DNA from: Acidobacteriota bacterium
Lineage (GTDB): Bacteria > Acidobacteriota > Terriglobia > Bryobacterales > Bryobacteraceae
DNA: 64,000 bases
Reading direction: 5' to 3'
Assembly (NCBI GenBank): GCA_026393985.1
Contig: JAPKZB010000004.1
Location: 1 to 64,000, forward strand
Below are positions 1-64,000 of this stretch, in pieces (the first letter of the stretch is position 1; every line of letters begins with the position of its first letter). Position numbers and translations under genes: made by a program. The notes under the pieces are model-generated. The model made no database searches. It saw nothing but the letters and a program-made list of their open reading frames with translations, and was not told the origin of the DNA.

Positions 1-125
1 CTTTCTTGGCCGCACTTCCAGAAGTCAGACACGGCCTCGCACCGTTTTAACCCAGTATTGGCGGGCTCGACCAGGCTACCGCAACGAAAGACCCCAGACA
101 GCCCAAGCCGCCCGGCGGGGGCCCT

Positions 126-665
126 GTGCATAATTCAGGTTTCAGCGTCCTGCTCGATGAGGAGGGTAAGTTCTTTTACATTTACTACTCCAACTACGCC
201 GGCCCGTTAAGCGCGCAAGGCATTGCCGTTGCCCGGCTCGCCTATGAAGATCGCTTCTCCCCCGCCGGCAACGTCTGGAAGCGTTACGGCGGCGAGTGGA
301 AAGAGGCTGGCCTCGGCGGTCTGTCGCAGGCCGTCCTCCCCGCCGCAGTCAGTTGGGCCAGCCCGAATACGGACGCCTTCTGGGGCCCGTCCCTGCACTA
401 CAACACCTATCTCAACCAGTACGTGATGCTGATGAACCGCGCGTGCTGCGAACCGGGTTGGCCGCCGGAGGGCATCTACATCAGCTTTGCCGGCGATTTG
501 GCCAATCCGGAGGGATGGTCCCCGCCGCGGCAGATTCTCGCTAACGTCGGTTGGTATCCGATGGCTCTGGGCCTTGGCTCGGGCGAGACCGACAAGCGCG
601 TCAGCCAACGCGCCCGCTTATTTGTCGGCAGCGACTCGCGGTGGGTGCTGACCTTTCTCAAGTGA
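126..665 (+). CDS. C-terminal fragment of a secreted propeller-like protein
   Basis: The frame encodes 179 residues from a GTG at 126, but it is open back to a TAA at 48-50, so the start is uncertain. The text has short runs such as YIYYSNY, VAVAR-like, FWGPSLHYNTYLNQYVML and EGIYISFAGDL. These resemble the last blades of DUF4185 or family-43-like five-bladed propeller proteins that bind or cleave sugars. Such proteins are usually 350-450 residues with a signal peptide, and neither is seen here. The in-frame stop at 48-50 and the lack of similar-looking sequence upstream suggest a truncated or frameshifted gene rather than an intact short one. The family assignment is recognition only. Confidence 0.5.
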   Translation: MHNSGFSVLLDEEGKFFYIYYSNYAGPLSAQGIAVARLAYEDRFSPAGNVWKRYGGEWKEAGLGGLSQAVLPAAVSWASPNTDAFWGPSLHYNTYLNQYVMLMNRACCEPGWPPEGIYISFAGDLANPEGWSPPRQILANVGWYPMALGLGSGETDKRVSQRARLFVGSDSRWVLTFLK

Positions 666-671
666 AGCATC

Positions 672-694
672 CGGACGCCGGGACCCGGCGTCGC
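672..694. terminator. Perfect 9-bp inverted repeat between convergent ORFs
   Basis: GACGCCGGG at 674-682 is followed after one base by its exact complement CCCGGCGTC at 684-692. It starts nine bases after the stop of the plus-strand fragment and ends 13 bases before the minus-strand small ORF ends. No T-tract follows on either strand, so it may only be a transcript-end hairpin. Confidence 0.3.
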
Positions 695-704
695 AGCCGC
701 TCAT

Positions 705-794
705 TCAAGTGGGCACGCCCAATTTGGGCAGCACAAAACGCATCAGCACGATGTAGCCGGCAATCATCGCCAGCGGAAGAAAGATTTCGCTCAT
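705..794 (-). CDS. Small 29-residue single-span membrane protein (predicted)
   Basis: ATG at 794 reads 29 codons to TGA at 705-707: MSEIFLPLAMIAGYIVLMRF, then VLPKLGVPT. It is one hydrophobic helix of about 18 residues followed by a basic, proline-containing end. I have the impression that short proteins ending in VLPxLGVPT recur in acidobacteria and planctomycetes, but no function is known to me. It lies between the gene fragment and the pnp terminator. The upstream GCAGGCAG is a weak ribosome binding site. A chance ORF this short cannot be excluded; the clean helix and charge pattern favour a real peptide. Confidence 0.45.
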   Translation of the reverse strand: MSEIFLPLAMIAGYIVLMRFVLPKLGVPT

Positions 795-835
795 CTGCCT
801 GCTAGGATGCAGGGCGGCGGCGGAAGGTGACAACG

Positions 836-876
836 AAAACGGCCGCCGCGGGTGGTTCCCGGGGCGGCCGTTGTTT
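836..876 (-). terminator. Rho-independent-like terminator of pnp
   Basis: AACGGCCGCC at 838-847 pairs perfectly with GGCGGCCGTT at 863-872 across a 15-nt loop. Read on the minus strand the stem is followed by TTCGTTGTC, a T-rich tail. It sits about 23 nt beyond the pnp stop codon. Confidence 0.6.
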
Positions 877-894
877 CGTTTGTACGCGGCGGAG

Positions 895-3003
895 CTACTG
901 TCCGGCTTCTGCCTTCAGCTTCTCGCGCTGCTCTTTGAGCACCGCTTTGCGGCTCAGTTTGATTTTGTTGCCTTCGAGCGCCAGCACCTTCACCATGATC
1001 TGGTCGCCTTCGTTCAACTCATCCCGCACTTCCTTCACGCGGCTTTCGGCGATCTCGCTGATGTGCAGCAAGCCGTCGGTGCCGGGGAAGATTTCGACGA
1101 ACGCGCCGAAGTCGACGATGCGCACCACTTTGCCCAGGTAGGTCTTACCGGGCTCGGCAACGGCGCAGATGTCGGTCACGCGCTGAATCGCCTTCTGCGC
1201 GGCCACGCCGTCGGTGGCGTAGATGTTCACCGTACCGTCGTCGCTGATGTCGATCTTGCAGCCCGTCTCGTCGGTGATGCTGCGGATCATCTTGCCGCCG
1301 GGTCCAATCAGTTCCCGGATCTTGTCGGTCGGGATCGTCATGGTGTGGATGCGGGGCGCGTGCAGCGACAGGTCGCCGCGCGGCGTATCGATGCACTTGG
1401 CCATGATGTCGAGGATGTGCAGCCGGGCCTTCCGCGCCTGCTCCATGGCCTCTTTCATCAGTTCCGTCGTGACATTCGGAACCTTGATGTCCATCTGCAG
1501 GCCGGTGATGCCTTCGGCCGAACCGGACACCTTGAAGTCCATATCGCCGTAGTGGTCTTCGGCGCCGGCGATGTCGGTGAGGATGGCGTAATCGTCGCCC
1601 TCTTTCACGAGACCCATCGCGATGCCCGCCACTGCCTTCGCCACCGGCACGCCGGCGTCCATCATCGACAGCGAAGCGCCGCAGACGGAAGCCATCGAGC
1701 TCGAACCGTTCGATTCGAGGATGTCGCTGACCACGCGGATCGTATACGGGAACTTCTTCTCGGAAGGAACCACGGCCGCCATCGACCGCTCGGCCAGTGC
1801 GCCGTGGCCGATTTCGCGTCGGCCGGCGCCGCGCATGAAGCCCACTTCGCCGACCGAGAACGGCGGGAAGTTGTAGTGCAGCATGAAGCGCTTCGAGAGA
1901 ACCGTCGGGTCGAGCAGTTCAATGCGCTGCTCGTCGTCCTTGGTGCCAAGCGTGGTGGTCACCAGCGCCTGCGTCTCCCCGCGGGTAAACAGAGCCGACC
2001 CATGCGTGCGCGGCAGAATGCCCACTTCGCATTCGATGTGACGAACCTCGTCAAACGCGCGACCGTCGGGACGACGGCGGTCTTTCAACATCTCATCGCG
2101 GAAGATGCGCTCTTTGAGCATGCTGAACAGCTCTTTGGCTTCCGCCTGCTGCTCGTCCGGATACTTTTCGACCACCTTGGCCTTGGCCGCGTCGATCCGC
2201 GCGTAGCTTTCGAGCTTGCCGTACTTCTCGGTGTTCAGGGCATCGCTCAGTTCGGGGCGGATAAACGCATCGATCTGGTCGAGCAGTTCCTGATTGATCA
2301 CCTTCGGAATGAACTCGCGCTTGGTCTTGCCGGTCAGCGCCATCAGCTCCCGAATGCCGGCGTTGAGCTTCTTGCAGCACTCATGACCGAACTCGATCGC
2401 CTCGAGAATCTCCGCCTCGGGCACATGCTCGGCACCGGCTTCCACCATGACGATTCCACTATCGGTGCCAGCCACAATGATGCTCAGCGTCGACAAGGCC
2501 GCCTGCGCGTAGGAGGGATTCGGCACCAGTTTGCCGTCCACTTTGCCCACCCGCACCGCGCTCAGGACGTGGTGAAACGGAATATCGCTGATCGCCAGCG
2601 CCGCTCCCGCGCCGGCAATCGCCAGCGTGCCCGGGTCGCGCGTCGGATCAGCCGACAGCAGCATGCCGATTACCTGGGTCTCGTGCGAGTAGCCCTCCGG
2701 AAACAGGGGCCGGATCGGACGATCGATCATCCGGCTCGTCAGAATTTCTTTTTCCGACGGACGTCCTTCCCGCTTGATAAAGCCACCGGGGAAGCGCCCC
2801 GTCGAGTACGTGTACTCGCGGTAATCCACCGTCAGCGGGAAAAAATCCGCATTCGGCTTGGGCTTGGGAGCCGTGCAGGCAGTCACCAGAACCACCGAAT
2901 CGCCCGAACGAACAATCACAGATCCGTTCGCCTGTTTAGCCATGTGACCGGTCTCGAAGGAGACCGGTACACCAAACAGATCAATATCTACTTTATGAAG
3001 CAT
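895..3003 (-). CDS. pnp: Polyribonucleotide nucleotidyltransferase (PNPase)
   Basis: Phosphorolytic 3'-5' exoribonuclease of 702 residues, the usual family length. Domains in order: first RNase PH core (about 12-145), PNPase all-alpha linker, second RNase PH core (about 320-460, with SNGSSSMASVCG and the metal-binding DMDFKVSG stretch near 490), a KH domain with the IGPGGKMI loop (about 555-610) and an S1 domain (about 620-690, GAFVEIFPGTDGLLHIS). It acts in mRNA turnover as a trimer, usually with RNase E/Y partners. It follows rpsO by 103 nt, the rpsO-pnp order conserved across bacteria. ATG start with AAGGAA five nt upstream. Confidence 0.98.
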   Translation of the reverse strand: MLHKVDIDLFGVPVSFETGHMAKQANGSVIVRSGDSVVLVTACTAPKPKPNADFFPLTVDYREYTYSTGRFPGGFIKREGRPSEKEILTSRMIDRPIRPLFPEGYSHETQVIGMLLSADPTRDPGTLAIAGAGAALAISDIPFHHVLSAVRVGKVDGKLVPNPSYAQAALSTLSIIVAGTDSGIVMVEAGAEHVPEAEILEAIEFGHECCKKLNAGIRELMALTGKTKREFIPKVINQELLDQIDAFIRPELSDALNTEKYGKLESYARIDAAKAKVVEKYPDEQQAEAKELFSMLKERIFRDEMLKDRRRPDGRAFDEVRHIECEVGILPRTHGSALFTRGETQALVTTTLGTKDDEQRIELLDPTVLSKRFMLHYNFPPFSVGEVGFMRGAGRREIGHGALAERSMAAVVPSEKKFPYTIRVVSDILESNGSSSMASVCGASLSMMDAGVPVAKAVAGIAMGLVKEGDDYAILTDIAGAEDHYGDMDFKVSGSAEGITGLQMDIKVPNVTTELMKEAMEQARKARLHILDIMAKCIDTPRGDLSLHAPRIHTMTIPTDKIRELIGPGGKMIRSITDETGCKIDISDDGTVNIYATDGVAAQKAIQRVTDICAVAEPGKTYLGKVVRIVDFGAFVEIFPGTDGLLHISEIAESRVKEVRDELNEGDQIMVKVLALEGNKIKLSRKAVLKEQREKLKAEAGQ

Positions 3004-3070
3004 TGCTATTCCTTGAACCGAATTGACTCGAAATCAAGGAGACGCGAGGAGCGATTGTACGTGTAGCCTG

Positions 3071-3089
3071 TTCCGCCACCAGAGCGGAA
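3071..3089 (-). other. Hairpin in the rpsO-pnp intergenic region
   Basis: TTCCGC at 3071-3076 pairs with GCGGAA at 3084-3089 with a 7-nt loop. It lies between rpsO and pnp where E. coli has a terminator and an RNase III processing site. No T-tract follows, so processing or partial attenuation is only a suggestion. Confidence 0.3.
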
Positions 3090-3106
3090 TCACTTTCAGC
3101 CTTCCC

Positions 3107-3376
3107 CTAACGACGGATGCCCAAGCCAGTGATCAGCGTCTTATAGCGCTGAGGGCTGATACCCTTCAGATAGTCCAGCAGACGACGACGCCGGGCTACC
3201 ATCATCAAAAGTCCACGGCGGGAGCTGTGGTCCTTTTTGTTGGCCTTGAAATGATCCTGCAACTGCGTAATGCGCTGGCTCAGGATCGCAACCTGGACCT
3301 CTGGCGAACCGCAATCATCCTTGTGGATCTTGTACTTCGCGATTACTTCTTGTTTCGATTCCGCCGCCAGTGCCAT
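3107..3376 (-). CDS. rpsO: 30S ribosomal protein S15
   Basis: 89 residues, exactly the usual S15 size. The conserved [14 protein letters not shown], the HSSRRGLL segment that contacts 16S rRNA helix 22, and RRRLLDYLK are all present. S15 is a primary binder of the 30S central domain. It is the gene before pnp. The AAGGAG upstream is about 15 nt from the ATG, farther than normal, and there is no other in-frame start between them, so translation initiation here may depend on leader structure, as S15 autoregulation does elsewhere (inference). Confidence 0.97.
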
Positions 3377-3395
3377 GCCGTAAAGTGGATACTCC

Positions 3396-3424
3396 TTAGT
3401 CTTCCCTTAATCGTTTGATGTCAA
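3396..3424 (-). promoter_or_regulatory. Putative promoter of rpsO
   Basis: On the minus strand a perfect TTGACA (3424-3419) is followed after 17 nt by GACTAA (3401-3396), a poor -10. The match rests mostly on the -35. It sits just upstream of rpsO, after the SDR gene. Confidence 0.3.
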
Positions 3425-3450
3425 TAAAGAGGATAACACAGATGAAATGT

Positions 3451-4149
3451 TCATTTGGGGGCCAATCGTATGCCGCCGTCCAAACGAATTGTTTCGCCGT
3501 TCAAATATGGGTTCTCCACCACCTGCCGCACGAGCATGGCGAACTCCTCCGGCCGGCCCAACCGGTTGGGAAACGGCACCGTCCGGCCCACCTCCTCGCG
3601 CACCGCCGGGGGCAGCGCGTCCATCATCGGCGTATCCATCAACCCCGGCGCAATTGAGACAACGCGGACGCCCGCCCGCGCAAACTCCCGCGCCAGTGGG
3701 AGGGTCATCCCCGCCACGGCCGCCTTGGACGCCGCATAAGCCGCCTGTCCGACCTGGCCGTCGAAGGCCGCAATCGAAGCCGTGTTCACAATCACGCCCC
3801 GCTCCCCGTCCGGTCCCGCCGGGTTATCCATCATCGCCGCCGCCGCCAGCCGGATCACGTTAAACGTACCCAGCAGATTGACCCGGATCACCCGTTCAAA
3901 CTCCTCGAGCGCCACCGGCCCCTCCCGCCCCACCGTCCGCTGCGCCGTGGCCACGCCCGCGCAGTTGACGACAATATCCACCCCGCCCAGAATCGCCAAC
4001 TCCACATCACTATCCCGCAGCACATCCTGCCCCGTCGCCCGGTCAATCACTCGGACCTCGGCCCCGGCCTCGCGCAGCATCGCCGCCGTTGCCGCGCCCA
4101 AACCGGACGCCCCTCCCGTCACTACCGCCCGCCGGCCTATGATCTGCAT
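3451..4149 (-). CDS. SDR-family dehydrogenase, 3-hydroxyacyl-CoA dehydrogenase type II-like
   Basis: 232-residue Rossmann-fold short-chain dehydrogenase. The NAD(P) loop TGGASGLG is at 11-18, NCAGV near 62, and the catalytic YAASK follows IVNTASIAAFDGQVGQ. That Q-V-G-Q-A-A-Y stretch, LMDTPMM and VPFPNRLGRPEEFA resemble the HSD17B10 group (3-hydroxy-2-methylbutyryl-CoA or 3-hydroxyacyl-CoA dehydrogenase). A role in fatty-acid or branched amino-acid oxidation is therefore likely but unproven; no other beta-oxidation gene is adjacent. It is divergent from thiE with a 61-nt gap. Confidence 0.85.
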   Translation of the reverse strand: MQIIGRRAVVTGGASGLGAATAAMLREAGAEVRVIDRATGQDVLRDSDVELAILGGVDIVVNCAGVATAQRTVGREGPVALEEFERVIRVNLLGTFNVIRLAAAAMMDNPAGPDGERGVIVNTASIAAFDGQVGQAAYAASKAAVAGMTLPLAREFARAGVRVVSIAPGLMDTPMMDALPPAVREEVGRTVPFPNRLGRPEEFAMLVRQVVENPYLNGETIRLDGGIRLAPK

Positions 4150-4157
4150 CAGGCTCT

Positions 4158-4163
4158 ATTAAA
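4158..4163 (-). promoter_or_regulatory. Possible -10 box of the SDR gene
   Basis: TTTAAT on the minus strand (4163-4158) ends 8 nt before the ATG at 4149, and no Shine-Dalgarno sequence lies between. It could drive a very short-leader transcript. There is no clear -35. Confidence 0.25.
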
Positions 4164-4172
4164 CCAAATCGC

Positions 4173-4178
4173 TATAAT
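4173..4178 (+). promoter_or_regulatory. -10 box for the thiE unit
   Basis: Perfect TATAAT at 4173-4178, without a recognisable -35 at 16-18 nt. A transcript starting near 4185 would include the GTG at 4211. No TPP-riboswitch-like sequence is seen in the short leader. Confidence 0.4.
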
Positions 4179-4210
4179 TGCTTTGGATTCGTGTTGGCCC
4201 CGAGTTGCTC

Positions 4211-4738
4211 GTGAACCCGCTCCTCTACTGCCAGATCGCCGAACATCCCCCTCCCCACCCGCGGGCCGATTGGTTCCAACTGCGCGCCAAGCATCTCCCG
4301 GCCCGCCAACTTTACGCCCTCACCCGCCAGGCGCTCCTGCAGGCGACCGGCCAAAAGATCATCGTCAATAGCCGCCTCGATATCGCCCTCGCCGCCCGGG
4401 CGCACGGCGTCCACCTGCCCGCCGACAGCCCCGCCCCGCGTCGTCTCCGGCTCGCCGCCCCGCCCGGTTTCCTCATCGGCGTCTCCTGCCACACGCTCGA
4501 CGAACTCCGCCAAGCCGAAGCCGAAGGCGCCGACTACGCCTTTTTCAGCCCCGTCTTCCAACCCTTCTCAAAACCCGATTACCACCCCGGCCTCGGCCTC
4601 GATCAACTCAGCCAGGCTTGCCGCGCCGTCCAAATCCCGGTATTCGCCCTGGGCGGCATCACCCATGAAAACGCGTCACACTGTCAAAGGGCGGGCGCCG
4701 CGGGCGTGGCAGGCATCTCGCTGTTCTCTTCGATATGA
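4211..4738 (+). CDS. thiE: Thiamine-phosphate synthase (short form)
   Basis: TIM-barrel enzyme that joins HMP-PP and thiazole phosphate into thiamine monophosphate. Seen: WFQLRAKHL (QLR-K motif), VNSRLDIALAARAHGVHLP, GVSCHTLDELRQAEAEGADY, FFSPVF and PVFALGGITHEN. The GTG at 4211 is preferred because the protein then opens NPLLYCQIAEHP, as ThiE proteins do, and because the TATAAT at 4173-4178 lies over the alternative upstream start. About 175 residues, a little short for ThiE (about 200); a TenI-like regulatory role is the alternative. Its TGA overlaps the ATG of the next gene by 4 nt. No other thiamine gene is nearby. Confidence 0.85.
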   Translation: MNPLLYCQIAEHPPPHPRADWFQLRAKHLPARQLYALTRQALLQATGQKIIVNSRLDIALAARAHGVHLPADSPAPRRLRLAAPPGFLIGVSCHTLDELRQAEAEGADYAFFSPVFQPFSKPDYHPGLGLDQLSQACRAVQIPVFALGGITHENASHCQRAGAAGVAGISLFSSI

Positions 4739-7161
4739 AACTCCTCACGGCTCTTCTTCTGGCTATCCCGCTATCGGCCCAGGCACCGGTCTGGCGCGAG
4801 ACGGAAATCGACGGCCGAATGGTCCGCTACCAGATCGTCGATGGCGAAGCGCTGCTCGGCGATATCGTGCTCGGCCCCGCCGCCGACCTCGAGAGCAAAT
4901 CCCCCCGCGCCTCCAGCCTCGTCCTCGGCCAACGCTTCCGCTGGCCCAACGGAGCCGTCCCTTACGTCATCGACGAAGACGTCCCGGAAATCTCCGCGCG
5001 CGTCGAAGCGGCCATCCGCGCCTGGAACGAAAACACGCCCATCCGGCTCATCCCCCGCACGACGGAAGCGGACTACATCCAGTTCCGCCGCCGCAATGGC
5101 TTCTCGTGCTCCTCGAACGTCGGCCGCATCGGCGGCCGCCAGTTCATTAACCTGCCCGACGACTGCGCCCTCGGCTCCGTCATCCACGAAATCGGCCACG
5201 CCGTCGGCCTCTGGCACACCCATTCCCGGCAGGATCGGGACCTGTTCGTCGACGTCGACCTGCCGTCGATCAACCGCGCGGACTGGAGCCAGTACACTGT
5301 CTCGCTCCGGGATGGCGAGGATATCGGCCCCTACCCCTACGACTCGATCATGCATTACTCTGGCACCGGCTTCGCCCTGCCCCTGCGGTACGCCATGCAG
5401 ACCATCCCGCGCGGCATCCCCATCGGCCAGCGTACCGGGCTCTCCCCCTCCGATATCGACACCATCACCCGTATCTACGGCCCGCCGCCGCGCCGCACCA
5501 CGATCACCTCCAATCCGCCCGGCCTCAACGTCATCGTCGACGGCGTCTCCGTTACCACCCCGGCTGTGTTTGACTGGCCACCCGGGTCCACCCACAGGCT
5601 CCGGGCGCCCGACCAGACCAGAGACGCCATCCAACTCGCCTTGGGCCGATGGTCTAACTTCGGCCCGCCCGACCAAACGATCACCGCCTCGGCGGCCACC
5701 ACGCTCTACACCGCCCACTATCGCCGACTGGTCGAGTTCCCGGCCGCCGCCATCCCGGCCCCGGCCGGCACCATCGAACTGAATCCCGCCCCGGAGAACG
5801 GACTGCTCCCGCTCGGCGCTCTCGTTGCGCTCCGCGCCGTGCCCGCAGCCGGATTCACCTTCACCAACTGGTCCGGATTCGGCTTCTTCAGCACGCACGG
5901 CAGTGACAACCCTCTCCGGATTCCCCTCGCCGACCCCGAACTGCGCTACACGGCCAACTTCACGAACAGCGCAGTCACCACGGTCACCTCCAAACCGCCC
6001 GGCCTGCGGGTGGTCGTCGATGGCGCCACCATCACCACCCCCCGGCGCTTCGCCTGGGCCCCGGGCACCGCCCATACCCTGCGCATCGCCACCCTGGCGC
6101 AAGCCGCGCCCGGCACCACATCCCGCTATAACTTTGCGGCCTGGTCGCTCGGCGCCGATGCCGCGCAAACCTACACGGCCACCACCTCACCGGCAATGCT
6201 CACCGCCGACTTCACCGCCGAACACCGCGTCAATCTGGTCGCCTCGCCCTCCGGCAGCGGCACCCTCTCCGTAGACCCGCCCCTGCCCGCGGATGGCTTC
6301 GTCCCGGCCGGCTCCACCGTGACGGTGACCGCCTCTCCCCGCGCCGGCTTCGAATTCACCGGCTGGGGCGATGCCGCCTCCGGCGCCGAGCCGGTTACCC
6401 TCGTGCAGGTCAACGAGGAGGTGTTCGTCTCCGCCCGATTTGCCGCCCCGAACCAGATCACCCTCTCTGGTACCGTCAACGCCGCCAGTCAGCTAGGGGG
6501 CGCCGTCAGCCCCGGCCAGATCATCTCGCTTTACGGCCTGGAGATTGGGCCCGCCACGCCCGCCGGTTTGGCGCTGACGGCGCAGGGCCGGGTGGCGACG
6601 CAGTTGAACGGCGCCCGCGTGTGGTTCAACAATCTCCCCGCGCCCCTGGCCTACGTCTCGGCCAACCAGATCAACTGCGTGGTGCCCTACGGCATTCCGG
6701 AGGCGACCGTGACGCTGCGGGTCGAGGTCGATGGCCGGACCACCAACGCCCTGAACGTGCCCGTTCAGCCGGCCGGGCCGGCATTCTTCACCTATAACTC
6801 CTCGGGCCAGGGAGGCGGCGCCTTTTTGAACGAAAACGGCAGTGTCAACACGGCGGCGAACCCGGCCGCCCGCGGCGCAATCGTCGTGCTCTACGCCACC
6901 GGAACCGGCCGCACCACCCCGGCCCAGGCCGATGGCGAGGTCACCGGCAACCTGCCGCCCCGGCCCGCCCAGCCGGTTAAGGTGTTCCTGGCCGATCGCG
7001 AAGCCGAGATTCTGTTTGCCGGCAGCACGCCGGGCGTGGTCAGCGGCTTGACGCAGTTGAACGTGCGAGTGCCGCGCGATCTGGCCCCGGGCCTCGTGCC
7101 GGTGGTGCTCGAAGTGGGCGGCATCCGGAGTCCGCGCACGGTCAGCCTGGCGATCCGCTAA
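4735..7161 (+). CDS. Secreted astacin-like zinc metalloprotease with TIGR03437 tail
   Basis: 808 residues with a signal peptide (MKLLTALLLAIPLSAQA). An M12A protease domain covers about 60-250: zinc motif HEIGHAVGLWH at 151-161 (H151, E152, H155, H161) and Met-turn SIMHY at 204-208. PEGA-like repeats (TSNPPGLNVIVDG, about 255-300, and TSKPPGLRVVVDG, about 418-460) alternate with Gly/Trp-rich segments like divergent InlB repeats (about 343-410 and 498-570). From about 578 to the end is a TIGR03437 domain (VNAASQLGGAVSPGQIISLYG). It should act outside the cytoplasm on protein or peptidoglycan-associated substrates. The start overlaps the thiE stop (ATGA); I see no functional link between the two. 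Confidence 0.88.
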   Translation: MKLLTALLLAIPLSAQAPVWRETEIDGRMVRYQIVDGEALLGDIVLGPAADLESKSPRASSLVLGQRFRWPNGAVPYVIDEDVPEISARVEAAIRAWNENTPIRLIPRTTEADYIQFRRRNGFSCSSNVGRIGGRQFINLPDDCALGSVIHEIGHAVGLWHTHSRQDRDLFVDVDLPSINRADWSQYTVSLRDGEDIGPYPYDSIMHYSGTGFALPLRYAMQTIPRGIPIGQRTGLSPSDIDTITRIYGPPPRRTTITSNPPGLNVIVDGVSVTTPAVFDWPPGSTHRLRAPDQTRDAIQLALGRWSNFGPPDQTITASAATTLYTAHYRRLVEFPAAAIPAPAGTIELNPAPENGLLPLGALVALRAVPAAGFTFTNWSGFGFFSTHGSDNPLRIPLADPELRYTANFTNSAVTTVTSKPPGLRVVVDGATITTPRRFAWAPGTAHTLRIATLAQAAPGTTSRYNFAAWSLGADAAQTYTATTSPAMLTADFTAEHRVNLVASPSGSGTLSVDPPLPADGFVPAGSTVTVTASPRAGFEFTGWGDAASGAEPVTLVQVNEEVFVSARFAAPNQITLSGTVNAASQLGGAVSPGQIISLYGLEIGPATPAGLALTAQGRVATQLNGARVWFNNLPAPLAYVSANQINCVVPYGIPEATVTLRVEVDGRTTNALNVPVQPAGPAFFTYNSSGQGGGAFLNENGSVNTAANPAARGAIVVLYATGTGRTTPAQADGEVTGNLPPRPAQPVKVFLADREAEILFAGSTPGVVSGLTQLNVRVPRDLAPGLVPVVLEVGGIRSPRTVSLAIR

Positions 7162-7184
7162 CCGCCGCGGCCCCTCGTTCGCGC

Positions 7185-7190
7185 TACCCT
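7185..7190 (+). promoter_or_regulatory. TANNNT -10 box 8 nt before lhgO
   Basis: TACCCT at 7185-7190, in the context CGCTACCCT, is followed by 8 nt and then the lhgO ATG. There is no Shine-Dalgarno sequence and no -35. The same CGCTACCCT precedes the small secreted gene at 45137. This is the arrangement of leaderless -10 promoters. Confidence 0.45.
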
Positions 7191-7198
7191 AAGCCTGA

Positions 7199-8383
7199 AT
7201 GCCTGCCACCCGCGTCGCCATCATCGGCGGAGGAATCGTCGGCCTCGCCACCGCCCTCCGGCTGCAGCAACGCCTGCCCCAACTCCAAATCACCGTCTAT
7301 GAGAAGGAGCCCGCTGTGGGCCGCCACCAGACGGGTAACAACTCCGGCGTCCTCCACGCCGGCCTTTACTACAAGCCCGGCTCGGCCAAAGCTCGCCTCG
7401 CCGTGCAGGGCGTGCGGCAGATGGTCGCCTTCTGCCAGGCGCACGAGATTGCGCACGAAATCTGCGGCAAGCTGGTGGTCGCCACCGACCCGTCGGAACT
7501 ACCCCGCCTGCACGATCTGCACCAACGCGGCCTGCAGAACGGCCTCTCCGGCCTTAGCCTGCTGTCGCCCGGGCAGATCCGCGAGATCGAACCCCACGCC
7601 GCCGGACTCCTCGCCCTCCGCGTCCCCGAAGAAGGCATCGTCGACTATCCGCAGGTCTGTCACGTAATGGTCGGCCTGCTCACCGCCGGCGGCGCCACCG
7701 TCCGCACGAACTGCGCCATCACCTCCATCGAACCCGGCTGGGTCCTGAACGGCCAGTACGAAGCCGACTTTCTCATCAACTGCGCCGGCCTCCAATGCGA
7801 CCGCGTCTCCGCCCTCGCCGGCGAGCGGCGCCGGGCCCGCATCATCCCCTTCCGCGGCGAATACTACATGCTCAAGCCGGACAGCCAGCATCTGGTGCGC
7901 CATCTCATCTACCCCGTCCCCGACCCGGCTTTCCCCTTCCTGGGCGTCCACTTCACCCGTCTCATCCACGGCGGCGTCGAAGCCGGCCCGAACGCCGTGC
8001 TGGCGTTCGCCCGCGAGGGCTACCGGTGGAATCAGGTCTCGCTGCCCGACCTGTGGGACGCGCTCACCTTCCCCGGCCTGTGGCGTTTCCTGGTCCGCTA
8101 CCCTTCCATGGCCAGCTACGAGATCCGCCGCTCGCTCAGCCACAAACTCTTCTGCGCCTCCCTGCAGCGGCTTGTCCCCGCCATTCAGCCCGCCGATATC
8201 GAACGCGGCGGCGCCGGCGTGCGCGCGCAGGCCATGCTGCCCAACGGAGACCTCGTCCAGGACTTCCTGATCGTCGACAGCGCCAAGGCGCTCCACCTGC
8301 TCAACGCCCCCAGCCCCGCTGCCACGGCCTCACTGGCCATCGGCGACGAGATCGTCAACCGGGTCGTCGGGCGCCTTACCTGA
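7199..8383 (+). CDS. lhgO: L-2-hydroxyglutarate oxidase
   Basis: 394-residue FAD-dependent oxidoreductase (DAO family) that oxidises L-2-hydroxyglutarate to 2-oxoglutarate, passing electrons to quinone or oxygen at the membrane. Seen: FAD loop IIGGGIVGLATA (about 7-18), then GNNSGVLHAGLYYKPGSAKA, the signature of LhgO/L2HGDH; PFRGEYYML and FPFLGVHFTR in the middle; and GVRAQAM near the C-terminus. Length is normal for LhgO. Its last 8 nt overlap the convergent tadC-like gene. Confidence 0.93.
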   Translation: MPATRVAIIGGGIVGLATALRLQQRLPQLQITVYEKEPAVGRHQTGNNSGVLHAGLYYKPGSAKARLAVQGVRQMVAFCQAHEIAHEICGKLVVATDPSELPRLHDLHQRGLQNGLSGLSLLSPGQIREIEPHAAGLLALRVPEEGIVDYPQVCHVMVGLLTAGGATVRTNCAITSIEPGWVLNGQYEADFLINCAGLQCDRVSALAGERRRARIIPFRGEYYMLKPDSQHLVRHLIYPVPDPAFPFLGVHFTRLIHGGVEAGPNAVLAFAREGYRWNQVSLPDLWDALTFPGLWRFLVRYPSMASYEIRRSLSHKLFCASLQRLVPAIQPADIERGGAGVRAQAMLPNGDLVQDFLIVDSAKALHLLNAPSPAATASLAIGDEIVNRVVGRLT

Positions 8384-9269
8384 CCACGTCGCCGAACCCG
8401 TTTTGCAGCGAATCCATAAGCTGCAGCACCGCGGGCCCCAGCGTGACCAGCAGCACGGCCGGAAAGATCAAAAAGAACACCGGGAAAACCAGCTTCACGC
8501 TCACCTTGCGCGCCTGCTCCTGGGCCTGCTGGCGCAGATTGGTCCGCAGGTAGCGGGTCTGGTTCCGCAGAGCAGTCGCCAGGCTCGTCCCAAACCGGTC
8601 GCTGTCGAGCAGCACCTGCGCAAAGCGGCGGATCTCCGGCTCTTTGTTTTCGCTGATCAGTTGCCGGAGTTGATCCTGCCGACTGCGCGTCGACAGTACC
8701 CCGGGTGGCACGGCCGCCAATTCGGCGGCCAGATCCGGATGCGAGCGCTGCAGTTCGCGCGCCGTATCGAGCATGGCCCCGTCGAGCGACTGCCCGCTTT
8801 CAAGACTCAGCACCAACAACTCCAACGCCAGGGGCAGACTGCGCTTCAACTGTTCCGCCCGCCGGTTCCCCAACCAGTCCAGCACCCGGTCGGCCAGCAG
8901 ATACCCCGCCCCGCCGCCGGCGATCAGCGCGAGCACCCACTGCGGGCCCGCGTCAACCCGCAGGAACGAAACCAACGCGGCCACCAACCCCAGCACCAGC
9001 GTCGAGGCGGCCTTGGCGCCGTAAAAAATGGTCAGCGCCTCCGCCCGCCGGTAGCCGGCGTAGCGCAACAGCTTCCGGTAGCGTCCGGCCTGCGAGTCCC
9101 GCGTCGGAACCGCCGCCCCGAAGGCCTGCAGCGTGCCCGCCAGCAACTGCTCGGGATCGGCCTCCTCGCCGGCCGACTCCCGTTTCTGCAGATACCAGTA
9201 TCCGCCGCCTCCCACCACCGCCAGCATCAGGAGAAAGAAGCCGCCAACCAGCGCGATTTCCGGATTCAT
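8376..9269 (-). CDS. tadC: Tad pilus inner-membrane protein TadC-like (GspF family)
   Basis: 297 residues. An N-terminal membrane helix (about 7-26), two central helices (about 85-130), a GspF core (LPLALELLVLSLESGQSLDGAM and SDRFGTSLATALRNQTRYLR) and a C-terminal hydrophobic segment (VFPVFFLIFPAVLLVTLGPAVL) match TadC. With TadB it forms the inner-membrane platform for Flp-type pilus assembly. It follows the tadB-like gene by 2 nt, so translation is probably coupled. The extracellular loops are not informative. Confidence 0.88.
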   Translation of the reverse strand: MNPEIALVGGFFLLMLAVVGGGGYWYLQKRESAGEEADPEQLLAGTLQAFGAAVPTRDSQAGRYRKLLRYAGYRRAEALTIFYGAKAASTLVLGLVAALVSFLRVDAGPQWVLALIAGGGAGYLLADRVLDWLGNRRAEQLKRSLPLALELLVLSLESGQSLDGAMLDTARELQRSHPDLAAELAAVPPGVLSTRSRQDQLRQLISENKEPEIRRFAQVLLDSDRFGTSLATALRNQTRYLRTNLRQQAQEQARKVSVKLVFPVFFLIFPAVLLVTLGPAVLQLMDSLQNGFGDVVR

Positions 9270-9271
9270 CT

Positions 9272-10234
9272 TTAGACCTTCACCTTTACAATCCGCTGAA
9301 TCACCAGATGGCCCACCGTAACGCAGGCCATCCCGATCCAGATCAGGTATTTCCCATAGGCGTGACGCAGCAGCACGGAGATGAAATCCGGCGCCGTCAG
9401 ATACAGCATCGTCGCAATGCCCAACGGCAGGAGCGTCAGGACCGTGCCGGTCATCTTGCCTTGCGCTGACAGGGCGCGCACCTCGCCGCGCAGCGCCGCG
9501 CTCTCCCGCAGCGTCTCGGCCAGCCTTTCGAGAACCTCCGTCAGGCGTCCCCCGGTCCGGGCCTGCAGCAGCGTCGCGGCGACAAACAACCGGACCTCAT
9601 CCACCCGCACCCGCGCAATAAAGTTGTCCATCACCTGATTGAGCGGCGCCCCCAACCGGCGCTCCTCGGCCATCCGCCGAAACTCCAGGCCCAGCGGCGC
9701 CGCTACCTCCGTCCCCAAAACCTCAAAGGCGCTCGCCAGCGGGTGACCAGCGCGCATCATCCGGGCCAGGCTCTCGAGGGCATCCGGAAACTGGGCTTCA
9801 AACTTTTCCATCCGCTGTTGCCGCTTCCAGCCAATAAACCAGTACGGCAGCCAAGCCCCCAGAATGAAGGCGACCAGCCCCGAACCAGGTGGCAGCAGCC
9901 GGGTATCCGGCACCAGCGCAAAAAACAGGCCCCCCAACAGCAACATCGTCAGCGTCACCCGGCCCACCGACCAATGCAGGTCGGCTTCGTCCATGCGCTG
10001 CTTCAGCTTGTCAATCAGGTCCAAGCGCCGCAGCAGCGCCTGCCAGAGGCTGATCGAGCTGAGCGACTCCTCCCGCAACAGGGGACCAACTCCGTTCTCC
10101 TCTAATTCGCCGGCGCCTTCGGCCACCGGCGCGGCCGTCCTCAGCCGGCTCTGGACGAAAGAGGCGATGAAAACCGCCCCCGCCGCCAGCAGAAACGTGC
10201 CGGTGAAGATGATCAGGATCAGCGCGAGCGCCAT
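9272..10234 (-). CDS. tadB: Tad pilus inner-membrane protein TadB-like (GspF family)
   Basis: 320 residues with an N-terminal helix (about 3-26), a basic cytoplasmic stretch, two helices (about 90-135), a GspF core (ALESLARMMRAGHPLASAFEVL and RTGGRLTEVLERLAETLR), and a C-terminal helix pair. This is the TadB layout. It lies between cpaB-like and tadC-like genes with gaps of 7 and 2 nt, a single transcription unit. The partner ATPase (CpaF/TadA) and pilin are not in this window, so they must be encoded elsewhere or the system is partial. Confidence 0.88.
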   Translation of the reverse strand: MALALILIIFTGTFLLAAGAVFIASFVQSRLRTAAPVAEGAGELEENGVGPLLREESLSSISLWQALLRRLDLIDKLKQRMDEADLHWSVGRVTLTMLLLGGLFFALVPDTRLLPPGSGLVAFILGAWLPYWFIGWKRQQRMEKFEAQFPDALESLARMMRAGHPLASAFEVLGTEVAAPLGLEFRRMAEERRLGAPLNQVMDNFIARVRVDEVRLFVAATLLQARTGGRLTEVLERLAETLRESAALRGEVRALSAQGKMTGTVLTLLPLGIATMLYLTAPDFISVLLRHAYGKYLIWIGMACVTVGHLVIQRIVKVKV

Positions 10235-10241
10235 GGCAATC

Positions 10242-11537
10242 CTACCGGGCGGCCTGTACCATGGGCGCCATCACCCGCGGCGTGATCAGCACCACCAGGT
10301 CCTGGCTTGCGCCGGGATTGATCCGGCCCCCAAAAAGCTTCTGCAGCAGATGGGCCGACTCCGTCGCCCGGCCAAAGCCGGAGAGTGCCATTGTCTGCCC
10401 GTCAGCCAGGTCCACCTCGGCGGCGACGCGCCGTGTCGTCGACCCCTGGCCCCATTCCATCGTCATCTCCGGCTCGACGCGCAGGCGGACGGCACCGCTG
10501 CCGCTCACCTTGGGCAGCAGTTGAATCCGCAGCCCGCAGGCGTTGCCATTGGCCGCCTTCCAGGTGGCGCCGGCCCTCACCGTGACCGTGCTCTGGTCCG
10601 CCGCCCGCAAGGTCTCCTTGGAAAGCAACTCCTGCGGCCGGATCACCGCCTCGCTCGCCACCCCCCGCTGCAGAGTAGCGATCCGCACCGCCGCCTCCTG
10701 CGGCAACCCTGTCAGCCGGGTCTGATTCTCTTCGAAAAAACTCGCCCGGCCGTTGACCAGTTTCACCTCGAGGTCCACGCGGGCCACCGAGGCCGGAACG
10801 GCCGCCGGAGCCGCCGCCGGGGCAGACTCAGTCCGCACCGGGCCCCGCGGCATTTGCTCGAGGAGCACCTGCCGGAACTCGACGGCCGGCCGCGCCGTCT
10901 GCGCGTCGTCGCTCTGGTTGCGCAGCAGCAACCGGACCCGGGCCGCCGAATCGGCCAGCGCCACCCGGTCGGCATCCTGGGGCTCCACCAGCAGATTCAC
11001 CACCGGCACCGCACCTTGGCCATTGTTCTCGCTGCCCTGCACACTCAGCACCTCAGCATTTTGGAGCAGCGTGCGCACCGCCGGTTCGTTGCCTCGCAGG
11101 TTGATGACCTGCAGATCCACCCGGTGACCAGCCCGCAAAAACGGCATCAAACCGTTCGATTCCGAAATGCGCACCGAAATCGCACGCATCCCCTTGGCTA
11201 TCCCGGCGCTTTCGCCCTTGCTCGCCTCCACCGCCGTTCGCTCTTCGGTGATCGGTTCGTTTTCCAGCGCCGCACGATAAACCGTCTTTCCCACCACGTC
11301 CTCAACCCGCTGATAGGCGCCCGGTGGCAACGCCCCGGCCCAGGGAGACAGCTTCAGGTCCGCCGCATCCAGTTGGCGGCCCCGGTCAATGGACCGCGCG
11401 GCCACCACAATTGTATTTTTGGCCGCGCTCGCCTCGCTATCCCGCATCCGCCCCACAAAAAGGCCATAGAAGATTCCCGTCGTCGCCACAGCGACGACAA
11501 ACGCAATGCCGAGCAAAGGAACAAGATTTCGCTTCAT
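10242..11537 (-). CDS. CpaB/RcpC-like protein with secretin-like C-terminal domain
   Basis: 431 residues. An N-terminal membrane helix (about 6-28) is followed by a SAF domain (VVAARSIDRGRQLDAADL, about 43-103) and the RcpC/CpaB region (AISVRISESNGLMPFLRAGHRVDL, about 119-205). An Ala/Pro linker (about 233-252) follows. Residues 335-425 then look like the end of a type II/III secretin core: VRLRVEPEM, TTRRVAAEVDLADGQTMALSGFG, a short LLQKLFGG and DLVVLITPRV. CpaB proteins are normally about 280-320 residues and lack this tail. CpaB is a periplasmic part of Tad pilus machines. Here it is the first gene of the cpaB-tadB-tadC unit, where a separate secretin gene (cpaC) would normally follow; none is present. 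Confidence 0.82.
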   Translation of the reverse strand: MKRNLVPLLGIAFVVAVATTGIFYGLFVGRMRDSEASAAKNTIVVAARSIDRGRQLDAADLKLSPWAGALPPGAYQRVEDVVGKTVYRAALENEPITEERTAVEASKGESAGIAKGMRAISVRISESNGLMPFLRAGHRVDLQVINLRGNEPAVRTLLQNAEVLSVQGSENNGQGAVPVVNLLVEPQDADRVALADSAARVRLLLRNQSDDAQTARPAVEFRQVLLEQMPRGPVRTESAPAAAPAAVPASVARVDLEVKLVNGRASFFEENQTRLTGLPQEAAVRIATLQRGVASEAVIRPQELLSKETLRAADQSTVTVRAGATWKAANGNACGLRIQLLPKVSGSGAVRLRVEPEMTMEWGQGSTTRRVAAEVDLADGQTMALSGFGRATESAHLLQKLFGGRINPGASQDLVVLITPRVMAPMVQAAR

Positions 11538-11624
11538 GACGAGACACGGCCCCCTAGCCTAGTTCATCATGAGCCCGCCGCGGAGCCAATCCGCAGAAAC
11601 GGTTATGGGGCAGGGGAAAAAACC

Positions 11625-12074
11625 CTACTTACCGCTCAGGTCTTTGTCGTAGACGAAGCGCTGCTCGATCTCCCCCTGCGGTCCGGCAATCGTCCGGAAT
11701 ACCGTCAACTCCCGCCCATCGGACGACAAACTATACTGATCCGTCATCGCCAGCGACCGGCCTCGGGCCGTCACCTTTGACCGCACCTGCAGAATCGGAC
11801 CCCGCCACCCCGCCACCGCCCGCACCTCATTGCCGTCAATCACGTTGACCGATTCCTTGCCATCGAGCGTCCACCGGTACTGGTTCACCCGCCCGCTCCC
11901 CGTCGACTCGGCTGCCAACTCCCCGCCCTGCTGCCGGATCCTAGTCACTAAAACTCCCGGCCGCGGCATCGGCCCAAAGTCGCTCCGGTCGTGATTCAAC
12001 CGCCAGGAGCCAGAGAGATTTGGCTCGGCCAACAACAACCCCGCCGCCGCCAAGAAACCCAACAAAATGCCCAT
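11625..12074 (-). CDS. Small secreted beta-rich protein, unknown function
   Basis: 149 residues. Signal peptide (MGILLGFLAAAGLLLA), then EPNLSGSWRLNHDRSDFGPM, which is the opening of many acidobacterial exported proteins of lipocalin-like shape (a G-x-W near the N-terminus followed by alternating strands). The rest (GELAAESTGSGRVNQYRWTLDG and ELTVFRTIAG) fits a beta-barrel with a conserved signal-transduction-free fold. The substrate is unknown. It is downstream of the permease gene and may share its transcript, although a TANNNT box lies 6 nt before its ATG. Confidence 0.6.
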   Translation of the reverse strand: MGILLGFLAAAGLLLAEPNLSGSWRLNHDRSDFGPMPRPGVLVTRIRQQGGELAAESTGSGRVNQYRWTLDGKESVNVIDGNEVRAVAGWRGPILQVRSKVTARGRSLAMTDQYSLSSDGRELTVFRTIAGPQGEIEQRFVYDKDLSGK

Positions 12075-12080
12075 GCCTCG

Positions 12081-12086
12081 ATGCTA
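12081..12086 (-). promoter_or_regulatory. TANNNT box 6 nt before the small secreted gene
   Basis: TAGCAT on the minus strand (12086-12081) ends 6 nt before the ATG at 12074. Its TAG is also the stop codon of the permease gene, so a chance match is quite possible. Confidence 0.25.
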
Positions 12087-13448
12087 GGCGTCCCCGCTCC
12101 GCGGCGCAAGAAAAATCTTGTAAGCAAAAGCACCTAGGGCCACCGTGGCCAGCGCGGCCAGCGATACCGACGGCCGCATCAGAAATCCCGAACCCGCCAC
12201 CCAAGCCCCCACCAGAATGTAGAAGGCGGGAATTAGAGGCCAAGCAAAATTCACCACCCCAAGCCTCTGCCAGCCTGCCCGCTTCCGGAAGACAAACAGC
12301 GACGCCACGGCCAGCACCGAAAACGCGTTCAGCAGAAAACCCACGTAGAACATCAGATCCCGGAAGGAGAGAAAACACATCGCCACCGCGCAAACGGCCT
12401 GCATCGCAATCGCCATGTACGGTGTTCGCCACCGGTCGTGCACCCGCGCCGCGGCCGGAAAAAAAGCCTTGTTCTGCGCCATCGCGTAATAGACGCGCGG
12501 ACCGATCGTCACCATCGCGTTCACCGTCGCCAACAGCGAAACCGCCATGAGCCCGCTGAACAGGCTCGCCACCTCCGGCCCGAACAGGTTTGAAGCCGAA
12601 AGCGAACCCACGGCCACCACACCTTTCATCTGCTCGAGCGGCTGCGCGTAAATGTAGGCCACATTCAAGCCGACAAACAGCGCCGCTACCAGCGCCGTGC
12701 CCAGCGTCAGCGCCAGCGGCAGGGTCCGCTCCGGCGTCCGCAACTCCTCGGCGACGTAGGTGGCCGCGTTCCAGCCCGAATAGGCGACGTAGATGAAAAT
12801 CAGACTGGTGGCGAACTGCTCCCACAGCGGCGAGGTCGAACTCCGCACCGCCGCCTGCTCGAAGTTCCCCCAATCGCCCTTACCCACCGCAAAGGCAAAA
12901 ACGAGAAACCCCACAATCACGCTCAGCTTCACCGCCGTCAGTACGTTCTGCACGCTCGCCGCCAGCCGGATGCCGAACAGGTTCAACACCGCAAAACTCA
13001 CAATCAGCGCCGAGGCCACCATCTGCGCTCCACCAACGGTAAACGGCCCGATGGCCGCCGAACTGGCCTGCTTTACGGCCGGAAAAAAGTAGCCCAGGTA
13101 GTCGGAAAAGGCGAGCGCCGCCAGCGCAATCGGCGCCGAAAAACCGGCCGTGAAGGAGATCCACCCCTCCATGAAGCCCCACGTCGGCCCGTAGGCCTGC
13201 GTCAGGTAGACGTATTCGCCACCCGAGCTCGGAAAGTTGATGCCCAGTTCCGAGTAACAAAAGGCACCCGCCAGCGCCACAATCGCCCCGGCCACCCAGA
13301 TGCCCAGCACGATGCCAGGCGCCCCCAGGTCGCCGGCGAGAAACCCGGTGGTCGTAAAGATCCCGGTTCCCACCATGTTGGAGATCACCAGCGCCGTCGC
13401 GCTAACCAGCCCGAGCTGGCGAAGAAGAGAAGAAGAGGGTTGGTTCAA
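12084..13448 (-). CDS. APC-family amino-acid permease
   Basis: About 454 residues with 12 predicted membrane segments. It opens LGLVSATALVISNMVGTGIF, the unwound TM1 substrate motif of the APC/LAT-like superfamily, with YVYLTQAYGPTWGFMEGW and WNAATYVAEELRTPERTLPLAL later. It should move amino acids across the inner membrane, possibly as an exchanger. A TTG at 13448 is chosen because it overlaps the TGA of the upstream glycosyltransferase by 4 nt (TTGA) and leaves a normal 10-residue N-terminus. A second TTG at 13484 would give 12 more residues. The specific amino acid cannot be told. Confidence 0.9.
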   Translation of the reverse strand: MNQPSSSLLRQLGLVSATALVISNMVGTGIFTTTGFLAGDLGAPGIVLGIWVAGAIVALAGAFCYSELGINFPSSGGEYVYLTQAYGPTWGFMEGWISFTAGFSAPIALAALAFSDYLGYFFPAVKQASSAAIGPFTVGGAQMVASALIVSFAVLNLFGIRLAASVQNVLTAVKLSVIVGFLVFAFAVGKGDWGNFEQAAVRSSTSPLWEQFATSLIFIYVAYSGWNAATYVAEELRTPERTLPLALTLGTALVAALFVGLNVAYIYAQPLEQMKGVVAVGSLSASNLFGPEVASLFSGLMAVSLLATVNAMVTIGPRVYYAMAQNKAFFPAAARVHDRWRTPYMAIAMQAVCAVAMCFLSFRDLMFYVGFLLNAFSVLAVASLFVFRKRAGWQRLGVVNFAWPLIPAFYILVGAWVAGSGFLMRPSVSLAALATVALGAFAYKIFLAPRSGDA

Positions 13449-14650
13449 CTGGCTACTCGAAGATCGGTCGGATGATGGCCGCAAGCGGCTTCGTATACAT
13501 GGTACACGTCGTCAAAGACGCGGTCCCAGCTCACGCGGCAGGCCGATTCCCGCGCTTCGAGGCGCATGCGCGGCAACTCTACCGGATTGGCGATCTGTTC
13601 GGCAACCCGCCGTACAAAGTGCGCCTCGCTCTGGCAGACAAATCCATTCACCCCGGTCTCGATCAGATACTGCGGCCCGCCCTGATTCATAACGACCGCC
13701 GGCACCCCGCTCGCCAGCGCCTCATGCACGCTCGTGCCGTAGGTGTCGGTCAGCGAGGGATTCAAAAACAGGTCCATCCCCGCATACGCCGAAGCCAGTT
13801 CGGCGCCGTCTAGAAACCTGCGGAACTCGGCCCGCCGCAGCCGCCGCCGCAGCCAGGCTTCTTCAAACCCCTCGCCAATGATCAAGAAGCGGTGGTGCCC
13901 CCCGGGGAGCGCCCGCTGCACCTGCGCCAGCAACCGAACATTCTTTTCCGGCTGCAGCCGCCCGGCAAATCCCAATGTGAAGGCCCCGTCCTGCCGCAGC
14001 CGCCGCCGCGGGTGAAACAGGGTCGTATCCACCGCCCGAGGCATCAGATGCACCGGCTTGCCGGTCTGCTCGCCCAGAAACCGTACCAGGTCCGGGTTCG
14101 GCGCAAACAGCCGCCGCGCCAGCTTGTAGAAAAGCGTGACGCTCTCAAGCGCCCCCCGCTCCGTCAACTCCGTCACAAACCCGGCGTAGGCCCGGGGCAC
14201 GAGCGAGAACAACGGATGGTCCAGTAGCAGATGCAGCCGCCGCGCCGCCAACTCATGCAGGTTGTTATGCCAGGAGGCCACCAGCGGTATCCCGTAGTAA
14301 AACGAGAAGTACGCCCCCATCAAACCAATATCGCCCGGCCCGGTGACATGAATTACATCCGGACGAAACCGCCGCACCGCCGTCCGCAGCCGCAACAGAT
14401 GCCGGGGCAACAACGGGTCAAACGATAATTCACTATCAACCGGAATCGAGGTTACCGCGCGGTGCAGTTGCACGTGCATCTGGTTGCCCTCGGACCAACT
14501 CGCGGTCGCCTCGCCCGGCCGCACCAGCAACAGCGGCAGGCCGTTGCGTCGGGTAAACCCCGCCAACTCCCGGCTCGTACGGGCCAGCCCGTTCACTTCC
14601 TCAAAGGAGTCGGTAAAGTAAGCCGCGCGAATGGAGGGACGAGCTGACAT
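13445..14650 (-). CDS. Glycosyltransferase, GT4 family
   Basis: About 401 residues, two Rossmann lobes. N-terminal AYFTDSFEEVNGLARTSREL is the donor/acceptor glycine-loop region of GT4 enzymes. C-terminal LGFAGRLQPEKNVRLL, IIGEGFEEAWLRRRL, and the donor-binding LNPSLTDTYGTSVHEALASGVPAV with its E-x7-E are typical. This resembles GDP-mannose-dependent mannosyltransferases that build glycolipids. The ATG at 14650 (MSARPSIRAAYF) is used because the TATAAT -10 box lies at 14674-14679, over the upstream alternative start. It is likely to be cytoplasmic and membrane-associated. Confidence 0.9.
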   Translation of the reverse strand: MSARPSIRAAYFTDSFEEVNGLARTSRELAGFTRRNGLPLLLVRPGEATASWSEGNQMHVQLHRAVTSIPVDSELSFDPLLPRHLLRLRTAVRRFRPDVIHVTGPGDIGLMGAYFSFYYGIPLVASWHNNLHELAARRLHLLLDHPLFSLVPRAYAGFVTELTERGALESVTLFYKLARRLFAPNPDLVRFLGEQTGKPVHLMPRAVDTTLFHPRRRLRQDGAFTLGFAGRLQPEKNVRLLAQVQRALPGGHHRFLIIGEGFEEAWLRRRLRRAEFRRFLDGAELASAYAGMDLFLNPSLTDTYGTSVHEALASGVPAVVMNQGGPQYLIETGVNGFVCQSEAHFVRRVAEQIANPVELPRMRLEARESACRVSWDRVFDDVYHVYEAACGHHPTDLRVAS

Positions 14651-14673
14651 GCGGGTACACGCAACAATACCCA

Positions 14674-14679
14674 ATTATA
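14674..14679 (-). promoter_or_regulatory. -10 box of the glycosyltransferase-permease unit
   Basis: Perfect TATAAT on the minus strand (14679-14674), with no good -35. Transcription starting near 14667 would leave a leader of about 17 nt before the ATG at 14650. Confidence 0.45.
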
Positions 14680-14704
14680 AACGTTTCCTCACCTGCCTCG
14701 CGGC

Positions 14705-16099
14705 CTAGTGCTCATGAGGGCGGGCGAAGACCGGCTCGAGACCATGCAGCGCCAATCGGGTGTCGATGGCCGTCTCGACCACGGCTTTCTCCTCTTCATC
14801 GAGGGCGCCGGCCAAGTCCTTTATCTTCCGGTACAGCGTCTTGGCGTTTGACCGGGTGGTATCCCCGGCGCAGCAGAGGGCGTAAGCGAACAAGGCGCGC
14901 TCCCGCAGGTCCGGGTCGTCGAACATCTGCTCGAGCTGCTTCGATTCGTAGACCATCCCGAGGTAACCGACCCCCGTAATGGCTTCGTTTTGCACTGCGC
15001 GTACCGGATCCTGCAGGTGTTTGGAAAACAGCGGAGCAAAGGTCTTGTCAAACGTGCGCCACATCGCCCGCAGGGCCTGCGGGCGCGTCGCTTGGTTTTC
15101 ATAGAGTTCCCGCAGAGCCGCCTCGACTGCCGGGGTGAACTCGTTGGTGGCGGTGGCGATGGCGGCACCGGCGCGTTCTGTGGGCGGCGCGGCGGCATCG
15201 GCCATCTTGGCCCGCAGCTTGGCGGCCACGCCCAGCTCCTCCCAATACTCAGAAAGGCTCTGCCACGCCGCGCCGCGCACGGCGGCATCGGCATCGCCCT
15301 CCGCCGCACCGAGCAGCGCGGCGAGCAGCTGCTCGTCCGGCTCTTCGTCGACCAGCGCTTCGGCTGCCTCTTTGCGAACTCCCGCCTCGGGATGCTGCAA
15401 GAACTCAACAATCTCGGCGGCCTCGAGGACATCCCAAACGGGCGGGGCGATCTCCTCGAAGTTGGCAAACACGTCGTAGGGCGGGTGGCCGTCTTCGATC
15501 ACCGGCGCTTCGAGATTGCGCAACGAATACTCGAGTTCGCGCTTCTGGTCCTGTTCGTCCTCGCCCATCCGCTCGAGCCGCGCCTCCATGGCTGGCATCA
15601 GCTCCCGGTCGCCGTACAGGCTCAGGTTGATGGCAGCGTCGGCCGGGTCGGTTTCGAGCCGTTCGAGCAGAATCTGCCGGATCCGGTCGTCCTTGACGCC
15701 GAGGCCGGCGAGCAGGAACTCCATGTTGGTTCGGCTTTCGCCCTCGGCCTCGGCGCGCAATTGGAGCAGCGGCTCGACAGCGGCCTCGCCCAACTCGCCG
15801 AGCGCCTCATAGATCTCGTCCGGGGCCTCCCCATCGTCCTGATGCAACAGGTTGATCAAAAACGGGATGGCGGCCGGATCGCGCAGCGCACGCAGGACAT
15901 GAAACAGGTCCACGGACAGATCCACGCGGTCCTCTTCGGGCTGCTCGAGCGCGTAGGCCGCGACTTCGGCGGCCACCCGGGGCCCGCGGTCGAGAATGGC
16001 CTGCACCAAGGCCCGGTCGACGCCAATGCGTCCCAGGCCGGCTTCGTGCAGCAGGTCGCGCAGCGGCGCATCAGCGTATTGAGTCGGTAGAAGCAGCAT
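14705..16099 (-). CDS. HEAT-repeat protein
   Basis: 464 acidic residues built almost wholly of paired helices. Repeat-like units include LFHVLRALRDPAAIPFLINLL, LGELGEAAVEPLLQL, EAGVRKEAAEALVDEEPDEQLLAALL and DPVRAVQNEAITGVGYLG. No enzyme motif or signal peptide is seen, so it is probably a cytoplasmic scaffold or adaptor; the partner is unknown. It stands between the glycosyltransferase and an SDR gene, all on the minus strand, with a 21-nt gap to the SDR. Confidence 0.8.
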   Translation of the reverse strand: MLLLPTQYADAPLRDLLHEAGLGRIGVDRALVQAILDRGPRVAAEVAAYALEQPEEDRVDLSVDLFHVLRALRDPAAIPFLINLLHQDDGEAPDEIYEALGELGEAAVEPLLQLRAEAEGESRTNMEFLLAGLGVKDDRIRQILLERLETDPADAAINLSLYGDRELMPAMEARLERMGEDEQDQKRELEYSLRNLEAPVIEDGHPPYDVFANFEEIAPPVWDVLEAAEIVEFLQHPEAGVRKEAAEALVDEEPDEQLLAALLGAAEGDADAAVRGAAWQSLSEYWEELGVAAKLRAKMADAAAPPTERAGAAIATATNEFTPAVEAALRELYENQATRPQALRAMWRTFDKTFAPLFSKHLQDPVRAVQNEAITGVGYLGMVYESKQLEQMFDDPDLRERALFAYALCCAGDTTRSNAKTLYRKIKDLAGALDEEEKAVVETAIDTRLALHGLEPVFARPHEH

Positions 16100-16120
16100 G
16101 GGATGGTTACTCTCGTGTAC

Positions 16121-16864
16121 TTAGTAAGTGGCTCGACCGCCGGAGGCGTCATAGGTTTGGGCGGTCACAAAGCTGCAGTCGGGAGACGACAGGAAGTGGA
16201 CCACGGCGGCGATCTCTTCCGGCTCGCCCGTCCGCCGCATCGGAATCTTGTCCGTCATGTAGGAGACCTGCTGCGGCGTCAACTGGTCGAGAATCGGGGT
16301 GCGCACCACAGCCGGGCTGACGGCGTTCACGCAGATGCCTTCGGTGGCTACCTCTTTGGCCACCGATTTGGTGAAACCAATGACGGCCGCCTTCGTCGCC
16401 GAATAGGCGGTCATGTTCGGATTGCCTTCCTTGCCGGCAATCGAAGCGATATTCACAATCCGGCCGTACTTGTGCTCGCGCATGTGTGGCAGCACGGCTT
16501 TGCAGCCGTTCCAGACGCCGTCCATGTTGATGGCGATGCAGCGGTGCCAGTCGTCAATGTTCTGCTCCCAGAGCGGGGCGGCCTTACCGCCGATGCCGGC
16601 GTTGTTAACCAGAACATGCACGCGCCCGGTCTGCGCAATCACGCTGGCGACAGCGGCCTGCACCGACTCGGTGCTCGTGACGTCCATGGCCACGGCCAGG
16701 GCCCCTGGGATGGTGGCCGCCACTTCGGCCGCCGCGGCCCCGTTAATGTCGGCGATGGCGACTGTCGCCCCCGCCTTCGCCAGACGCCGCGCAATCGCGG
16801 CCCCAATGCCGGAGGCCGCGCCGGTAACAATCGCCGTCTGGCCCGTTAGATCGAAAAAGCCCAT
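16121..16864 (-). CDS. SDR-family NAD(P)-dependent oxidoreductase
   Basis: 247 residues. Cofactor loop TGAASGIG (about 14-21), NNAGIG (about 87), catalytic YSATK and a C-terminal YDASGGRATY. That ending is found in SDRs acting on sugars or sugar acids and in FabG-like enzymes; I cannot choose between them. A clear AGGAG lies 9 nt before the ATG. It is the first gene after the ribosomal-operon terminator and precedes the HEAT gene. Confidence 0.85.
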   Translation of the reverse strand: MGFFDLTGQTAIVTGAASGIGAAIARRLAKAGATVAIADINGAAAAEVAATIPGALAVAMDVTSTESVQAAVASVIAQTGRVHVLVNNAGIGGKAAPLWEQNIDDWHRCIAINMDGVWNGCKAVLPHMREHKYGRIVNIASIAGKEGNPNMTAYSATKAAVIGFTKSVAKEVATEGICVNAVSPAVVRTPILDQLTPQQVSYMTDKIPMRRTGEPEEIAAVVHFLSSPDCSFVTAQTYDASGGRATY

Positions 16865-16884
16865 CTCGCTATGCTCCTAATGAA

Positions 16885-16920
16885 GAAGGCCCGGAGTCAA
16901 GTGCCTGACGCCGGGCCTTC
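16885..16920 (-). terminator. Terminator after rplI
   Basis: GAAGGCCCGG at 16885-16894 pairs perfectly with CCGGGCCTTC at 16911-16920, with a 16-nt loop. Read on the minus strand it is followed by TTCATTAGG, a weak T-tract. It lies between the rplI stop and the SDR start, closing the ribosomal/pth/prs run. Confidence 0.55.
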
Positions 16921-16941
16921 GATCCATCATGGCGAAGAGAG

Positions 16942-17388
16942 CTACTCTTCGCGCTTGACTACTACTTTGACGCTGGCGGTGACCTGCTTGTGCAACTTCA
17001 CCGGAACCGCGTACTCGCCCAGCATTTTGATCGGCTCGGCGAGCACGATCTTCTTGCGGTCGATGTGGAAGTTCCGGACTTCCAGCTGATCGGCGATGTC
17101 CTTGACGGTGACCGAACCGAACAGATGGTCGTTCTCGCCAGCTTTCATGCTGATCTCGATCACCACGGGCTCGAGCAGCTTGGCCAGTTCCTGCGCATCG
17201 GCCGCTTCGACGGCTTCGCGCCGCAGCGCCGCCTGACGCTCCTGTTCAACGATCTTCTTGTTGGCTTCGGTCGCCGCCACAGCCAAGCGCTTGGGCAACA
17301 AAAAGTTGCGGGCAAAACCCGGGGCGACGTTCACTAACTGACCGCGCGTGCCGAGCTTGTCGATATCCTCTCGTAAAATGACTTCCAT
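16942..17388 (-). CDS. rplI: 50S ribosomal protein L9
   Basis: 148 residues, the normal L9 length. The N-terminal domain starts MEVILREDIDKLGTRGQLVNVAPGFARNFLLPKRLAV, the highly conserved rRNA-binding segment. A long connecting helix (EANKKIVEQERQAALRREAVEAADAQ) leads to the C-terminal domain. L9 supports reading-frame fidelity. It follows rpsR by 18 nt and ends the transcription unit before the hairpin at 16885-16920. Confidence 0.97.
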   Translation of the reverse strand: MEVILREDIDKLGTRGQLVNVAPGFARNFLLPKRLAVAATEANKKIVEQERQAALRREAVEAADAQELAKLLEPVVIEISMKAGENDHLFGSVTVKDIADQLEVRNFHIDRKKIVLAEPIKMLGEYAVPVKLHKQVTASVKVVVKREE

Positions 17389-17406
17389 TGGGGATTCTCC
17401 TCGGGG

Positions 17407-17712
17407 TTATAGCGATGTGGTGAACGGGAGCAGGGCGATGTTCCGGCTCTGCTTGATCGCCATGGCGAGCAGACGCTGGTGCACGCAACAAACACCGGAG
17501 ATCCGCCGGGGCGTGATCTTGCCGCGCTCGGAGATGAAGGCCGAGAGCAGCTTCACATCTTTGTAGTCGATGTGATCAATCTTCTCGACACAGAACCGGC
17601 ACACCTTCTTCCGGCGGAAAAACTGCTTCTTATTCCCGGCCAGGGCTTTGTCGCCGCCGGTCGGACGCTGGCTGGCCGCAATCGGGCGGCCTCCGCTCTT
17701 GGTTTCTGCCAT
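17407..17712 (-). CDS. rpsR: 30S ribosomal protein S18
   Basis: 101 residues. The conserved [16 protein letters not shown] and [39 protein letters not shown] are complete, with four cysteines arranged as in zinc-binding S18 forms (CRFC and CC). An N-terminal extension of about 30 residues is longer than in E. coli (75 residues). S18 pairs with S6 on the 30S platform. It lies between rpsF and rplI; the ssb and priB genes sometimes found in this run are absent. Confidence 0.97.
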
Positions 17713-17731
17713 TGTCTTAGTCTCCTACTCG

Positions 17732-18229
17732 TTAGTTCTCAGCGGCCGGCTCGGAGGCGGCCCCAGCGGTTTCCGGTTCCTCGCCCAACGGGAGGGGCGC
17801 GGCGGGCATCGGCATTTCTGGCGCGGCCGGCATGTCCGGACGAACGCCCGGCACCACCGGCGCCAACGGAGCCGTAATCTGCGGCTTCCGGGCGGCGCGT
17901 TTCTCGCGACGCTTCTTCCGCTTCTCGACGCGACGCATCCGTTCATCCATCCGCACGGTGATGAACTTGATTACTAGGTCGGTGACCCGCAAACGGCGCT
18001 CGACTTCCTTGGCCGTCTCCGCCGTCTGGGTTGAGAATTCGAGCAGAATGTAGATGCCCTCGAGCTGCCGGTTGACCCGGTAGGCGAGTTTTCGCACACC
18101 CCACTTTTCCACCTTGTCGAGCGTACCGCCGCCGGAGGTGATTACCCCGCGGAGCATCTCGATAAGCGCCTCTTGTTCTTCTTCCGTAGCGCTGGTGTTG
18201 ACAATAAAGAGTTCTTCGTAAGTCCTCAT
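17732..18229 (-). CDS. rpsF: 30S ribosomal protein S6 with long acidic/proline tail
   Basis: 165 residues from the ATG at 18229, preceded by AAGAGGAA. The S6 core is in the first ~105 (MRTYEELFIVNTSATEEEQ and WGVRKLAYRVNRQLEGIYIL). A basic patch (RRVEKRKKRREKRAARK) follows, then about 50 residues rich in Pro/Ala/Glu. E. coli S6 is about 131-135 residues with a glutamate tail; most bacteria stop near 100. The ATG overlaps the pth stop (ATGA), so translation is probably coupled. Confidence 0.95.
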   Translation of the reverse strand: MRTYEELFIVNTSATEEEQEALIEMLRGVITSGGGTLDKVEKWGVRKLAYRVNRQLEGIYILLEFSTQTAETAKEVERRLRVTDLVIKFITVRMDERMRRVEKRKKRREKRAARKPQITAPLAPVVPGVRPDMPAAPEMPMPAAPLPLGEEPETAGAASEPAAEN

Positions 18230-18813
18230 GGTTCCTCTTGGACACCGGGAGCGCGACGCGCATTGAAACGCGCCATGGCCTTTTCGACGCCCCCGGTGAT
18301 GATGGATTCCACCGCCGCGACCACTTCGTCGAGCAGCGGATCCAACGTGGCTAACTGTGCCCGCCGGATCTTGGCCAGCACATACGACTTCATATCCTTC
18401 ACGGGATGTTCCGGGCGGATGCCCAGTCGAATCCGCGCAATTTCTTCCGTCCCCACGCTGCGGATGACCGAACTGACACCGTTGTGCCCCCCGGCCGAGC
18501 CTTTCGGCCTGATCCGCATCGAGCCCCAATCGAGCGCCAGTTCGTCGTAGATCAACAGTAACCGGTCAACTGGAAGCATGTACTTGGCCAGCAGCTCTTT
18601 GACTGAGCCGCCGCTTAAATTCATGTATGTCTGGGGTTTCGCCAGCACCACATCAACGCCGGCAATCCGCCCCAATCCTGTAATCGCCTTGCCCTCGGCC
18701 CGGGTGATCCGGATCCCGTGGGCGGCAGCGAGCCGATCGATGGCCAGGAAGCCCAGGTTGTGGTACGTGTCTTCGTACTCCGCGCCAGGATTGCCCAAGC
18801 CAACGATCAGCAT
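18226..18813 (-). CDS. pth: Peptidyl-tRNA hydrolase
   Basis: 195 residues; releases peptides from peptidyl-tRNA dropped by ribosomes. Family motifs: VGLGNPGAEYEDTYHNLGF (catalytic His18, Asn8), KPQTYMNLSG, the Asp of LLIYDELAL and KGSAGGHNG. The usual T-R-H-N is T-Y-H-N here. It follows rplY by 6 nt and overlaps rpsF by 4 nt, the prs-rplY-pth order common in bacteria. Confidence 0.97.
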   Translation of the reverse strand: MLIVGLGNPGAEYEDTYHNLGFLAIDRLAAAHGIRITRAEGKAITGLGRIAGVDVVLAKPQTYMNLSGGSVKELLAKYMLPVDRLLLIYDELALDWGSMRIRPKGSAGGHNGVSSVIRSVGTEEIARIRLGIRPEHPVKDMKSYVLAKIRRAQLATLDPLLDEVVAAVESIITGGVEKAMARFNARRAPGVQEEP

Positions 18814-18819
18814 GAAAGA

Positions 18820-19485
18820 CTACTTCTTTTTGGCCTTGGCGTCGGCCGCGGGAGCCTTATCGTCCTTCTTGCCCTTCTTGATCACTTCCGGCTCACCGGC
18901 GGCTGCCGCGGCCTCAGCGTCCAACTTCGGAGCGACGATGTGCACAATCACCGCCTCGGGCGCCATTACCAACTTCATCGAATTGGTCATCGGCAGGTCG
19001 GCGGCGCGGATCGCCTGGTTGATCTCGAGCGAGGCAATCTCCAGCCGGAAGTCGGCCGGGATGTCGTCGGGCAGACACTCCACTTCCACTTCGCGCGTCA
19101 CGACGTCAAGGACGCCGCCCTGCTGTTTGACACCCTTCGGTTCCCCATGCACATGCACCGGAATCTTCACCTTGATGCGCTTGGTCAGATCGATCCGCTG
19201 CATGTCGATGTGCAGCAGGTTGCCCTTGACGGGCTCGTACGACCAGTCGACGATCATGACAGGTTCGGGTGTGCCACCGTCGACGGCGACGTCGAAGATG
19301 GAGTTGTGACCGGTGGAAGAGAGGAGAATCTTGTTCACTTCCTTCGGACTAATGGCGACGGCGACAGGGTCTCTGCCGGTGCCGTAGATGATCGCGGGTG
19401 CGCGTCCGGAGACGCGCAGCCGCCGAGCTTCGTTTTTACCGCGCGTGGCGCGGCCCTCGGCGGCGATCGTGATGTCCTTTCTCAT
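18820..19485 (-). CDS. rplY: 50S ribosomal protein L25/general stress protein Ctc
   Basis: 221 residues. The ATG at 19485 is chosen because AGGAG lies just upstream and L25 proteins open like MRKDITIAAEGR. The long Ctc/TL5 form has an N-terminal 5S rRNA-binding beta-barrel (RATRGKNEARRLRVSGRAPAIIYG) and a C-terminal domain (EVEVECLPDDIPADF). A Lys/Ala-rich tail (KKGKKDDKAPAADAKAKKK) ends it. It lies between prs and pth. Confidence 0.95.
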   Translation of the reverse strand: MRKDITIAAEGRATRGKNEARRLRVSGRAPAIIYGTGRDPVAVAISPKEVNKILLSSTGHNSIFDVAVDGGTPEPVMIVDWSYEPVKGNLLHIDMQRIDLTKRIKVKIPVHVHGEPKGVKQQGGVLDVVTREVEVECLPDDIPADFRLEIASLEINQAIRAADLPMTNSMKLVMAPEAVIVHIVAPKLDAEAAAAAGEPEVIKKGKKDDKAPAADAKAKKK

Positions 19486-19527
19486 ACAGGCTCCTGAAAA
19501 CTCAACTGACAACTACTTAACTGACGA

Positions 19528-20472
19528 TTAGACGAACAGACCGCTAACGCTGGTCTCTTCGTGAATCGACTGAATGGCCTGGGCCAGCAGAGGAGCAACC
19601 GAAAGTTGCTTGATCCGGCCCGAAGCCATGGTTTCTTCCTTCAGAGGAATGGAGTTGGCAAACACCACCTCCTCCAGATTGGAATTGCGGATCCGATCCA
19701 CGGCGGGACCGGACAGAACGGCGTGCGTGGCACAAGCCCGCACCTTCTTGGCGCCATTGCTCAACAGCGCTTCGGCACCCTTTACCAGGGTACCAGCCGT
19801 ATCGATGATATCGTCAACCAGCAGGCAGGTCTTACCCCGGACGTCCCCGATGACATGCATGATCTCGGCGACGTTCACCTCTTCGCGGCGCTTGTCGATA
19901 ATCGCCAGCGGCGCGTTCAACCGCTTGGCAAAAGCCCGGGCGCGTTCGACCCCGCCGGCGTCCGGAGAGACCACCATCAAGTCCGGAATCTTCAAATCCC
20001 GGTAGTACTCAATCATGACCGGCGCCGCAAACAGATGATCCACAGGGATATCAAAAAAGCCTTGGATCGGTGCCGCGTGCAAATCGAGCGCCAGCACACG
20101 ATCCGCTCCGGCGCGCTCAATCAGGCTCGCCACCAGCTTGGCAGAGATCGGTACACGCGGCTTGTCTTTACGGTCCTGCCGCGCGTAGCCGTAATACGGC
20201 AAAACCGCCGTAATCCGGTCCGCCGAGGCGCGTTTCAACGCGTCGATCATGAGCAGCAGTTCCATCAAATACCGATCGACCGGATTGCAGGTCGGCTGAA
20301 CCACAAAAACATCCGCCCCCCGGACGTTTTCCTTGATCTGCAGGTAGATTTCTCCGTCCGCGAAGGCGCGCACCGGAGCGACACCGAGTTCGGTGCCGAG
20401 GCACTCGCAGATCTCCGCCGCCAGTGCAGGGTGAGCGTTGCCGGTAAAAATCTTGAGTCTGTCGAATCTCAT
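19528..20472 (-). CDS. prs: Ribose-phosphate pyrophosphokinase (PRPP synthetase)
   Basis: About 314 residues from the ATG at 20472, the usual PRPP synthetase length. It makes PRPP from ribose-5-phosphate and ATP. Signature regions: [51 protein letters not shown] and the PRPP loop [12 protein letters not shown]. Earlier in-frame ATGs (20499 and 20535) would overlap ispE; the 20472 start leaves a 5-nt gap and opens [15 protein letters not shown] as usual. It follows ispE, the ispE-prs-rplY-pth order seen in many bacteria. Confidence 0.96.
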
Positions 20473-20477
20473 CGCGC

Positions 20478-21440
20478 TTACCGGCGGCAAGGCGGCCATT
20501 GTTTCGCGTCCATGTGTTGTTTGAGGGCTTGCCACCAGGAGGCCTGATACCGCCGGCGAGACAGCGTCTTCGTCGCGTAAACACGCGTTGAGCCGAATCG
20601 GCCCGCCGCGGTCTGTACCTGCTCCGGGGTGCTGAAAATTCCAAAAAGCGACGCTCCGCTGCCGCTCATGCGGGCGGACGCTGCTCCCAGTCTCTTCAGT
20701 TGTTTGAGGGTCGACTCCAATTCCGGGTGCCTCGGAAAAACCACCCGTTCAAAATCGTTCTCACTGCTGCTTCCCGCGCCACTAGGAGACAGGGATTCCC
20801 CGCGCTCCCAGACCCGCGCCTGGAATCTACCAATGTAGCGAGCTACCTCGGCTTCTGTCAATTTTCCATTACCGGCGCGGTCGAAGGCACGGTAGGCGTC
20901 GGGCGTCGCAACGTGGATCGGCGGCGCCACAATCAGCAGGTTTTCCGCGCGGCTTTCGGGCAGCGGATACAGCTCTGTTCCGCGCCCCAGCCCGAGAGCG
21001 CGCCCACCGTAAAGAAAAAACGGCACATCACTGCCCAGCCCCGCGGCAATCTCGTGCAACCGGGCGGCCGGCAGCGGCTTGCCGGTCAGCACCGGCAGCG
21101 CCAGCAGCACAGCCGCGGCGTCGGTCGATCCTCCCCCGAGCCCGCCACCCATCGGAATCCGCTTGACCAGCTTGCAGTGCAGGTGTCCCTTCGCCCCGGA
21201 GGCTTCGAGCACGGCCCGCGCCGCCCGCAGCACCAGATTATCCGGAATATCGATTTCGGATTCGAGCGTCGGCTCGATCGCCTTGCCCGGGGTGAAGAAC
21301 AGCTCGAGCGTGTCGTGGAGCGAAACGGTCTCAAAAACCGTCCGCAGTTCATGAAACCCGTCCGCGCCCCGGTTGAGAACGGTCAGTTCCCGGTTGATCT
21401 TGGCATAGCAGGGGACGCGGACGGTGCGGGTTTCAGCCAC
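20478..21440 (-). CDS. ispE: 4-diphosphocytidyl-2-C-methyl-D-erythritol kinase
   Basis: 320 residues. GHMP kinase of the MEP isoprenoid pathway. Seen: [20 protein letters not shown] near the N-terminus, the ATP loop [29 protein letters not shown], and the C-terminal [11 protein letters not shown]. In most IspE the third position of the loop is Ala (GAGLGGGS), and here it is Gly. A C-terminal extension of about 20 residues ([15 protein letters not shown]) is somewhat longer than usual. Gap to apt is 6 nt. Confidence 0.95.
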
Positions 21441-21446
21441 AACGAC

Positions 21447-21962
21447 TCAGTAATGCAGCAGGGAATGGATGGGCCGGCCACCCAGTTTCCGCCGCCCGTC
21501 GAGGAAATCGAGTTCGATGACGAACGAGAGTGCCGCCACCGTTCCCCCCAACTGTTCAACCAGCGAAGCCACCGCGGCCGCCGTCCCGCCCGTAGCCAGC
21601 ACGTCGTCCACAATCAGCACCCGCTGGCCGGGCTGGATGGCGTCCTGGTGGATCTCCAGCTTATCCGTCCCGTATTCGAGAGCGTACTCGACCGCCTCCA
21701 CCGCCGCCGGCAGCTTCTTTGGCTTCCGCACCGGCACGAAGCCCTTGCCAAGGGCGTGCGCCACGGTCGGCGCGAAGAAAAAGCCGCGAGCTTCAATCCC
21801 GATAATGACATCGACCTCTTCCGGGCGGACGGCCGCCGTCAGGCCCTGAATCACCTGCGCAAATCCGGCGCCATCTTTCATCAGGGTCGTGATGTCGTAG
21901 AAGAGAATGCCCGGCTTGGGCCAGTCCGGAATCTCCCGGATCATTTGTTTGAGGTGGACCAT
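21447..21962 (-). CDS. apt: Adenine phosphoribosyltransferase
   Basis: 171 residues, standard length. It salvages adenine with PRPP made by the neighbouring prs product. Seen: [59 protein letters not shown] and the PRPP-binding [16 protein letters not shown]. It heads the minus-strand run through ispE, prs and rplY. AAGGGG lies 8 nt before the ATG. Confidence 0.97.
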
Positions 21963-22017
21963 GGCTATAGCCCCTTATTCTAACAGCCCTCCCGGCGCTC
22001 GCGGCCTTAAGCGGCAA

Positions 22018-22026
22018 TGATAAACT
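22018..22026 (+). promoter_or_regulatory. Extended -10 (TGA-TAAACT) 7 nt before the DUF1592 gene
   Basis: TGATAAACT at 22018-22026 is followed by 7 nt of mostly C and then the ATG at 22034. There is no Shine-Dalgarno sequence. The same TGATAAACT with a C-tract lies before the DUF1549/1553 gene at 50548. A transcript would start at or next to the ATG. Confidence 0.45.
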
Positions 22027-22033
22027 TCCCCCC

Positions 22034-24211
22034 ATGAGGCCTTTCGCGGCATTCCTCCTGGGCACGCTGGCCTTCTGCGCTGAATCGTTTCCCGACTCCG
22101 TCAAACCCGCCCTGCAGCAGCACTGCGCCGGCTGCCACGGCGACGCCGACCCCGCCGGCGGCCTCTCCCTCCCCGCCCTCCTCGCCGGCCCCAACCCCGA
22201 TTCGCCTACCCACCGCGAACGCTGGGAACGCATCGCCGCCCGCCTGCGCGCCGGCGAAATGCCGCCCCCCGGAGCGCCCCGGCCCGCCCAGCCGCAGCTC
22301 GAAGCAATCGCCCAACTGATCGAATCCGCCTACGAAGCCCTCGACCGCACCCGCCCCGTCGACCCCGGCCGCGTCACCGCCCGGCGCCTCAACCGCTTCG
22401 AGTACGCCAACTCCGTCCGCGACCTCCTCGGCATCGACCTCCACCCCGCCGAAGAGCTTCCCCCCGACCCCTACGGGTACGGCTTTGACAACATCGGCGA
22501 CGTCCTCTCGGTCAACTCTGCCCTGATGGATGAGTACCTCAAGGCCGCCGAACGCATCGCCCACGCGGCCATCCCCATCCCCGGAGAAACCGTCCCGGCC
22601 ACCATGCACCGCTATCTCGCCGAACGCATCGGCCAGGACCGTCAACTTCGCCTCACCATCGACCACGTCTTCCCCATCGACGGTCTCTACACCCTCCGCA
22701 CCGCCTTCTACCAGGCGCTCAAAGACGGCACCCGCGTCCGCCTCCGCCTCACCGTCGATGGCCAACTCGCCCAGGAAGGCGAGCTCCGCTTCTACTACCA
22801 GATTGACCGCGGCCTCGATGCCCCGCAGGTGCGCGTCCCCGCCGGCCGCCATCGCGTCGAAGCCACAATCACCGTCCTCCCCGACCCGCCCTACAAAGGC
22901 GCCCCGCCCTACCTTGAATCCGTCGAAGTCTTCGGCCCCCTGCCCGCCGACCAGCGCCCCGACCGCCGGCTCCTCACCTGCACCGCCGCCCCCGGCCCCG
23001 CCTGCGCGCGGCAGATCCTCACCCCTCTCCTCCGCAAAGCCTGGCGCCGCCCCGTAACCAGCGCCGAAACCACCGCCCTGCTCGACCTCGCCGCCCGCGA
23101 ACAGGCCCGCACCGGCTCCTTTCAAAAGGGCCTGCGCAGCGCCCTGATGGCCATCCTCGTCTCGCCCCACTTCCTGTTCCGCCTCGAAGCCGACCGCGGG
23201 CCGGGCCCGCAACCGGTCTCCGCGCACGAACTCGCCACGCGCCTGTCCTACTTCCTCTGGGGCAGCCTGCCGGACGGCGAACTCTCTCGTCTTGCCGACT
23301 CGGGCACGCTGCCGGCTCGCCTCGCCGAACAGACGCAGCGCCTGCTCGCCCACCCGCGCGCCGCCGCGTTTGTTGAAAGCTTCTCCGGGCAGTGGCTCCA
23401 GACCCGCAACCTCTCCGTACTGAAGCCGGACGCGAAGCTCTTCCCTTCCTTCACCGGCGAGCTCGCCGCCGCCATGCGCACGGAAACCGAGCTCTTCTTC
23501 ACCGAGATCCTCCGCCAGAACCGCTCCGTCCTCGACCTGCTCGACGCCCCGTTCACCTACCTCAACGAGCCGCTCGCCAGGCACTACGGCATCGACGGCG
23601 TCCGCGGCGAAGCCTTCCGCCGCGTGGCGCTCGATGGGGTGCAGCGCGGGGGCGTTCTCACCCACGGCAGCGTGCTCACCGTCTCGTCCTATCCCACGCG
23701 CACGAGCCCCGTCATCCGCGGCAAATGGATCCTCGACAACCTGCTCAACCAGCCCCCGCCGCCGCCCCCGCCCAACGTCCCGGCGCTTGAAGAGAAGGCC
23801 GCGGCCAGCGGAGGCTCCATGCGGCAGCAGCTCGCCCAACACCGCAGCAACCCCTCCTGTGCCGCCTGCCACACGCGCATGGACCCGCTCGGCTTTGGCC
23901 TCGAAAACTACGACGCCATCGGCCGCTGGCGCGATGAGGACGCCTCGGGCGAGCTGCCCGGCGGGGTCCGCTTCACGACGCCCGCCGAAATGAAGCAGAT
24001 CCTCAAGGCCGATCCCGACGTGCTCGCCCGCGCCCTCACCGAAAAGATGCTCACCTACGCCCTCGGCCGCGGCGTCGAGCTATCGGACCGGTCCGCCGTC
24101 CGGCTGATCGTCGACCGGCTGCGGAAGAATAGCTACCGCATGCAGGAGCTGATCCTGGGTATTGTAGAAAGCGAACCGTTCCGGAAACGGCGCGGGGAAG
24201 GAGGCGTATGA
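22034..24211 (+). CDS. Exported planctomycete-type cytochrome, DUF1587/1595/1592/1588/1585
   Basis: 725 residues with a signal peptide (MRPFAAFLLGTLAFCAES). Heme motif CAGCH is at 31-35, a second CAACH at 609-613 (SCAACHTRMDPLGFGLENYDAIG). Between them are the DUF1587 opening (TARRLNRFEYANSVRDLLG, about 113), DUF1595, DUF1592 (ELATRLSYFLWGSLPDGEL), DUF1588 and DUF1585 (LTEKMLTYALGRGVELSDRSAV). The function of the family is unknown; a periplasmic di-heme redox role is inferred. It overlaps the DUF1552 gene by 4 nt, the usual pairing of these families. Confidence 0.9.
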   Translation: MRPFAAFLLGTLAFCAESFPDSVKPALQQHCAGCHGDADPAGGLSLPALLAGPNPDSPTHRERWERIAARLRAGEMPPPGAPRPAQPQLEAIAQLIESAYEALDRTRPVDPGRVTARRLNRFEYANSVRDLLGIDLHPAEELPPDPYGYGFDNIGDVLSVNSALMDEYLKAAERIAHAAIPIPGETVPATMHRYLAERIGQDRQLRLTIDHVFPIDGLYTLRTAFYQALKDGTRVRLRLTVDGQLAQEGELRFYYQIDRGLDAPQVRVPAGRHRVEATITVLPDPPYKGAPPYLESVEVFGPLPADQRPDRRLLTCTAAPGPACARQILTPLLRKAWRRPVTSAETTALLDLAAREQARTGSFQKGLRSALMAILVSPHFLFRLEADRGPGPQPVSAHELATRLSYFLWGSLPDGELSRLADSGTLPARLAEQTQRLLAHPRAAAFVESFSGQWLQTRNLSVLKPDAKLFPSFTGELAAAMRTETELFFTEILRQNRSVLDLLDAPFTYLNEPLARHYGIDGVRGEAFRRVALDGVQRGGVLTHGSVLTVSSYPTRTSPVIRGKWILDNLLNQPPPPPPPNVPALEEKAAASGGSMRQQLAQHRSNPSCAACHTRMDPLGFGLENYDAIGRWRDEDASGELPGGVRFTTPAEMKQILKADPDVLARALTEKMLTYALGRGVELSDRSAVRLIVDRLRKNSYRMQELILGIVESEPFRKRRGEGGV

Positions 24212-25482
24212 GGAAGCTATCGAGAAGGCATCTGTTGCGGGGTGTGGGAGCGGCCATCGGCCTGCCCTGGCTCGAAGCCATGGCGGCGCCGGCGGCCCCG
24301 CCGAAGCGGCTCATTGTCGTCTACGCGCCCAGCGGCAAGATCATGCCGTACTGGACGCCCTCCGCGCCCGGCACCGGCTCTGCCTTCCCGCGCACGCTGG
24401 CCGCTCTTGAAAAGCACCGTGCCCGCCTCAGCGTGCTCTCGGGCCTGGCGGCCAACCAGGGCAACGCGCTCGGCGACGGCGCCGGCGACCACGCCCGCGC
24501 CGCTTCGAGCTACCTGACCGGCGTCCACCCCCGCAAAACCGAGGGCGCCAATATCCGCTGCGGCGTCTCGATGGACCAGATTGCCGCCGCGCACTTCGCC
24601 GCTACCACCCGCGTCCCCTCGCTCGAAATCACCTGCGAGGACAGCCGCCAGGTGGGTTCCTGCGACAGCTACAGCTGCGTCTACCAGAGCATCTCCTGGA
24701 AGTCCTCCACGCAGCCCATGCCGCCCGAAATGAACCCGCGCGCGGTCTTCGAACGGCTGTTCGGCGACGCGAGCCTCACGGCGGACCAGCGCGCCGCCCG
24801 CCACAGCGTTCTCGATCTCACGCGCACGGAAACGGCTCGTCTGGCCGGACGGCTCGGCGGCACCGACAAGCGGAAGCTGGATGAGTATCTGACGGCGATC
24901 CGCGAATTGGAGACACGCCTCGACAAGGCCGGCCCCAGCATTGGCGTGACGGCGCCAGCCGGCATCCCCACGAGCTACCGCGAACACGCCCGGCTCCTGT
25001 TCGACCTCTCGGCGCTCGCGTTTGCCTCGGGCTCGACGCGCATGATCACCTTCATGCTGGCCCGCGAAGGCGGCCTGCGCACCTACCCGGAGGCCGGCGT
25101 GCCCGAAGCCCATCACTCCTGCACGCACCACCGCGGCGACCCGGAGCTAATAGAAAAGGTGGCGAAGATTAACGCCTTTCACGTCGAGCAGTTCGCCTAC
25201 TTCCTCGACAAACTGCAGGCTACGGCCGATGGCGAAGGCACGCTGCTCGACAGTACCCTGGCCCTCTACGGCGCCGCCATCGGCGACCCGAACGCGCACG
25301 ACCACAACAACCTGCCGACGCTGGTCGCCGGCGGCAAACTCGGCGGCGGCCGCCACATCGTCTACACGAAAAACACCCCGGTGGCCAATCTCCACCTCTC
25401 GCTGCTCGAGATGGCGGGCGTGCCAGTGGACCGCCTCGGCGATGCCACCGGACGGCTGGACTACCTGACGGGCCTGGCCTAA
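24208..25482 (+). CDS. Tat-exported DUF1552 protein
   Basis: 424 residues. A twin-arginine type start (MRKLSRRHLLRGVGAAIGLPWLEAMA) suggests export of a folded, perhaps metal-bound protein. DUF1552 features: KRLIVVYAPSGKIMPYWTP, DHARAASSYLTGVHP, GVSMDQIAA, LEITCEDSRQVGSCDSYSC and the C-terminal DSTLALYGAAIGDPNAHDHNNLPTLVAGG. That last segment has the D/H/N pattern of the alkaline-phosphatase-like DUF1501 superfamily. The start overlaps the upstream cytochrome stop by 4 nt, so the two are probably produced together. Biochemical role unknown. Confidence 0.9.
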   Translation: MRKLSRRHLLRGVGAAIGLPWLEAMAAPAAPPKRLIVVYAPSGKIMPYWTPSAPGTGSAFPRTLAALEKHRARLSVLSGLAANQGNALGDGAGDHARAASSYLTGVHPRKTEGANIRCGVSMDQIAAAHFAATTRVPSLEITCEDSRQVGSCDSYSCVYQSISWKSSTQPMPPEMNPRAVFERLFGDASLTADQRAARHSVLDLTRTETARLAGRLGGTDKRKLDEYLTAIRELETRLDKAGPSIGVTAPAGIPTSYREHARLLFDLSALAFASGSTRMITFMLAREGGLRTYPEAGVPEAHHSCTHHRGDPELIEKVAKINAFHVEQFAYFLDKLQATADGEGTLLDSTLALYGAAIGDPNAHDHNNLPTLVAGGKLGGGRHIVYTKNTPVANLHLSLLEMAGVPVDRLGDATGRLDYLTGLA

Positions 25483-25490
25483 AACACCAA

Positions 25491-25520
25491 GAGCCTCCCG
25501 CCGGCAAAGGCGGGAGGCTC
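25491..25520. terminator. Terminator hairpin between convergent genes
   Basis: GAGCCTCCCGCC at 25491-25502 pairs perfectly over 12 bp with GGCGGGAGGCTC at 25509-25520, loop GGCAAA. On the minus strand it is followed by TTGGTGTTTTA, weakly T-rich, so it may mainly end the receptor transcript. It is 8 nt beyond the DUF1552 stop. Confidence 0.6.
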
Positions 25521-25543
25521 CCAGGGCAACAACTCGCTACCGG

Positions 25544-28500
25544 CTAAAAGTAGTACTTCAAGCCGAACTGCATGTTGCGCGGACCCACGCCGCTGCGCAG
25601 GCCCGTGATCTGTCCGAAGTCAACAGCGCCAAAGTTGAGGGCCGGATCGCCAAACATCGGGGTGTTGGTGAAGTTGGTCGCCTCGAGACGGATCTCGATG
25701 CGGTGTCCTTCCTTCACTGCGATGCTCTTCAACAGGGCCGCGTCGAGGGTCTTGATTCCCGGTCCACGGTAGTTGAGGTTGCGGGGCGCGGAGCCCGGGA
25801 CGTCCGCCGCCGGCTGCGAAAACGCCGCCCGGTTGAAGTAACCGTTCAGCCGGTCTTGCACGCGGCCCGCGGTGCTGGGGTCGCCGATCAGGTTCGGACG
25901 CTGGGTACCGTCCCAAATGGCGCCGCCGGCCTGGTTGACCTGCAGCGGCATGCCGCTCTGCATGAGCAACATTCCGCTGATGTTCCAGCCGCCGGCAAAC
26001 CAGTTGAGAACCCGGTTCATGTTCCCACCGATCGCCCGGCCGCGGCCGAACGGCAGTTCGTAAGAACCGGTCATGACGAAGCGGTTGGCAACGTCATGCG
26101 AGGAGAGCGCCCGCTCACCGCGGAGGTCCCAAATGTTCTGCAGGGTGGTCGATCCGCCCAGCCACGAGACGTTACCCGAGCTGTGCGAAACGTTGTCGAT
26201 CATCTTCGACCAGGTGTAGTGCGTCAGCAGCGTTAGCCCCTGGCTGAAGCGCCGTTCGAGCTTCAACTGCAGAGCATGGTAGTTGGAGTCGCCACGCGCC
26301 GGTTCCGCCGTACCCACGCTGGTGCCATCAAACTGCGGCATCGGACGCAGCGTGCGGACCCGCGTGATATTGGGCTGGCTCAACTGCGAACGCGAATCGG
26401 TGATCTGACCGAAGAACGGATTGGGAACCAGTTGGTTCAGCACCGTCCGGCCCAGCGCCCAGTGCGTCGGATTCAGCGGCGAGAGCGTGGTAATCGGCAT
26501 GAACAGATGCGTGCCGCGGCTGCCGGTGTAGTTGATCTCGAGCACCGATTGCTGCGGCAGTTCGCGCTGGATCGACAGGTTCCAGGAGTGGTACTCCGGG
26601 TTCCGGTTGTAGTCGCGCACAATGGTGCCGGCGCCGAAGCCGAGCAGCGTGCGGTCGCCCTGCGAACGGCCCGGCGGCAGCAGCACGCCGTTCGGGAACG
26701 GGTTGTTCAGCTGCGTGGCGAGCGTGGCGTTCGAGTCGATGCTCCAGATCGACGGCGAGTTGATCGTGAAGCCAGTGCCCGGGCGGCCGAACACCGTCGC
26801 GCGGGAGAGGGTGTAGAAGAGGCCATAGCCAGAGCGGATAGCGGTCTTCGGATTCAGCGCATAGGCGAAGCCGACGCGCGGTTGCCAGTTGTTCATATCG
26901 GCGTCGAAGGGCGAGCGGTTCTTGTCATCGACGAACTTGATGACGCCCCGGGTGTCATAGCCCTGGGCGCGAATGGGCGACTGCGCATCGAGATCCCAAT
27001 AGCTGTAGCGGTCCTTCGTCTCCCAGCGCGGCACGTCGAAGTCGTAGCGCACACCCAGGTTGATCGTCAGCTTGTTGGTGATCTTCCAGTCATCCTGCAG
27101 ATAGAAGCCCCAGTAGGCCGAACGAGAGAACGCCTTCGGTTCAATGTGGTAGTTGCTGCCCGTGGTCCAGCCGAGCAGCATGGTGGCCAGACCATTGCCT
27201 TGGTTGGAAGGGCAGGTGAAGCGGTCCGCGCAGGTGGCGCCGCGGGCGAAGCTGTAGTTGCCCGAAGGGAAACCCGGCTGCAGATAGTCGAGGCGGTTGT
27301 AGCGCCGCTCGCCGCCGGCTTTGATGTTGTGGCCGCCGATCATCTTCGTCATCGAACCCGACCAGTGGTGGACGGCCTCCTGACGATCCATGATCCAGTA
27401 GCCTTCCGTGCCCCACTCGCGGAAGCCTTCCGGCCCGAAGCGCGGAAACACCAGGTTGGTCGCATTGTCTTTGATGTTCGAGGCAAAGCCGAGCGAAGTC
27501 GGATCAAACGTATCAAAAAACGGATTCCGGCCAAAGTTGGAGTACGTGTAGCCGTAGCGGAAAACGAATAGCGTCGTCGCATTCGCCACGTGGGTGAAGT
27601 CACCGACCATCGACTGCGTGCGGGTGAAGCTGGGGCCGCCCGTGAAGTAGGACGGGTTGCCATCGCCGAACAGGTTTGGGTTCGTTCCGTCGTTTCGCTG
27701 ATTGCTCCAGCGGCCGCTGATGCGGTTGTTCTGGTTGAAGTTGTGATCGCCTTTGGCGGTGATCTGGTGCGATTTGCTGGTATTGATGCCCTGGTTGAAC
27801 CAGTTGTTGGCGTTGGTAAAGGCCGCGCCTTGCTGGTTGGGAGCGGGCAGAAACGTAAGGGCCTTCACGGCCAGCGGGTTCATCCGCGAAGCGGGAACGA
27901 TGTTGCCCGCCAGCGGCTGCCGCGTGATCACCCCGGCCGCGTTCGTAATCGTGTTGAACGGATCGTAGACCTGCATCAATTGGCCCGAGGCGTTGAAGGT
28001 TTGCGAGAAGTCACCGCGGCGCTGCTCGGCCGTCGGCAGGCTGGCCTGCTGGCTGGTGGGGCTCTCTTGTGTCGTGTACTCGTAGGCGCCAAAGAAGAAG
28101 GTCTTGTTCTTGATCACCGGCCCACCGATCACGCCACCGTACTGATCGCGGTGAAACGCCGGAATGGCGCGGCCCGCCCGGTTCGAAAACCAGTCGTTGG
28201 CGTTGAGCTTGGCGTCGCGCAGGAAGTAGTAGCCCGTGCCGTGCAGGTCGTTGGTGCCCGAGCGGGTCACCATGTTTACCACCGCGCCGCCGGTCTGCCC
28301 GTACTCGGCCGAGAAGAAGTTGGTCTGCATCTTGAACTCCTGCACCGCGTCGACAGACGGCGAAAACTTCAAGTCGGAGATGCCGGAGTTCTGCTCGACC
28401 GTCGTCACCGTAGCACCGTCAATCAGCACGTCGGAGGTCGAATTCCGCGAACCGTTGGCGCTGAAGTTCGTATTGCTGTCGCCGCGCCGCCCACCGGAGC

Positions 28501-28990
28501 CGACCACGCCAGGCGTCAGATACGCCAGACTCATCGAGTTGCGGGCCAGATTGGGCAACTGCAGAATGTACTTGTTGTCGATCACCTGACCGAGGTTCGA
28601 AATGGTCGTGTTGACCAGCGCGGCCGCCCCCTCCACCTCGACGGTCGTCGTCACATCGCCCACCTGCAGTTGCGCCGCAATCGAGCGCTGCTCCTGCACG
28701 GCGACGCTGAAGCCGCCGCTCTGAAATTTCTTAAAGCCCGGCGCTTCCACCACGAGCGAATAATTACCCGGGGGCAGCGCGGTCACTACAAACCGGCCGG
28801 AGCCGTCCGCTACCGTCCGAAACGTGGTGCCGCGGTCCCGGTCCGTGACGACCACCTTGGCCGCACCGACCACCGCTCCCGTTTCGTCGGTCACAATCCC
28901 GTTCACGCTTCCGGTGAACGACTGTCCAAATAAGCTTGACGTGAGCCATAGCGCGAGCATGGCGAGCCAAGCAACTTTGCTTGTCTTCAA
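25544..28990 (-). CDS. TonB-dependent receptor with carboxypeptidase-like N-terminal domain
   Basis: About 1148 residues. Start is a TTG at 28990, six nt after a strong AGGGAGG, giving a signal peptide (KTSKVAWLAMLALWLTSSLFGQ). Then a carboxypeptidase regulatory-like domain (GSVNGIVTDETGAVVGAAKVVV), a plug with SLAYLTPGVV, and a long outer-membrane barrel ending in MQFGLKYYF with a terminal aromatic. This is the large acidobacterial TonB receptor type, thought to import oligosaccharides or other big substrates. It diverges from the isomerase-MFS pair, and no exbB/tonB genes are nearby. Substrate unknown. Confidence 0.92.
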   Translation of the reverse strand: MKTSKVAWLAMLALWLTSSLFGQSFTGSVNGIVTDETGAVVGAAKVVVTDRDRGTTFRTVADGSGRFVVTALPPGNYSLVVEAPGFKKFQSGGFSVAVQEQRSIAAQLQVGDVTTTVEVEGAAALVNTTISNLGQVIDNKYILQLPNLARNSMSLAYLTPGVVGSGGRRGDSNTNFSANGSRNSTSDVLIDGATVTTVEQNSGISDLKFSPSVDAVQEFKMQTNFFSAEYGQTGGAVVNMVTRSGTNDLHGTGYYFLRDAKLNANDWFSNRAGRAIPAFHRDQYGGVIGGPVIKNKTFFFGAYEYTTQESPTSQQASLPTAEQRRGDFSQTFNASGQLMQVYDPFNTITNAAGVITRQPLAGNIVPASRMNPLAVKALTFLPAPNQQGAAFTNANNWFNQGINTSKSHQITAKGDHNFNQNNRISGRWSNQRNDGTNPNLFGDGNPSYFTGGPSFTRTQSMVGDFTHVANATTLFVFRYGYTYSNFGRNPFFDTFDPTSLGFASNIKDNATNLVFPRFGPEGFREWGTEGYWIMDRQEAVHHWSGSMTKMIGGHNIKAGGERRYNRLDYLQPGFPSGNYSFARGATCADRFTCPSNQGNGLATMLLGWTTGSNYHIEPKAFSRSAYWGFYLQDDWKITNKLTINLGVRYDFDVPRWETKDRYSYWDLDAQSPIRAQGYDTRGVIKFVDDKNRSPFDADMNNWQPRVGFAYALNPKTAIRSGYGLFYTLSRATVFGRPGTGFTINSPSIWSIDSNATLATQLNNPFPNGVLLPPGRSQGDRTLLGFGAGTIVRDYNRNPEYHSWNLSIQRELPQQSVLEINYTGSRGTHLFMPITTLSPLNPTHWALGRTVLNQLVPNPFFGQITDSRSQLSQPNITRVRTLRPMPQFDGTSVGTAEPARGDSNYHALQLKLERRFSQGLTLLTHYTWSKMIDNVSHSSGNVSWLGGSTTLQNIWDLRGERALSSHDVANRFVMTGSYELPFGRGRAIGGNMNRVLNWFAGGWNISGMLLMQSGMPLQVNQAGGAIWDGTQRPNLIGDPSTAGRVQDRLNGYFNRAAFSQPAADVPGSAPRNLNYRGPGIKTLDAALLKSIAVKEGHRIEIRLEATNFTNTPMFGDPALNFGAVDFGQITGLRSGVGPRNMQFGLKYYF

Positions 28991-29019
28991 AAGAGACCTC
29001 CCTGATGGCGTTAAATGAT

Positions 29020-29048
29020 TTTTAACGATGGCACAAATCATATAACAA
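29020..29048 (-). promoter_or_regulatory. Putative promoter of the TonB receptor
   Basis: On the minus strand TTGTTA (29048-29043) and TTAAAA (29025-29020) are 17 nt apart. A start near 29013 leaves about 23 nt of leader containing the AGGGAGG. The opposite strand of the same region has TATAAC at 29041-29046, a possible -10 for the isomerase gene. Confidence 0.4.
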
Positions 29049-29097
29049 ACTGGGGGTGCTTGCGCGGGGCGCGAAGATCGCGAGAGACTTGGGGGCG

Positions 29098-30027
29098 ATG
29101 AGTTTGACACGACGCAGCTTTGCCCTGATGACCGCCGCCGCGGCCACCGCCGCCGGACAGAAACCAAACTCCCGGATCGGTGGAGTCCAGATTGGAGCCA
29201 TTACCTACTGCTTCCGCTCCCTGCCCAGCTCCGCCCCGGAGCTGCTCGGCTACTGTACCGAACTCGGCATCAGTGCGGTCGAACTCATGGGCGACGCCGC
29301 CGAGTCCTTCGCCGGCGCCCCGCAGATGCGCGGACCCGCCTTCGCCGGCCGCCAGATGACGCCCGAACGCCAAGCCGCCATGAAGAAACTCGCCGCCGAA
29401 CGCACCGCGTGGCGCACCTCGGTCTCGATGGACAAGTACAAGGAGCTGCGCAAGCTCTACAGCGCCGCCGGCGTCAATATCGCCATCGTCAAGCTCTCGC
29501 TCACCGCCGACATGGGCGACGCCGAATACGACTATGTTTTTCACGTCGCCAAGGCGCTCGGCGCCCGCAGCGTCACCATGGAACTGCCCAAGGAGGCCGC
29601 GCTCACCGAACGCATCGGCGCTTTCGCGGCCAAGCACAAAATCTACGCCGGCTACCACAATCACATGCAGGTCAACGAGCAGAGCTGGGAGACCGCGCTC
29701 GGTCAATCGAAGTACAACAGCATCAACCTCGACGTCGGCCACTTCACCGCGGCCATCAACAAATCGCCGATTCCCTTCATCCGCGCGAACGCCCCCCGCA
29801 TTAGCAGCTTCCATCTCAAAGACCGCCGCTACGGCAACGACGGCGCGGCCAACCTGCCCTGGGGCCAGGGCAGCACCCCGATCAAAGAAGTGCTCCAACT
29901 GATGAAGAAGGAAAAGTATACCTGGCCGGCGAACATTGAACTCGAGTACGCCATTGGCGAAGGTTCCACCGTCATGGCCGAGATGAAGAAGTGCCTCGAC
30001 TACTGCCGCGAAGCGTTGGCCGGCTAA
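29098..30027 (+). CDS. Tat-exported sugar phosphate isomerase/epimerase-like TIM barrel
   Basis: 309 residues. A twin-arginine start (MSLTRRSFALMTAAAATAAG) implies it is exported or is a periplasmic form. TIM-barrel AP_endonuc_2 features: TYCFRSLPSSAPELLGYC near the N-terminus, YAGYHNHMQVNE, INLDVGHFTAAINKSPIPFI and ISSFHLKDRR, with the metal-binding Glu, His and Asp positions. The ATG at 29098 follows GGGGG. The substrate is probably a sugar or keto-sugar derivative. It is immediately followed by the MFS gene (TAA-ATG), so the two share a transcript. Confidence 0.82.
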   Translation: MSLTRRSFALMTAAAATAAGQKPNSRIGGVQIGAITYCFRSLPSSAPELLGYCTELGISAVELMGDAAESFAGAPQMRGPAFAGRQMTPERQAAMKKLAAERTAWRTSVSMDKYKELRKLYSAAGVNIAIVKLSLTADMGDAEYDYVFHVAKALGARSVTMELPKEAALTERIGAFAAKHKIYAGYHNHMQVNEQSWETALGQSKYNSINLDVGHFTAAINKSPIPFIRANAPRISSFHLKDRRYGNDGAANLPWGQGSTPIKEVLQLMKKEKYTWPANIELEYAIGEGSTVMAEMKKCLDYCREALAG

Positions 30028-31206
30028 ATGGAACGCCGCTGGATCGTCCTCGGACTGCTCTTTCTCGGCATCGTCATCAGCTACATGGACCGTGGCAATC
30101 TCAGCATTGCCGCGGTGCCCATCATGCAGGAGTTCGCGCTGACCCCGGCGCAGATGGGGCTGCTGCTCTCGAGCTTCTTCTGGACGTACGCGGTTTTTCA
30201 GGTGCCGGGCGGGGCGCTGCTCGACCGCTTCGGCATTCGCAAGCTCTACGCCGGGGCCTTCCTGCTCTGGTGCCTCGCCTCGGCCGCCATCGGCTGGGCG
30301 CGGTCGTTTGAAGAGATGTTCGCCCTGCGCCTGTTGCTGGGCATGGGCGAAGCCATCGCGCCGCTGGCCAGCATGTCCTTTATCAAGCAGAACTTCGATG
30401 AGCGGGAACAGGGCTTGCCCACGGCCATCTACGTCGCCGGCCTCACCATGGGCCCGGCGCTCGGCGCGCTCCTCGGCTCTTCGCTCATCGAATGGCTGGG
30501 GTGGCGGGCCATGTTCCTCGCTACCGGGCTCGGCGGCTGCCTGTGGGTGGTGCCGTGGTGGCTGCTCGCCCCGCGTGGCGCCGCCGCCGCCGCGAGCCAG
30601 ACCGAAGGCTCGCTGGTCGAGTTCCTGAAGCAACCGGTAGCCTGGGGGCTCTCGCTCAGCGTCTTCTTCTACTCCTATTTCTGGTACTTCGTGCTGACCT
30701 GGGTGCCGGCCTACCTGATGCAGGCGCACGGCTTTCCGAACCTGAAGATGGGACTGACGATGGCGCTGCCGCTCGCTGGCATGGCCGTGGTCAACCTGGC
30801 AGGCGGGGCGTGGGCGGACCGGGTGCTGCGTGGCGCGGCCGAACCGCTGCTGCTGCGCCGGCGCTTTGTCTGCGCGGGCTTCTCGATGGCGTCCATCCTG
30901 ATGGGGCTCATCTGGGTCCCCCGGGGCGGTCCGGTGATCTGGGTGCTGCTCGCCTCGCTGATGGGCGTGGGCATCGGCGCGGGCAACTATTGGGCGATGT
31001 CACAGAGCGCGGTGCCGCGCGCGCTCGTCGGACGCGCACTCGGCTTTCAGAACATGATGGCGCAGGTGGCAGGCGCGGTGGCCCCGCTCGCCACCGGCTA
31101 TCTGCTCGGCGACGGGCAGAACTATACGGTGGCGATTCTCGTCGCCGGCGCCTCCCCGCTGATCGCCGTGGGAGCGCTGCTGCTGTTCGTGCGCGGCGAG
31201 GGTTAG
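30028..31206 (+). CDS. MFS transporter, anion:cation symporter-like
   Basis: 392 residues with about 12 membrane segments. N-terminal YMDRGNLSIAAVPIMQEF and VPGGALLDRFGIRK carry the MFS loop motif. The layout resembles the sugar acid and phthalate transporters of the ACS family (ExuT/GudP-like). It follows the isomerase by no gap and probably imports or exports the sugar acid the pair handles. After the stop lies the 93-bp repeat array. Confidence 0.9.
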   Translation: MERRWIVLGLLFLGIVISYMDRGNLSIAAVPIMQEFALTPAQMGLLLSSFFWTYAVFQVPGGALLDRFGIRKLYAGAFLLWCLASAAIGWARSFEEMFALRLLLGMGEAIAPLASMSFIKQNFDEREQGLPTAIYVAGLTMGPALGALLGSSLIEWLGWRAMFLATGLGGCLWVVPWWLLAPRGAAAAASQTEGSLVEFLKQPVAWGLSLSVFFYSYFWYFVLTWVPAYLMQAHGFPNLKMGLTMALPLAGMAVVNLAGGAWADRVLRGAAEPLLLRRRFVCAGFSMASILMGLIWVPRGGPVIWVLLASLMGVGIGAGNYWAMSQSAVPRALVGRALGFQNMMAQVAGAVAPLATGYLLGDGQNYTVAILVAGASPLIAVGALLLFVRGEG

Positions 31207-31207
31207 A

Positions 31208-31480
31208 AGCGCACAGGCCGCTTCGGCGCGGCACCAACGGGCGAGGAACTCACCCCTCCGGCCGGGCCGAAGCGAGTCCGTTGTGCGCGGTGTTCTCAAG
31301 AGCGCACAGGCCGCTTCGGCGCGGCACCAACGGGCGAGGAACGCACCCCTCCTGCCGGGCCGAAGCGAGTCCGTTGGGCGCGGTTTCAAAAAGAGCGCAC
31401 AGGCCGCTTCGGCCCGGCACCAACGGGCGAGGAACTCGCCCCTCCTGACGGGCCGAAGCGAGTCCGTTGGGCGCGATTCT
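31208..31480. repeat. Three tandem 93-bp palindromic units
   Basis: Units start at 31208, 31301 and 31394, exactly 93 bp apart, about 90% identical by eye. Each unit is itself an inverted repeat. In the third, CGCTTCGGCCCG (31405-31416) pairs perfectly with CGGGCCGAAGCG (31449-31460), and inside it GGGCGAG (31425-31431) pairs with CTCGCCC (31435-31441) around GAA. Units one and two have one mismatch in the outer arm. It fills the gap between the MFS gene and the convergent DUF1080 gene. The unit length of 31 codons leaves frames open on both strands, but no start/RBS fits a gene. Confidence 0.85.
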
Positions 31481-32314
31481 TTAAAAGCGGCAGGCGGCCG
31501 GGTCCGACTTGAGCAGATAGGGCTTGTAGTTCTTGGCCTTCTTGTCGAGGCAGCCGACCAGATTCAGCAGTTCGACGTTGCGGAACTGCACCGGATGGCT
31601 CTCGCTCTGCAACGAGATCGAGCCGGACTCGAGCAGCTTGCCGTCTACCTTCACCGCCGGATCGTGATGGGACACCGCGCCCCCGCCAATCTGCGGGCGC
31701 TCGTACTTCAACACCGATTGCCCGTTGATGAAGTGCTCTACCGACTCCGAGCCCTTCACGAGCACCTCGGCCTGCACCCACTGGTCGCCGTCGAAGGTCG
31801 GCGAGCTCGAGTTCAGACAGTGCGGCGTAAACAGCTTCCCGTCCCGCTCCACGTTCGTGCCCGGAGTGCACAGGTTGCCGGTTGTCCGCGGCCCCTTACC
31901 GAGGCCGCCCAGAAGCTGCACCTCGATCGAGATGGGGAAATCCTGGTCCTTCTGCATCGTCTCGACGGGCTGACCATGCACCATGATGCCGCTGTTGCGC
32001 GCCGCCCAACCCGGGCCCTCGTTGGACTGATTCCCGATAAACCGGTACTCGAGGCGAATCCGGTAGTACGAGAACGACTCTTTGTAAAAGAGGTGCCCGA
32101 AGCGCTGGTTGAACTTGTCATAGCCCTCGTAGCCGACGGTCAGGTAACCGTCCTGCACGCGGAAGGTGTTGGCGAAATTCTCCCCGACCGGATAGCCGGT
32201 GATTTTCGGCGTCCAGCCGGAGAGGTCGCGGCCGTTAAAAAGCGGGATCCAGTCTTTCGCCGACTGGGCGAACACAGGAATGGTGAGAAGAGCGAATAGA
32301 GCGAAAGACTTCAC
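31481..32314 (-). CDS. DUF1080 (3-keto-glycoside hydrolase-like) secreted protein
   Basis: 277 residues. Signal peptide (MKSFALFALLTIPVFAQ), then WIPLFNGRDLSGW and a concanavalin-like beta-sandwich (YYRIRLEYRFIG, NSGIMVHGQPVETM, EVQLLGG and GSISLQSESHPVQFRNVEL). DUF1080 proteins hydrolyse 3-keto-glycosides or bind glycans in the lectin-like fold. It is the last gene of the five-gene operon 39338-31481 and faces the repeat array. Confidence 0.88.
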   Translation of the reverse strand: MKSFALFALLTIPVFAQSAKDWIPLFNGRDLSGWTPKITGYPVGENFANTFRVQDGYLTVGYEGYDKFNQRFGHLFYKESFSYYRIRLEYRFIGNQSNEGPGWAARNSGIMVHGQPVETMQKDQDFPISIEVQLLGGLGKGPRTTGNLCTPGTNVERDGKLFTPHCLNSSSPTFDGDQWVQAEVLVKGSESVEHFINGQSVLKYERPQIGGGAVSHHDPAVKVDGKLLESGSISLQSESHPVQFRNVELLNLVGCLDKKAKNYKPYLLKSDPAACRF

Positions 32315-32334
32315 GCTTTGGAGTATACAGAATC

Positions 32335-33792
32335 CTAGGCGAACAGGTCGGCGACAACCTTACCCTTTACGAGTTCGCGCGGTTGGTTGAGATGGTTGCG
32401 GATCTCCAGCTCCGGATCGATGCCGAGCGCGAAGTAGATGGTGGCGAGCAGGTCGTTCGGATGCACCGGCTTCTCTTTGGGGCTGGACGCGGTCGCATCG
32501 CTTTCGCCGTACTGCACGCCGCGGCCGATGCCGGCGCCGGCTACGACAGCGCTATAGCAATAAGGCCAGTGGTCGCGTCCGTCGGGGCTGTTGCTGTTGC
32601 CGCTCGTCGAAACGCCCATGCGCGGGCTGCGGCCAAACTCGCCCACGGCCACCACCAGCGTCTCCTTGAGCAGCCCCCGGTCGTCCATGTCCTGTAGCAG
32701 CGCGGACAAGCTCCGGTCCAGCTTCGGGCAGTGCAGATTCTTGAGCGGACCGAAATTGGCGGCGTGCGTATCCCACGCCGTCTTTTCCGGGTCACCGTTG
32801 GCCACCGACGGCCAGTTCACCTGCACAAACTTCGTCCCGGCCTCGATCAGACGCCGCGCCATCAACGTGCTCTGCCCGAAGGTGTGCAGGCCGTAACGCT
32901 CCCGCATCTTGTCCGATTCCTTGGTCAGATCCATCGCGTCCCGCGCCTTGCCCGAGAGCACCAGATCATACGCCTTGCCGTAGTACTCATCGACGGCCGA
33001 GGCGTTCAACGCCTTTTCGAGCTCCGGCATCGATCCGTTAATGCCCTTGAGCAGTTCGAAGCGATCCTTCAGCCGCTCCGGCGGAATCTCCTTGCGCAGC
33101 GACAGATCTTCAAGCGTCACCTTCTGCGCCGGATCCTGATACATCCGGTAGGGGTCATAAGCCTTGCCGAGGAAGCCGGCCGCGCCACCCTTGCCGATAA
33201 TCCCGGACTCCTGCAGCGGACGCGGCAGTTCGACGAAGGGCAGCATGGCGTCCTTCATCGGCATCATCTTCGAGATGTGGCTGCCCGCCGTGGGGAAGTC
33301 GGCGGCGTTGGGCGGCTCCAACTGGCCGGACGGCGAGACCTTATCCGGCGGGTAGCCAGTGAGCATCTGATAGATCGCCGCCGTGTGATTGAACAGCCCG
33401 TTTGGCGTGTAGCTCATCGAGCGGATGAGCGTCACTTTGTCCATCGTATCGGCCATCATCGGCATGTGTTCGCCGATCCAGGTACCGGGGATTTTCGTCT
33501 TGATCGGCTTGAACTCGCCGCGGATGTTCGAGGGCGCGTTGGGCTTCGGGTCCCAGATGTCGATGTGGCTCGGCCCGCCCTGCAGGAAGATCATGATGAC
33601 GTTCTTGGCGTTGCCGAAGCCCTTGGCGCCGGCGAACCGCTCGGCTACGGCCGCGGCCTTCGCCGCCTTCTGCGAAAGGAAAAACCCGGGCAGGTGCAGG
33701 CCTGCCAGGCCGAGCGAGCCGATGCGCAGCAGTTCGCGGCGGGTCGGTCCTTCACAAGTCTGTCCAGCGATACGTCCAGGGATGTTCAACAT
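32335..33792 (-). CDS. Tat-exported DUF1501 protein
   Basis: 485 residues with a Tat-like start (TRRELLRIGSLGLAGLHLPGFFLS). DUF1501 is an alkaline-phosphatase/sulfatase-like fold: VIMIFLQGGPSHIDIWDPKPNAP, the central ARRLIEAGTKFVQVNW, and C-terminal VVAVGEFGRSPRMG and DHWPYCYSAVVAGAG. The catalytic function is unknown; the D/H/G metal pattern suggests a periplasmic metalloenzyme. It lies 11 nt after the DUF1549/1553 gene, the standard pair for these two families, in one operon. Confidence 0.9.
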   Translation of the reverse strand: MLNIPGRIAGQTCEGPTRRELLRIGSLGLAGLHLPGFFLSQKAAKAAAVAERFAGAKGFGNAKNVIMIFLQGGPSHIDIWDPKPNAPSNIRGEFKPIKTKIPGTWIGEHMPMMADTMDKVTLIRSMSYTPNGLFNHTAAIYQMLTGYPPDKVSPSGQLEPPNAADFPTAGSHISKMMPMKDAMLPFVELPRPLQESGIIGKGGAAGFLGKAYDPYRMYQDPAQKVTLEDLSLRKEIPPERLKDRFELLKGINGSMPELEKALNASAVDEYYGKAYDLVLSGKARDAMDLTKESDKMRERYGLHTFGQSTLMARRLIEAGTKFVQVNWPSVANGDPEKTAWDTHAANFGPLKNLHCPKLDRSLSALLQDMDDRGLLKETLVVAVGEFGRSPRMGVSTSGNSNSPDGRDHWPYCYSAVVAGAGIGRGVQYGESDATASSPKEKPVHPNDLLATIYFALGIDPELEIRNHLNQPRELVKGKVVADLFA

Positions 33793-33803
33793 GATCTTGC
33801 TCC

Positions 33804-35957
33804 TTAATAACTGTAGAGGAATCCTTTGCTGTTGAGAAGGGCCCAGAGCAGATCCTGCGCGCGCAGGGCCCGGGGTCCGCCGGAGAGGTACTTTATGCCG
33901 TATTCGGCCTCGGCCTTGGTGGGCAGCCGCGAGAGCGAGGCCAGGTAGAGATCTTCCACCATGGCCGCTTCGGTCTTGCCGGCCAGAACATTCTTCGCCA
34001 CGCGGCCTTTCGGGTCGGCCACAGCGTCGGAGATCGTCTTGCCGTTTACCAGGTTCAGCGCCTGCGGCAGGCTAAAATCGGTCCGCCGCTCACACTCGCA
34101 AGCCGATTCGCGGGTCGGCCGGCCAAACAGGTCGAGGAAGCCCTCGGCGCCCACGTGCGGGTCGAGCACCTGCGAGGCGTTGGTCTCCTCCGGTACATCC
34201 GGGAACTTCGGCCGCGCCCCGGCCGCGGCCGCCACGGCGTCCATCAACGGTTCCGCGTTCAGCCGGCGCGGCATGGCGTGCGAAAAGTTATCCGCGTCGA
34301 GCGCATTCCATTCGTTGGTCTGGAAGGAAGCCTGGTAGGTCCGGCTGCGCACAATCGTCCGCATCAGATGTTGCAGATCGAAGTTGTGATCGGTCAGGTC
34401 TTTGGTGAGCGCTTCGAGCAGCGCCGGGTTGACCGGAGGATTCGAAGCCCGGATATCGTCCACCGGGTCGATAATGCCCTTGCCGAAGAAGTAGCTCCAG
34501 ATGCGGTTGGCCACGGCCTTGGCAAAGAAGGGATTCTGCTTCGAGACCAGCCAATCGGCCAGCGCATCGCGGCGCTGCGGCCCGGCCGGAATCTTCACCG
34601 GCGTCAGCGATGCAATCAGGAACTCGGGCGCCACCACGCGCGAGTCCTTCGGGTGCTTCATCTCATACTCAGCCCGCTGATCGTAGAGAATCTCCTCACC
34701 CACCTCGTAGCCCGGGCGCAGCCCGACGGCGGAGAAGAACGCCGACATCTGGTAGTACTGATTCTGCGTCCACTTTTCAAACGGGTGATCGTGGCACTGC
34801 GCGCACACCATGCGCACGCCTAGGAAGACCTGCGTCGTCTTCTCCATGGTGGGCTTGGCGTCGCGCGTGGCCCGGAAGTAGTTGCCGGCCGGGTCGTCGT
34901 AGGTGCTGCCGCGGCTGGTCAGCAGTTCGCGCACCATCTTGTCGTAGGGCTTATTGGCGGCGAGCGATTCCCGGATCCATTCGCGGAAGCCGTAGGCGCC
35001 CTTCTCGCCCAGGAACTTCCGGGACGACTGCAGCAGGTCGCTCCACTTTACCGTCCAATGGTCGGTAAAGGCGGGGCTGGCGATGAGCTTATCGATCTTC
35101 CGGTCGCGCTTCAGCTTCGCGGGCGCGGGGTCGGCCACAAAGGCGCGGATCTCATCGGGCGAAGGCAGCTGCCCGGTCAAATCGAGCGAAACCCGGCGCA
35201 AAAACGCCGCGTCGTCCGCCGCCGGCGAGGGTTGAATCTTCAGCTTCTGCAGCTTGGCGTCGATGTGCTGGTCGATGTAGTTGTTCTGCGGCAGCTGCTT
35301 CCAGGCAAAGCCCGGCTTTGGATTGAGAATCGTCACCGGAATGGTGGAGTACTTGCCCTGATAGCGGACCAGCAGCGTCGCCTCGCCCACCCGTTCGCCG
35401 GAGACCTTGGCGGCCGCGTCCACTTTGGCGACGTCGGGCGTGTTCGATTCAACCGTCGCTTCGCTGGTCACGTCCCGCGTCTGCCCGTCGGCAAACCGGG
35501 CGGTCACCTTCACCTGCGCCGTGCCGCCGGCGCCGGTCATCGCCACCTCGGCCGGGGTCACTTCGAGCGCGTTAACGTTATCTTTGGCCGGGTCGCCGTA
35601 GGGCACACCCTGGGCAATCCAGTTGTAGATCGTCTTGTAATAGGGCGACTTTTTGTCAAACCGCAGGCCGCCGCCGTGCGCCACCGACTGCGTGGGCTTG
35701 GCGAGCATCAGGCTGCGCCCGGGCTCGGCTCGGTTAAAGCGGCGGCCGGAGAGGTCATAGAGCAGCGCTTCATAATCAAACTGCGGATCGTAGCCGCGCA
35801 GCGAGAGTTTGAAGCCGTTCTTGCCCTTGGCCGCGCCGTGGCAGGGGCCGGAGGTACAGCCGGTCTTGTTCAGAATCGGCGCGACGTCCCGCAGAAACGT
35901 CACGGGTTGGGCGCTGGCGGCAACCGCCGCGCTAACGAGCAGGAGTGGGATTCGCAT
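33804..35957 (-). CDS. Exported DUF1549/DUF1553 protein with CX4CH motif and Big2-like domain
   Basis: 717 residues. Signal peptide, then FLRDVAPILNKTGCTSGPCHG, a variant heme-type CX4CH (C34, C39, H40), and KNGFKLSLRGYDPQFDYEAL. A Big2-like domain follows (about 131-210). DUF1549 (about 226-430) includes FLRRVSLDLTGQLPSPDEI and a second CxxCH, CAQCH at 385-389. DUF1553 fills the rest. The first motif may not bind heme in the usual way. It overlaps the upstream PPC-domain gene by 26 nt. Confidence 0.88.
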   Translation of the reverse strand: MRIPLLLVSAAVAASAQPVTFLRDVAPILNKTGCTSGPCHGAAKGKNGFKLSLRGYDPQFDYEALLYDLSGRRFNRAEPGRSLMLAKPTQSVAHGGGLRFDKKSPYYKTIYNWIAQGVPYGDPAKDNVNALEVTPAEVAMTGAGGTAQVKVTARFADGQTRDVTSEATVESNTPDVAKVDAAAKVSGERVGEATLLVRYQGKYSTIPVTILNPKPGFAWKQLPQNNYIDQHIDAKLQKLKIQPSPAADDAAFLRRVSLDLTGQLPSPDEIRAFVADPAPAKLKRDRKIDKLIASPAFTDHWTVKWSDLLQSSRKFLGEKGAYGFREWIRESLAANKPYDKMVRELLTSRGSTYDDPAGNYFRATRDAKPTMEKTTQVFLGVRMVCAQCHDHPFEKWTQNQYYQMSAFFSAVGLRPGYEVGEEILYDQRAEYEMKHPKDSRVVAPEFLIASLTPVKIPAGPQRRDALADWLVSKQNPFFAKAVANRIWSYFFGKGIIDPVDDIRASNPPVNPALLEALTKDLTDHNFDLQHLMRTIVRSRTYQASFQTNEWNALDADNFSHAMPRRLNAEPLMDAVAAAAGARPKFPDVPEETNASQVLDPHVGAEGFLDLFGRPTRESACECERRTDFSLPQALNLVNGKTISDAVADPKGRVAKNVLAGKTEAAMVEDLYLASLSRLPTKAEAEYGIKYLSGGPRALRAQDLLWALLNSKGFLYSY

Positions 35958-38019
35958 CGTTCGATTTCTCTTCCGGATCGAGTTCGGCTACCGCCAGAGG
36001 CAGCAGCGGCGAGTAGATTTCCAGGGCTTGGCCGCCCGTCATCAGACGGCCCATTACCCCAATGTTGTAGAGCGCCGGCAGCGTGTTGCGCGTCGAGGTG
36101 ACCAGAAACGTACCGGTCGTCCGGTCTTTCTTATCGACCTCCATCTCAATGGCGCGAAAGTCAATGAAGTTCGGCAGGTCGACCACAACGTTTTCCGGCA
36201 CGGCTTGCATCCGGTCCCGCGTCGTCCAGCGCCAGCGGAACAGATACTCGTAGCCGGCCGCCTTCTTGGTCGCTTTTTCGAGTTGCAGCGATAAGCTGGC
36301 CGGTGCGGCGTCGGTTAACGCCGTGGGCAGCTGGTAGCCCAGCCATTGCCCGGTCAGCGCCCGCTGCCGGTCCACCACGCCCTGCGTGGTCGCACCGTTC
36401 ACGGCGATCGAATAGCCTAATCCCGTCGCGATGCGCTCCACGCGCGGCATCTTCGGGTCGGTCGAAACCACGCGGAAGCCGATCTCGCCGGCGGCGAACT
36501 GGGCGTCCGGCGCTGCAGTCAACGTGATCATGCCGCGGCGGCTATTGGCCCGGTTGTTGGGGTCGGGGATCTCGTGCGGAATGTCGCCCCCGGCCGCCTG
36601 GATGCCGGCGGGCAGGTTGATGGGTTCGATTCGCAAAGGACCGGTATAGCCGCGGCGGCCGATGTTGAAGTTCACCAGCGCCGTGCCGCCCGCGGGAATG
36701 TTCACGAACGGGGTGGTAACCTGGGCCTGAAAATCGGCGCCCGAGCGCGAGACGTGCAACCGGTAAGCGTAGTGGGCGCCGCCGCGCAGCGCCAGGTCCT
36801 CGACAGCCACCGTGATCTTCCGGACTCCCACCGGCGCCTTGAACTGCAGAAACGGATCGCCCAGCGTCCGGCTGCTGGCCTGCACCGCGGCCACGTCCAC
36901 CGGCAGCGGGCCATCGCCGGCCGAGCTGAGCTTCTTTCCGGCCTCGTCATAAACCGTAATCAACCCGGTGAGCTTCGAGGTGCCCAGTTCGCGGGCCTGC
37001 AACTCGAACAGATACTCCTGGCCGGGTTCGACGTCCAGCGTGTACCGGTCCACCTCGGCGGCCTTGGCCAACCGGCCATTGATGGTCACCGGCAGCGCCA
37101 GCGGCGCGGTCACCGGCTCCCGCAGCTCCGGAAAGTCGCCCACGGCGAACGGCAGCGGCAGCGAGGGTGAATCCGGCAGATTGACGAAGGTCTGCGGGGC
37201 CTTGACGCTCGCCAAATCGGCCTTAACGGTCACGTTGGACAGCGTCACGTTCATCACCTCGCCGCGCCGGCCGCCGAGCGGGAAGATGTCGGCGGCGTAG
37301 GCGTAGGCTCCGGTCTTGAACCGGTAGTAGCTCTGGGCCTGCGTCGAAAAACGGGCGTCGTGGATCTCGACGTAATAGAAGCCCTCTTTGGGGAACGTCA
37401 TATCGAGCCGGGCGTCGAGGCCGATCATCGGATCATCCTCACTGCGGGCGATCTGCTTGCCGGCGGCGTCATAGACGCGGATCACAGGGTCGACGGCGGA
37501 GCCGGCGCGCCGGGCGTCCACTTCAAACACGCGACGCTCACCGGCCTTCACCTGCAGGCGGAAGACATCGCGGTCCGGTCCGGCCAGGGTGCCGTTCAGG
37601 GTCAGCGGCGTCGAGGGAAGCGTCTGCGCTTTTTCGAGCGAATCGTTCTGGCGCGGCAGCGCGCCGGGGCGGCTCTCCTCTTCGGTTAACTCCGGAAACG
37701 CGCCCACGTTGAACAGGACGATGTTCGACAGGCCATTCGACGCTTTTACTCGCAGCGGGTAGACGCCCACGGCCCATTCGCCCGTCGGCTCCACCAGAAA
37801 GGTCGCGTAGCGCGACTCCATGCCGGGCTTGGTGGACCCGAGCGGGGTGAATGTGGCCGGCAGCGAGGAGACCACCGTCGCGCCCTCCCCGAGACTCTGG
37901 CCGACAATCGTGAGTTCGAACGGACGGCCCTTCTGCGCGCCGCGGGGCTGCAACTCCGTAATCGTTGGCGGGGCCGCCATCAAGGCCGTCGCCAAGCAGA
38001 GAGAGGATAGCAGTCTCAT
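35932..38019 (-). CDS. Secreted pre-peptidase-domain (PPC-like) protein
   Basis: 695 residues from the ATG at 38019, which overlaps the stop of the WD40 gene (ATGA). Signal peptide (MRLLSSLCLATALMAAP), then TITELQPRGAQKGRPFELTIVGQSLG (IPT/TIG-like). Two PPC-like beta-sandwich modules follow (DRDVFRLQVKAGERRVFEVDARRAGSAVDPVIRVYDAAGKQI and DRYTLDVEPGQEYLFELQA). No catalytic motif is seen. It probably acts as a periplasmic or surface binding/scaffold part of the DUF1549/1501 set. Confidence 0.82.
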   Translation of the reverse strand: MRLLSSLCLATALMAAPPTITELQPRGAQKGRPFELTIVGQSLGEGATVVSSLPATFTPLGSTKPGMESRYATFLVEPTGEWAVGVYPLRVKASNGLSNIVLFNVGAFPELTEEESRPGALPRQNDSLEKAQTLPSTPLTLNGTLAGPDRDVFRLQVKAGERRVFEVDARRAGSAVDPVIRVYDAAGKQIARSEDDPMIGLDARLDMTFPKEGFYYVEIHDARFSTQAQSYYRFKTGAYAYAADIFPLGGRRGEVMNVTLSNVTVKADLASVKAPQTFVNLPDSPSLPLPFAVGDFPELREPVTAPLALPVTINGRLAKAAEVDRYTLDVEPGQEYLFELQARELGTSKLTGLITVYDEAGKKLSSAGDGPLPVDVAAVQASSRTLGDPFLQFKAPVGVRKITVAVEDLALRGGAHYAYRLHVSRSGADFQAQVTTPFVNIPAGGTALVNFNIGRRGYTGPLRIEPINLPAGIQAAGGDIPHEIPDPNNRANSRRGMITLTAAPDAQFAAGEIGFRVVSTDPKMPRVERIATGLGYSIAVNGATTQGVVDRQRALTGQWLGYQLPTALTDAAPASLSLQLEKATKKAAGYEYLFRWRWTTRDRMQAVPENVVVDLPNFIDFRAIEMEVDKKDRTTGTFLVTSTRNTLPALYNIGVMGRLMTGGQALEIYSPLLPLAVAELDPEEKSNDANPTPAR

Positions 38020-39338
38020 TGGGCACCTGCCGAAAGAGGAACGGGAACAAAGGAGTGGAGCAGTTTGCAATCCCCGGTTGCGTAGACGCGGACCTTGCCA
38101 TCAAAGCCGCCTGTCGCCAGCTTCGTGCTGTCCGGCGAGAAAGCCACGGTGTAAATGCCGGCGCTATGGCCGGTGCAGCTTGCCTTCTTCTCCCCCGACT
38201 CCGGATCGTACACATTTACCGCGGCCGACTGGCTCGCCACAGCAATCCGGGCGCCATCCGGCGACCAGCCCAGCGCCGTAATAGCGCCATCCTGCCGCTC
38301 GAGCCGCCGCACCAGCGTCGTGTCGTCGGCGATCTTCATGTTGCGCGGCCGGTCCATCAGATAAATGTACGGGTAGCGCTCCGCCCCGCCGAGCACGACC
38401 ACGTCCTTCTTCGGATGGCGGGCGATGGCGTTGAGTTCACCCCGCAGCAGATTGACGTTTTCAAGAAAAGCGCCCGAGTTCGCATCGATCAGCTTGGCGG
38501 CGCGATCGCCGGAGGCGGAAACGAAACGCTTGGAATCGACCCCAAACACCGTCGCCAGCACCCAGTTTTCGTGGTTGCCGATCTTGTACAGCTCCTTGCC
38601 CGTCGCCGTCTCGAAGACATGCACCGTGTTATCGGCGCAGCCGACGGCGATCTTGGAGGCATCCGGCGCCAGCGAAGCGCCGAAGACGGTGTCGTTGGTG
38701 AGGCGGGCCGAGCGCAGCAGCTTCGCCGCGGCAACGTCCCAAACCTGCACCTCGCCGAACTGCGCCGGGGTTCCGCCGCCGGCGATGAGGAGCTTGCCAT
38801 CGGCGCTGAAGGCAACCGAAAGAATCCGCTCGGCGCGCCCCGCCAAGCGCTGAAGCAGCTTCTTGCCATCGGCCGTGTGCACCAGGATCTCGCGGTTGCC
38901 GGAGACGGCCAGGGTCTGCCCGTCCGGGGAGAACTGCAGCGCGGTGATCACCGGGGGCTGTGTGTAGACGGTCGCCCGCGTTTCGGTAACGGCGGCCGGG
39001 GTATCGTCCTTGGCGCCGTCGCGAATCCATTCGCGGAAGAGCGCGATCTCCGCATCCGGCAGCGCCGCCGCGGCCAGCGGCATCCTTGGCTTCGTTTCGC
39101 CAAGCAGGTAGCGGACGGTCAGCGACTGCTCCGGTTGCCCGGCGACAAACGCAGGCCCGCGCTGGCCACCCTTGGCAAACGCCTCATAGGTAGTAACGTC
39201 CAGATTGGCCGCCTTCGAAGCCGGCTGATGACAGCCCTGACAGTGCTTCTGCAAAAGCGGCTGAATGTCTTTATGAAAGCTGGGGGCAGCGGCGAGTGGG
39301 CCGATGGTCCCGCATAGGAGAAATAGAACGCAACGCAT
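38016..39338 (-). CDS. Cytochrome c domain fused to WD40 propeller, exported
   Basis: 440 residues. Signal peptide (MRCVLFLLCGTIGPLAAA), then FHKDIQPLLQKHCQGCHQP (CQGCH at 33-37) as a planctomycete-type cytochrome c module. A WD40 propeller follows (ITALQFSPDGQTLAVSGN, AFSADGKLLIAGG, ALGWSPDGARIAVAS and YTVAFSPDSTKLATGGFDGKVRVY). It is the first gene of the operon ending with the DUF1080 gene. The propeller may dock partner proteins (inference). Confidence 0.9.
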   Translation of the reverse strand: MRCVLFLLCGTIGPLAAAPSFHKDIQPLLQKHCQGCHQPASKAANLDVTTYEAFAKGGQRGPAFVAGQPEQSLTVRYLLGETKPRMPLAAAALPDAEIALFREWIRDGAKDDTPAAVTETRATVYTQPPVITALQFSPDGQTLAVSGNREILVHTADGKKLLQRLAGRAERILSVAFSADGKLLIAGGGTPAQFGEVQVWDVAAAKLLRSARLTNDTVFGASLAPDASKIAVGCADNTVHVFETATGKELYKIGNHENWVLATVFGVDSKRFVSASGDRAAKLIDANSGAFLENVNLLRGELNAIARHPKKDVVVLGGAERYPYIYLMDRPRNMKIADDTTLVRRLERQDGAITALGWSPDGARIAVASQSAAVNVYDPESGEKKASCTGHSAGIYTVAFSPDSTKLATGGFDGKVRVYATGDCKLLHSFVPVPLSAGAQ

Positions 39339-39366
39339 GATACTAACTTCCGAGCACCTGACCGGA

Positions 39367-39372
39367 AGTATA
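39367..39372 (-). promoter_or_regulatory. Possible -10 of the five-gene operon
   Basis: TATACT on the minus strand (39372-39367) upstream of the cytochrome-WD40 start at 39338. The sequence between holds GGAAG about 8 nt before the ATG. No -35 is evident. Confidence 0.35.
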
Positions 39373-39392
39373 TCAGACCGCCCCGCGGCCCT

Positions 39393-40031
39393 TTACCGTT
39401 TTCTGGGCTTGCCTTCCTCGCTGGCGGCGATTAGGTTGTTGGTCACCGAAAACGCCCCGGGTACGCCGTTGGCCTGCAACTCGGCGATGGTGCGGTCGCC
39501 GGTGTTGGCAACGACGCCTTCGAGGGTTACCTGGCCATTACGGACAACGATGTGAATGGGATGGAAACCGGGAGGCGGGTCCTGCGTGATGCCCATGGTG
39601 CGGCGGGTCATCGAGGGAAACAGCGGCGCGCCGCGGTTGGGATTGTAGCGGGCGAGCGCGGGGTGCCCGTAGATGGCGACGTAGACGCGCCAACGGATAT
39701 CGTCGTCGGCCGGAGAGAGCGGTAACACCTCAATCTCGTTGACCACCTTCTCGACGCCCTCAATGCCCTTCACCACGCGCTCGGCCGTCGATTTCAGCGT
39801 GGGCCGGGAGGCGAAGCCGCGCAGATAGACGGTGTAGTCCTTGATGCCGAACTTGAGATTGTCGAACAGGCCATACTCGGGCAACCGGATGAGTTCCCGC
39901 TGCACGTTACGCGCCAGCGCGACGACCGTCTTCTCGTTCGAGGCCGGAGGGCGGGCGTCCCCCGGCTTCAGACCACCGTTCTCCTGGGCATACAAAGAGA
40001 CCACCAGCCAAGCAAAGAAGAACATCCGCAT
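39393..40031 (-). CDS. Exported BON-domain protein
   Basis: 212 residues from ATG 40031, six nt after GGAG. Signal peptide (MRMFFFAWLVVSLYAQ). Two BON-like units: VVALARNVQRELIRL...YTVYLRGFASRPTLKSTAERVVKGIEGVEKVVNEIEV and HPIHIVVRNGQVTLEGVVANTGDRTIAELQANGVPGAFSVTNNL. BON domains bind phospholipid or anchor proteins to the outer membrane. It follows tpiA by 16 nt, probably on the same transcript. Confidence 0.83.
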   Translation of the reverse strand: MRMFFFAWLVVSLYAQENGGLKPGDARPPASNEKTVVALARNVQRELIRLPEYGLFDNLKFGIKDYTVYLRGFASRPTLKSTAERVVKGIEGVEKVVNEIEVLPLSPADDDIRWRVYVAIYGHPALARYNPNRGAPLFPSMTRRTMGITQDPPPGFHPIHIVVRNGQVTLEGVVANTGDRTIAELQANGVPGAFSVTNNLIAASEEGKPRKR

Positions 40032-40047
40032 AACCGACTCCGAAAAC

Positions 40048-40797
40048 CTAGAAGTTGACGATCGAAGCAAACGAAGCGGGGTCGAGACTGGCTCCGCCCA
40101 CCAGCGCCCCGTCGATTTCGGGCTGGGCCATCAAGCCTTTCACGTTATCCGGCTTTACGCTGCCACCGTACAGGATGCGCACGGCGGTCGCGGCGTTACC
40201 GCCGAACGCAGCCTCGACGCGCGCGCGAATGATCCGATGCGCATCGGCGGCCATCTCCGGCGTCGCCGTCTTGCCGGTGCCAATCGCCCACACGGGCTCG
40301 TAGGCGATCACCACCCGCGCAAACTCCTCCCCGCTGAGGCCCGCCAGGCTCCCGGCGAACTGCTGGTGCAGCACCGCCTCGGTCTCGCCGGCTTCGCGCT
40401 CGGCCAGCATCTCGCCCACGCAGACAATCGGCTTCAACCCAGCGGCCAACGCCGCCTTCGTGCGCTCGAGCACCGTCGCATCCGTCTCGCCGAAAAACTG
40501 CCGGCGTTCGCTGTGGCCAATGATGACCCACGCCGCACCGGCGGCCTTGATCATCGGGCCGCTGATCTCCCCGGTAAAGGCGCCTTCATTCTTCCAATAC
40601 AGGTTCTGGGCGCCGACCTCGACGCGGGAGCCCGCCGTGGCGGCCACCGCGGCCGGGATGTTGATCGCCGGAGGGCACAGGACGATTTCGCAGTGCGTCG
40701 CGCCCGCCACCTGCGGCAGGAACTTCTCGAAAAATGCAGTGGTTTCCGCCGGATTCTTGAACATCTTCCAATTGCCGGCCATGACAGGAGTTCTCAT
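40048..40797 (-). CDS. tpiA: Triose-phosphate isomerase
   Basis: 249 residues, the usual length. Catalytic residues are visible: Lys11 in AGNWKMF, His in IIGHSERR, and Glu in AYEPVWAIGTGKTA, plus the phosphate-loop ILYGGSVKPDN. It interconverts DHAP and glyceraldehyde-3-phosphate in glycolysis and gluconeogenesis. Its ATG overlaps the deoB stop by 4 nt; this is an unusual partner, as tpiA is usually beside pgk or gap. Confidence 0.98.
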   Translation of the reverse strand: MRTPVMAGNWKMFKNPAETTAFFEKFLPQVAGATHCEIVLCPPAINIPAAVAATAGSRVEVGAQNLYWKNEGAFTGEISGPMIKAAGAAWVIIGHSERRQFFGETDATVLERTKAALAAGLKPIVCVGEMLAEREAGETEAVLHQQFAGSLAGLSGEEFARVVIAYEPVWAIGTGKTATPEMAADAHRIIRARVEAAFGGNAATAVRILYGGSVKPDNVKGLMAQPEIDGALVGGASLDPASFASIVNF

Positions 40798-41939
40798 AAG
40801 CTTGATAAAAAACTGGTTCCTTGGGCGATTTGCACGCCAAAATTATCCGCCACCGTCTGGCCGATGTCGGCCAGCGTGGCGCGGGTGCCAAGCGGCACCG
40901 GGGCGCCGCCGTAGACCAGTAGCGGCGTGTACTCGCGGCTGTGGTCGGTCGAGGCTGTCGTGGGGTCGCAGCCATGGTCGGCGGTAAAAATCACGAGGTC
41001 GCCGGGCGCGAGCGCCGCCAGCAGCGAAGGCACCCAGGCGTCACACTCCTCGAGCGCGCGGGCGTAGCCTTCCACGTCGTTGCGATGGCCGAAGAGCATA
41101 TCGAAATCGACGAGATTCACAAAGATCAGGCCGGACTTCGATTCCGCCATCGCGGCCAGCGTCTTGGCCATGCCATCGGCGTTGGTCTTGGTCTTGTCGT
41201 AAAGCTGGATGCCGCGGCCGAGAAACACATCAAAAATCTTGCCTACCGAGTGGACCGGAACCTTCGCGGCGGCCAGCCGGTCAAGCAGCATGCCCGGCGC
41301 CGGCGCCATCGCGTAATCCTTCCGGTTGGCCGTGCGGCGATAGGCCCCGGACTCGCCCTCAAACGGGCGGGCGATCACGCGACCGATACCGGGGAGCATC
41401 TCCCGGGCCGTCTCACAGATTTTGTAGAGCTCCCAGAGCGGGATCACCTCTTCGTGCGCCGCAATCTGAAAGACGCTATCGGCGGAGGTGTAAATGATCG
41501 GCGAACCCGTCCGGACGTGCTCATCCCCCAACTCGACGATGATCTCGGTGCCCGAAGCGGCCTTGTTGCCGAGCGTGTCCCGGCCGATCCGGTCCCCAAA
41601 GACCTTCATGAACGCCGGATCAAAACCATGAGGGTAAAGCGGCAGCGGCTGATCGAGATGAATGCCCACCATCTCCCAGTGCCCCGTGGTCGTATCCTTG
41701 CCCGGAGAAGCCAGCGCGCACTTGCCGTAGGCCGCCGTGGGCGCATCCACCGGCCCCACGCCGGAGACCGGCGCGATGTTCCCTAAACCTAAAGCGGCAA
41801 AGTGCGGCAGCCGCAGCGGCCGCCGCCGCGCGATATTGCCGAGGGTGTTCGAACCGGCGTCGCCATAGGCGACCGCGTCCGGCATCTCGCCGATGCCCAC
41901 CGAGTCGAGCACAATCCAGATGGCACGAGAAAACCGCAT
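40794..41939 (-). CDS. deoB: Phosphopentomutase
   Basis: 381 residues from the ATG at 41939. It converts (deoxy)ribose-1-phosphate to the 5-phosphate in nucleoside salvage. The alkaline-phosphatase-like metal motifs are seen: LDSVGIGEMPDA, KDTTTGHWEMVG, HRNDVEGYARALEE and TADHGCDPTTASTDHSREYTP. The start overlaps the stop of the TPR-thioredoxin gene by 1 nt. Its ribose-5-phosphate product feeds PRPP synthesis by prs. Confidence 0.96.
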   Translation of the reverse strand: MRFSRAIWIVLDSVGIGEMPDAVAYGDAGSNTLGNIARRRPLRLPHFAALGLGNIAPVSGVGPVDAPTAAYGKCALASPGKDTTTGHWEMVGIHLDQPLPLYPHGFDPAFMKVFGDRIGRDTLGNKAASGTEIIVELGDEHVRTGSPIIYTSADSVFQIAAHEEVIPLWELYKICETAREMLPGIGRVIARPFEGESGAYRRTANRKDYAMAPAPGMLLDRLAAAKVPVHSVGKIFDVFLGRGIQLYDKTKTNADGMAKTLAAMAESKSGLIFVNLVDFDMLFGHRNDVEGYARALEECDAWVPSLLAALAPGDLVIFTADHGCDPTTASTDHSREYTPLLVYGGAPVPLGTRATLADIGQTVADNFGVQIAQGTSFLSSL

Positions 41940-43144
41940 TACTCTCCCAGTATCCGCTTGACGCGATCGGTGAGGGAGTCGACAAACCGGTCCGGGATAA
42001 ACCCGTTCATCCGGCTCGCGAGTTCCCCTCGCTTGTTGAGGATAATCGTCGCAGGAATCGAACTCACGTTCATCAGGCGCGACAGACCGCCTTCGAAGTA
42101 GACGGACTTGTTCCAACGGTTCTTTTCAAGGAAGGGCGCCACCACCGAGCGGTCCTCGTCCGTATTGATATTGAGGAACACCACGTCCGGTCGATCCTTG
42201 AAGCGCTCCTGCACCTGCTCGTACAGCGGCTGCTGCGTCCGGCAAGGGCCGCACCACGTGGCCCAGAAATCGAGCACAACCACTTTGCCGCGCAGGGTCG
42301 ACAAGTCCAGCTTCGCCTCCGCCGGACCCGTTACCACAAAGTCACCCACCGTCGACCGCAGCGCGTTCGGGTCAATCGCGCGCAACCGGGCCAGCCGCTG
42401 CTTGCCGCGTTCGACGGCGCGGTCGTGCGCCGCCAGCACCAGGTCGCCCAGTCCTTTGTCGTCAGGGTGGGTATTCCGCCATTCGGCCCGCAGCGCGGCC
42501 AGGTCGGCCGTCCGTTCGGCGTCCTGCGCCACGACAAAGGCTTCGGCGAAAGCCTCGCAGGCTTCGGGTTTTTTTTGCGCGGCGTAGGCTTGGCCCAGCG
42601 CGCGCGCCGACTCCGCCGTGGGGTTGGCGGCGTGTGACTGCTGCGCCAGCACCACGGCCTCAGCCACCTTGTTCAACGCCAGATGCGCCCGGCTCTGGTA
42701 GAGCAGCGCGCGGCCCAACCCCTGATCGAGTTCGGCCCGCATCTGCCAGCGCGAGATCTCGGGCGTATCGAGCGCCCGCAGGGATTTCTCGTAGCGCAGC
42801 GCATACGGCAGCGCCTTGTCCGCCTTGCCGGAGGCGAGTAAGGCGCGGGACACCGCGTCGAGCGTCGCCAGGTCTTCCGCATCCTGCGCCAACACCTGCT
42901 CGCCGTACTGCACGATCCGCGCGTTGTCCTTGATCTCGATCGCCGACTTGGTGATGGCCCGGGCCAGCTCAAACCGCGTGGCGGTCTTCGGATACTTCTT
43001 CAAATGCGCTTCGAGCGCGGCCAGAAATTCGTGCGAGGAGTTGCCCGCCTCGGCTAGAGCATTCGATAGCTCCTGCTGCTCGGCCGGCGGCAGGGAGCCC
43101 TGCGCCAGCAGCAGGCCCGCCCAGAAAATAGCAAGCCATCTCAT
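41939..43144 (-). CDS. Exported TPR plus TlpA-like thioredoxin
   Basis: 401 residues. Signal peptide ([16 protein letters not shown]), then helical TPR-like repeats (about 20-240), then a thioredoxin fold with FWATWCGPCRTQQPLYEQV (active CGPC) and the cis-Pro segment SSIPATIILNKRGELASRM. TlpA-like proteins reduce or repair periplasmic disulfides, for example during cytochrome c maturation. Cytochromes nearby make that a plausible link (inference). Its ATG overlaps the upstream hypothetical gene by 4 nt. Confidence 0.88.
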   Translation of the reverse strand: MRWLAIFWAGLLLAQGSLPPAEQQELSNALAEAGNSSHEFLAALEAHLKKYPKTATRFELARAITKSAIEIKDNARIVQYGEQVLAQDAEDLATLDAVSRALLASGKADKALPYALRYEKSLRALDTPEISRWQMRAELDQGLGRALLYQSRAHLALNKVAEAVVLAQQSHAANPTAESARALGQAYAAQKKPEACEAFAEAFVVAQDAERTADLAALRAEWRNTHPDDKGLGDLVLAAHDRAVERGKQRLARLRAIDPNALRSTVGDFVVTGPAEAKLDLSTLRGKVVVLDFWATWCGPCRTQQPLYEQVQERFKDRPDVVFLNINTDEDRSVVAPFLEKNRWNKSVYFEGGLSRLMNVSSIPATIILNKRGELASRMNGFIPDRFVDSLTDRVKRILGE

Positions 43145-43767
43145 GGTTTCGGCTCCGGCGCCGTCTCCGCGCGGAAGGCATTGACGAGAAAGGCGGCCCG
43201 GTCCCGGGCAATGTTTAGATACGACTCGTTCCTGACGATGCGCTCAAGCGTCTTAAAAAACTGCTCGGGCGCCACAATCCGCTTCCGCTCCCAGCTCGAT
43301 TGCAGCAGCAGCAAAGCCTTGTTGACCCCGAGCTTGTCGAAGCGGGCGACGCGTTCGAGGTTGATCCGATGGCTCTCGGTCTCCGTGATCCGCTCAAACC
43401 AGTCGTGCAGGGCTTGGGCATCGAGGTCCTGCGTGTAGTTGAACTTCGTTTCAAACTTCTTGTCCCCATCCACCCAGCGGAAGCTTTTTTCGCCCATCTT
43501 CGCCACCGCCAGGCCGGACTCGAGCGGACGGTTAAAAAAATTCAGCTTCTCGGCGAGACCGAATATCGCGCCAGTCTGTTCGGCGTTCAAGGTAAAGGTC
43601 AGCGGCTGCGGGTCGTCTTTCTGATCGGTGTATATGCCTTTACCGTCTTTAGTCAGCGTAATCTGCACCCATTCCGGCACGGAACCCGGAAAGGATTTGC
43701 TATAGATCACTTGCGGCTCCGCGGCGGCCCCGCCGGCCAGCAGGCACAGGACCAACAATACTCTCAT
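43141..43767 (-). CDS. Exported protein of unknown function
   Basis: 208 residues. Signal peptide ([18 protein letters not shown]), then [31 protein letters not shown] and helical C-terminal parts ([47 protein letters not shown]). I do not recognise a family. It is between ruvC and the TPR-thioredoxin gene, with 4-nt overlaps on both sides, so it is co-translated with them. Confidence 0.7.
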
Positions 43768-44255
43768 ACCCGAACCGCCTCCCGGTAGCGTACCTGGTTG
43801 GCGTGGCAGATGGCCGCCGCCAAAGCATCGGACGCATCCTGGCTCTTCACGATTTCCTTCAACTGCAGCAGCGAGCCGACCATCAACTGCACCTGCTCCT
43901 TCTCGGCCCGCCCATAGCCCACGACGCTCGTCTTGATCTCGAGCGGCGAATATTCGCCCACCGCCAAGCCGGCTTCGGCCAGCACCAGCAGGGCGACGCC
44001 GCGCACATGAGCCAGCTTCAAGGCCGTCTGTGTGTTGGCCGCGTGAAAAACAGCCTCCACGGCCGCCCCCTCCGGCGCCTCGGCCGCAATGACGTCCCGC
44101 AGGCCCGAAGCAATCGTCAGGAGACGCTCGGCGAGTGGGGCCTTCGTCGAAGTCCGGATCACCCCGGCCACCCGCAGACGGTGCGACCGGCCATCGGAGT
44201 CAATCACCCCGTAGCCGGTCCGCTCCGACCCGCAATCGATGCCGAGAATCCGCAT
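43764..44255 (-). CDS. ruvC: Holliday junction endodeoxyribonuclease RuvC
   Basis: 163 residues, normal size. The RNase-H-fold acidic residues are Asp7 ([14 protein letters not shown]), Glu67 ([22 protein letters not shown]), Asp140 and Asp143 ([16 protein letters not shown]). It cuts Holliday junctions symmetrically with RuvAB, which are not in the window. It follows yebC by 3 nt, a common order. Confidence 0.97.
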
Positions 44256-44258
44256 CGC

Positions 44259-44993
44259 CTACTCCAGTTCAGCTTCGTCAATCTCGTAGTTGGCATAGAC
44301 GTTCTGCACGTCGTCGTGATCTTCGAGGGCGTCGTTCAAACGGATCATTCCTTTGGCTGCCGCGTCCTCCAGCTTGATCGTGTTCTTGGGCACCATGCCG
44401 ACTTCAGCGCTCAACGTTTCGATCTTCGCCGCGGCCAGTGCCTCGACCACGCCTTCGTGCGCCGAGGGGTCGGAAAGCACCTGCCAAACCTCACCCTGCC
44501 GCTGCACGTCGTCCGCCCCGGCTTCGAGCGCCAGATTCATCAGCTTGTCTTCATCGACCTTATCGGCTTCGATAATGATGTTCGACTTCTTCTCGAACAT
44601 CCAGCCCACCGAACCCGGCTCGCCCAGATTGCCGCCCCACCTGCCGAAGATATGGCGAATCTCGGCCACCGTACGGTTCTTGTTGTCTGTCGCCACATTG
44701 ACGATGACAGCCGCCCCGCCTGGGCCGTACCCCTCGTAGGTGTACTCCTCGATCGTCAGGCCTTCAATTTCGCCGGTGCCGCGCTGAATGGCGCGTTTGA
44801 TGTTGTCGGCCGGCATCGAGACGGCCTTGGCCGCCGTGATGGCGGTGCGGAGGCGCGGGTTACCGTCCGGATCACCGCCGCTGCGGGCGGCGATCGTAAT
44901 TTCCTTGATGATCCGGGTGAAGATGCGGCCTCGTTTGGCATCGAGGGCGCCCTTCTTGTGTTTAATGGTGTGCCATTTAGAGTGACCAGACAT
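44259..44993 (-). CDS. yebC: YebC/PmpR-family transcriptional regulator
   Basis: 244 residues from the ATG at 44993, where the canonical MSGHSKWHTIKHKKGALDAKRG begins. Conserved AARSGGDPDGNPRLRTAI, YEGYGPGGAAVIV and NNLGEPGSV-like positions follow. YebC proteins bind DNA or assist translation of proline-rich or difficult stretches. It is beside ruvC, as in most genomes. No Shine-Dalgarno sequence is seen; TATTCT lies 19 nt ahead. Confidence 0.96.
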   Translation of the reverse strand: MSGHSKWHTIKHKKGALDAKRGRIFTRIIKEITIAARSGGDPDGNPRLRTAITAAKAVSMPADNIKRAIQRGTGEIEGLTIEEYTYEGYGPGGAAVIVNVATDNKNRTVAEIRHIFGRWGGNLGEPGSVGWMFEKKSNIIIEADKVDEDKLMNLALEAGADDVQRQGEVWQVLSDPSAHEGVVEALAAAKIETLSAEVGMVPKNTIKLEDAAAKGMIRLNDALEDHDDVQNVYANYEIDEAELE

Positions 44994-45124
44994 GGAAGAG
45001 AACCAACTTAATAGAATATCGGATCGGGAGGGCCGAGCGCTCGACTCATCCGACTCCACTCATCCGACACAGTTGATCCGGCGTGGCGGCGCAGCAGCCG
45101 GTGGACGGCCGCATCCTGATCCGC

Positions 45125-45130
45125 TACCCT
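45125..45130 (+). promoter_or_regulatory. TANNNT box 6 nt before the small secreted gene
   Basis: TACCCT at 45125-45130 within CGCTACCCT, six nt before ATG 45137. The same nine bases stand before lhgO at 7182-7190. No Shine-Dalgarno or -35 sequence. Confidence 0.45.
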
Positions 45131-45136
45131 GATTCC

Positions 45137-45427
45137 ATGCGTGGAGTACTTGCCCTGCCTCTTCTCGCCCTGCCCTTGGCGGCGGCCCCGAAACCGCTGC
45201 CCAGCCACGTGACACTGGTCCGACCGGCACTGCCAGCCCCCAAACCCGTCCTGCGAAACCTGATCCTCCCGCCCCCGGCGGCGCCCGAGCGGCCCGCCAC
45301 CCTCACCGCCTGCTCCTCCATCGTGATCGTTCCCGCCGACCCCGGCCTGGACGCCAACATCATCCACCACCAACCGCTCCCCGTCCACCCGATGCCGGTC
45401 TACGCCGGCCGCCCCGCCTGCCGCTAG
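45137..45427 (+). CDS. Small proline-rich exported protein, unknown
   Basis: 96 residues. A clear signal peptide (MRGVLALPLLALPLAAAPKP) is followed by a mature part rich in proline and hydrophobic residues (PSHVTLVRPALPAPKPVLRN, LILPPPAAPERPATL) with two well separated cysteines (TACSSI and PACR). No family recognised. The ATG at 45137 is selected by the signal peptide and the TACCCT box. A longer frame begins at 45083. Confidence 0.6.
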   Translation: MRGVLALPLLALPLAAAPKPLPSHVTLVRPALPAPKPVLRNLILPPPAAPERPATLTACSSIVIVPADPGLDANIIHHQPLPVHPMPVYAGRPACR

Positions 45428-45498
45428 CGCCTCCCCGAACCCGGCAGCGCGCGTCAGGAACAGGCGGGAGGCTCGCGCCACCCGCCTGCGTCCTCCGG

Positions 45499-45822
45499 CT
45501 ACTTCGCCGGCGGCACCAGAATCTGCACGTTGCCGAACGCATCCGGCACCTGCGTCTTGCCGTACAAGCGGCGCAAGCGCATCGTGTTGTCAGCGCCCCA
45601 GCCCCAAACATCAATCTGCGTATCGATCACGAAGCCCCGGGCCGCCAACTGCTTGGCCCGCTCAATGCGCGCCGCAAAAGGGTCCCCGCCTTCGCTCGGC
45701 TCAATGAACGCGATTTCGCTCACCTCTGGTGGAATCTCAGTGAAAACGGCCTTGCCGGCCGAGTCGAGATACGCGCGATGTTTCGCCGGATTGAACGACT
45801 CCGGCCAGTTGATTTGCGACAT
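45499..45822 (-). CDS. Small cytoplasmic protein, unknown function
   Basis: 107 residues from the ATG at 45822, preceded by GGGAGG. Begins SQINWPESFNPAKHRAYLDS, then KAVFTEIPPEVSEIAFIEPSEG and a C-terminal DNTMRLRRLYGKTQVPDAFGNVQILVPPAK. No signal peptide or domain recognised. A strong terminator-like hairpin stands just ahead of its ribosome binding site, hinting at conditional expression. Confidence 0.6.
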   Translation of the reverse strand: MSQINWPESFNPAKHRAYLDSAGKAVFTEIPPEVSEIAFIEPSEGGDPFAARIERAKQLAARGFVIDTQIDVWGWGADNTMRLRRLYGKTQVPDAFGNVQILVPPAK

Positions 45823-45841
45823 GAATCCAACCTCCCTCAGT

Positions 45842-45873
45842 GAAATGAAAAAGGCGCCCTCTCTGGACGCCTT
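45842..45873 (-). terminator. Strong hairpin plus T-tract just upstream of a gene
   Basis: On the minus strand AAGGCGTCC (45873-45865) pairs with GGGCGCCTT (45859-45851), one G-T wobble, loop AGAGA, then TTTCATTTC. It is 18-20 nt before the GGGAGG of the 107-residue gene. It can end carAB transcription or act as a leader attenuator. Confidence 0.6.
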
Positions 45874-46015
45874 CCCTTTCAAATTAGGACCCATCGACCA
45901 ACAAGCCAAACGGCAACCAGAGCCGTTCCTTTTCAAGTCAATGAAACAGCAACAGTTATGCGCTGAAAAAAAAGAGCAACGCCCCGTGAACTGCTAGTCT
46001 CCTCTATTTAGGGGT

Positions 46016-46089
46016 GCCACGAGCCCAGGGGTGGGGAGAGGGCTCGTGGCGTTTTGCCGGTGGCTGGGGTGTTAGGCGGAGGAGCCACC
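46016..46089. terminator. Two hairpins after carB
   Basis: GCCACGAGCCC (46016-46026) pairs perfectly with GGGCTCGTGGC (46040-46050), and GGTGGCT (46059-46065) with AGCCACC (46083-46089). The second is 14 nt past the carB stop. Neither has a good minus-strand T-tract; the first has GTTTT on the plus strand. Confidence 0.45.
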
Positions 46090-46103
46090 GACAAACTTGT
46101 TGA

Positions 46104-49319
<3,216 letters not shown>

Positions 49320-49322
49320 CGC

Positions 49323-50453
49323 TTAGCGCTTGACCCCTTTCATGAGGTCGATGAATTCGTCGAACAGGTAGAGGGAGTCATGGGGCCCCGGGGCGGCCTC
49401 CGGATGATATTGGACACAGAACAGCGGGGCCGACTTATGCCGCAGGCCCTCCACGGTCTGGTCGTTCAGATTGATGTGGGTGATTTCGACGGCCGAATCG
49501 GCGAGCGAGTCCGGATCGACCGCAAAGCCATGGTTCTGCGCGGTAATCTCCACGCGCCCGCTACGCTTGTTCAGCACCGGATGGTTCCCCCCCCGATGGC
49601 CGAACTTCAGCTTATAAGTCTTGCCGCCGAGCGCCAGGCCGAGCACCTGATGGCCCAGGCAGATGCCGAAGATCGGCGTCTTGCCGATTAGCTGCCGCAC
49701 CTCGGCCGCCTGCGCCTGCAACGGTTCCGGATCGCCGGGGCCGTTCGACAGAAACACGCCATCCGGCCGCAACGCCATCACATCCTCAGCGCTCGTATGC
49801 GCCGGCACTACCGTAACATGGCAGCCGCTCGTCACCAGACGGCGCAGGATGTTCCGCTTGATCCCGAAATCGAAGGCCACCACATGGTACTCCGCCGGGC
49901 GGCTCTTCCCGATGCGCTCTGAGGGCGAAACCGGCTCCACCGGGCTGGTCCACCGGTAACGTTCCGGCGTCGAGACCCGCGTCGCCAGGTCGAGACCCGC
50001 CATCGAGGGCGATGCCTTAGCCTTGTCGACGAGTTCGGCAGCGTTGGTGGAAAGACTCGACAGCACCCCGCGCATCACGCCGCGCGTGCGCAGATGGCGC
50101 ACCAGCTTCCGCGTATCAATCGAGTCGATGATCGGAACATTGGCGCCGGCCAGATACCGGTCGGCCGGGCTCTCGGAACGCCAGTTGGAGACGATCGGCG
50201 AAAAATCACGCACCGCCAAGCCCTCAATATACGGTTTCGACGACTCCATATCGCCTTCGTTGGCGCCGTAGTTCCCAATCTGCGGATAAGTCAGAACAAC
50301 AATTTGTCCTGAATAAGAAGGGTCGGAAAAAATTTCCTGGTAGCCCGTAATGGAAGTGTTAAAAACAACTTCCCCGGAGCGCTCCGTCTGCGCCCCAAAT
50401 GCCCGGCCCGCGAAGACTGTCCCGTCTTCTAGGGCGAGGATTGCTGGATTCAA
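49323..50453 (-). CDS. carA: Carbamoyl-phosphate synthase small subunit
   Basis: 376 residues from a TTG at 50453. This start is chosen because GGGAGG (50467-50462) lies 8 nt ahead, the protein then opens [19 protein letters not shown] as CarA proteins do, and a promoter fits at 50487-50515. A longer frame from 50501 would start within that promoter. The glutaminase triad is seen: [15 protein letters not shown] (nucleophile Cys), and [11 protein letters not shown] (His, Asp/Glu). It delivers ammonia from glutamine to CarB. Confidence 0.96.
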
Positions 50454-50486
50454 TTCGGGAACCTCCCGCTGGATTTTACCTATTGG

Positions 50487-50515
50487 AACATATCCGGCCA
50501 ATCCCCCGCAATCAA
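50487..50515 (-). promoter_or_regulatory. Putative promoter of carAB
   Basis: On the minus strand TTGATT (50515-50510) and TATGTT (50492-50487) are separated by 17 nt. The leader to the TTG start would be about 27 nt and would carry the GGGAGG. It overlaps the region between carA and the divergent cytochrome gene. Confidence 0.4.
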
Positions 50516-50529
50516 TGGTTACAAATTCC

Positions 50530-50538
50530 TGATAAACT
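50530..50538 (+). promoter_or_regulatory. Extended -10 (TGA-TAAACT) 9 nt before the DUF1549/1553 gene
   Basis: TGATAAACT at 50530-50538, then a C-tract and GTG at 50548. Same nine bases as at 22018-22026. No Shine-Dalgarno sequence. Confidence 0.45.
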
Positions 50539-50547
50539 CCCCCTAAC

Positions 50548-52953
50548 GTGCGTCTAGCGGTCTTTTTCTCCTTCGCTCTCTCCCTCTACCCCGCCGATCA
50601 AAACAGCGCGGCCGTCGCGCTCCTGGCCCGCAAATGCCACGCCTGCCACGGTCCCCAGGTTCAGCTCTCCGGTCTCCGACTCGACAGCCGCGAAGCCCTC
50701 CTCCGCGGCGGCAAGCAAGGCCCCGCTCTCACCCCCGGCAAGCCCGCCGAAAGCCGGCTCTTCCACGCCGTCTCCCCCGGCGCCAAAGTCGCCATGCCCC
50801 CCACCGGCCCCCTCGACCCGGCCGAAGTCAAGCTGCTCGGCGAATGGATCACCGCCGGCGCCGCCTGGCCGGCCGACACCGTAGCCGCCGCGAAATGGTG
50901 GTCGTTTGAAAAGGTAAAGCCGGTCTCCCCGCCCGCCCTCGCCGACCCCTGGGCCCGCACCCCCGTCGACCGCTTCATCCTCCAGCAGCTCCGCGCCCAG
51001 GGCCTCTCCCCCGCCCCGGAAGCCGACCGCCGTACCCTCCTCCGCCGCGCCACGTTCGATCTGCACGGCCTCCCCCCCACCGCCGCCGAAATCGCCGCCT
51101 TCGAAAAAGATCCCTCCCCCCGCGCCTACGAACAGCTCATCGACCGCCTCCTCGCCTCCCCTCGCTACGGCGAAAAATGGGGCAAACACTGGCTCGACCT
51201 CGTCCGCTACGGCGACACCTCCGGCTTCGAACAGGACCCCTATCTCCTCTACGCCTGGCGCTACCGCGACTACGTCATCGACAGCTTCAACGCCGGCAAA
51301 CCCTACGATCGCTTCCTCAAAGAGCAACTCGCCGGCGACGAAATTTACGAAGAGCCCACCGCCCGGCAGGGCACCGGATTCTACACCGTCGGGCCCAACC
51401 GCGACATGCTCTTCAAGGTCGAAGACATCAACCGCGTCGAAACTCTCACCGACTTCGTCGACACCACTGCGAGCGTCTTCCTCGGCCTCACCGTCGGCTG
51501 CGCCCGCTGCCACGATCATAAATACGACCCCATCCCCCAAAAAGACTACTACCGCCTCCAGGCCATCTTCGCCCCCATCGTCAAGTCCCGCGTCTTCCTC
51601 ACCTACAACCTCGCCCGCCAGTACGACCTGCAGGAAAACACCCGCCAGTGGAAGCTCTACGACCTCGCCGACGAGTTCCAACGGCTGAAAGCGCCCTACG
51701 TCAAACGCCTCCGCGCCGATAAACTCGCCCAACTCCCCCCGGCCGCCCAAACCGCCTTCGCCACCGAAGAAGACCAGCGCACCCCGCAGCAGAAAGCCGA
51801 CTTCGAGATGTACGCAAAGAAGGTCGCCCCCCGCGACGACGAAGTCTTCCCCCTCCTCACCGCGGACGAAAAAGTCCAGCTCGAACGCCTGAAAACCCGC
51901 CTGCTATCGCTCTATAGCACTTACGCCCCCGGCCCCTTCTCCCCCAGCGTCACCGACTCCGGCCCCATCGGCCCACCCGTCTACCTCCCCGGACACCCCA
52001 ACGCCGAGGTCCCGCCCGGCTTCCTCACCGCCCTCGGCGGCGGCGACATCCCCCCACCCCCGCCCGGCTCCGCCACCACCCTCCGCCGCAAAGCCCTCGC
52101 CGAATGGATCGCCTCGCCCGATCACCCGCTCACCGCCCGCGTCGCCGTCAACCGCGTCTGGCAAGCCCACTTCGGCCGCGGCCTCGTCGCCACCGCCTCC
52201 GACTTCGGCGCCCGCGGCGCCCGGCCCACCCACCCCGAACTCCTCGATTGGCTGGCCAACGAATTCGTCGCCCAAGGTTGGGACTTCAAATCGCTCCACC
52301 GCACCCTGATGCTCTCAAGCGTCTACCGCCAACAGACCCGCCCCACCCCCGCCGCCCTCACCAAAGATCCCGAAAATCAGTGGCTCTCCCACTTCACCCG
52401 CCGCCGCCTCGAAGCCGAAGAGGTCCGCGACGCCATCCTGCTCACCGCCGGCACCCTCAACCCCAAAATGCACGGCAAGCCCGTCGTTCCCGCCCTCGCC
52501 GCCGAAGAGCTCTACGGCATGAGCCAGCCCCTTGCCAACGCCTGGGTCGTCACCTCCGACCCCACCGAACACACCCGCCGCAGCATCTACATGATTTCGC
52601 GCCGCAACTTCCGCATGCCCCTGCTCGAAGTCTTCGACCGCCCCGAAGGCGTCCTCAGCTGCTCCCGCCGTGAATCCTCCACCACCCCCACCCAGTCCCT
52701 CTCCCTCCTCAACAGCGACTTCACGCGCCAGCAAGCCCTCGCCCTCGCCGCCGCCTCCCTGCGCGGCGACGAAACGGCCATCGCCGAAGCCATCTTCGGC
52801 GCCGCCCTCGCCCGCCGTCCAGATGCGAACGAACTCGACCTCGCCCGCCAGTTCCTGACCAAACAAACCCAACTGCTCGGCAGCGTCGAAAAAGCCGCCG
52901 CCGAACTCGCCCGCGGCCTGTTCAATACCAACGAATTCCTCTACGTCGACTAG
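50548..52953 (+). CDS. Exported cytochrome-type DUF1549/DUF1553 protein
   Basis: 801 residues from a GTG. Signal peptide ([17 protein letters not shown]), a planctomycete cytochrome c module with CHACH (30-34) and [21 protein letters not shown]1549 ([36 protein letters not shown], about 145-350) with a second CARCH at 318-322, and a long DUF1553 ([24 protein letters not shown] through ARRPDANEL). It is 7 nt from the DUF1501 gene, forming the standard pair. The family is thought to be periplasmic and redox-active, but its reaction is unknown. Confidence 0.9.
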
Positions 52954-52960
52954 GAGCCCC

Positions 52961-54337
52961 ATGCAACCCTCCCGCCGTCACTTCCTCGCCCGCGTCGGCC
53001 AAGGCTTCGGCCTCGTCGCCCTCTCCGGCCTTCTTCAGGAAAACCTGCTGGCCGCCACCAAGGCCAAGCGGATCATCTACCTGTTCATGCACGGCGGCGT
53101 CAGCCACGTCGATACCTTCGACCCCAAGCCCGCCCTCGCCAAATACAACGGCCAGCCGCTGCCTGGCTCCTTCGGCGAAGGCCTCGTCACCAGCCGCATC
53201 GACTTCCGGAAAGCCCGCATGCTCGCCTCCCCGTGGCACTTCACGCGCAGCGGCCAGTCTGGCCTCGAAATCTCCGACCTCTATCCCCACCTGCAAAAGC
53301 ACGCCGACAAACTCGCCGTCATCCGCTCCTGCCACGGCGATGCCTTCGACCACGCCCCCGCCATCAACCTCCGCACCAGCGGCAACCAGTTCCCCGGCCG
53401 CCCCTCGCTCGGCGCCTGGGCCGCCTACGGCCTCGGCTCGGAGAACAAAAACCTGCCCTCGTTCGTCGTCATGAGCGATGGCGCCATGAAGTCCGGCGCC
53501 GGAGCCTACGGCTCGGGCTTCCTCCCCGCCTCCTACCAGGGCACCACCTTCCGCAGCGGGCAAAACCCCGTTCTCCACCTCGCCTCCCCCGCCGGCATCC
53601 CCCCCGAATCCCAGAAAGAAACCCTCGCCCTCATCGACCGTATGAACCGCCGCCACTTCGCCACCCGCGAAGAGGACTCCACCCTCGAAGCCCGCATCGC
53701 CTCCTACGAACTCGCCTACCGCATGCAGTCCGAGGCCCCCGAAGCCGTCGATCTCGCCAAAGAATCCGCCGCCACCAAAGCCCTCTACGGCATAGACCAG
53801 CCGATGACCGACGACTTCGGCCGCAAGTGCCTCCTCGCCCGCCGCCTCATCGAACGCGGTGTCCGCTTCGTCCAGCTCTACCAGGGCACCAACCTCGGCG
53901 ACGATTGGGACGACGCCCACCTCGACCTGCTCGGCTCCCACAACAAGATGGCGAAGAAATCGGACCAGCCCATCGCCGGCCTCCTCTCCGACCTCGCCTC
54001 CCGCGGCCTGCTCGATTCCACCCTCGTCGTCTGGTCGAGCGAGTTCGGCCGCACCCCGCTCGCCGAAGGCAAAAACGGCCGCGACCACCACCCCTACGGC
54101 TTCTCCATGTGGATGGCCGGCGCCGGCATCGCCGGCGGCCGCGTCCTCGGCGCGACCGATGAGTTCGGCCTCCGCGCCGTCGAACAGCGCAAGGATGTCC
54201 ACGATGTCCACGCCACCCTGCTGCGCCTGCTCGGCCTCGACCACATGCAGCTCACCTACCGCTACCAGAGCCGCGACATGCGCCTCACCGACGTCCACGG
54301 CGAAAACGAATTCACCAGCTGGCTGCTCAACGCCTAA
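52961..54337 (+). CDS. Tat-exported DUF1501 protein
   Basis: 458 residues. Twin-arginine-like start (MQPSRRHFLARVGQGFGLVALSGLL). DUF1501 features: KRIIYLFMHGGVSHVDTFDPKPAL, HGDAFDHAPAINLRTSG, RLIERGVRFVQLYQGTNLGDDWDDAHLDL and SSEFGRTPLAEGKNGRDHHPYGFSMWMAGAG. AGGAG precedes the ATG by 4 nt. It is translated with the upstream cytochrome gene and converges with the ceramidase-like gene, overlapping it by 4 nt. Confidence 0.9.
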   Translation: MQPSRRHFLARVGQGFGLVALSGLLQENLLAATKAKRIIYLFMHGGVSHVDTFDPKPALAKYNGQPLPGSFGEGLVTSRIDFRKARMLASPWHFTRSGQSGLEISDLYPHLQKHADKLAVIRSCHGDAFDHAPAINLRTSGNQFPGRPSLGAWAAYGLGSENKNLPSFVVMSDGAMKSGAGAYGSGFLPASYQGTTFRSGQNPVLHLASPAGIPPESQKETLALIDRMNRRHFATREEDSTLEARIASYELAYRMQSEAPEAVDLAKESAATKALYGIDQPMTDDFGRKCLLARRLIERGVRFVQLYQGTNLGDDWDDAHLDLLGSHNKMAKKSDQPIAGLLSDLASRGLLDSTLVVWSSEFGRTPLAEGKNGRDHHPYGFSMWMAGAGIAGGRVLGATDEFGLRAVEQRKDVHDVHATLLRLLGLDHMQLTYRYQSRDMRLTDVHGENEFTSWLLNA

Positions 54338-55677
54338 TCCCGAAACAGCGCCACCAACTGCTCGATAGCCGACGCCACCATCGCCTCTCCGCCCCCGGCC
54401 GCCACCCGCGCTGAGATCACCTCATAAGCGCCCTCGGCATACGCCTTGCGATCCGGCACATAACTCAGATTCCCGTTCGCCAGCCCCGCGACAATAGTCA
54501 CCGGAAACGGCGATGCCAGCTTGATCGCCCGGCCGTGCTCCACAAAAATCTCGCCTGGCAGCCCCACCCACGCCACCGACTTGCCCAGCGCCATCACCTG
54601 CACCTCGGCCGGAAACGGCTTGCCCCCGCGCTCGACAAGGTCCATCACCTTGAACGCGTTCACCTGCTCGTAGAAAGGGTTCGCGTTCGGCCGGCCATAG
54701 TTCTCGATCACGGCCCGCGCCTTCTCCACATCCTCGGCCCCGAAAGCCGCCGGCGCCAGTTCCACCATTCGCGTCGACGCCCGCACCGCCTGCACCGGCA
54801 CCGGCGTCATCCGCTCCATCGTCTTTAACACCGCCGCCGCCAGCACCGTTCCAATCCGCGCCGCCTCGCCGTGGCCCTTCTGCGGCCGGTTGTGCGAAAC
54901 ATCCACGTGGTTGATGTTCCCCGCGCACCCAATCGTGAACAGCGTCGAAAACGCCGGTCCCTTCACCTCCCGCAACGCGCGGCTCAGCGCGTAAGGATAA
55001 TCAGCCGAGTACTCCGCCCCGCCCACCGTATCAAGGTGCAGGGCAAAGTTCACATACGCCCCGCCGCCCGCCGCCACCACCGCCACATCGGGGTCAATCG
55101 TCCCCAGCACCCGGTCGATCTTCGGGTTCCGTTTGCCGGGGTTCCAGCCCGTTGTCCCGTCGATCATCCGGAAGCGGCGGATGAAGCTGATCGACTCCTC
55201 CCGCCCGACGCCCACCTGAATCTCCCCCGGCGCCAGCGCCCCATTCGCCCTTTCCACGCTTTCGGCGATCAAGCCCGGAATCTTCGCCCAGAAGCCCTTG
55301 GCTAGCGCGTCAATCTCCGGCGTCACATTGCGCAGCCGCGTCCCCAACTCCGGCCCCGTATGCGAGTGCGTCGCCGAAATCATCACGTGCGTCGCTGGAA
55401 TGCCGGTCCGCGCCGCAATCAATCGCCGGGCCTCTTCGACAAACGGCCGCGGAATCTGCACATAGTCCACCGCCACCAGCGCCACGCGCTCCCCCGCCTG
55501 CTCCACCACCATCGCCTTGGCGTAGAGCGGATCATGCCGCCCCTCGTTCAGCCGAATGTGGTAGTAACCCGCCATCGGCATCTTCGCCGGCGGCGTAATG
55601 TCCACCTCCGCCCGTCCCACTCTCCACTGCGCCTCCACCGAAGCCGCCAGCAGCACCAAACAAGCCAGTCTCACCAT
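54334..55677 (-). CDS. Neutral/alkaline ceramidase-like hydrolase, exported
   Basis: 447 residues. Signal peptide (MVRLACLVLLAASVEAQ), then WRVGRAEVDITPPAKMPMAGYY and the ceramidase metal/serine region HVMISATHSHTGPELGTR. TIGCAGNINHVDVS and GLPGEIFVEHGRAIK fit the PF04734 type. These enzymes split N-acyl bonds of sphingolipids; many bacterial members have other amide or ester targets. It is divergent from metX. Confidence 0.85.
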   Translation of the reverse strand: MVRLACLVLLAASVEAQWRVGRAEVDITPPAKMPMAGYYHIRLNEGRHDPLYAKAMVVEQAGERVALVAVDYVQIPRPFVEEARRLIAARTGIPATHVMISATHSHTGPELGTRLRNVTPEIDALAKGFWAKIPGLIAESVERANGALAPGEIQVGVGREESISFIRRFRMIDGTTGWNPGKRNPKIDRVLGTIDPDVAVVAAGGGAYVNFALHLDTVGGAEYSADYPYALSRALREVKGPAFSTLFTIGCAGNINHVDVSHNRPQKGHGEAARIGTVLAAAVLKTMERMTPVPVQAVRASTRMVELAPAAFGAEDVEKARAVIENYGRPNANPFYEQVNAFKVMDLVERGGKPFPAEVQVMALGKSVAWVGLPGEIFVEHGRAIKLASPFPVTIVAGLANGNLSYVPDRKAYAEGAYEVISARVAAGGGEAMVASAIEQLVALFRD

Positions 55678-55680
55678 GCC

Positions 55681-55690
55681 TGTTATCCTA
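55681..55690. promoter_or_regulatory. Overlapping divergent -10 boxes
   Basis: Plus strand: TGT-TATCCT (55681-55689), 14 nt before metX ATG 55704. Minus strand: TAGGAT (55690-55685), a TANNNT box 7 nt before the ceramidase-like ATG at 55677. The two share the bases ATCCT, and neither gene has a Shine-Dalgarno sequence. Confidence 0.4.
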
Positions 55691-55703
55691 AAAGATTCCC
55701 GTC

Positions 55704-56795
55704 ATGGTCGCTCTCACGCAGACAAAACGGTTCGATTCCCTGGAGCTCGATTGCGGCGTCACCCTCGCCCCGGTCGACGTCGCCTACCAAACCTACGGCA
55801 CCCTGAACGCCCAGCGTTCGAACGCCATCCTCATCACCCACGCCTTCTCCGGCGACGCCCACGCCGCCGGCATCGACCCCCAAACCCAGCAAAAAGGCTG
55901 GTGGGACAGCATGATCGGCCCCGGTAAGGGTTTCGATACTGATCAGTACTTTATTATCTGCTCGAACGTCCTCGGCGGCTGCCGCGGCACCACCGGCCCG
56001 GGGTCCATCGACCCCGCCACCGGCCAGATCTTCGCCATGACCTTCCCGGTCATCACCATCGGCGACATGGTGCGCCTCCAGGCCATGCTCATCGAAGCCC
56101 TCGGCATTGAACTCCTCCTCAGCGTCGCCGGCGGCTCCATGGGCGGCATGCAGGTGCTCGAATGGGCCGCCCGCTACCCCGACCGCGTCGCCTCGGCCAT
56201 CCCCATCGCCACCACCCCGCGCCACAGCGCCCAGCAGATCGCCTTCAACGAAGTCGGCCGCCAGGCCATCATGGCCGATCCCGACTGGAACAACGGCAAC
56301 TACTACGGCGGCAAACTCCCCGGCCGCGGCCTCTCGGTCGCCCGCATGGTCGGCCACATCACCTACATGAGCGATGAGTCCATGCGCCAGAAGTTCGGCC
56401 GCCGCCAGCGCGAAGACCAGGGCATCTTCGAAGTCGAAAGCTACCTGCGCTACCGCGGCAGCCAGTTCGTCGACCGCTTCGACGCCAACTCCTACCTCTA
56501 CATCACCAAGGCCATGGACCTGTTCGACCTCGCCGCCGGACAGCAGTCCCTCACCGCCGTCCTCGAACGCGCCAAAACCAAGTTCCTCGTCATCAGCTTC
56601 ACCTCCGACTGGCTCTACCCCTCCTACCAGTCCCAGGAAGTTGTCAACGCCCTCCGCCGCCGCAACCAGGACGTCGCCTACATCGAACTCACCTCCCAGT
56701 ACGGCCACGACGCCTTCCTCGTCGAAGTCGACGAACAGGCCGAAATCGTCAAAGGCTTCCTCCACCGCGTCACCAAAGGAGTCAACCGCCGATGA
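55704..56795 (+). CDS. metX: Homoserine O-acetyltransferase
   Basis: 363 residues. Alpha/beta-hydrolase that acetylates homoserine from acetyl-CoA, an early step in methionine synthesis. Seen: the nucleophile segment SVAGGSMGGMQVLEWAARYP, NVLGGCRGTTGPGSIDPATG and the Asp/His of ISFTSDWLYPS and YGHDAFLVEVD. Normal length. Overlaps metW by 4 nt, the usual metX-metW pair. Succinyl-CoA specificity cannot be excluded from sequence alone. Confidence 0.95.
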   Translation: MVALTQTKRFDSLELDCGVTLAPVDVAYQTYGTLNAQRSNAILITHAFSGDAHAAGIDPQTQQKGWWDSMIGPGKGFDTDQYFIICSNVLGGCRGTTGPGSIDPATGQIFAMTFPVITIGDMVRLQAMLIEALGIELLLSVAGGSMGGMQVLEWAARYPDRVASAIPIATTPRHSAQQIAFNEVGRQAIMADPDWNNGNYYGGKLPGRGLSVARMVGHITYMSDESMRQKFGRRQREDQGIFEVESYLRYRGSQFVDRFDANSYLYITKAMDLFDLAAGQQSLTAVLERAKTKFLVISFTSDWLYPSYQSQEVVNALRRRNQDVAYIELTSQYGHDAFLVEVDEQAEIVKGFLHRVTKGVNRR

Positions 56796-57421
56796 CCGCC
56801 GCCCGCCAGTCCGATCCCTTCGTCCGCGACCTGCTCGGCCGCGGCGACTACGCCATCTTCAGCGAAATCGTCGCCCCGCAAACCTGTGTCCTCGACCTCG
56901 GCTGCGGCGACGGCGAACTGCTCAGCTGGCTCGCCGAAAACAAAGACGTCGACGCCCGCGGCGTCGAAATGGACGCCGCCAAAGTCCAAAAGGCCATCGC
57001 CAAAGGCGTCAGCTGCTATCAGGGCAACCTCGAAGAGTGCCTCGCCGACTACCCCGATGGCGCCTTCGACTACGTCATCCTCAGCCAGACCCTGCAAGAG
57101 GTCCGCCGCCCCCTCCAGGTCATGAACGAAATGCTCCGCGTCGGCCGCCGCGCCATCGTCGCCTTTCCTAACTTCGGCCACTGGCGCGTCCGCCTCGCCC
57201 ACCTGTTCACTGGGCGCGCCCCCAAGACCACCCGCTTCCCCCACGAGTGGTACGACTCGCCCAACATCCACTTCTTCACCGTCGACGATTTTGAAATCCT
57301 CGCCGCCCGCGAAAACTGGACCATCGAAAAGCGCGTCTTCCTCGACGGCAACCGCGAAGTGAAAATGCTGCCGAACCTGCTCGCCGAAACCGCCGTCTAT
57401 CTCGTCCGCCGCCACGCCTAA
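56792..57421 (+). CDS. metW: MetW-like methyltransferase
   Basis: 209 residues. SAM-binding motif VLDLGCGDGELLSWLAENKDVDARGVEMDAAKVQKAI near the N-terminus, then FDYVILSQTLQEVRRPLQVMNEMLRVGRRAIVAFPNFGHW. MetW accompanies MetX in many bacteria, where it supports homoserine acetylation. It overlaps metX by 4 nt. Confidence 0.94.
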   Translation: MTAARQSDPFVRDLLGRGDYAIFSEIVAPQTCVLDLGCGDGELLSWLAENKDVDARGVEMDAAKVQKAIAKGVSCYQGNLEECLADYPDGAFDYVILSQTLQEVRRPLQVMNEMLRVGRRAIVAFPNFGHWRVRLAHLFTGRAPKTTRFPHEWYDSPNIHFFTVDDFEILAARENWTIEKRVFLDGNREVKMLPNLLAETAVYLVRRHA

Positions 57422-57426
57422 GCCGA

Positions 57427-57432
57427 TATAAT
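57427..57432 (+). promoter_or_regulatory. Perfect TATAAT 10 nt before the sulfatase start
   Basis: TATAAT at 57427-57432, ten nt before ATG 57443. It lies at the end of metW, has no -35, and no Shine-Dalgarno sequence follows. An upstream ATG at 57431 falls within the box. Confidence 0.45.
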
Positions 57433-57442
57433 GCGCGAAAGC

Positions 57443-58909
57443 ATGCTCTCGCGCCGCGCCTTTCTCGCCGCTGCCGCTGCCGCCTCCGCCGCAGCCGCCC
57501 CGCCCTCCCGGCCCAACGTCCTCTTCATCTCCGTCGACGACATGAACGACTGGGTCGGCTGCCTCCGCGGCTATCCCGGCGTCAGCACCCCCAACCTCGA
57601 CCGCCTCGCCCAGCGCGGCGTCCTCTTTTCTAACGCGCATTGCGCCTCCCCCCTCTGCAACCCCTCCCGCACCGCCCTCCTCCTCGGCCAGCGCCCCTCC
57701 ACCACCGGCATGTACGACAACGACCAGTTCTGGCCCCCCGTCCTGCCCGACGCCGTCACCCTGCCCATGTACTTCAAGCAGCACGGCTACCACGCCGCCG
57801 GCGCGGGCAAGGTCTTCCATCACACCGCCGGCAACAATCCCCCCTCCCAGTGGGACGAGTTCCAACTACAGGTCTTCGACGACCCCTGGTATCGCCGCGC
57901 CGACTGGTACCCCTGGAACAAGCGCGTCCCCACCCCGCCCGGCGTCCCGCTCAACGGCCTCGACAACTTCCAGGGCGAATTCGACTGGGGCATCCTCCCC
58001 AACCCCGAACAAGCCTTCGGCGACCAGCGCGCCATCGACTTCGGCGCCAACTTCCTCGCCCAATCCCACGCCAAGCCCTTCTTCCTCGCCATCGGCCTGT
58101 GGCATCCCCACATCCCCATGTACGCCCCGCAAAAGTACTTCGACCTCTATCCCCCCGAAAAGGTCCAACTCCCGGAGGCCCCCGCCAACGACCTCGACGA
58201 CGTCCCCCCCATCGGCCGCGAGTTCGCCGCCTTTCGCCGCTCCGAGCACGAACGCATCGTCACCACCGGCAAACATAAAGACGCCGTCCGCTCCTACCTC
58301 GCCTGCATCAGCTTCGCCGACGCCATGGTCGGCCGCCTCCTCGACGCTCTCGACCGCTCCGCCTATGCCAAAAACACCGTCATCGTCTTCTGGAGCGACA
58401 ACGGCTGGCACCTCGGCGAAAAGCAGCACTGGCACAAGTCCACCCTCTGGCAGCGCGCCACCCACGTCCCGCTCCTCATCGCCGGCCCCGGCACCGCCCA
58501 GCCCGGTGTCGCCCGCACCCAGGCCGTCAGCCTTCTTGATCTCTACCCCACCCTCGTCGAACTCTGCGGCCTGCCCAAGAACCCGCGCAACGAAGGCCTC
58601 AGCCTCGTCCCCCAGCTCCGCAACCCCAAAGCCAAGCGCCCACCCGCCGTCATCACCTATCTCGAAGGCAACCACGCCGTCCGCACCGAGCGCTGGCGCT
58701 ATATCCGCTACCGCGACAACACCGAAGAGCTCTACGACTGCCTCGCCGACCCCCACGAATGGCGCAATCTCGCCGCCGACCCCGCCCACACCAGGCTCAA
58801 GGCCGAACTCGCCCGCCACCTGCCCGCCACCAACGCCAAGCCCCAGCCGCCGCGCACCGACTTCGACTTCGACTTCGCCACCAATACCTACCGCCGCAAA
58901 GGAAAATAG
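57443..58909 (+). CDS. Tat-exported sulfatase (iduronate-2-sulfatase-like)
   Basis: 488 residues from ATG 57443, a twin-arginine-like start (MLSRRAFLAAAAAASAAAA). Sulfatase motifs: PNVLFISVDDMNDW with metal-binding Asp residues and the formylglycine site CASPLCNPSRTALLLG (the second Cys, C72, in CNPSR), then FWSDNGWHLGEKQHWHKSTLWQ. It needs a formylglycine-generating enzyme, which is not in the window. The extracytoplasmic location suggests action on sulfated polysaccharide. The 57431 start is the alternative. Confidence 0.9.
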   Translation: MLSRRAFLAAAAAASAAAAPPSRPNVLFISVDDMNDWVGCLRGYPGVSTPNLDRLAQRGVLFSNAHCASPLCNPSRTALLLGQRPSTTGMYDNDQFWPPVLPDAVTLPMYFKQHGYHAAGAGKVFHHTAGNNPPSQWDEFQLQVFDDPWYRRADWYPWNKRVPTPPGVPLNGLDNFQGEFDWGILPNPEQAFGDQRAIDFGANFLAQSHAKPFFLAIGLWHPHIPMYAPQKYFDLYPPEKVQLPEAPANDLDDVPPIGREFAAFRRSEHERIVTTGKHKDAVRSYLACISFADAMVGRLLDALDRSAYAKNTVIVFWSDNGWHLGEKQHWHKSTLWQRATHVPLLIAGPGTAQPGVARTQAVSLLDLYPTLVELCGLPKNPRNEGLSLVPQLRNPKAKRPPAVITYLEGNHAVRTERWRYIRYRDNTEELYDCLADPHEWRNLAADPAHTRLKAELARHLPATNAKPQPPRTDFDFDFATNTYRRKGK

Positions 58910-58912
58910 CCC

Positions 58913-59863
58913 ATGCCTTCCCTGCTTCTCCTCGCCGCCTCCGCCTGGCTCGTCCTCCACAAAGGCGATAGCTCCCTAGGCTTCTACTCGGCCGACGGAA
59001 AACTCGAAACGAAGGTAGCAGTCAACGCCCACCCCCACGAAATGGTTCGCTCCGCCGACGGCAAGCTACTCTTCACCACCGACAACGGCACCATGCGCAT
59101 CGAACAGGCCGGCCGCGGCGGCAACACCGTGTCCATCATCGATCTCGCCCGCCGCGAAAAGATTGGCGAGACCTCCACCGGCGAATACCGCCGCCCCCAC
59201 GGCATCACCCGCCTGCCCGACGGCCATCTCCTCGTCTCCACCGAACTGCCCGACGCCCTCCTCCGCATCGACCCCGTCCGCCGCGCCGTCGTGCGTGTTT
59301 ACCAAACCCAGGGCAAGACCGCCCACATGGTCACCGCCAGCCGCGACGGCCAGTGGGCCTGGGTCTCCAACTCCACTTCGTCGAACATCTCCGCCATCCA
59401 CCTCCCCACCGGCGAAGTGAAGCTCATCCCCACCGGCCCCCGACCGGAAGGCAGCGTCCTCTCCCCCGACGGCAAACGCCTCTACGTCTGCCAGCGCGAA
59501 AGCCGCGGCATCGCCGAAATCGACACCGCTACGCACCGCCTCCTCCGCACCCTCGACTCCGGCCCCGGACCCGTCCGCATCGATGTCACCCCCGACGGTC
59601 GCTCCGTCGTCTACGGCCTGCTCGATGAAAAAGCCGTCGCCTGGACCGATACCAAAACCGGCAAAGTCATCGGCCGCGTCGAACTCCCCGCCCCGCTCGG
59701 CCAAATCGTCAGTCTCCACCTGAGTCCCGACGGCCAACTGGCCTACGCCGCCAACGAAAACCTCGACAAGGTCTATACGGTCTCCCTCGCCGCCCGCCGC
59801 GTCGTCAAAGAATGGACCCTGCCCAAAGGCTTCGGTCCGGACCCGGCCATGGAGTTACACTAG
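58913..59863 (+). CDS. Exported YncE-like beta-propeller protein
   Basis: 316 residues. Signal peptide (MPSLLLLAASAWLVLHKGD-like), then a YVTN/YncE-type beta propeller: GNTVSIIDLARREKIGETSTGEYRRPHGI, VSNSTSSNISAIHLPTGEVKLIPTGPRPEGSVLSPDGKRLYVCQRESRGIAEID and YAANENLDKVYTVSL. No catalytic motif is seen. It follows the sulfatase by 3 nt and overlaps the convergent GAF-like gene by 4 nt. It probably binds ligand or partners. Confidence 0.85.
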   Translation: MPSLLLLAASAWLVLHKGDSSLGFYSADGKLETKVAVNAHPHEMVRSADGKLLFTTDNGTMRIEQAGRGGNTVSIIDLARREKIGETSTGEYRRPHGITRLPDGHLLVSTELPDALLRIDPVRRAVVRVYQTQGKTAHMVTASRDGQWAWVSNSTSSNISAIHLPTGEVKLIPTGPRPEGSVLSPDGKRLYVCQRESRGIAEIDTATHRLLRTLDSGPGPVRIDVTPDGRSVVYGLLDEKAVAWTDTKTGKVIGRVELPAPLGQIVSLHLSPDGQLAYAANENLDKVYTVSLAARRVVKEWTLPKGFGPDPAMELH

Positions 59864-60762
59864 GGCACCGGTGCCAGTAGACGCGCGTCGAGTTCGGCCT
59901 CCAGATAAGCCTCCCGACCCGGAAACCGGTCCCGGAACTCCAACCGCACCGTCTCAATCGGCACCCGCAGCGCCGCATAGACGTTCTTCCGCGCCCGGCC
60001 CTCGGCCAACTTCCCGGCGTGCTGCAGCAACAGCCTCGCCACCGCCACGCTCGCCCCGCGCCGCGCCCGCCAGTCCACCGGTTCCGGCGCCGGAACGGCT
60101 TCCGGCTCAGGCACAGCTTCCGGCTCATGCACTGCTTCCAGCTTAGGCGCCGCTTCGATCACCGCCAACTCCAGCGCCGTGCCCGCCGGCTCCACCGGAT
60201 GCCGGTGCTCCGGCTCGGCCGGCGCGGGCTGAATCAACGGCATCGCCACCGTCATCTTCCGCAACTCCAGCGAACCGGCCGCCAAAGCCGTCAACGTTTC
60301 CAGCGCCGGCAGATTCGCCTCGCCCTCGGCGTAGAGAATCCCCAACACGCGCGTCTTGCCCGTCACCGGCAACAGATGCACCCGCTTGTCGAGCGCTGGC
60401 GCCAACAGTGCCCCGCCCAACTCCGACGCGGCGGCCAGACACACCACGGTCTCTTTGCTCTCAATCACCTGCCGCAGCGCCGGGGCCTCGCTCAGCGCCA
60501 CCGCCTCGGCCGGCACCTCCCCCGGCCCCCGCAGCGCCTTCAGCGCCAGCCGGTCTCCCTCCACCGAAAACAAAGCTACCCGCGCCGCAAAAGTCGCCGC
60601 CGCGTCCGCCACAATCTGCACCCACTGCTCAATCGACTCCGCTTGCCGCAGCGCCCGGGCCGCCCGCTGCAGCACGGCCGTCTCCTGCGGCAGCGCCGCC
60701 AGCCGGCTCGTCAACAGCGCCGCCACCTCCTCGCGAATCTGCCCGATCTGCGCGTTAGTCAT
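59860..60762 (-). CDS. GAF-like domain protein with Pro/Glu-rich linker
   Basis: 300 residues from the ATG at 60762. A GAF-like fold covers about 20-170 (LRQAESIEQWVQIVADAAATFAARVALFSVEGDRLALKAL and VLGILYAEGEANLPALETLTALA). A charged PE-repeat linker (EPEAVPEPEAVPAPEPV) leads to a C-terminal helical part (ARRGASVAVARLLLQHAGKLAEGRARKNVYAAL). No output or catalytic domain is recognised. It overlaps the AIM24 gene by 8 nt. Confidence 0.75.
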   Translation of the reverse strand: MTNAQIGQIREEVAALLTSRLAALPQETAVLQRAARALRQAESIEQWVQIVADAAATFAARVALFSVEGDRLALKALRGPGEVPAEAVALSEAPALRQVIESKETVVCLAAASELGGALLAPALDKRVHLLPVTGKTRVLGILYAEGEANLPALETLTALAAGSLELRKMTVAMPLIQPAPAEPEHRHPVEPAGTALELAVIEAAPKLEAVHEPEAVPEPEAVPAPEPVDWRARRGASVAVARLLLQHAGKLAEGRARKNVYAALRVPIETVRLEFRDRFPGREAYLEAELDARLLAPVP

Positions 60763-61615
60763 CCGATCCGAACATCCCCGTAATCGCCCCGAACGCACTG
60801 CGTTCATCACCGCCGCCGGTCGCCGTCGGCGCCAACTCCTGCCGCAGCTTGCTCAGCGTCATCGACTGCACAATCGCCCGGCCCGGCCCGGTGAGCGTCG
60901 CCAGAAACAGCCCCTCCCCGCCAAAGATCGCCGTCTTGATCCCGCCCACAAACTGGATGTCGTACTGCACCGTGTCTTCAAATGCCACAATGCAACCCGT
61001 ATCCACCTGCAGCATCTCCCCCGGCCCCAGATTGAACTCAATAAAGTCCCCGCCGCCGTGAATGAACACAATGCCCGGCCCCGTCAGCTTCTGCAGAATA
61101 AATCCTTCTCCGCCGAACAGGCCGCTGCCGATTTTCTTGACCAGCGCAATGCTCAACTGCACCGTGGGCTGCGCGGCCAGAAATCCGTCCCGCTGCACCA
61201 GCACGCTCTTGCCCGCCGGCAGATCAAACGCCTGAATCCGCCCCGGGTACGAACCGGCAAAACCCACCTCCCCCAATCCGTTCGCCCGGAAGTAGGTCAT
61301 AAACAGCGACTCGCCCGAAAGCTTGCGCTTCAACGCACCCCAAATCTTCTCGCCCAGCGAGTTACCCGACATCCGGGTCTCCCACTGCACCGACGGCGTC
61401 TTGTACACCATCTTGCCCGCCTCGGCGTAAATCTCCTGGCCCGGCTGCAGCTTCACGCGCGCCACCTGCAGGTTATCGCCGTGGATCGTATATTCGAGCG
61501 GTTGCGGCGCGTAAGCCGCCGGCGCACCCGCCGCTACGCCCATCGCCGTTCCGCACTGAAAACAAAACCGCGCCTCATCTGCCTGATTCGCACCGCACCG
61601 GTTACAAAACGCCAT
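60755..61615 (-). CDS. Zinc-ribbon AIM24-family protein
   Basis: 286 residues from the ATG at 61615. The N-terminal MAFCNRCGANQADEARFCFQCGTAMG is a double-CxxC zinc ribbon. An AIM24/TIGR00266 domain follows (YTIHGDNLQVARVKLQPGQEIYAEAGKMVYKTPSVQWETRM, with repeats FGGEGFILQKLTGPG and FGGEGLFLATLTGPG). GGGAGGG is 10 nt upstream. AIM24 proteins form oligomeric bacterial assemblies of unknown role. Overlap with the GAF-like gene suggests they act together. Confidence 0.85.
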   Translation of the reverse strand: MAFCNRCGANQADEARFCFQCGTAMGVAAGAPAAYAPQPLEYTIHGDNLQVARVKLQPGQEIYAEAGKMVYKTPSVQWETRMSGNSLGEKIWGALKRKLSGESLFMTYFRANGLGEVGFAGSYPGRIQAFDLPAGKSVLVQRDGFLAAQPTVQLSIALVKKIGSGLFGGEGFILQKLTGPGIVFIHGGGDFIEFNLGPGEMLQVDTGCIVAFEDTVQYDIQFVGGIKTAIFGGEGLFLATLTGPGRAIVQSMTLSKLRQELAPTATGGGDERSAFGAITGMFGSDD

Positions 61616-61640
61616 CGCGCTAAAACCCTCCCGAAACTCC

Positions 61641-61650
61641 ATTTTACAAT
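61641..61650. promoter_or_regulatory. Overlapping divergent -10 boxes
   Basis: Minus strand: TAAAAT (61646-61641), 26 nt before the AIM24 ATG with GGGAGGG between. Plus strand: TACAAT (61645-61650), five nt before the metalloprotease ATG at 61656, without a Shine-Dalgarno sequence. Confidence 0.4.
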
Positions 61651-61655
61651 GGGGA

Positions 61656-64000
61656 ATGGTCCCCTCGATCAGTCGTTACGCACATCTCGCGCTGTTGGTT
61701 CCTTTTTTCGCGGGGCTGGCCGCCGCCAAGTCCAACACCACCTGGTGCGGCAGTTATCCAGGGCAGGCCCACGAAGAGCTCGATCTTCACCGCAAATCCT
61801 TCCGTAGCGGAAAATTCAAGGCCGCCACCGGCCGCCCCGCCGCCCGCCTCGATGGCAACATCCTCATCCTCGAAGACGCCGACGGCGTCGTCGCCCGCCG
61901 CAACCCCTTCAACCTACTCAACCGCAGCGTCACCTTCTCCCCCGCCCCCACCGGCTACCGCTTCGCCACCACCCCCGCCCCCGCCTCCCCCCTCGACCCC
62001 GCCGCCCTCGGCGACCCCCTCCCCGGTCTCGATGACGACGACACCCGCGAGCTCGACCTCCCCTTCCCCTTCCCCTTCTACGGCGCCACCTACAACAAAA
62101 TCCACCTCAACTCCGACGGCAACCTCACCTTCGGCGAAGGCGACGTCAGTACGAGCTCCCGCAGCCTCGGCCGCTTTAACGCCGGCCCGCCCCGCATCGC
62201 CGGCCTCTTTGCCGACCTCGACCCCTCCGCCTCCGGCGAAGGCGTCCGCGTCCTCCGCTCCCCCACCCGCTTCACCGTCACCTGGCTCCGCGTCCGCGAG
62301 TACAGCAACTCCGGCTTCGGCCAGCCCCAGACCTTTCAGATCACCCTCACCCCCGACGGCGGCATCACCCTCTCCTGGGCCCAGGTCAACATCGGCGCCG
62401 CCGTCGTCGGCATCACCCCCGGCGCTTCATCCGGACCCTCCACCCTCGTCAGCTTCAACGACGGCAGCGACCGTACCTTCCCCGGTGCCGTCGCCGAAAG
62501 CTTCGGCAACGCAACGGCCGTCGACCTCGTCACCGCCTCCCAAAAAGTCTACGCATCCCAGGACGACGCCTTCGACTACCTCGCCTTCTTCAACAACAGC
62601 GGCATCTCCCCCGGCAGCGGCGTCATCGCCTTTCAAGTCACCGTCCGTGGCCGCCGCAAAGGCATCGGCGACTCGCTGCTCGACGCCGGCCGCGACTACG
62701 GCTCCGCCAACCGCCTCCAGGCCGTCCTCAACCTCGGCCCCCTCACCCAATACCCGGAAGACCCCCACGCCCCCATGCCCTCCCGCGCCTCCACCGGCGA
62801 CACCGGCCTCACCGTGGTCGCCCACGAAGCCGGACACCTGTTCCTCGCCTTCGCCTCCAACCGCGAAGGCAGCAACCTCCCCCTCCTCGGCCGCCAAACC
62901 GCCCACTGGGCCTTCACCTTCAACTCGGAAGCCTCCCTCCTCGAAGGCAACCGCATCGAGGATTCCGGCGAAGCCGCCTCCCCCCGCTTCCGCACCGTCG
63001 CCACCGTCGAAGGCTTCTCGCCCCTCGACCAGTACCTCATGGGCCTCCGCCCCCCCGCCGAGGTCCCCCCCACCTTCTACGTCCAGAACTCCGGCCTCTC
63101 CCCCACCCTCACCGCCCCCCGCGTCGGCGCTACCTTCAACGGCACCCGCCGCAACATCGGCGTCGAAGAGCTCATCGCCGCCGAAGGCCGCCGCATCCCC
63201 GACCACACCGTCGAACAGCGCCGCTACCGCATCGGCTTCGTCCTCATCGTACCCGCCGGCTCCACGCCCACCGCCCAGGAACTCGCCAAAGTCGATCTCT
63301 ACCGCCGCGAACTCGAAGCCGCCTGGCCCCGCTACTCCGGCGGCCGCGCCAGCCTCGATACCTCCTTCCGCCGCAACCTCCGCCTCAGCGTCGAACCCGC
63401 CGCCGGCCTCCTCGCCGGCCGCTCCGCCACCGCCACCGTCTCCCTCGACCGCCCCCGCCCCACCCCCCTCACCGTCACCCTCCGCGCCGCCGCCGGCCAC
63501 GTCACCGCCCCCGCCGGCGTCCTCATCCCCGCCGGCCAGACCAGCGCCCCCTTCGAACTCACCGCCCTCCGCCCTGGCGTCGACGTCCTGTACGCCGAAG
63601 GCCCTGACGAGTTCACCCCGGCCGAAGCCCGCCTCCAGGTGCTGCCCGCCTCGGGCGCCGGCCTCAGCCTCGTCCCCGTCTCGAGCCCCGGCGCCAACCC
63701 CGTCTTCCGCGCCCAGGACAGCAACGAACTCCCCTACCCCTCGCTCCCCCTCGCCGCCGGCAACACCGTCGTCACCACCAACGCAAACGGCCTCGCCACC
63801 CTCCCCCCCGGCTCCCAACAGGTCACCCTCCCGGGCACCACCATCACCGGCGCCGTCGACCGCCCTCCCGCCCTCTCCGCCAACGGCGTCGGCAACGCGG
63901 CCTCCTTCCGCCCCGGTATCGTCCCCGGCGGCATCGCCACCGCCTTCGGCGCCAACCTCCGCGGCGCGCAGCTCACCCTCGACGGCGCGCCCCTCGTCGT
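61656..64000 (+). CDS. Exported zinc metalloprotease with TIGR03437 domain (3' end outside window)
   Basis: At least 781 residues, open at the window end. A signal-like start (MVPSISRYAHLALLVPFFAG) is followed by a nidogen-like part (LPFPFPFYGATYNKIHLNSDGNLTFGEGD) and a protease domain with HEAGHLFLAFASNREGSN; the HEAGH zinc motif is at residues 390-394. A region near residue 650 (VRLTVTLRAAAG-like) has bacterial immunoglobulin character. The last visible part (NGVGNAASFRPGIVPGGIATAFGANLRG) is the beginning of a TIGR03437 domain, as in the protease at 4735. Zinc ligand three and the full end lie outside or were not identified. Confidence 0.85.
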   Translation, partial: MVPSISRYAHLALLVPFFAGLAAAKSNTTWCGSYPGQAHEELDLHRKSFRSGKFKAATGRPAARLDGNILILEDADGVVARRNPFNLLNRSVTFSPAPTGYRFATTPAPASPLDPAALGDPLPGLDDDDTRELDLPFPFPFYGATYNKIHLNSDGNLTFGEGDVSTSSRSLGRFNAGPPRIAGLFADLDPSASGEGVRVLRSPTRFTVTWLRVREYSNSGFGQPQTFQITLTPDGGITLSWAQVNIGAAVVGITPGASSGPSTLVSFNDGSDRTFPGAVAESFGNATAVDLVTASQKVYASQDDAFDYLAFFNNSGISPGSGVIAFQVTVRGRRKGIGDSLLDAGRDYGSANRLQAVLNLGPLTQYPEDPHAPMPSRASTGDTGLTVVAHEAGHLFLAFASNREGSNLPLLGRQTAHWAFTFNSEASLLEGNRIEDSGEAASPRFRTVATVEGFSPLDQYLMGLRPPAEVPPTFYVQNSGLSPTLTAPRVGATFNGTRRNIGVEELIAAEGRRIPDHTVEQRRYRIGFVLIVPAGSTPTAQELAKVDLYRRELEAAWPRYSGGRASLDTSFRRNLRLSVEPAAGLLAGRSATATVSLDRPRPTPLTVTLRAAAGHVTAPAGVLIPAGQTSAPFELTALRPGVDVLYAEGPDEFTPAEARLQVLPASGAGLSLVPVSSPGANPVFRAQDSNELPYPSLPLAAGNTVVTTNANGLATLPPGSQQVTLPGTTITGAVDRPPALSANGVGNAASFRPGIVPGGIATAFGANLRGAQLTLDGAPLV

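What the first reader, a model, noticed from the sequence alone, without database searches (positions are those of the whole stretch)
31208..31480. Three exactly spaced 93-bp palindromic repeats between convergent genes
Units start at 31208, 31301 and 31394. Each folds as nested hairpins: outer 12-bp arms and an inner GGGCGAG-GAA-CTCGCCC in the third copy. The outer arms of copies one and two each have one mismatch. This is much longer than a terminator and looks like a REP- or MITE-like element. The 31-codon period leaves both strands open, which would confuse gene callers.
Basis: seen in the sequence. Interest (0 to 1): 0.6.

Follow-up and report, generated by a model that had tools for sequence, protein, structure and literature searches.

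The report
Palindromic repeats tied to RNA-guided transposon
The three palindromic repeats belong to a large family of tiny mobile DNA units in a group of Acidobacteria, and they sit in the kind of sequence that a resident RNA-guided transposon (IS110 family) appears built to recognise, so they look like miniature passengers of that transposon.

Summary
In detail: three 93-bp palindromic units, exactly spaced, between convergent MFS and 3-keto-disaccharide hydrolase genes. They are not a local duplication: the window's genome has 78 BLAST matches, and 14 of 18 other genomes of the genus have at least one. The site is empty in relatives, so the array was inserted.

Instead, an IS110-family transposon (RNA-guided recombinase), a 182-bp deletion derivative and two ~430-bp guide-only derivatives sit at the same junction, TTCCT[CT]A[GA]AAG. 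The IS noncoding end carries two stretches that spell this junction and vary with it between elements. Unoccupied sites and 77 unit left flanks resemble the same motif.

Best reading: the units are non-autonomous satellites of an IS110 bridge-RNA system, inserted at its target, which each unit end recreates, hence tandem arrays. Reversed, the motif is a Phe-stop gene end; 11 of 36 arrays abut such a stop codon. Trans-mobilisation is inferred, not shown. Main rival: IS110 merely parasitises units spread by something else. New variant of a known kind.

The parts
31301..31393 (+). palindromic unit 2
   Evidence: query
31394..31486 (+). palindromic unit 3, perfectly paired inner hairpin
31203..31210 (+). 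left junction TTAGAAGC, present once in the empty site of G009, G001, G017 (TTCGTTAGAAGCGG) and G006 (TGGTTAGAAGCGG)
31481..31488 (+). right junction TTAAAAGC; its reverse complement carries the TAA stop of the minus-strand gene
31190..31202 (+). 13-nt insertion TGCGCGGCGAGGG present in G000 and G010, absent in G016 and in empty sites; resembles a unit tail, read as remnant of a lost unit (inference)
30028..31206 (+). MFS transporter gene (PF07690), stop TAG next to the array
31481..32314 (-). 3-keto-disaccharide hydrolase-domain gene (PF06439), ends CRF-stop at the array edge

Best explanation
The units are miniature, non-coding mobile elements that move as satellites of an IS110-family (bridge-RNA-guided) insertion sequence. 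The recombinase with its bridge RNA recognises a short site, consensus TTCCT[CT]A[GA]A-AG, through the target-binding loop. Each unit ends in the same sequence (GGTTCCTCAGA-AG, followed by CG of the next unit), which also fits the donor-binding loop, so a unit or a unit circle can serve as donor. Recombination at the AG core puts the unit into a matching chromosomal site. Because each insertion leaves the same site at its end, further units insert head to tail, giving exactly periodic arrays in one orientation. On the other strand the target reads CTTC-TGA or CTTC-TAA, a terminal Phe codon plus stop, so tolerated insertions pile up at the ends of outer-membrane beta-barrel genes and between convergent genes. 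Shown: the family, empty sites, target motif, IS110 at the same junction, guide-like stretches that co-vary with their sites. Inferred: that IS110 actually moves the units, the circle intermediate, AG as core, the identity of the two loops.
For: IS110 copy G000:C32 lies exactly at unit junctions: unit-TTCCTCAGAAGC-IS-TTCCTCAGAAGC-unit-unit; it is IS110 by PF01548, PF02371 and NF033542 (222 bits, cut-off 140). A 182-bp deletion derivative sits at units in three loci, two ~430-bp guide-only derivatives in G016. IS and units insert at the same point of outer-membrane-type gene ends (TTCCTCAGAAG|TAGAACTTC in L319 and L082). Noncoding end: GTTCAGAAG and GATCAGAAG in two places; where the target is TCAAAAG the first reads TCAAAAG (3 of 3 elements), where it is TCAGAAG it reads TCAGAAG (2 of 2); in the G006 element the second reads TTAGAAG and its right end TTCCTTAGAAG. 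Empty sites at the window, L066 and L311 loci carry TTCGTTAGAAGC, TTCCTGCAAAGC / TTCCTGCAGAGC and TTCCTCAAAGGC. 77 left flanks match TTCCTCAGA at 4.42 of 9 against 2.25 shuffled, maximum 2.69, and 2.26 for 6517 AG sites in the window. The unit left half resembles the left end of two intact IS copies (0 of 2000 shuffles and p 0.001; a third p 0.011).
Against: No movement was observed. Intact copies of this IS are few (1 in G000, 1 in G016, 1 in G006 at 93-100% identity; none in unit-rich G010, whose MAG contig L253 keeps a left-end fragment) against 54-78 unit matches per genome. Units exist in genomes with only distant IS110 relatives (G007, G014). The five elements with guides form about three lineages; the two ~430-bp ones do not resemble the unit (p 0.53, 0.58), and in L237 and L193 the donor stretch has one mismatch to the right end. 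Left flanks match the motif only partly. Two loci have 14-16-bp duplications that IS110 recombination does not predict. The donor-guide stretch is half paired in the predicted fold. The hairpin has no covariation support.
Confidence: 0.58

Rival explanations
1. The units are REP-like repeats spread by an unknown enzyme; IS110 only evolved guides for the unit end, as known for IS621 in E. coli REPs and ISPpu9, ISPpu10 and ISPa11 in Pseudomonas REPs.
For: IS110 targeting of REPs is established (PMC1525189 passages; PMC11187229 passages). Units outnumber intact IS copies. G010 is unit-rich without an intact copy.
Against: Unoccupied native sites without unit or IS already resemble the sequence the guide spells, which parasitism of units does not predict. 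The IS right end and the unit right end share CGCGGTTCCTCAGAAG. No other linked transposase was found; Y1 is absent from G010, though only Y1 and IS110 families were searched.
Confidence: 0.27
2. REP/BIME elements moved by a REP-associated tyrosine transposase (RAYT, IS200-like single-strand mechanism).
For: Palindromic, mostly intergenic, tandem, dispersed.
Against: The Y1 family is absent in G010, G013 and G002, which have units; of the own Y1 stretches C45, C52 and C76:1-7000 none holds a unit in the profile search; the weak RAYT-like gene has Ala at the first His of the usual motif (motif recalled).
Confidence: 0.05
3. Bidirectional transcription terminators or mRNA stabilisers that duplicated locally and were copied by ordinary recombination.
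For: Strong hairpins, positions at gene ends; the reverse strand of many internal linkers has a run of five T after the hairpin.
Against: Precise empty sites, in-frame insertion inside three genes, a site-specific target motif; no terminator-like site found in 30900-31800.
Confidence: 0.05
4. A DDE-type MITE with an 8-bp target duplication.
For: At the window, L066 and L040 loci 8-10 bp recur on both sides; left and right flanks are slightly more alike than permuted pairs (2.72 vs 2.50 of 5, p 0.005; 6.0 vs 5.49).
Against: Most loci show a fixed right end TTCCT[CT]A[GA]AAG whatever the left flank; no terminal inverted repeats of MITE type; no matching DDE transposase seen, though none was searched genome-wide.
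Confidence: 0.05

Closest known systems
IS110 insertion sequences inserted in REPs (IS621; ISPpu9, ISPpu10, ISPa11, ISRm19)
   Same: IS110-type element at a fixed point of a palindromic repeat; guide-like noncoding region; bridge-RNA guides spell the target (PMC11208160, PMC1525189, PMC11187229, passages read)
   Different: Here the repeat itself appears to sit at the IS target, shares the IS right end, and forms tandem arrays
REP / BIME / REPIN with RAYT
   Same: Short palindromes, mostly intergenic, many copies, tandem arrays
   Different: No linked RAYT; unit 93 bp (or 44 bp); ends match an IS110 target
MITEs and other non-autonomous IS derivatives
   Same: Non-coding, shares ends with an autonomous IS, nested deletion series
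   Different: No terminal inverted repeats; site-specific; parent is of the IS110 family
Rickettsia palindromic elements (recalled, not tested)
   Same: Palindromic units lying in frame inside genes
   Different: Unrelated; mostly at gene ends here

Membership tests
REP/BIME with RAYT | dispersed short palindrome, many copies | tested here: met
   78 matches; fold
REP/BIME with RAYT | linked Y1 tyrosine transposase of RAYT type | tested here: not met
   none in G010; own Y1 stretches searched hold no unit
REP/BIME with RAYT | GTAG or CGTC tag at one end | not tested
   tag named in the title of PMC3733652; no scan made
IS110 (for the neighbouring element, not the unit) | DEDD transposase with PF01548 and PF02371 | tested here: met
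   495-aa open frame; the last acidic residue of the TD..[DE] motif is Glu
IS110 (for the neighbouring element, not the unit) | noncoding end with two guide loops matching target and donor | tested here: inconclusive
   sequence match and co-variation; no RNA evidence; first stretch fully, second half unpaired in the fold
Non-autonomous IS110 element (the unit) | same target as the IS | tested here: met
Non-autonomous IS110 element (the unit) | same donor ends as the IS | tested here: met
   right end CGCGGTTCCTCAGAAG shared; CG after the core in L319 and L314; L069 has CT there
Non-autonomous IS110 element (the unit) | sequence derived from the IS | tested here: inconclusive
   left 50 nt alike in 3 of 5 elements
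Non-autonomous IS110 element (the unit) | moved by the IS110 recombinase | not testable with these tools
   needs an assay
MITE of a DDE transposon | constant-length target duplication | tested here: inconclusive
Known Rfam RNA family | match above gathering score | tested here: not met
   window; L069, L319, L314, L098 (one sub-threshold hit)

The most novel reading that the evidence does not exclude
A whole REP-like repeat family of a bacterial genus is a satellite of RNA-guided recombination: non-coding 44-93-bp hairpins carrying only a donor and target junction are spread around the genome by an IS110 recombinase whose bridge RNA, supplied in trans by the IS or by guide-only ~430-bp elements, uses nearly the same guide for donor and target, so that arrays build themselves; its guide is tuned to the Phe-stop end of outer-membrane protein genes, a site that is abundant and safe.
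Probability: 0.45. Interest if true: 0.85.

Novelty: new variant of a known kind. Interest (0 to 1): 0.68.

Why it matters
How short palindromic repeats spread is understood mainly for RAYT systems (recalled). A second, RNA-guided route would explain REP-like families without a RAYT, would show that bridge-RNA systems have satellites, including guide-only ones, and gives natural sets of co-varying guides and targets for testing IS110 rules. It also explains why these repeats sit at stop codons of outer-membrane genes and why contigs of these genomes break there.

Tried and rejected
RAYT link: searched Y1_Tnp in the own genome and in 19 genus genomes and rejected it. Integron attC: the right arm GTTGGGC looked like an R' box (recalled), but the outer stem pairs GCGCACA with TGTGCGC and leaves GTT mostly unpaired; dropped by inspection only. 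A general 8-bp target duplication: first favoured from two empty sites, then weakened by permutation tests. Hairpin covariation: 6 of 29 pairs with a double change over 139 distinct units against shuffles of mean 3.5, maximum 7: no support; an earlier alignment fold gave an uninformative 7-pair structure. Unit against the whole left end without anchoring: 3 of 300 shuffles reached the score. Control: none of the 16 other-lineage IS110 loci that one search scanned (18 were listed; L309 and L317 were skipped by the script) had the unit-like motif TTCCTYARAAG or the ARAAGAGT motif; near misses TTCCCAGAAG in L356 and TTCCCAAAAG in L311. Searches with L081 and L092 (aligned) gave few or unclear empty sites. 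Phages and plasmids: no match. Rfam: none.

Rows dropped before counts: the 98 two-ended arrays became 96 (dropped: N in a flank or duplicate) and 77 (21 dropped and listed there, among them the window's own left flank, which looks like a unit end); one search used its own filter (82). One search left out 6 of 42 arrays whose right side is near a contig end. One search used 139 distinct full-length units of the 448 hits.

Full report
Observation. Three 93-nt direct copies at 31208, 31301 and 31394 (91% and 88% identity to the first) are real, fold as nested hairpins and are not expected by chance. They lie between a converging MFS gene (stop 31206) and a 3-keto-disaccharide hydrolase-domain gene (stop 31481-31483).

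A genome-wide family. The own genome (5.9 Mb, 96 contigs) has 78 BLAST matches to unit 2. A profile over the 37 stretches fetched around these and control places gave 86 hits in 42 arrays of 1-9 hits. Of 61 genomes searched, 16 had matches at E <= 0.001: G000, 14 of 18 others of the genus and one weak match in another genus of the family. A later search listed 68 matches in G010, 68 in G016 and 54 in G006 (40 candidates scored per genome, so counts are search-dependent). Phage and plasmid collections gave none; one IMG/VR contig matched. A short 44-bp form, AGCGCACAGGCCGAAGCGAGGCCGTTGTGCGCGGATCCAAAAA, is the outer hairpin alone.

The array was inserted. Orthologues of the window locus are empty in G009, G001, G017 and G006 and read TTCGTTAGAAGCGG (TGGTTAGAAGCGG in G006); G016 has three units, G010 two, the window three. 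Inside a cytochrome/TPR gene (L066) the own genome has two units, G016 one, G010 one shortened, G006 and G003 none, and the reading frame stays open in G000, G016, G010 and G006 (G003 not translated). A third empty site is L310 (G009) against L311 (G016). A fourth, L043, is empty in G017, G001 and G006 but carries a ~14-bp duplication in the occupied G009. Three of 42 own arrays lie inside called genes (gene calls are from my own simple hexamer caller).

Where units sit. Of 36 arrays with an assessable right side, 11 run into the stop codon of a minus-strand gene, and all 11 proteins end in Phe, against 4 of 49 genes in the window, one of which is the array's own neighbour. Five of these 11 proteins were typed: four are outer-membrane beta-barrels (L073, L075, L086, L087), the window's own is not. 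The unit right end TTCCT[CT]A[GA]AAG, read backwards, is CTTC-TGA or CTTC-TAA and the like.

The target. Over 77 left flanks (filtered from 98) the sequence before the unit matches TTCCTCAGA at 4.42 of 9 positions against 2.25 in shuffles and 2.26 at 6517 AG sites in the window; 11 of 77 reach 7 matches or more, against 3 of 6517. After the right-hand AAG nothing is conserved. This is the pattern of a left target plus core, not of a general long target duplication; left-right similarity exceeds permutation only slightly.

Not a RAYT. Y1_Tnp is absent from G010, G013, G009, G002, G001 and G017. Own Y1 hits: an IS200-type TnpA, a broken copy, a fragment and a weak RAYT-like gene.

The IS110 link. 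In C32 an IS110-family element (about 1.7 kb, NF033542 222 bits) lies between units with TTCCTCAGAAGC at both joints. Three loci hold the same 182-bp deletion derivative (IS 1-110 plus 1653-1725); in one of them (L090) its left neighbour is not a recognised unit but still reads GGTTCCTCAAAAGC. G016 has a near-identical IS whose right end enters a gene end exactly where units do, and two ~430-bp derivatives with the guide region but no transposase. Of the 30 IS110 loci examined for units, eight loci (seven places: L311, L319, L322, L324, L325, L329, L332/L338) had units nearby; L325 and L332/L338 are broken genes beside short units and L311 and L324 are other IS110 lineages, so only L319, L322 and L329 concern this IS. 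L314, the copy of this IS in G006, had no profile hit in its locus, but its left end is a contig end. IS copies at 93-100% identity occur in G000, G016 and G006 only, among 19 genus genomes.

Guides. In IS621 the left guides pair with the bottom strand and so spell the top strand; target and donor each use 7 left bases, a 2-base core and 2 right bases (PMC11208160 passages). The left end here contains CCCGTTCAGAAGCGTGG and CCGATCAGAAGAGTAC. Five elements: target TCAGAAG with first stretch TCAGAAG (L069, L319); target TCAAAAG with first stretch TCAAAAG (L207/L314, L237, L193); right end TTAGAAG with second stretch TTAGAAG in L314, TCAGAAG with TCAGAAG in L069 and L319; one mismatch in L193 and in L237. 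L069 and L319 are 97% identical in protein, so these are about three lineages. In the alignment fold the first stretch is unpaired, the second half paired. Sixteen other-lineage IS110 loci lacked both motifs. That the loops are target- and donor-binding loops is inferred.

Unit and IS. The unit right end shares CGCGGTTCCTCAGAAG with the IS right end, and its first bases after the core (CG) equal those of L319 and L314. The first 50 nt of the unit resemble the left end of L319, L314 and L069 (0 of 2000 shuffles, p 0.001, p 0.011) but not of L237 and L193.

Interpretation. The simplest account is a satellite of a bridge-RNA recombinase. Nearly equal donor and target guides mean that every unit end is again a target, so arrays grow in one orientation with a fixed period. 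The rival, that IS110 only parasitises units, does not predict that empty native sites spell the guide. Excision between same-orientation sites and bridge RNA acting in trans are known for IS621. Movement itself is not shown.

Literature. Searches of the held library listed papers on IS110 in REPs and on bridge or seeker RNA; none in those listings is announced as describing a REP-like family as an IS110 satellite. I read only passages of three papers (PMC11208160, PMC1525189, PMC11187229) and the listings with the beginnings of abstracts for the rest; subscription papers and preprints were not searched.

Noticed in passing
L193:7484-7912, L237:339-774: Two ~430-bp IS110 derivatives in G016 keep the guide region but no transposase gene: possible guide-only elements.
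   Followed up: partly
L089:3373-3464 (G000:C30) and L043 near 1489-1594 (G009): Single units flanked by 16-bp and ~14-bp duplications of the neighbouring gene end, unlike the other loci.
   Followed up: partly
L066:3038-3216, L092:3042-3223, L064:2985-3076: Units lie in frame inside genes; at L066 they add about 62 codons to a cytochrome/TPR protein, with copy number differing between species.
   Followed up: partly
unit columns 36-42 (window 31243-31249, 31336-31342, 31429-31435): GAGGAAC, 93-99% conserved per base over 139 units, is the reverse complement of the unit end GTTCCTC; the IS left end has GGAGGAACC at a similar place. Meaning unknown.
   Followed up: no
L079:3822-4254: Array of 44-bp short units with an N-masked stretch.
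   Followed up: no
L034:1414-1989: RAYT-like gene with Ala in place of the first His of the usual motif (motif recalled); possibly inactive.
   Followed up: no
L373:1300-1319: One IMG/VR viral contig carries the unit core; may be host DNA in a viral bin.
   Followed up: no
G000 contigs C20, C29, C35, C37, C48, C49, C55, C72, C83, C87, C90, C94: Contigs start or end in or next to unit arrays, so copy numbers are lower bounds.
   Followed up: no
L311:1280-1369: A unit inserted directly upstream of an unrelated IS110-type gene; the empty site is in G009 (L310).
   Followed up: partly
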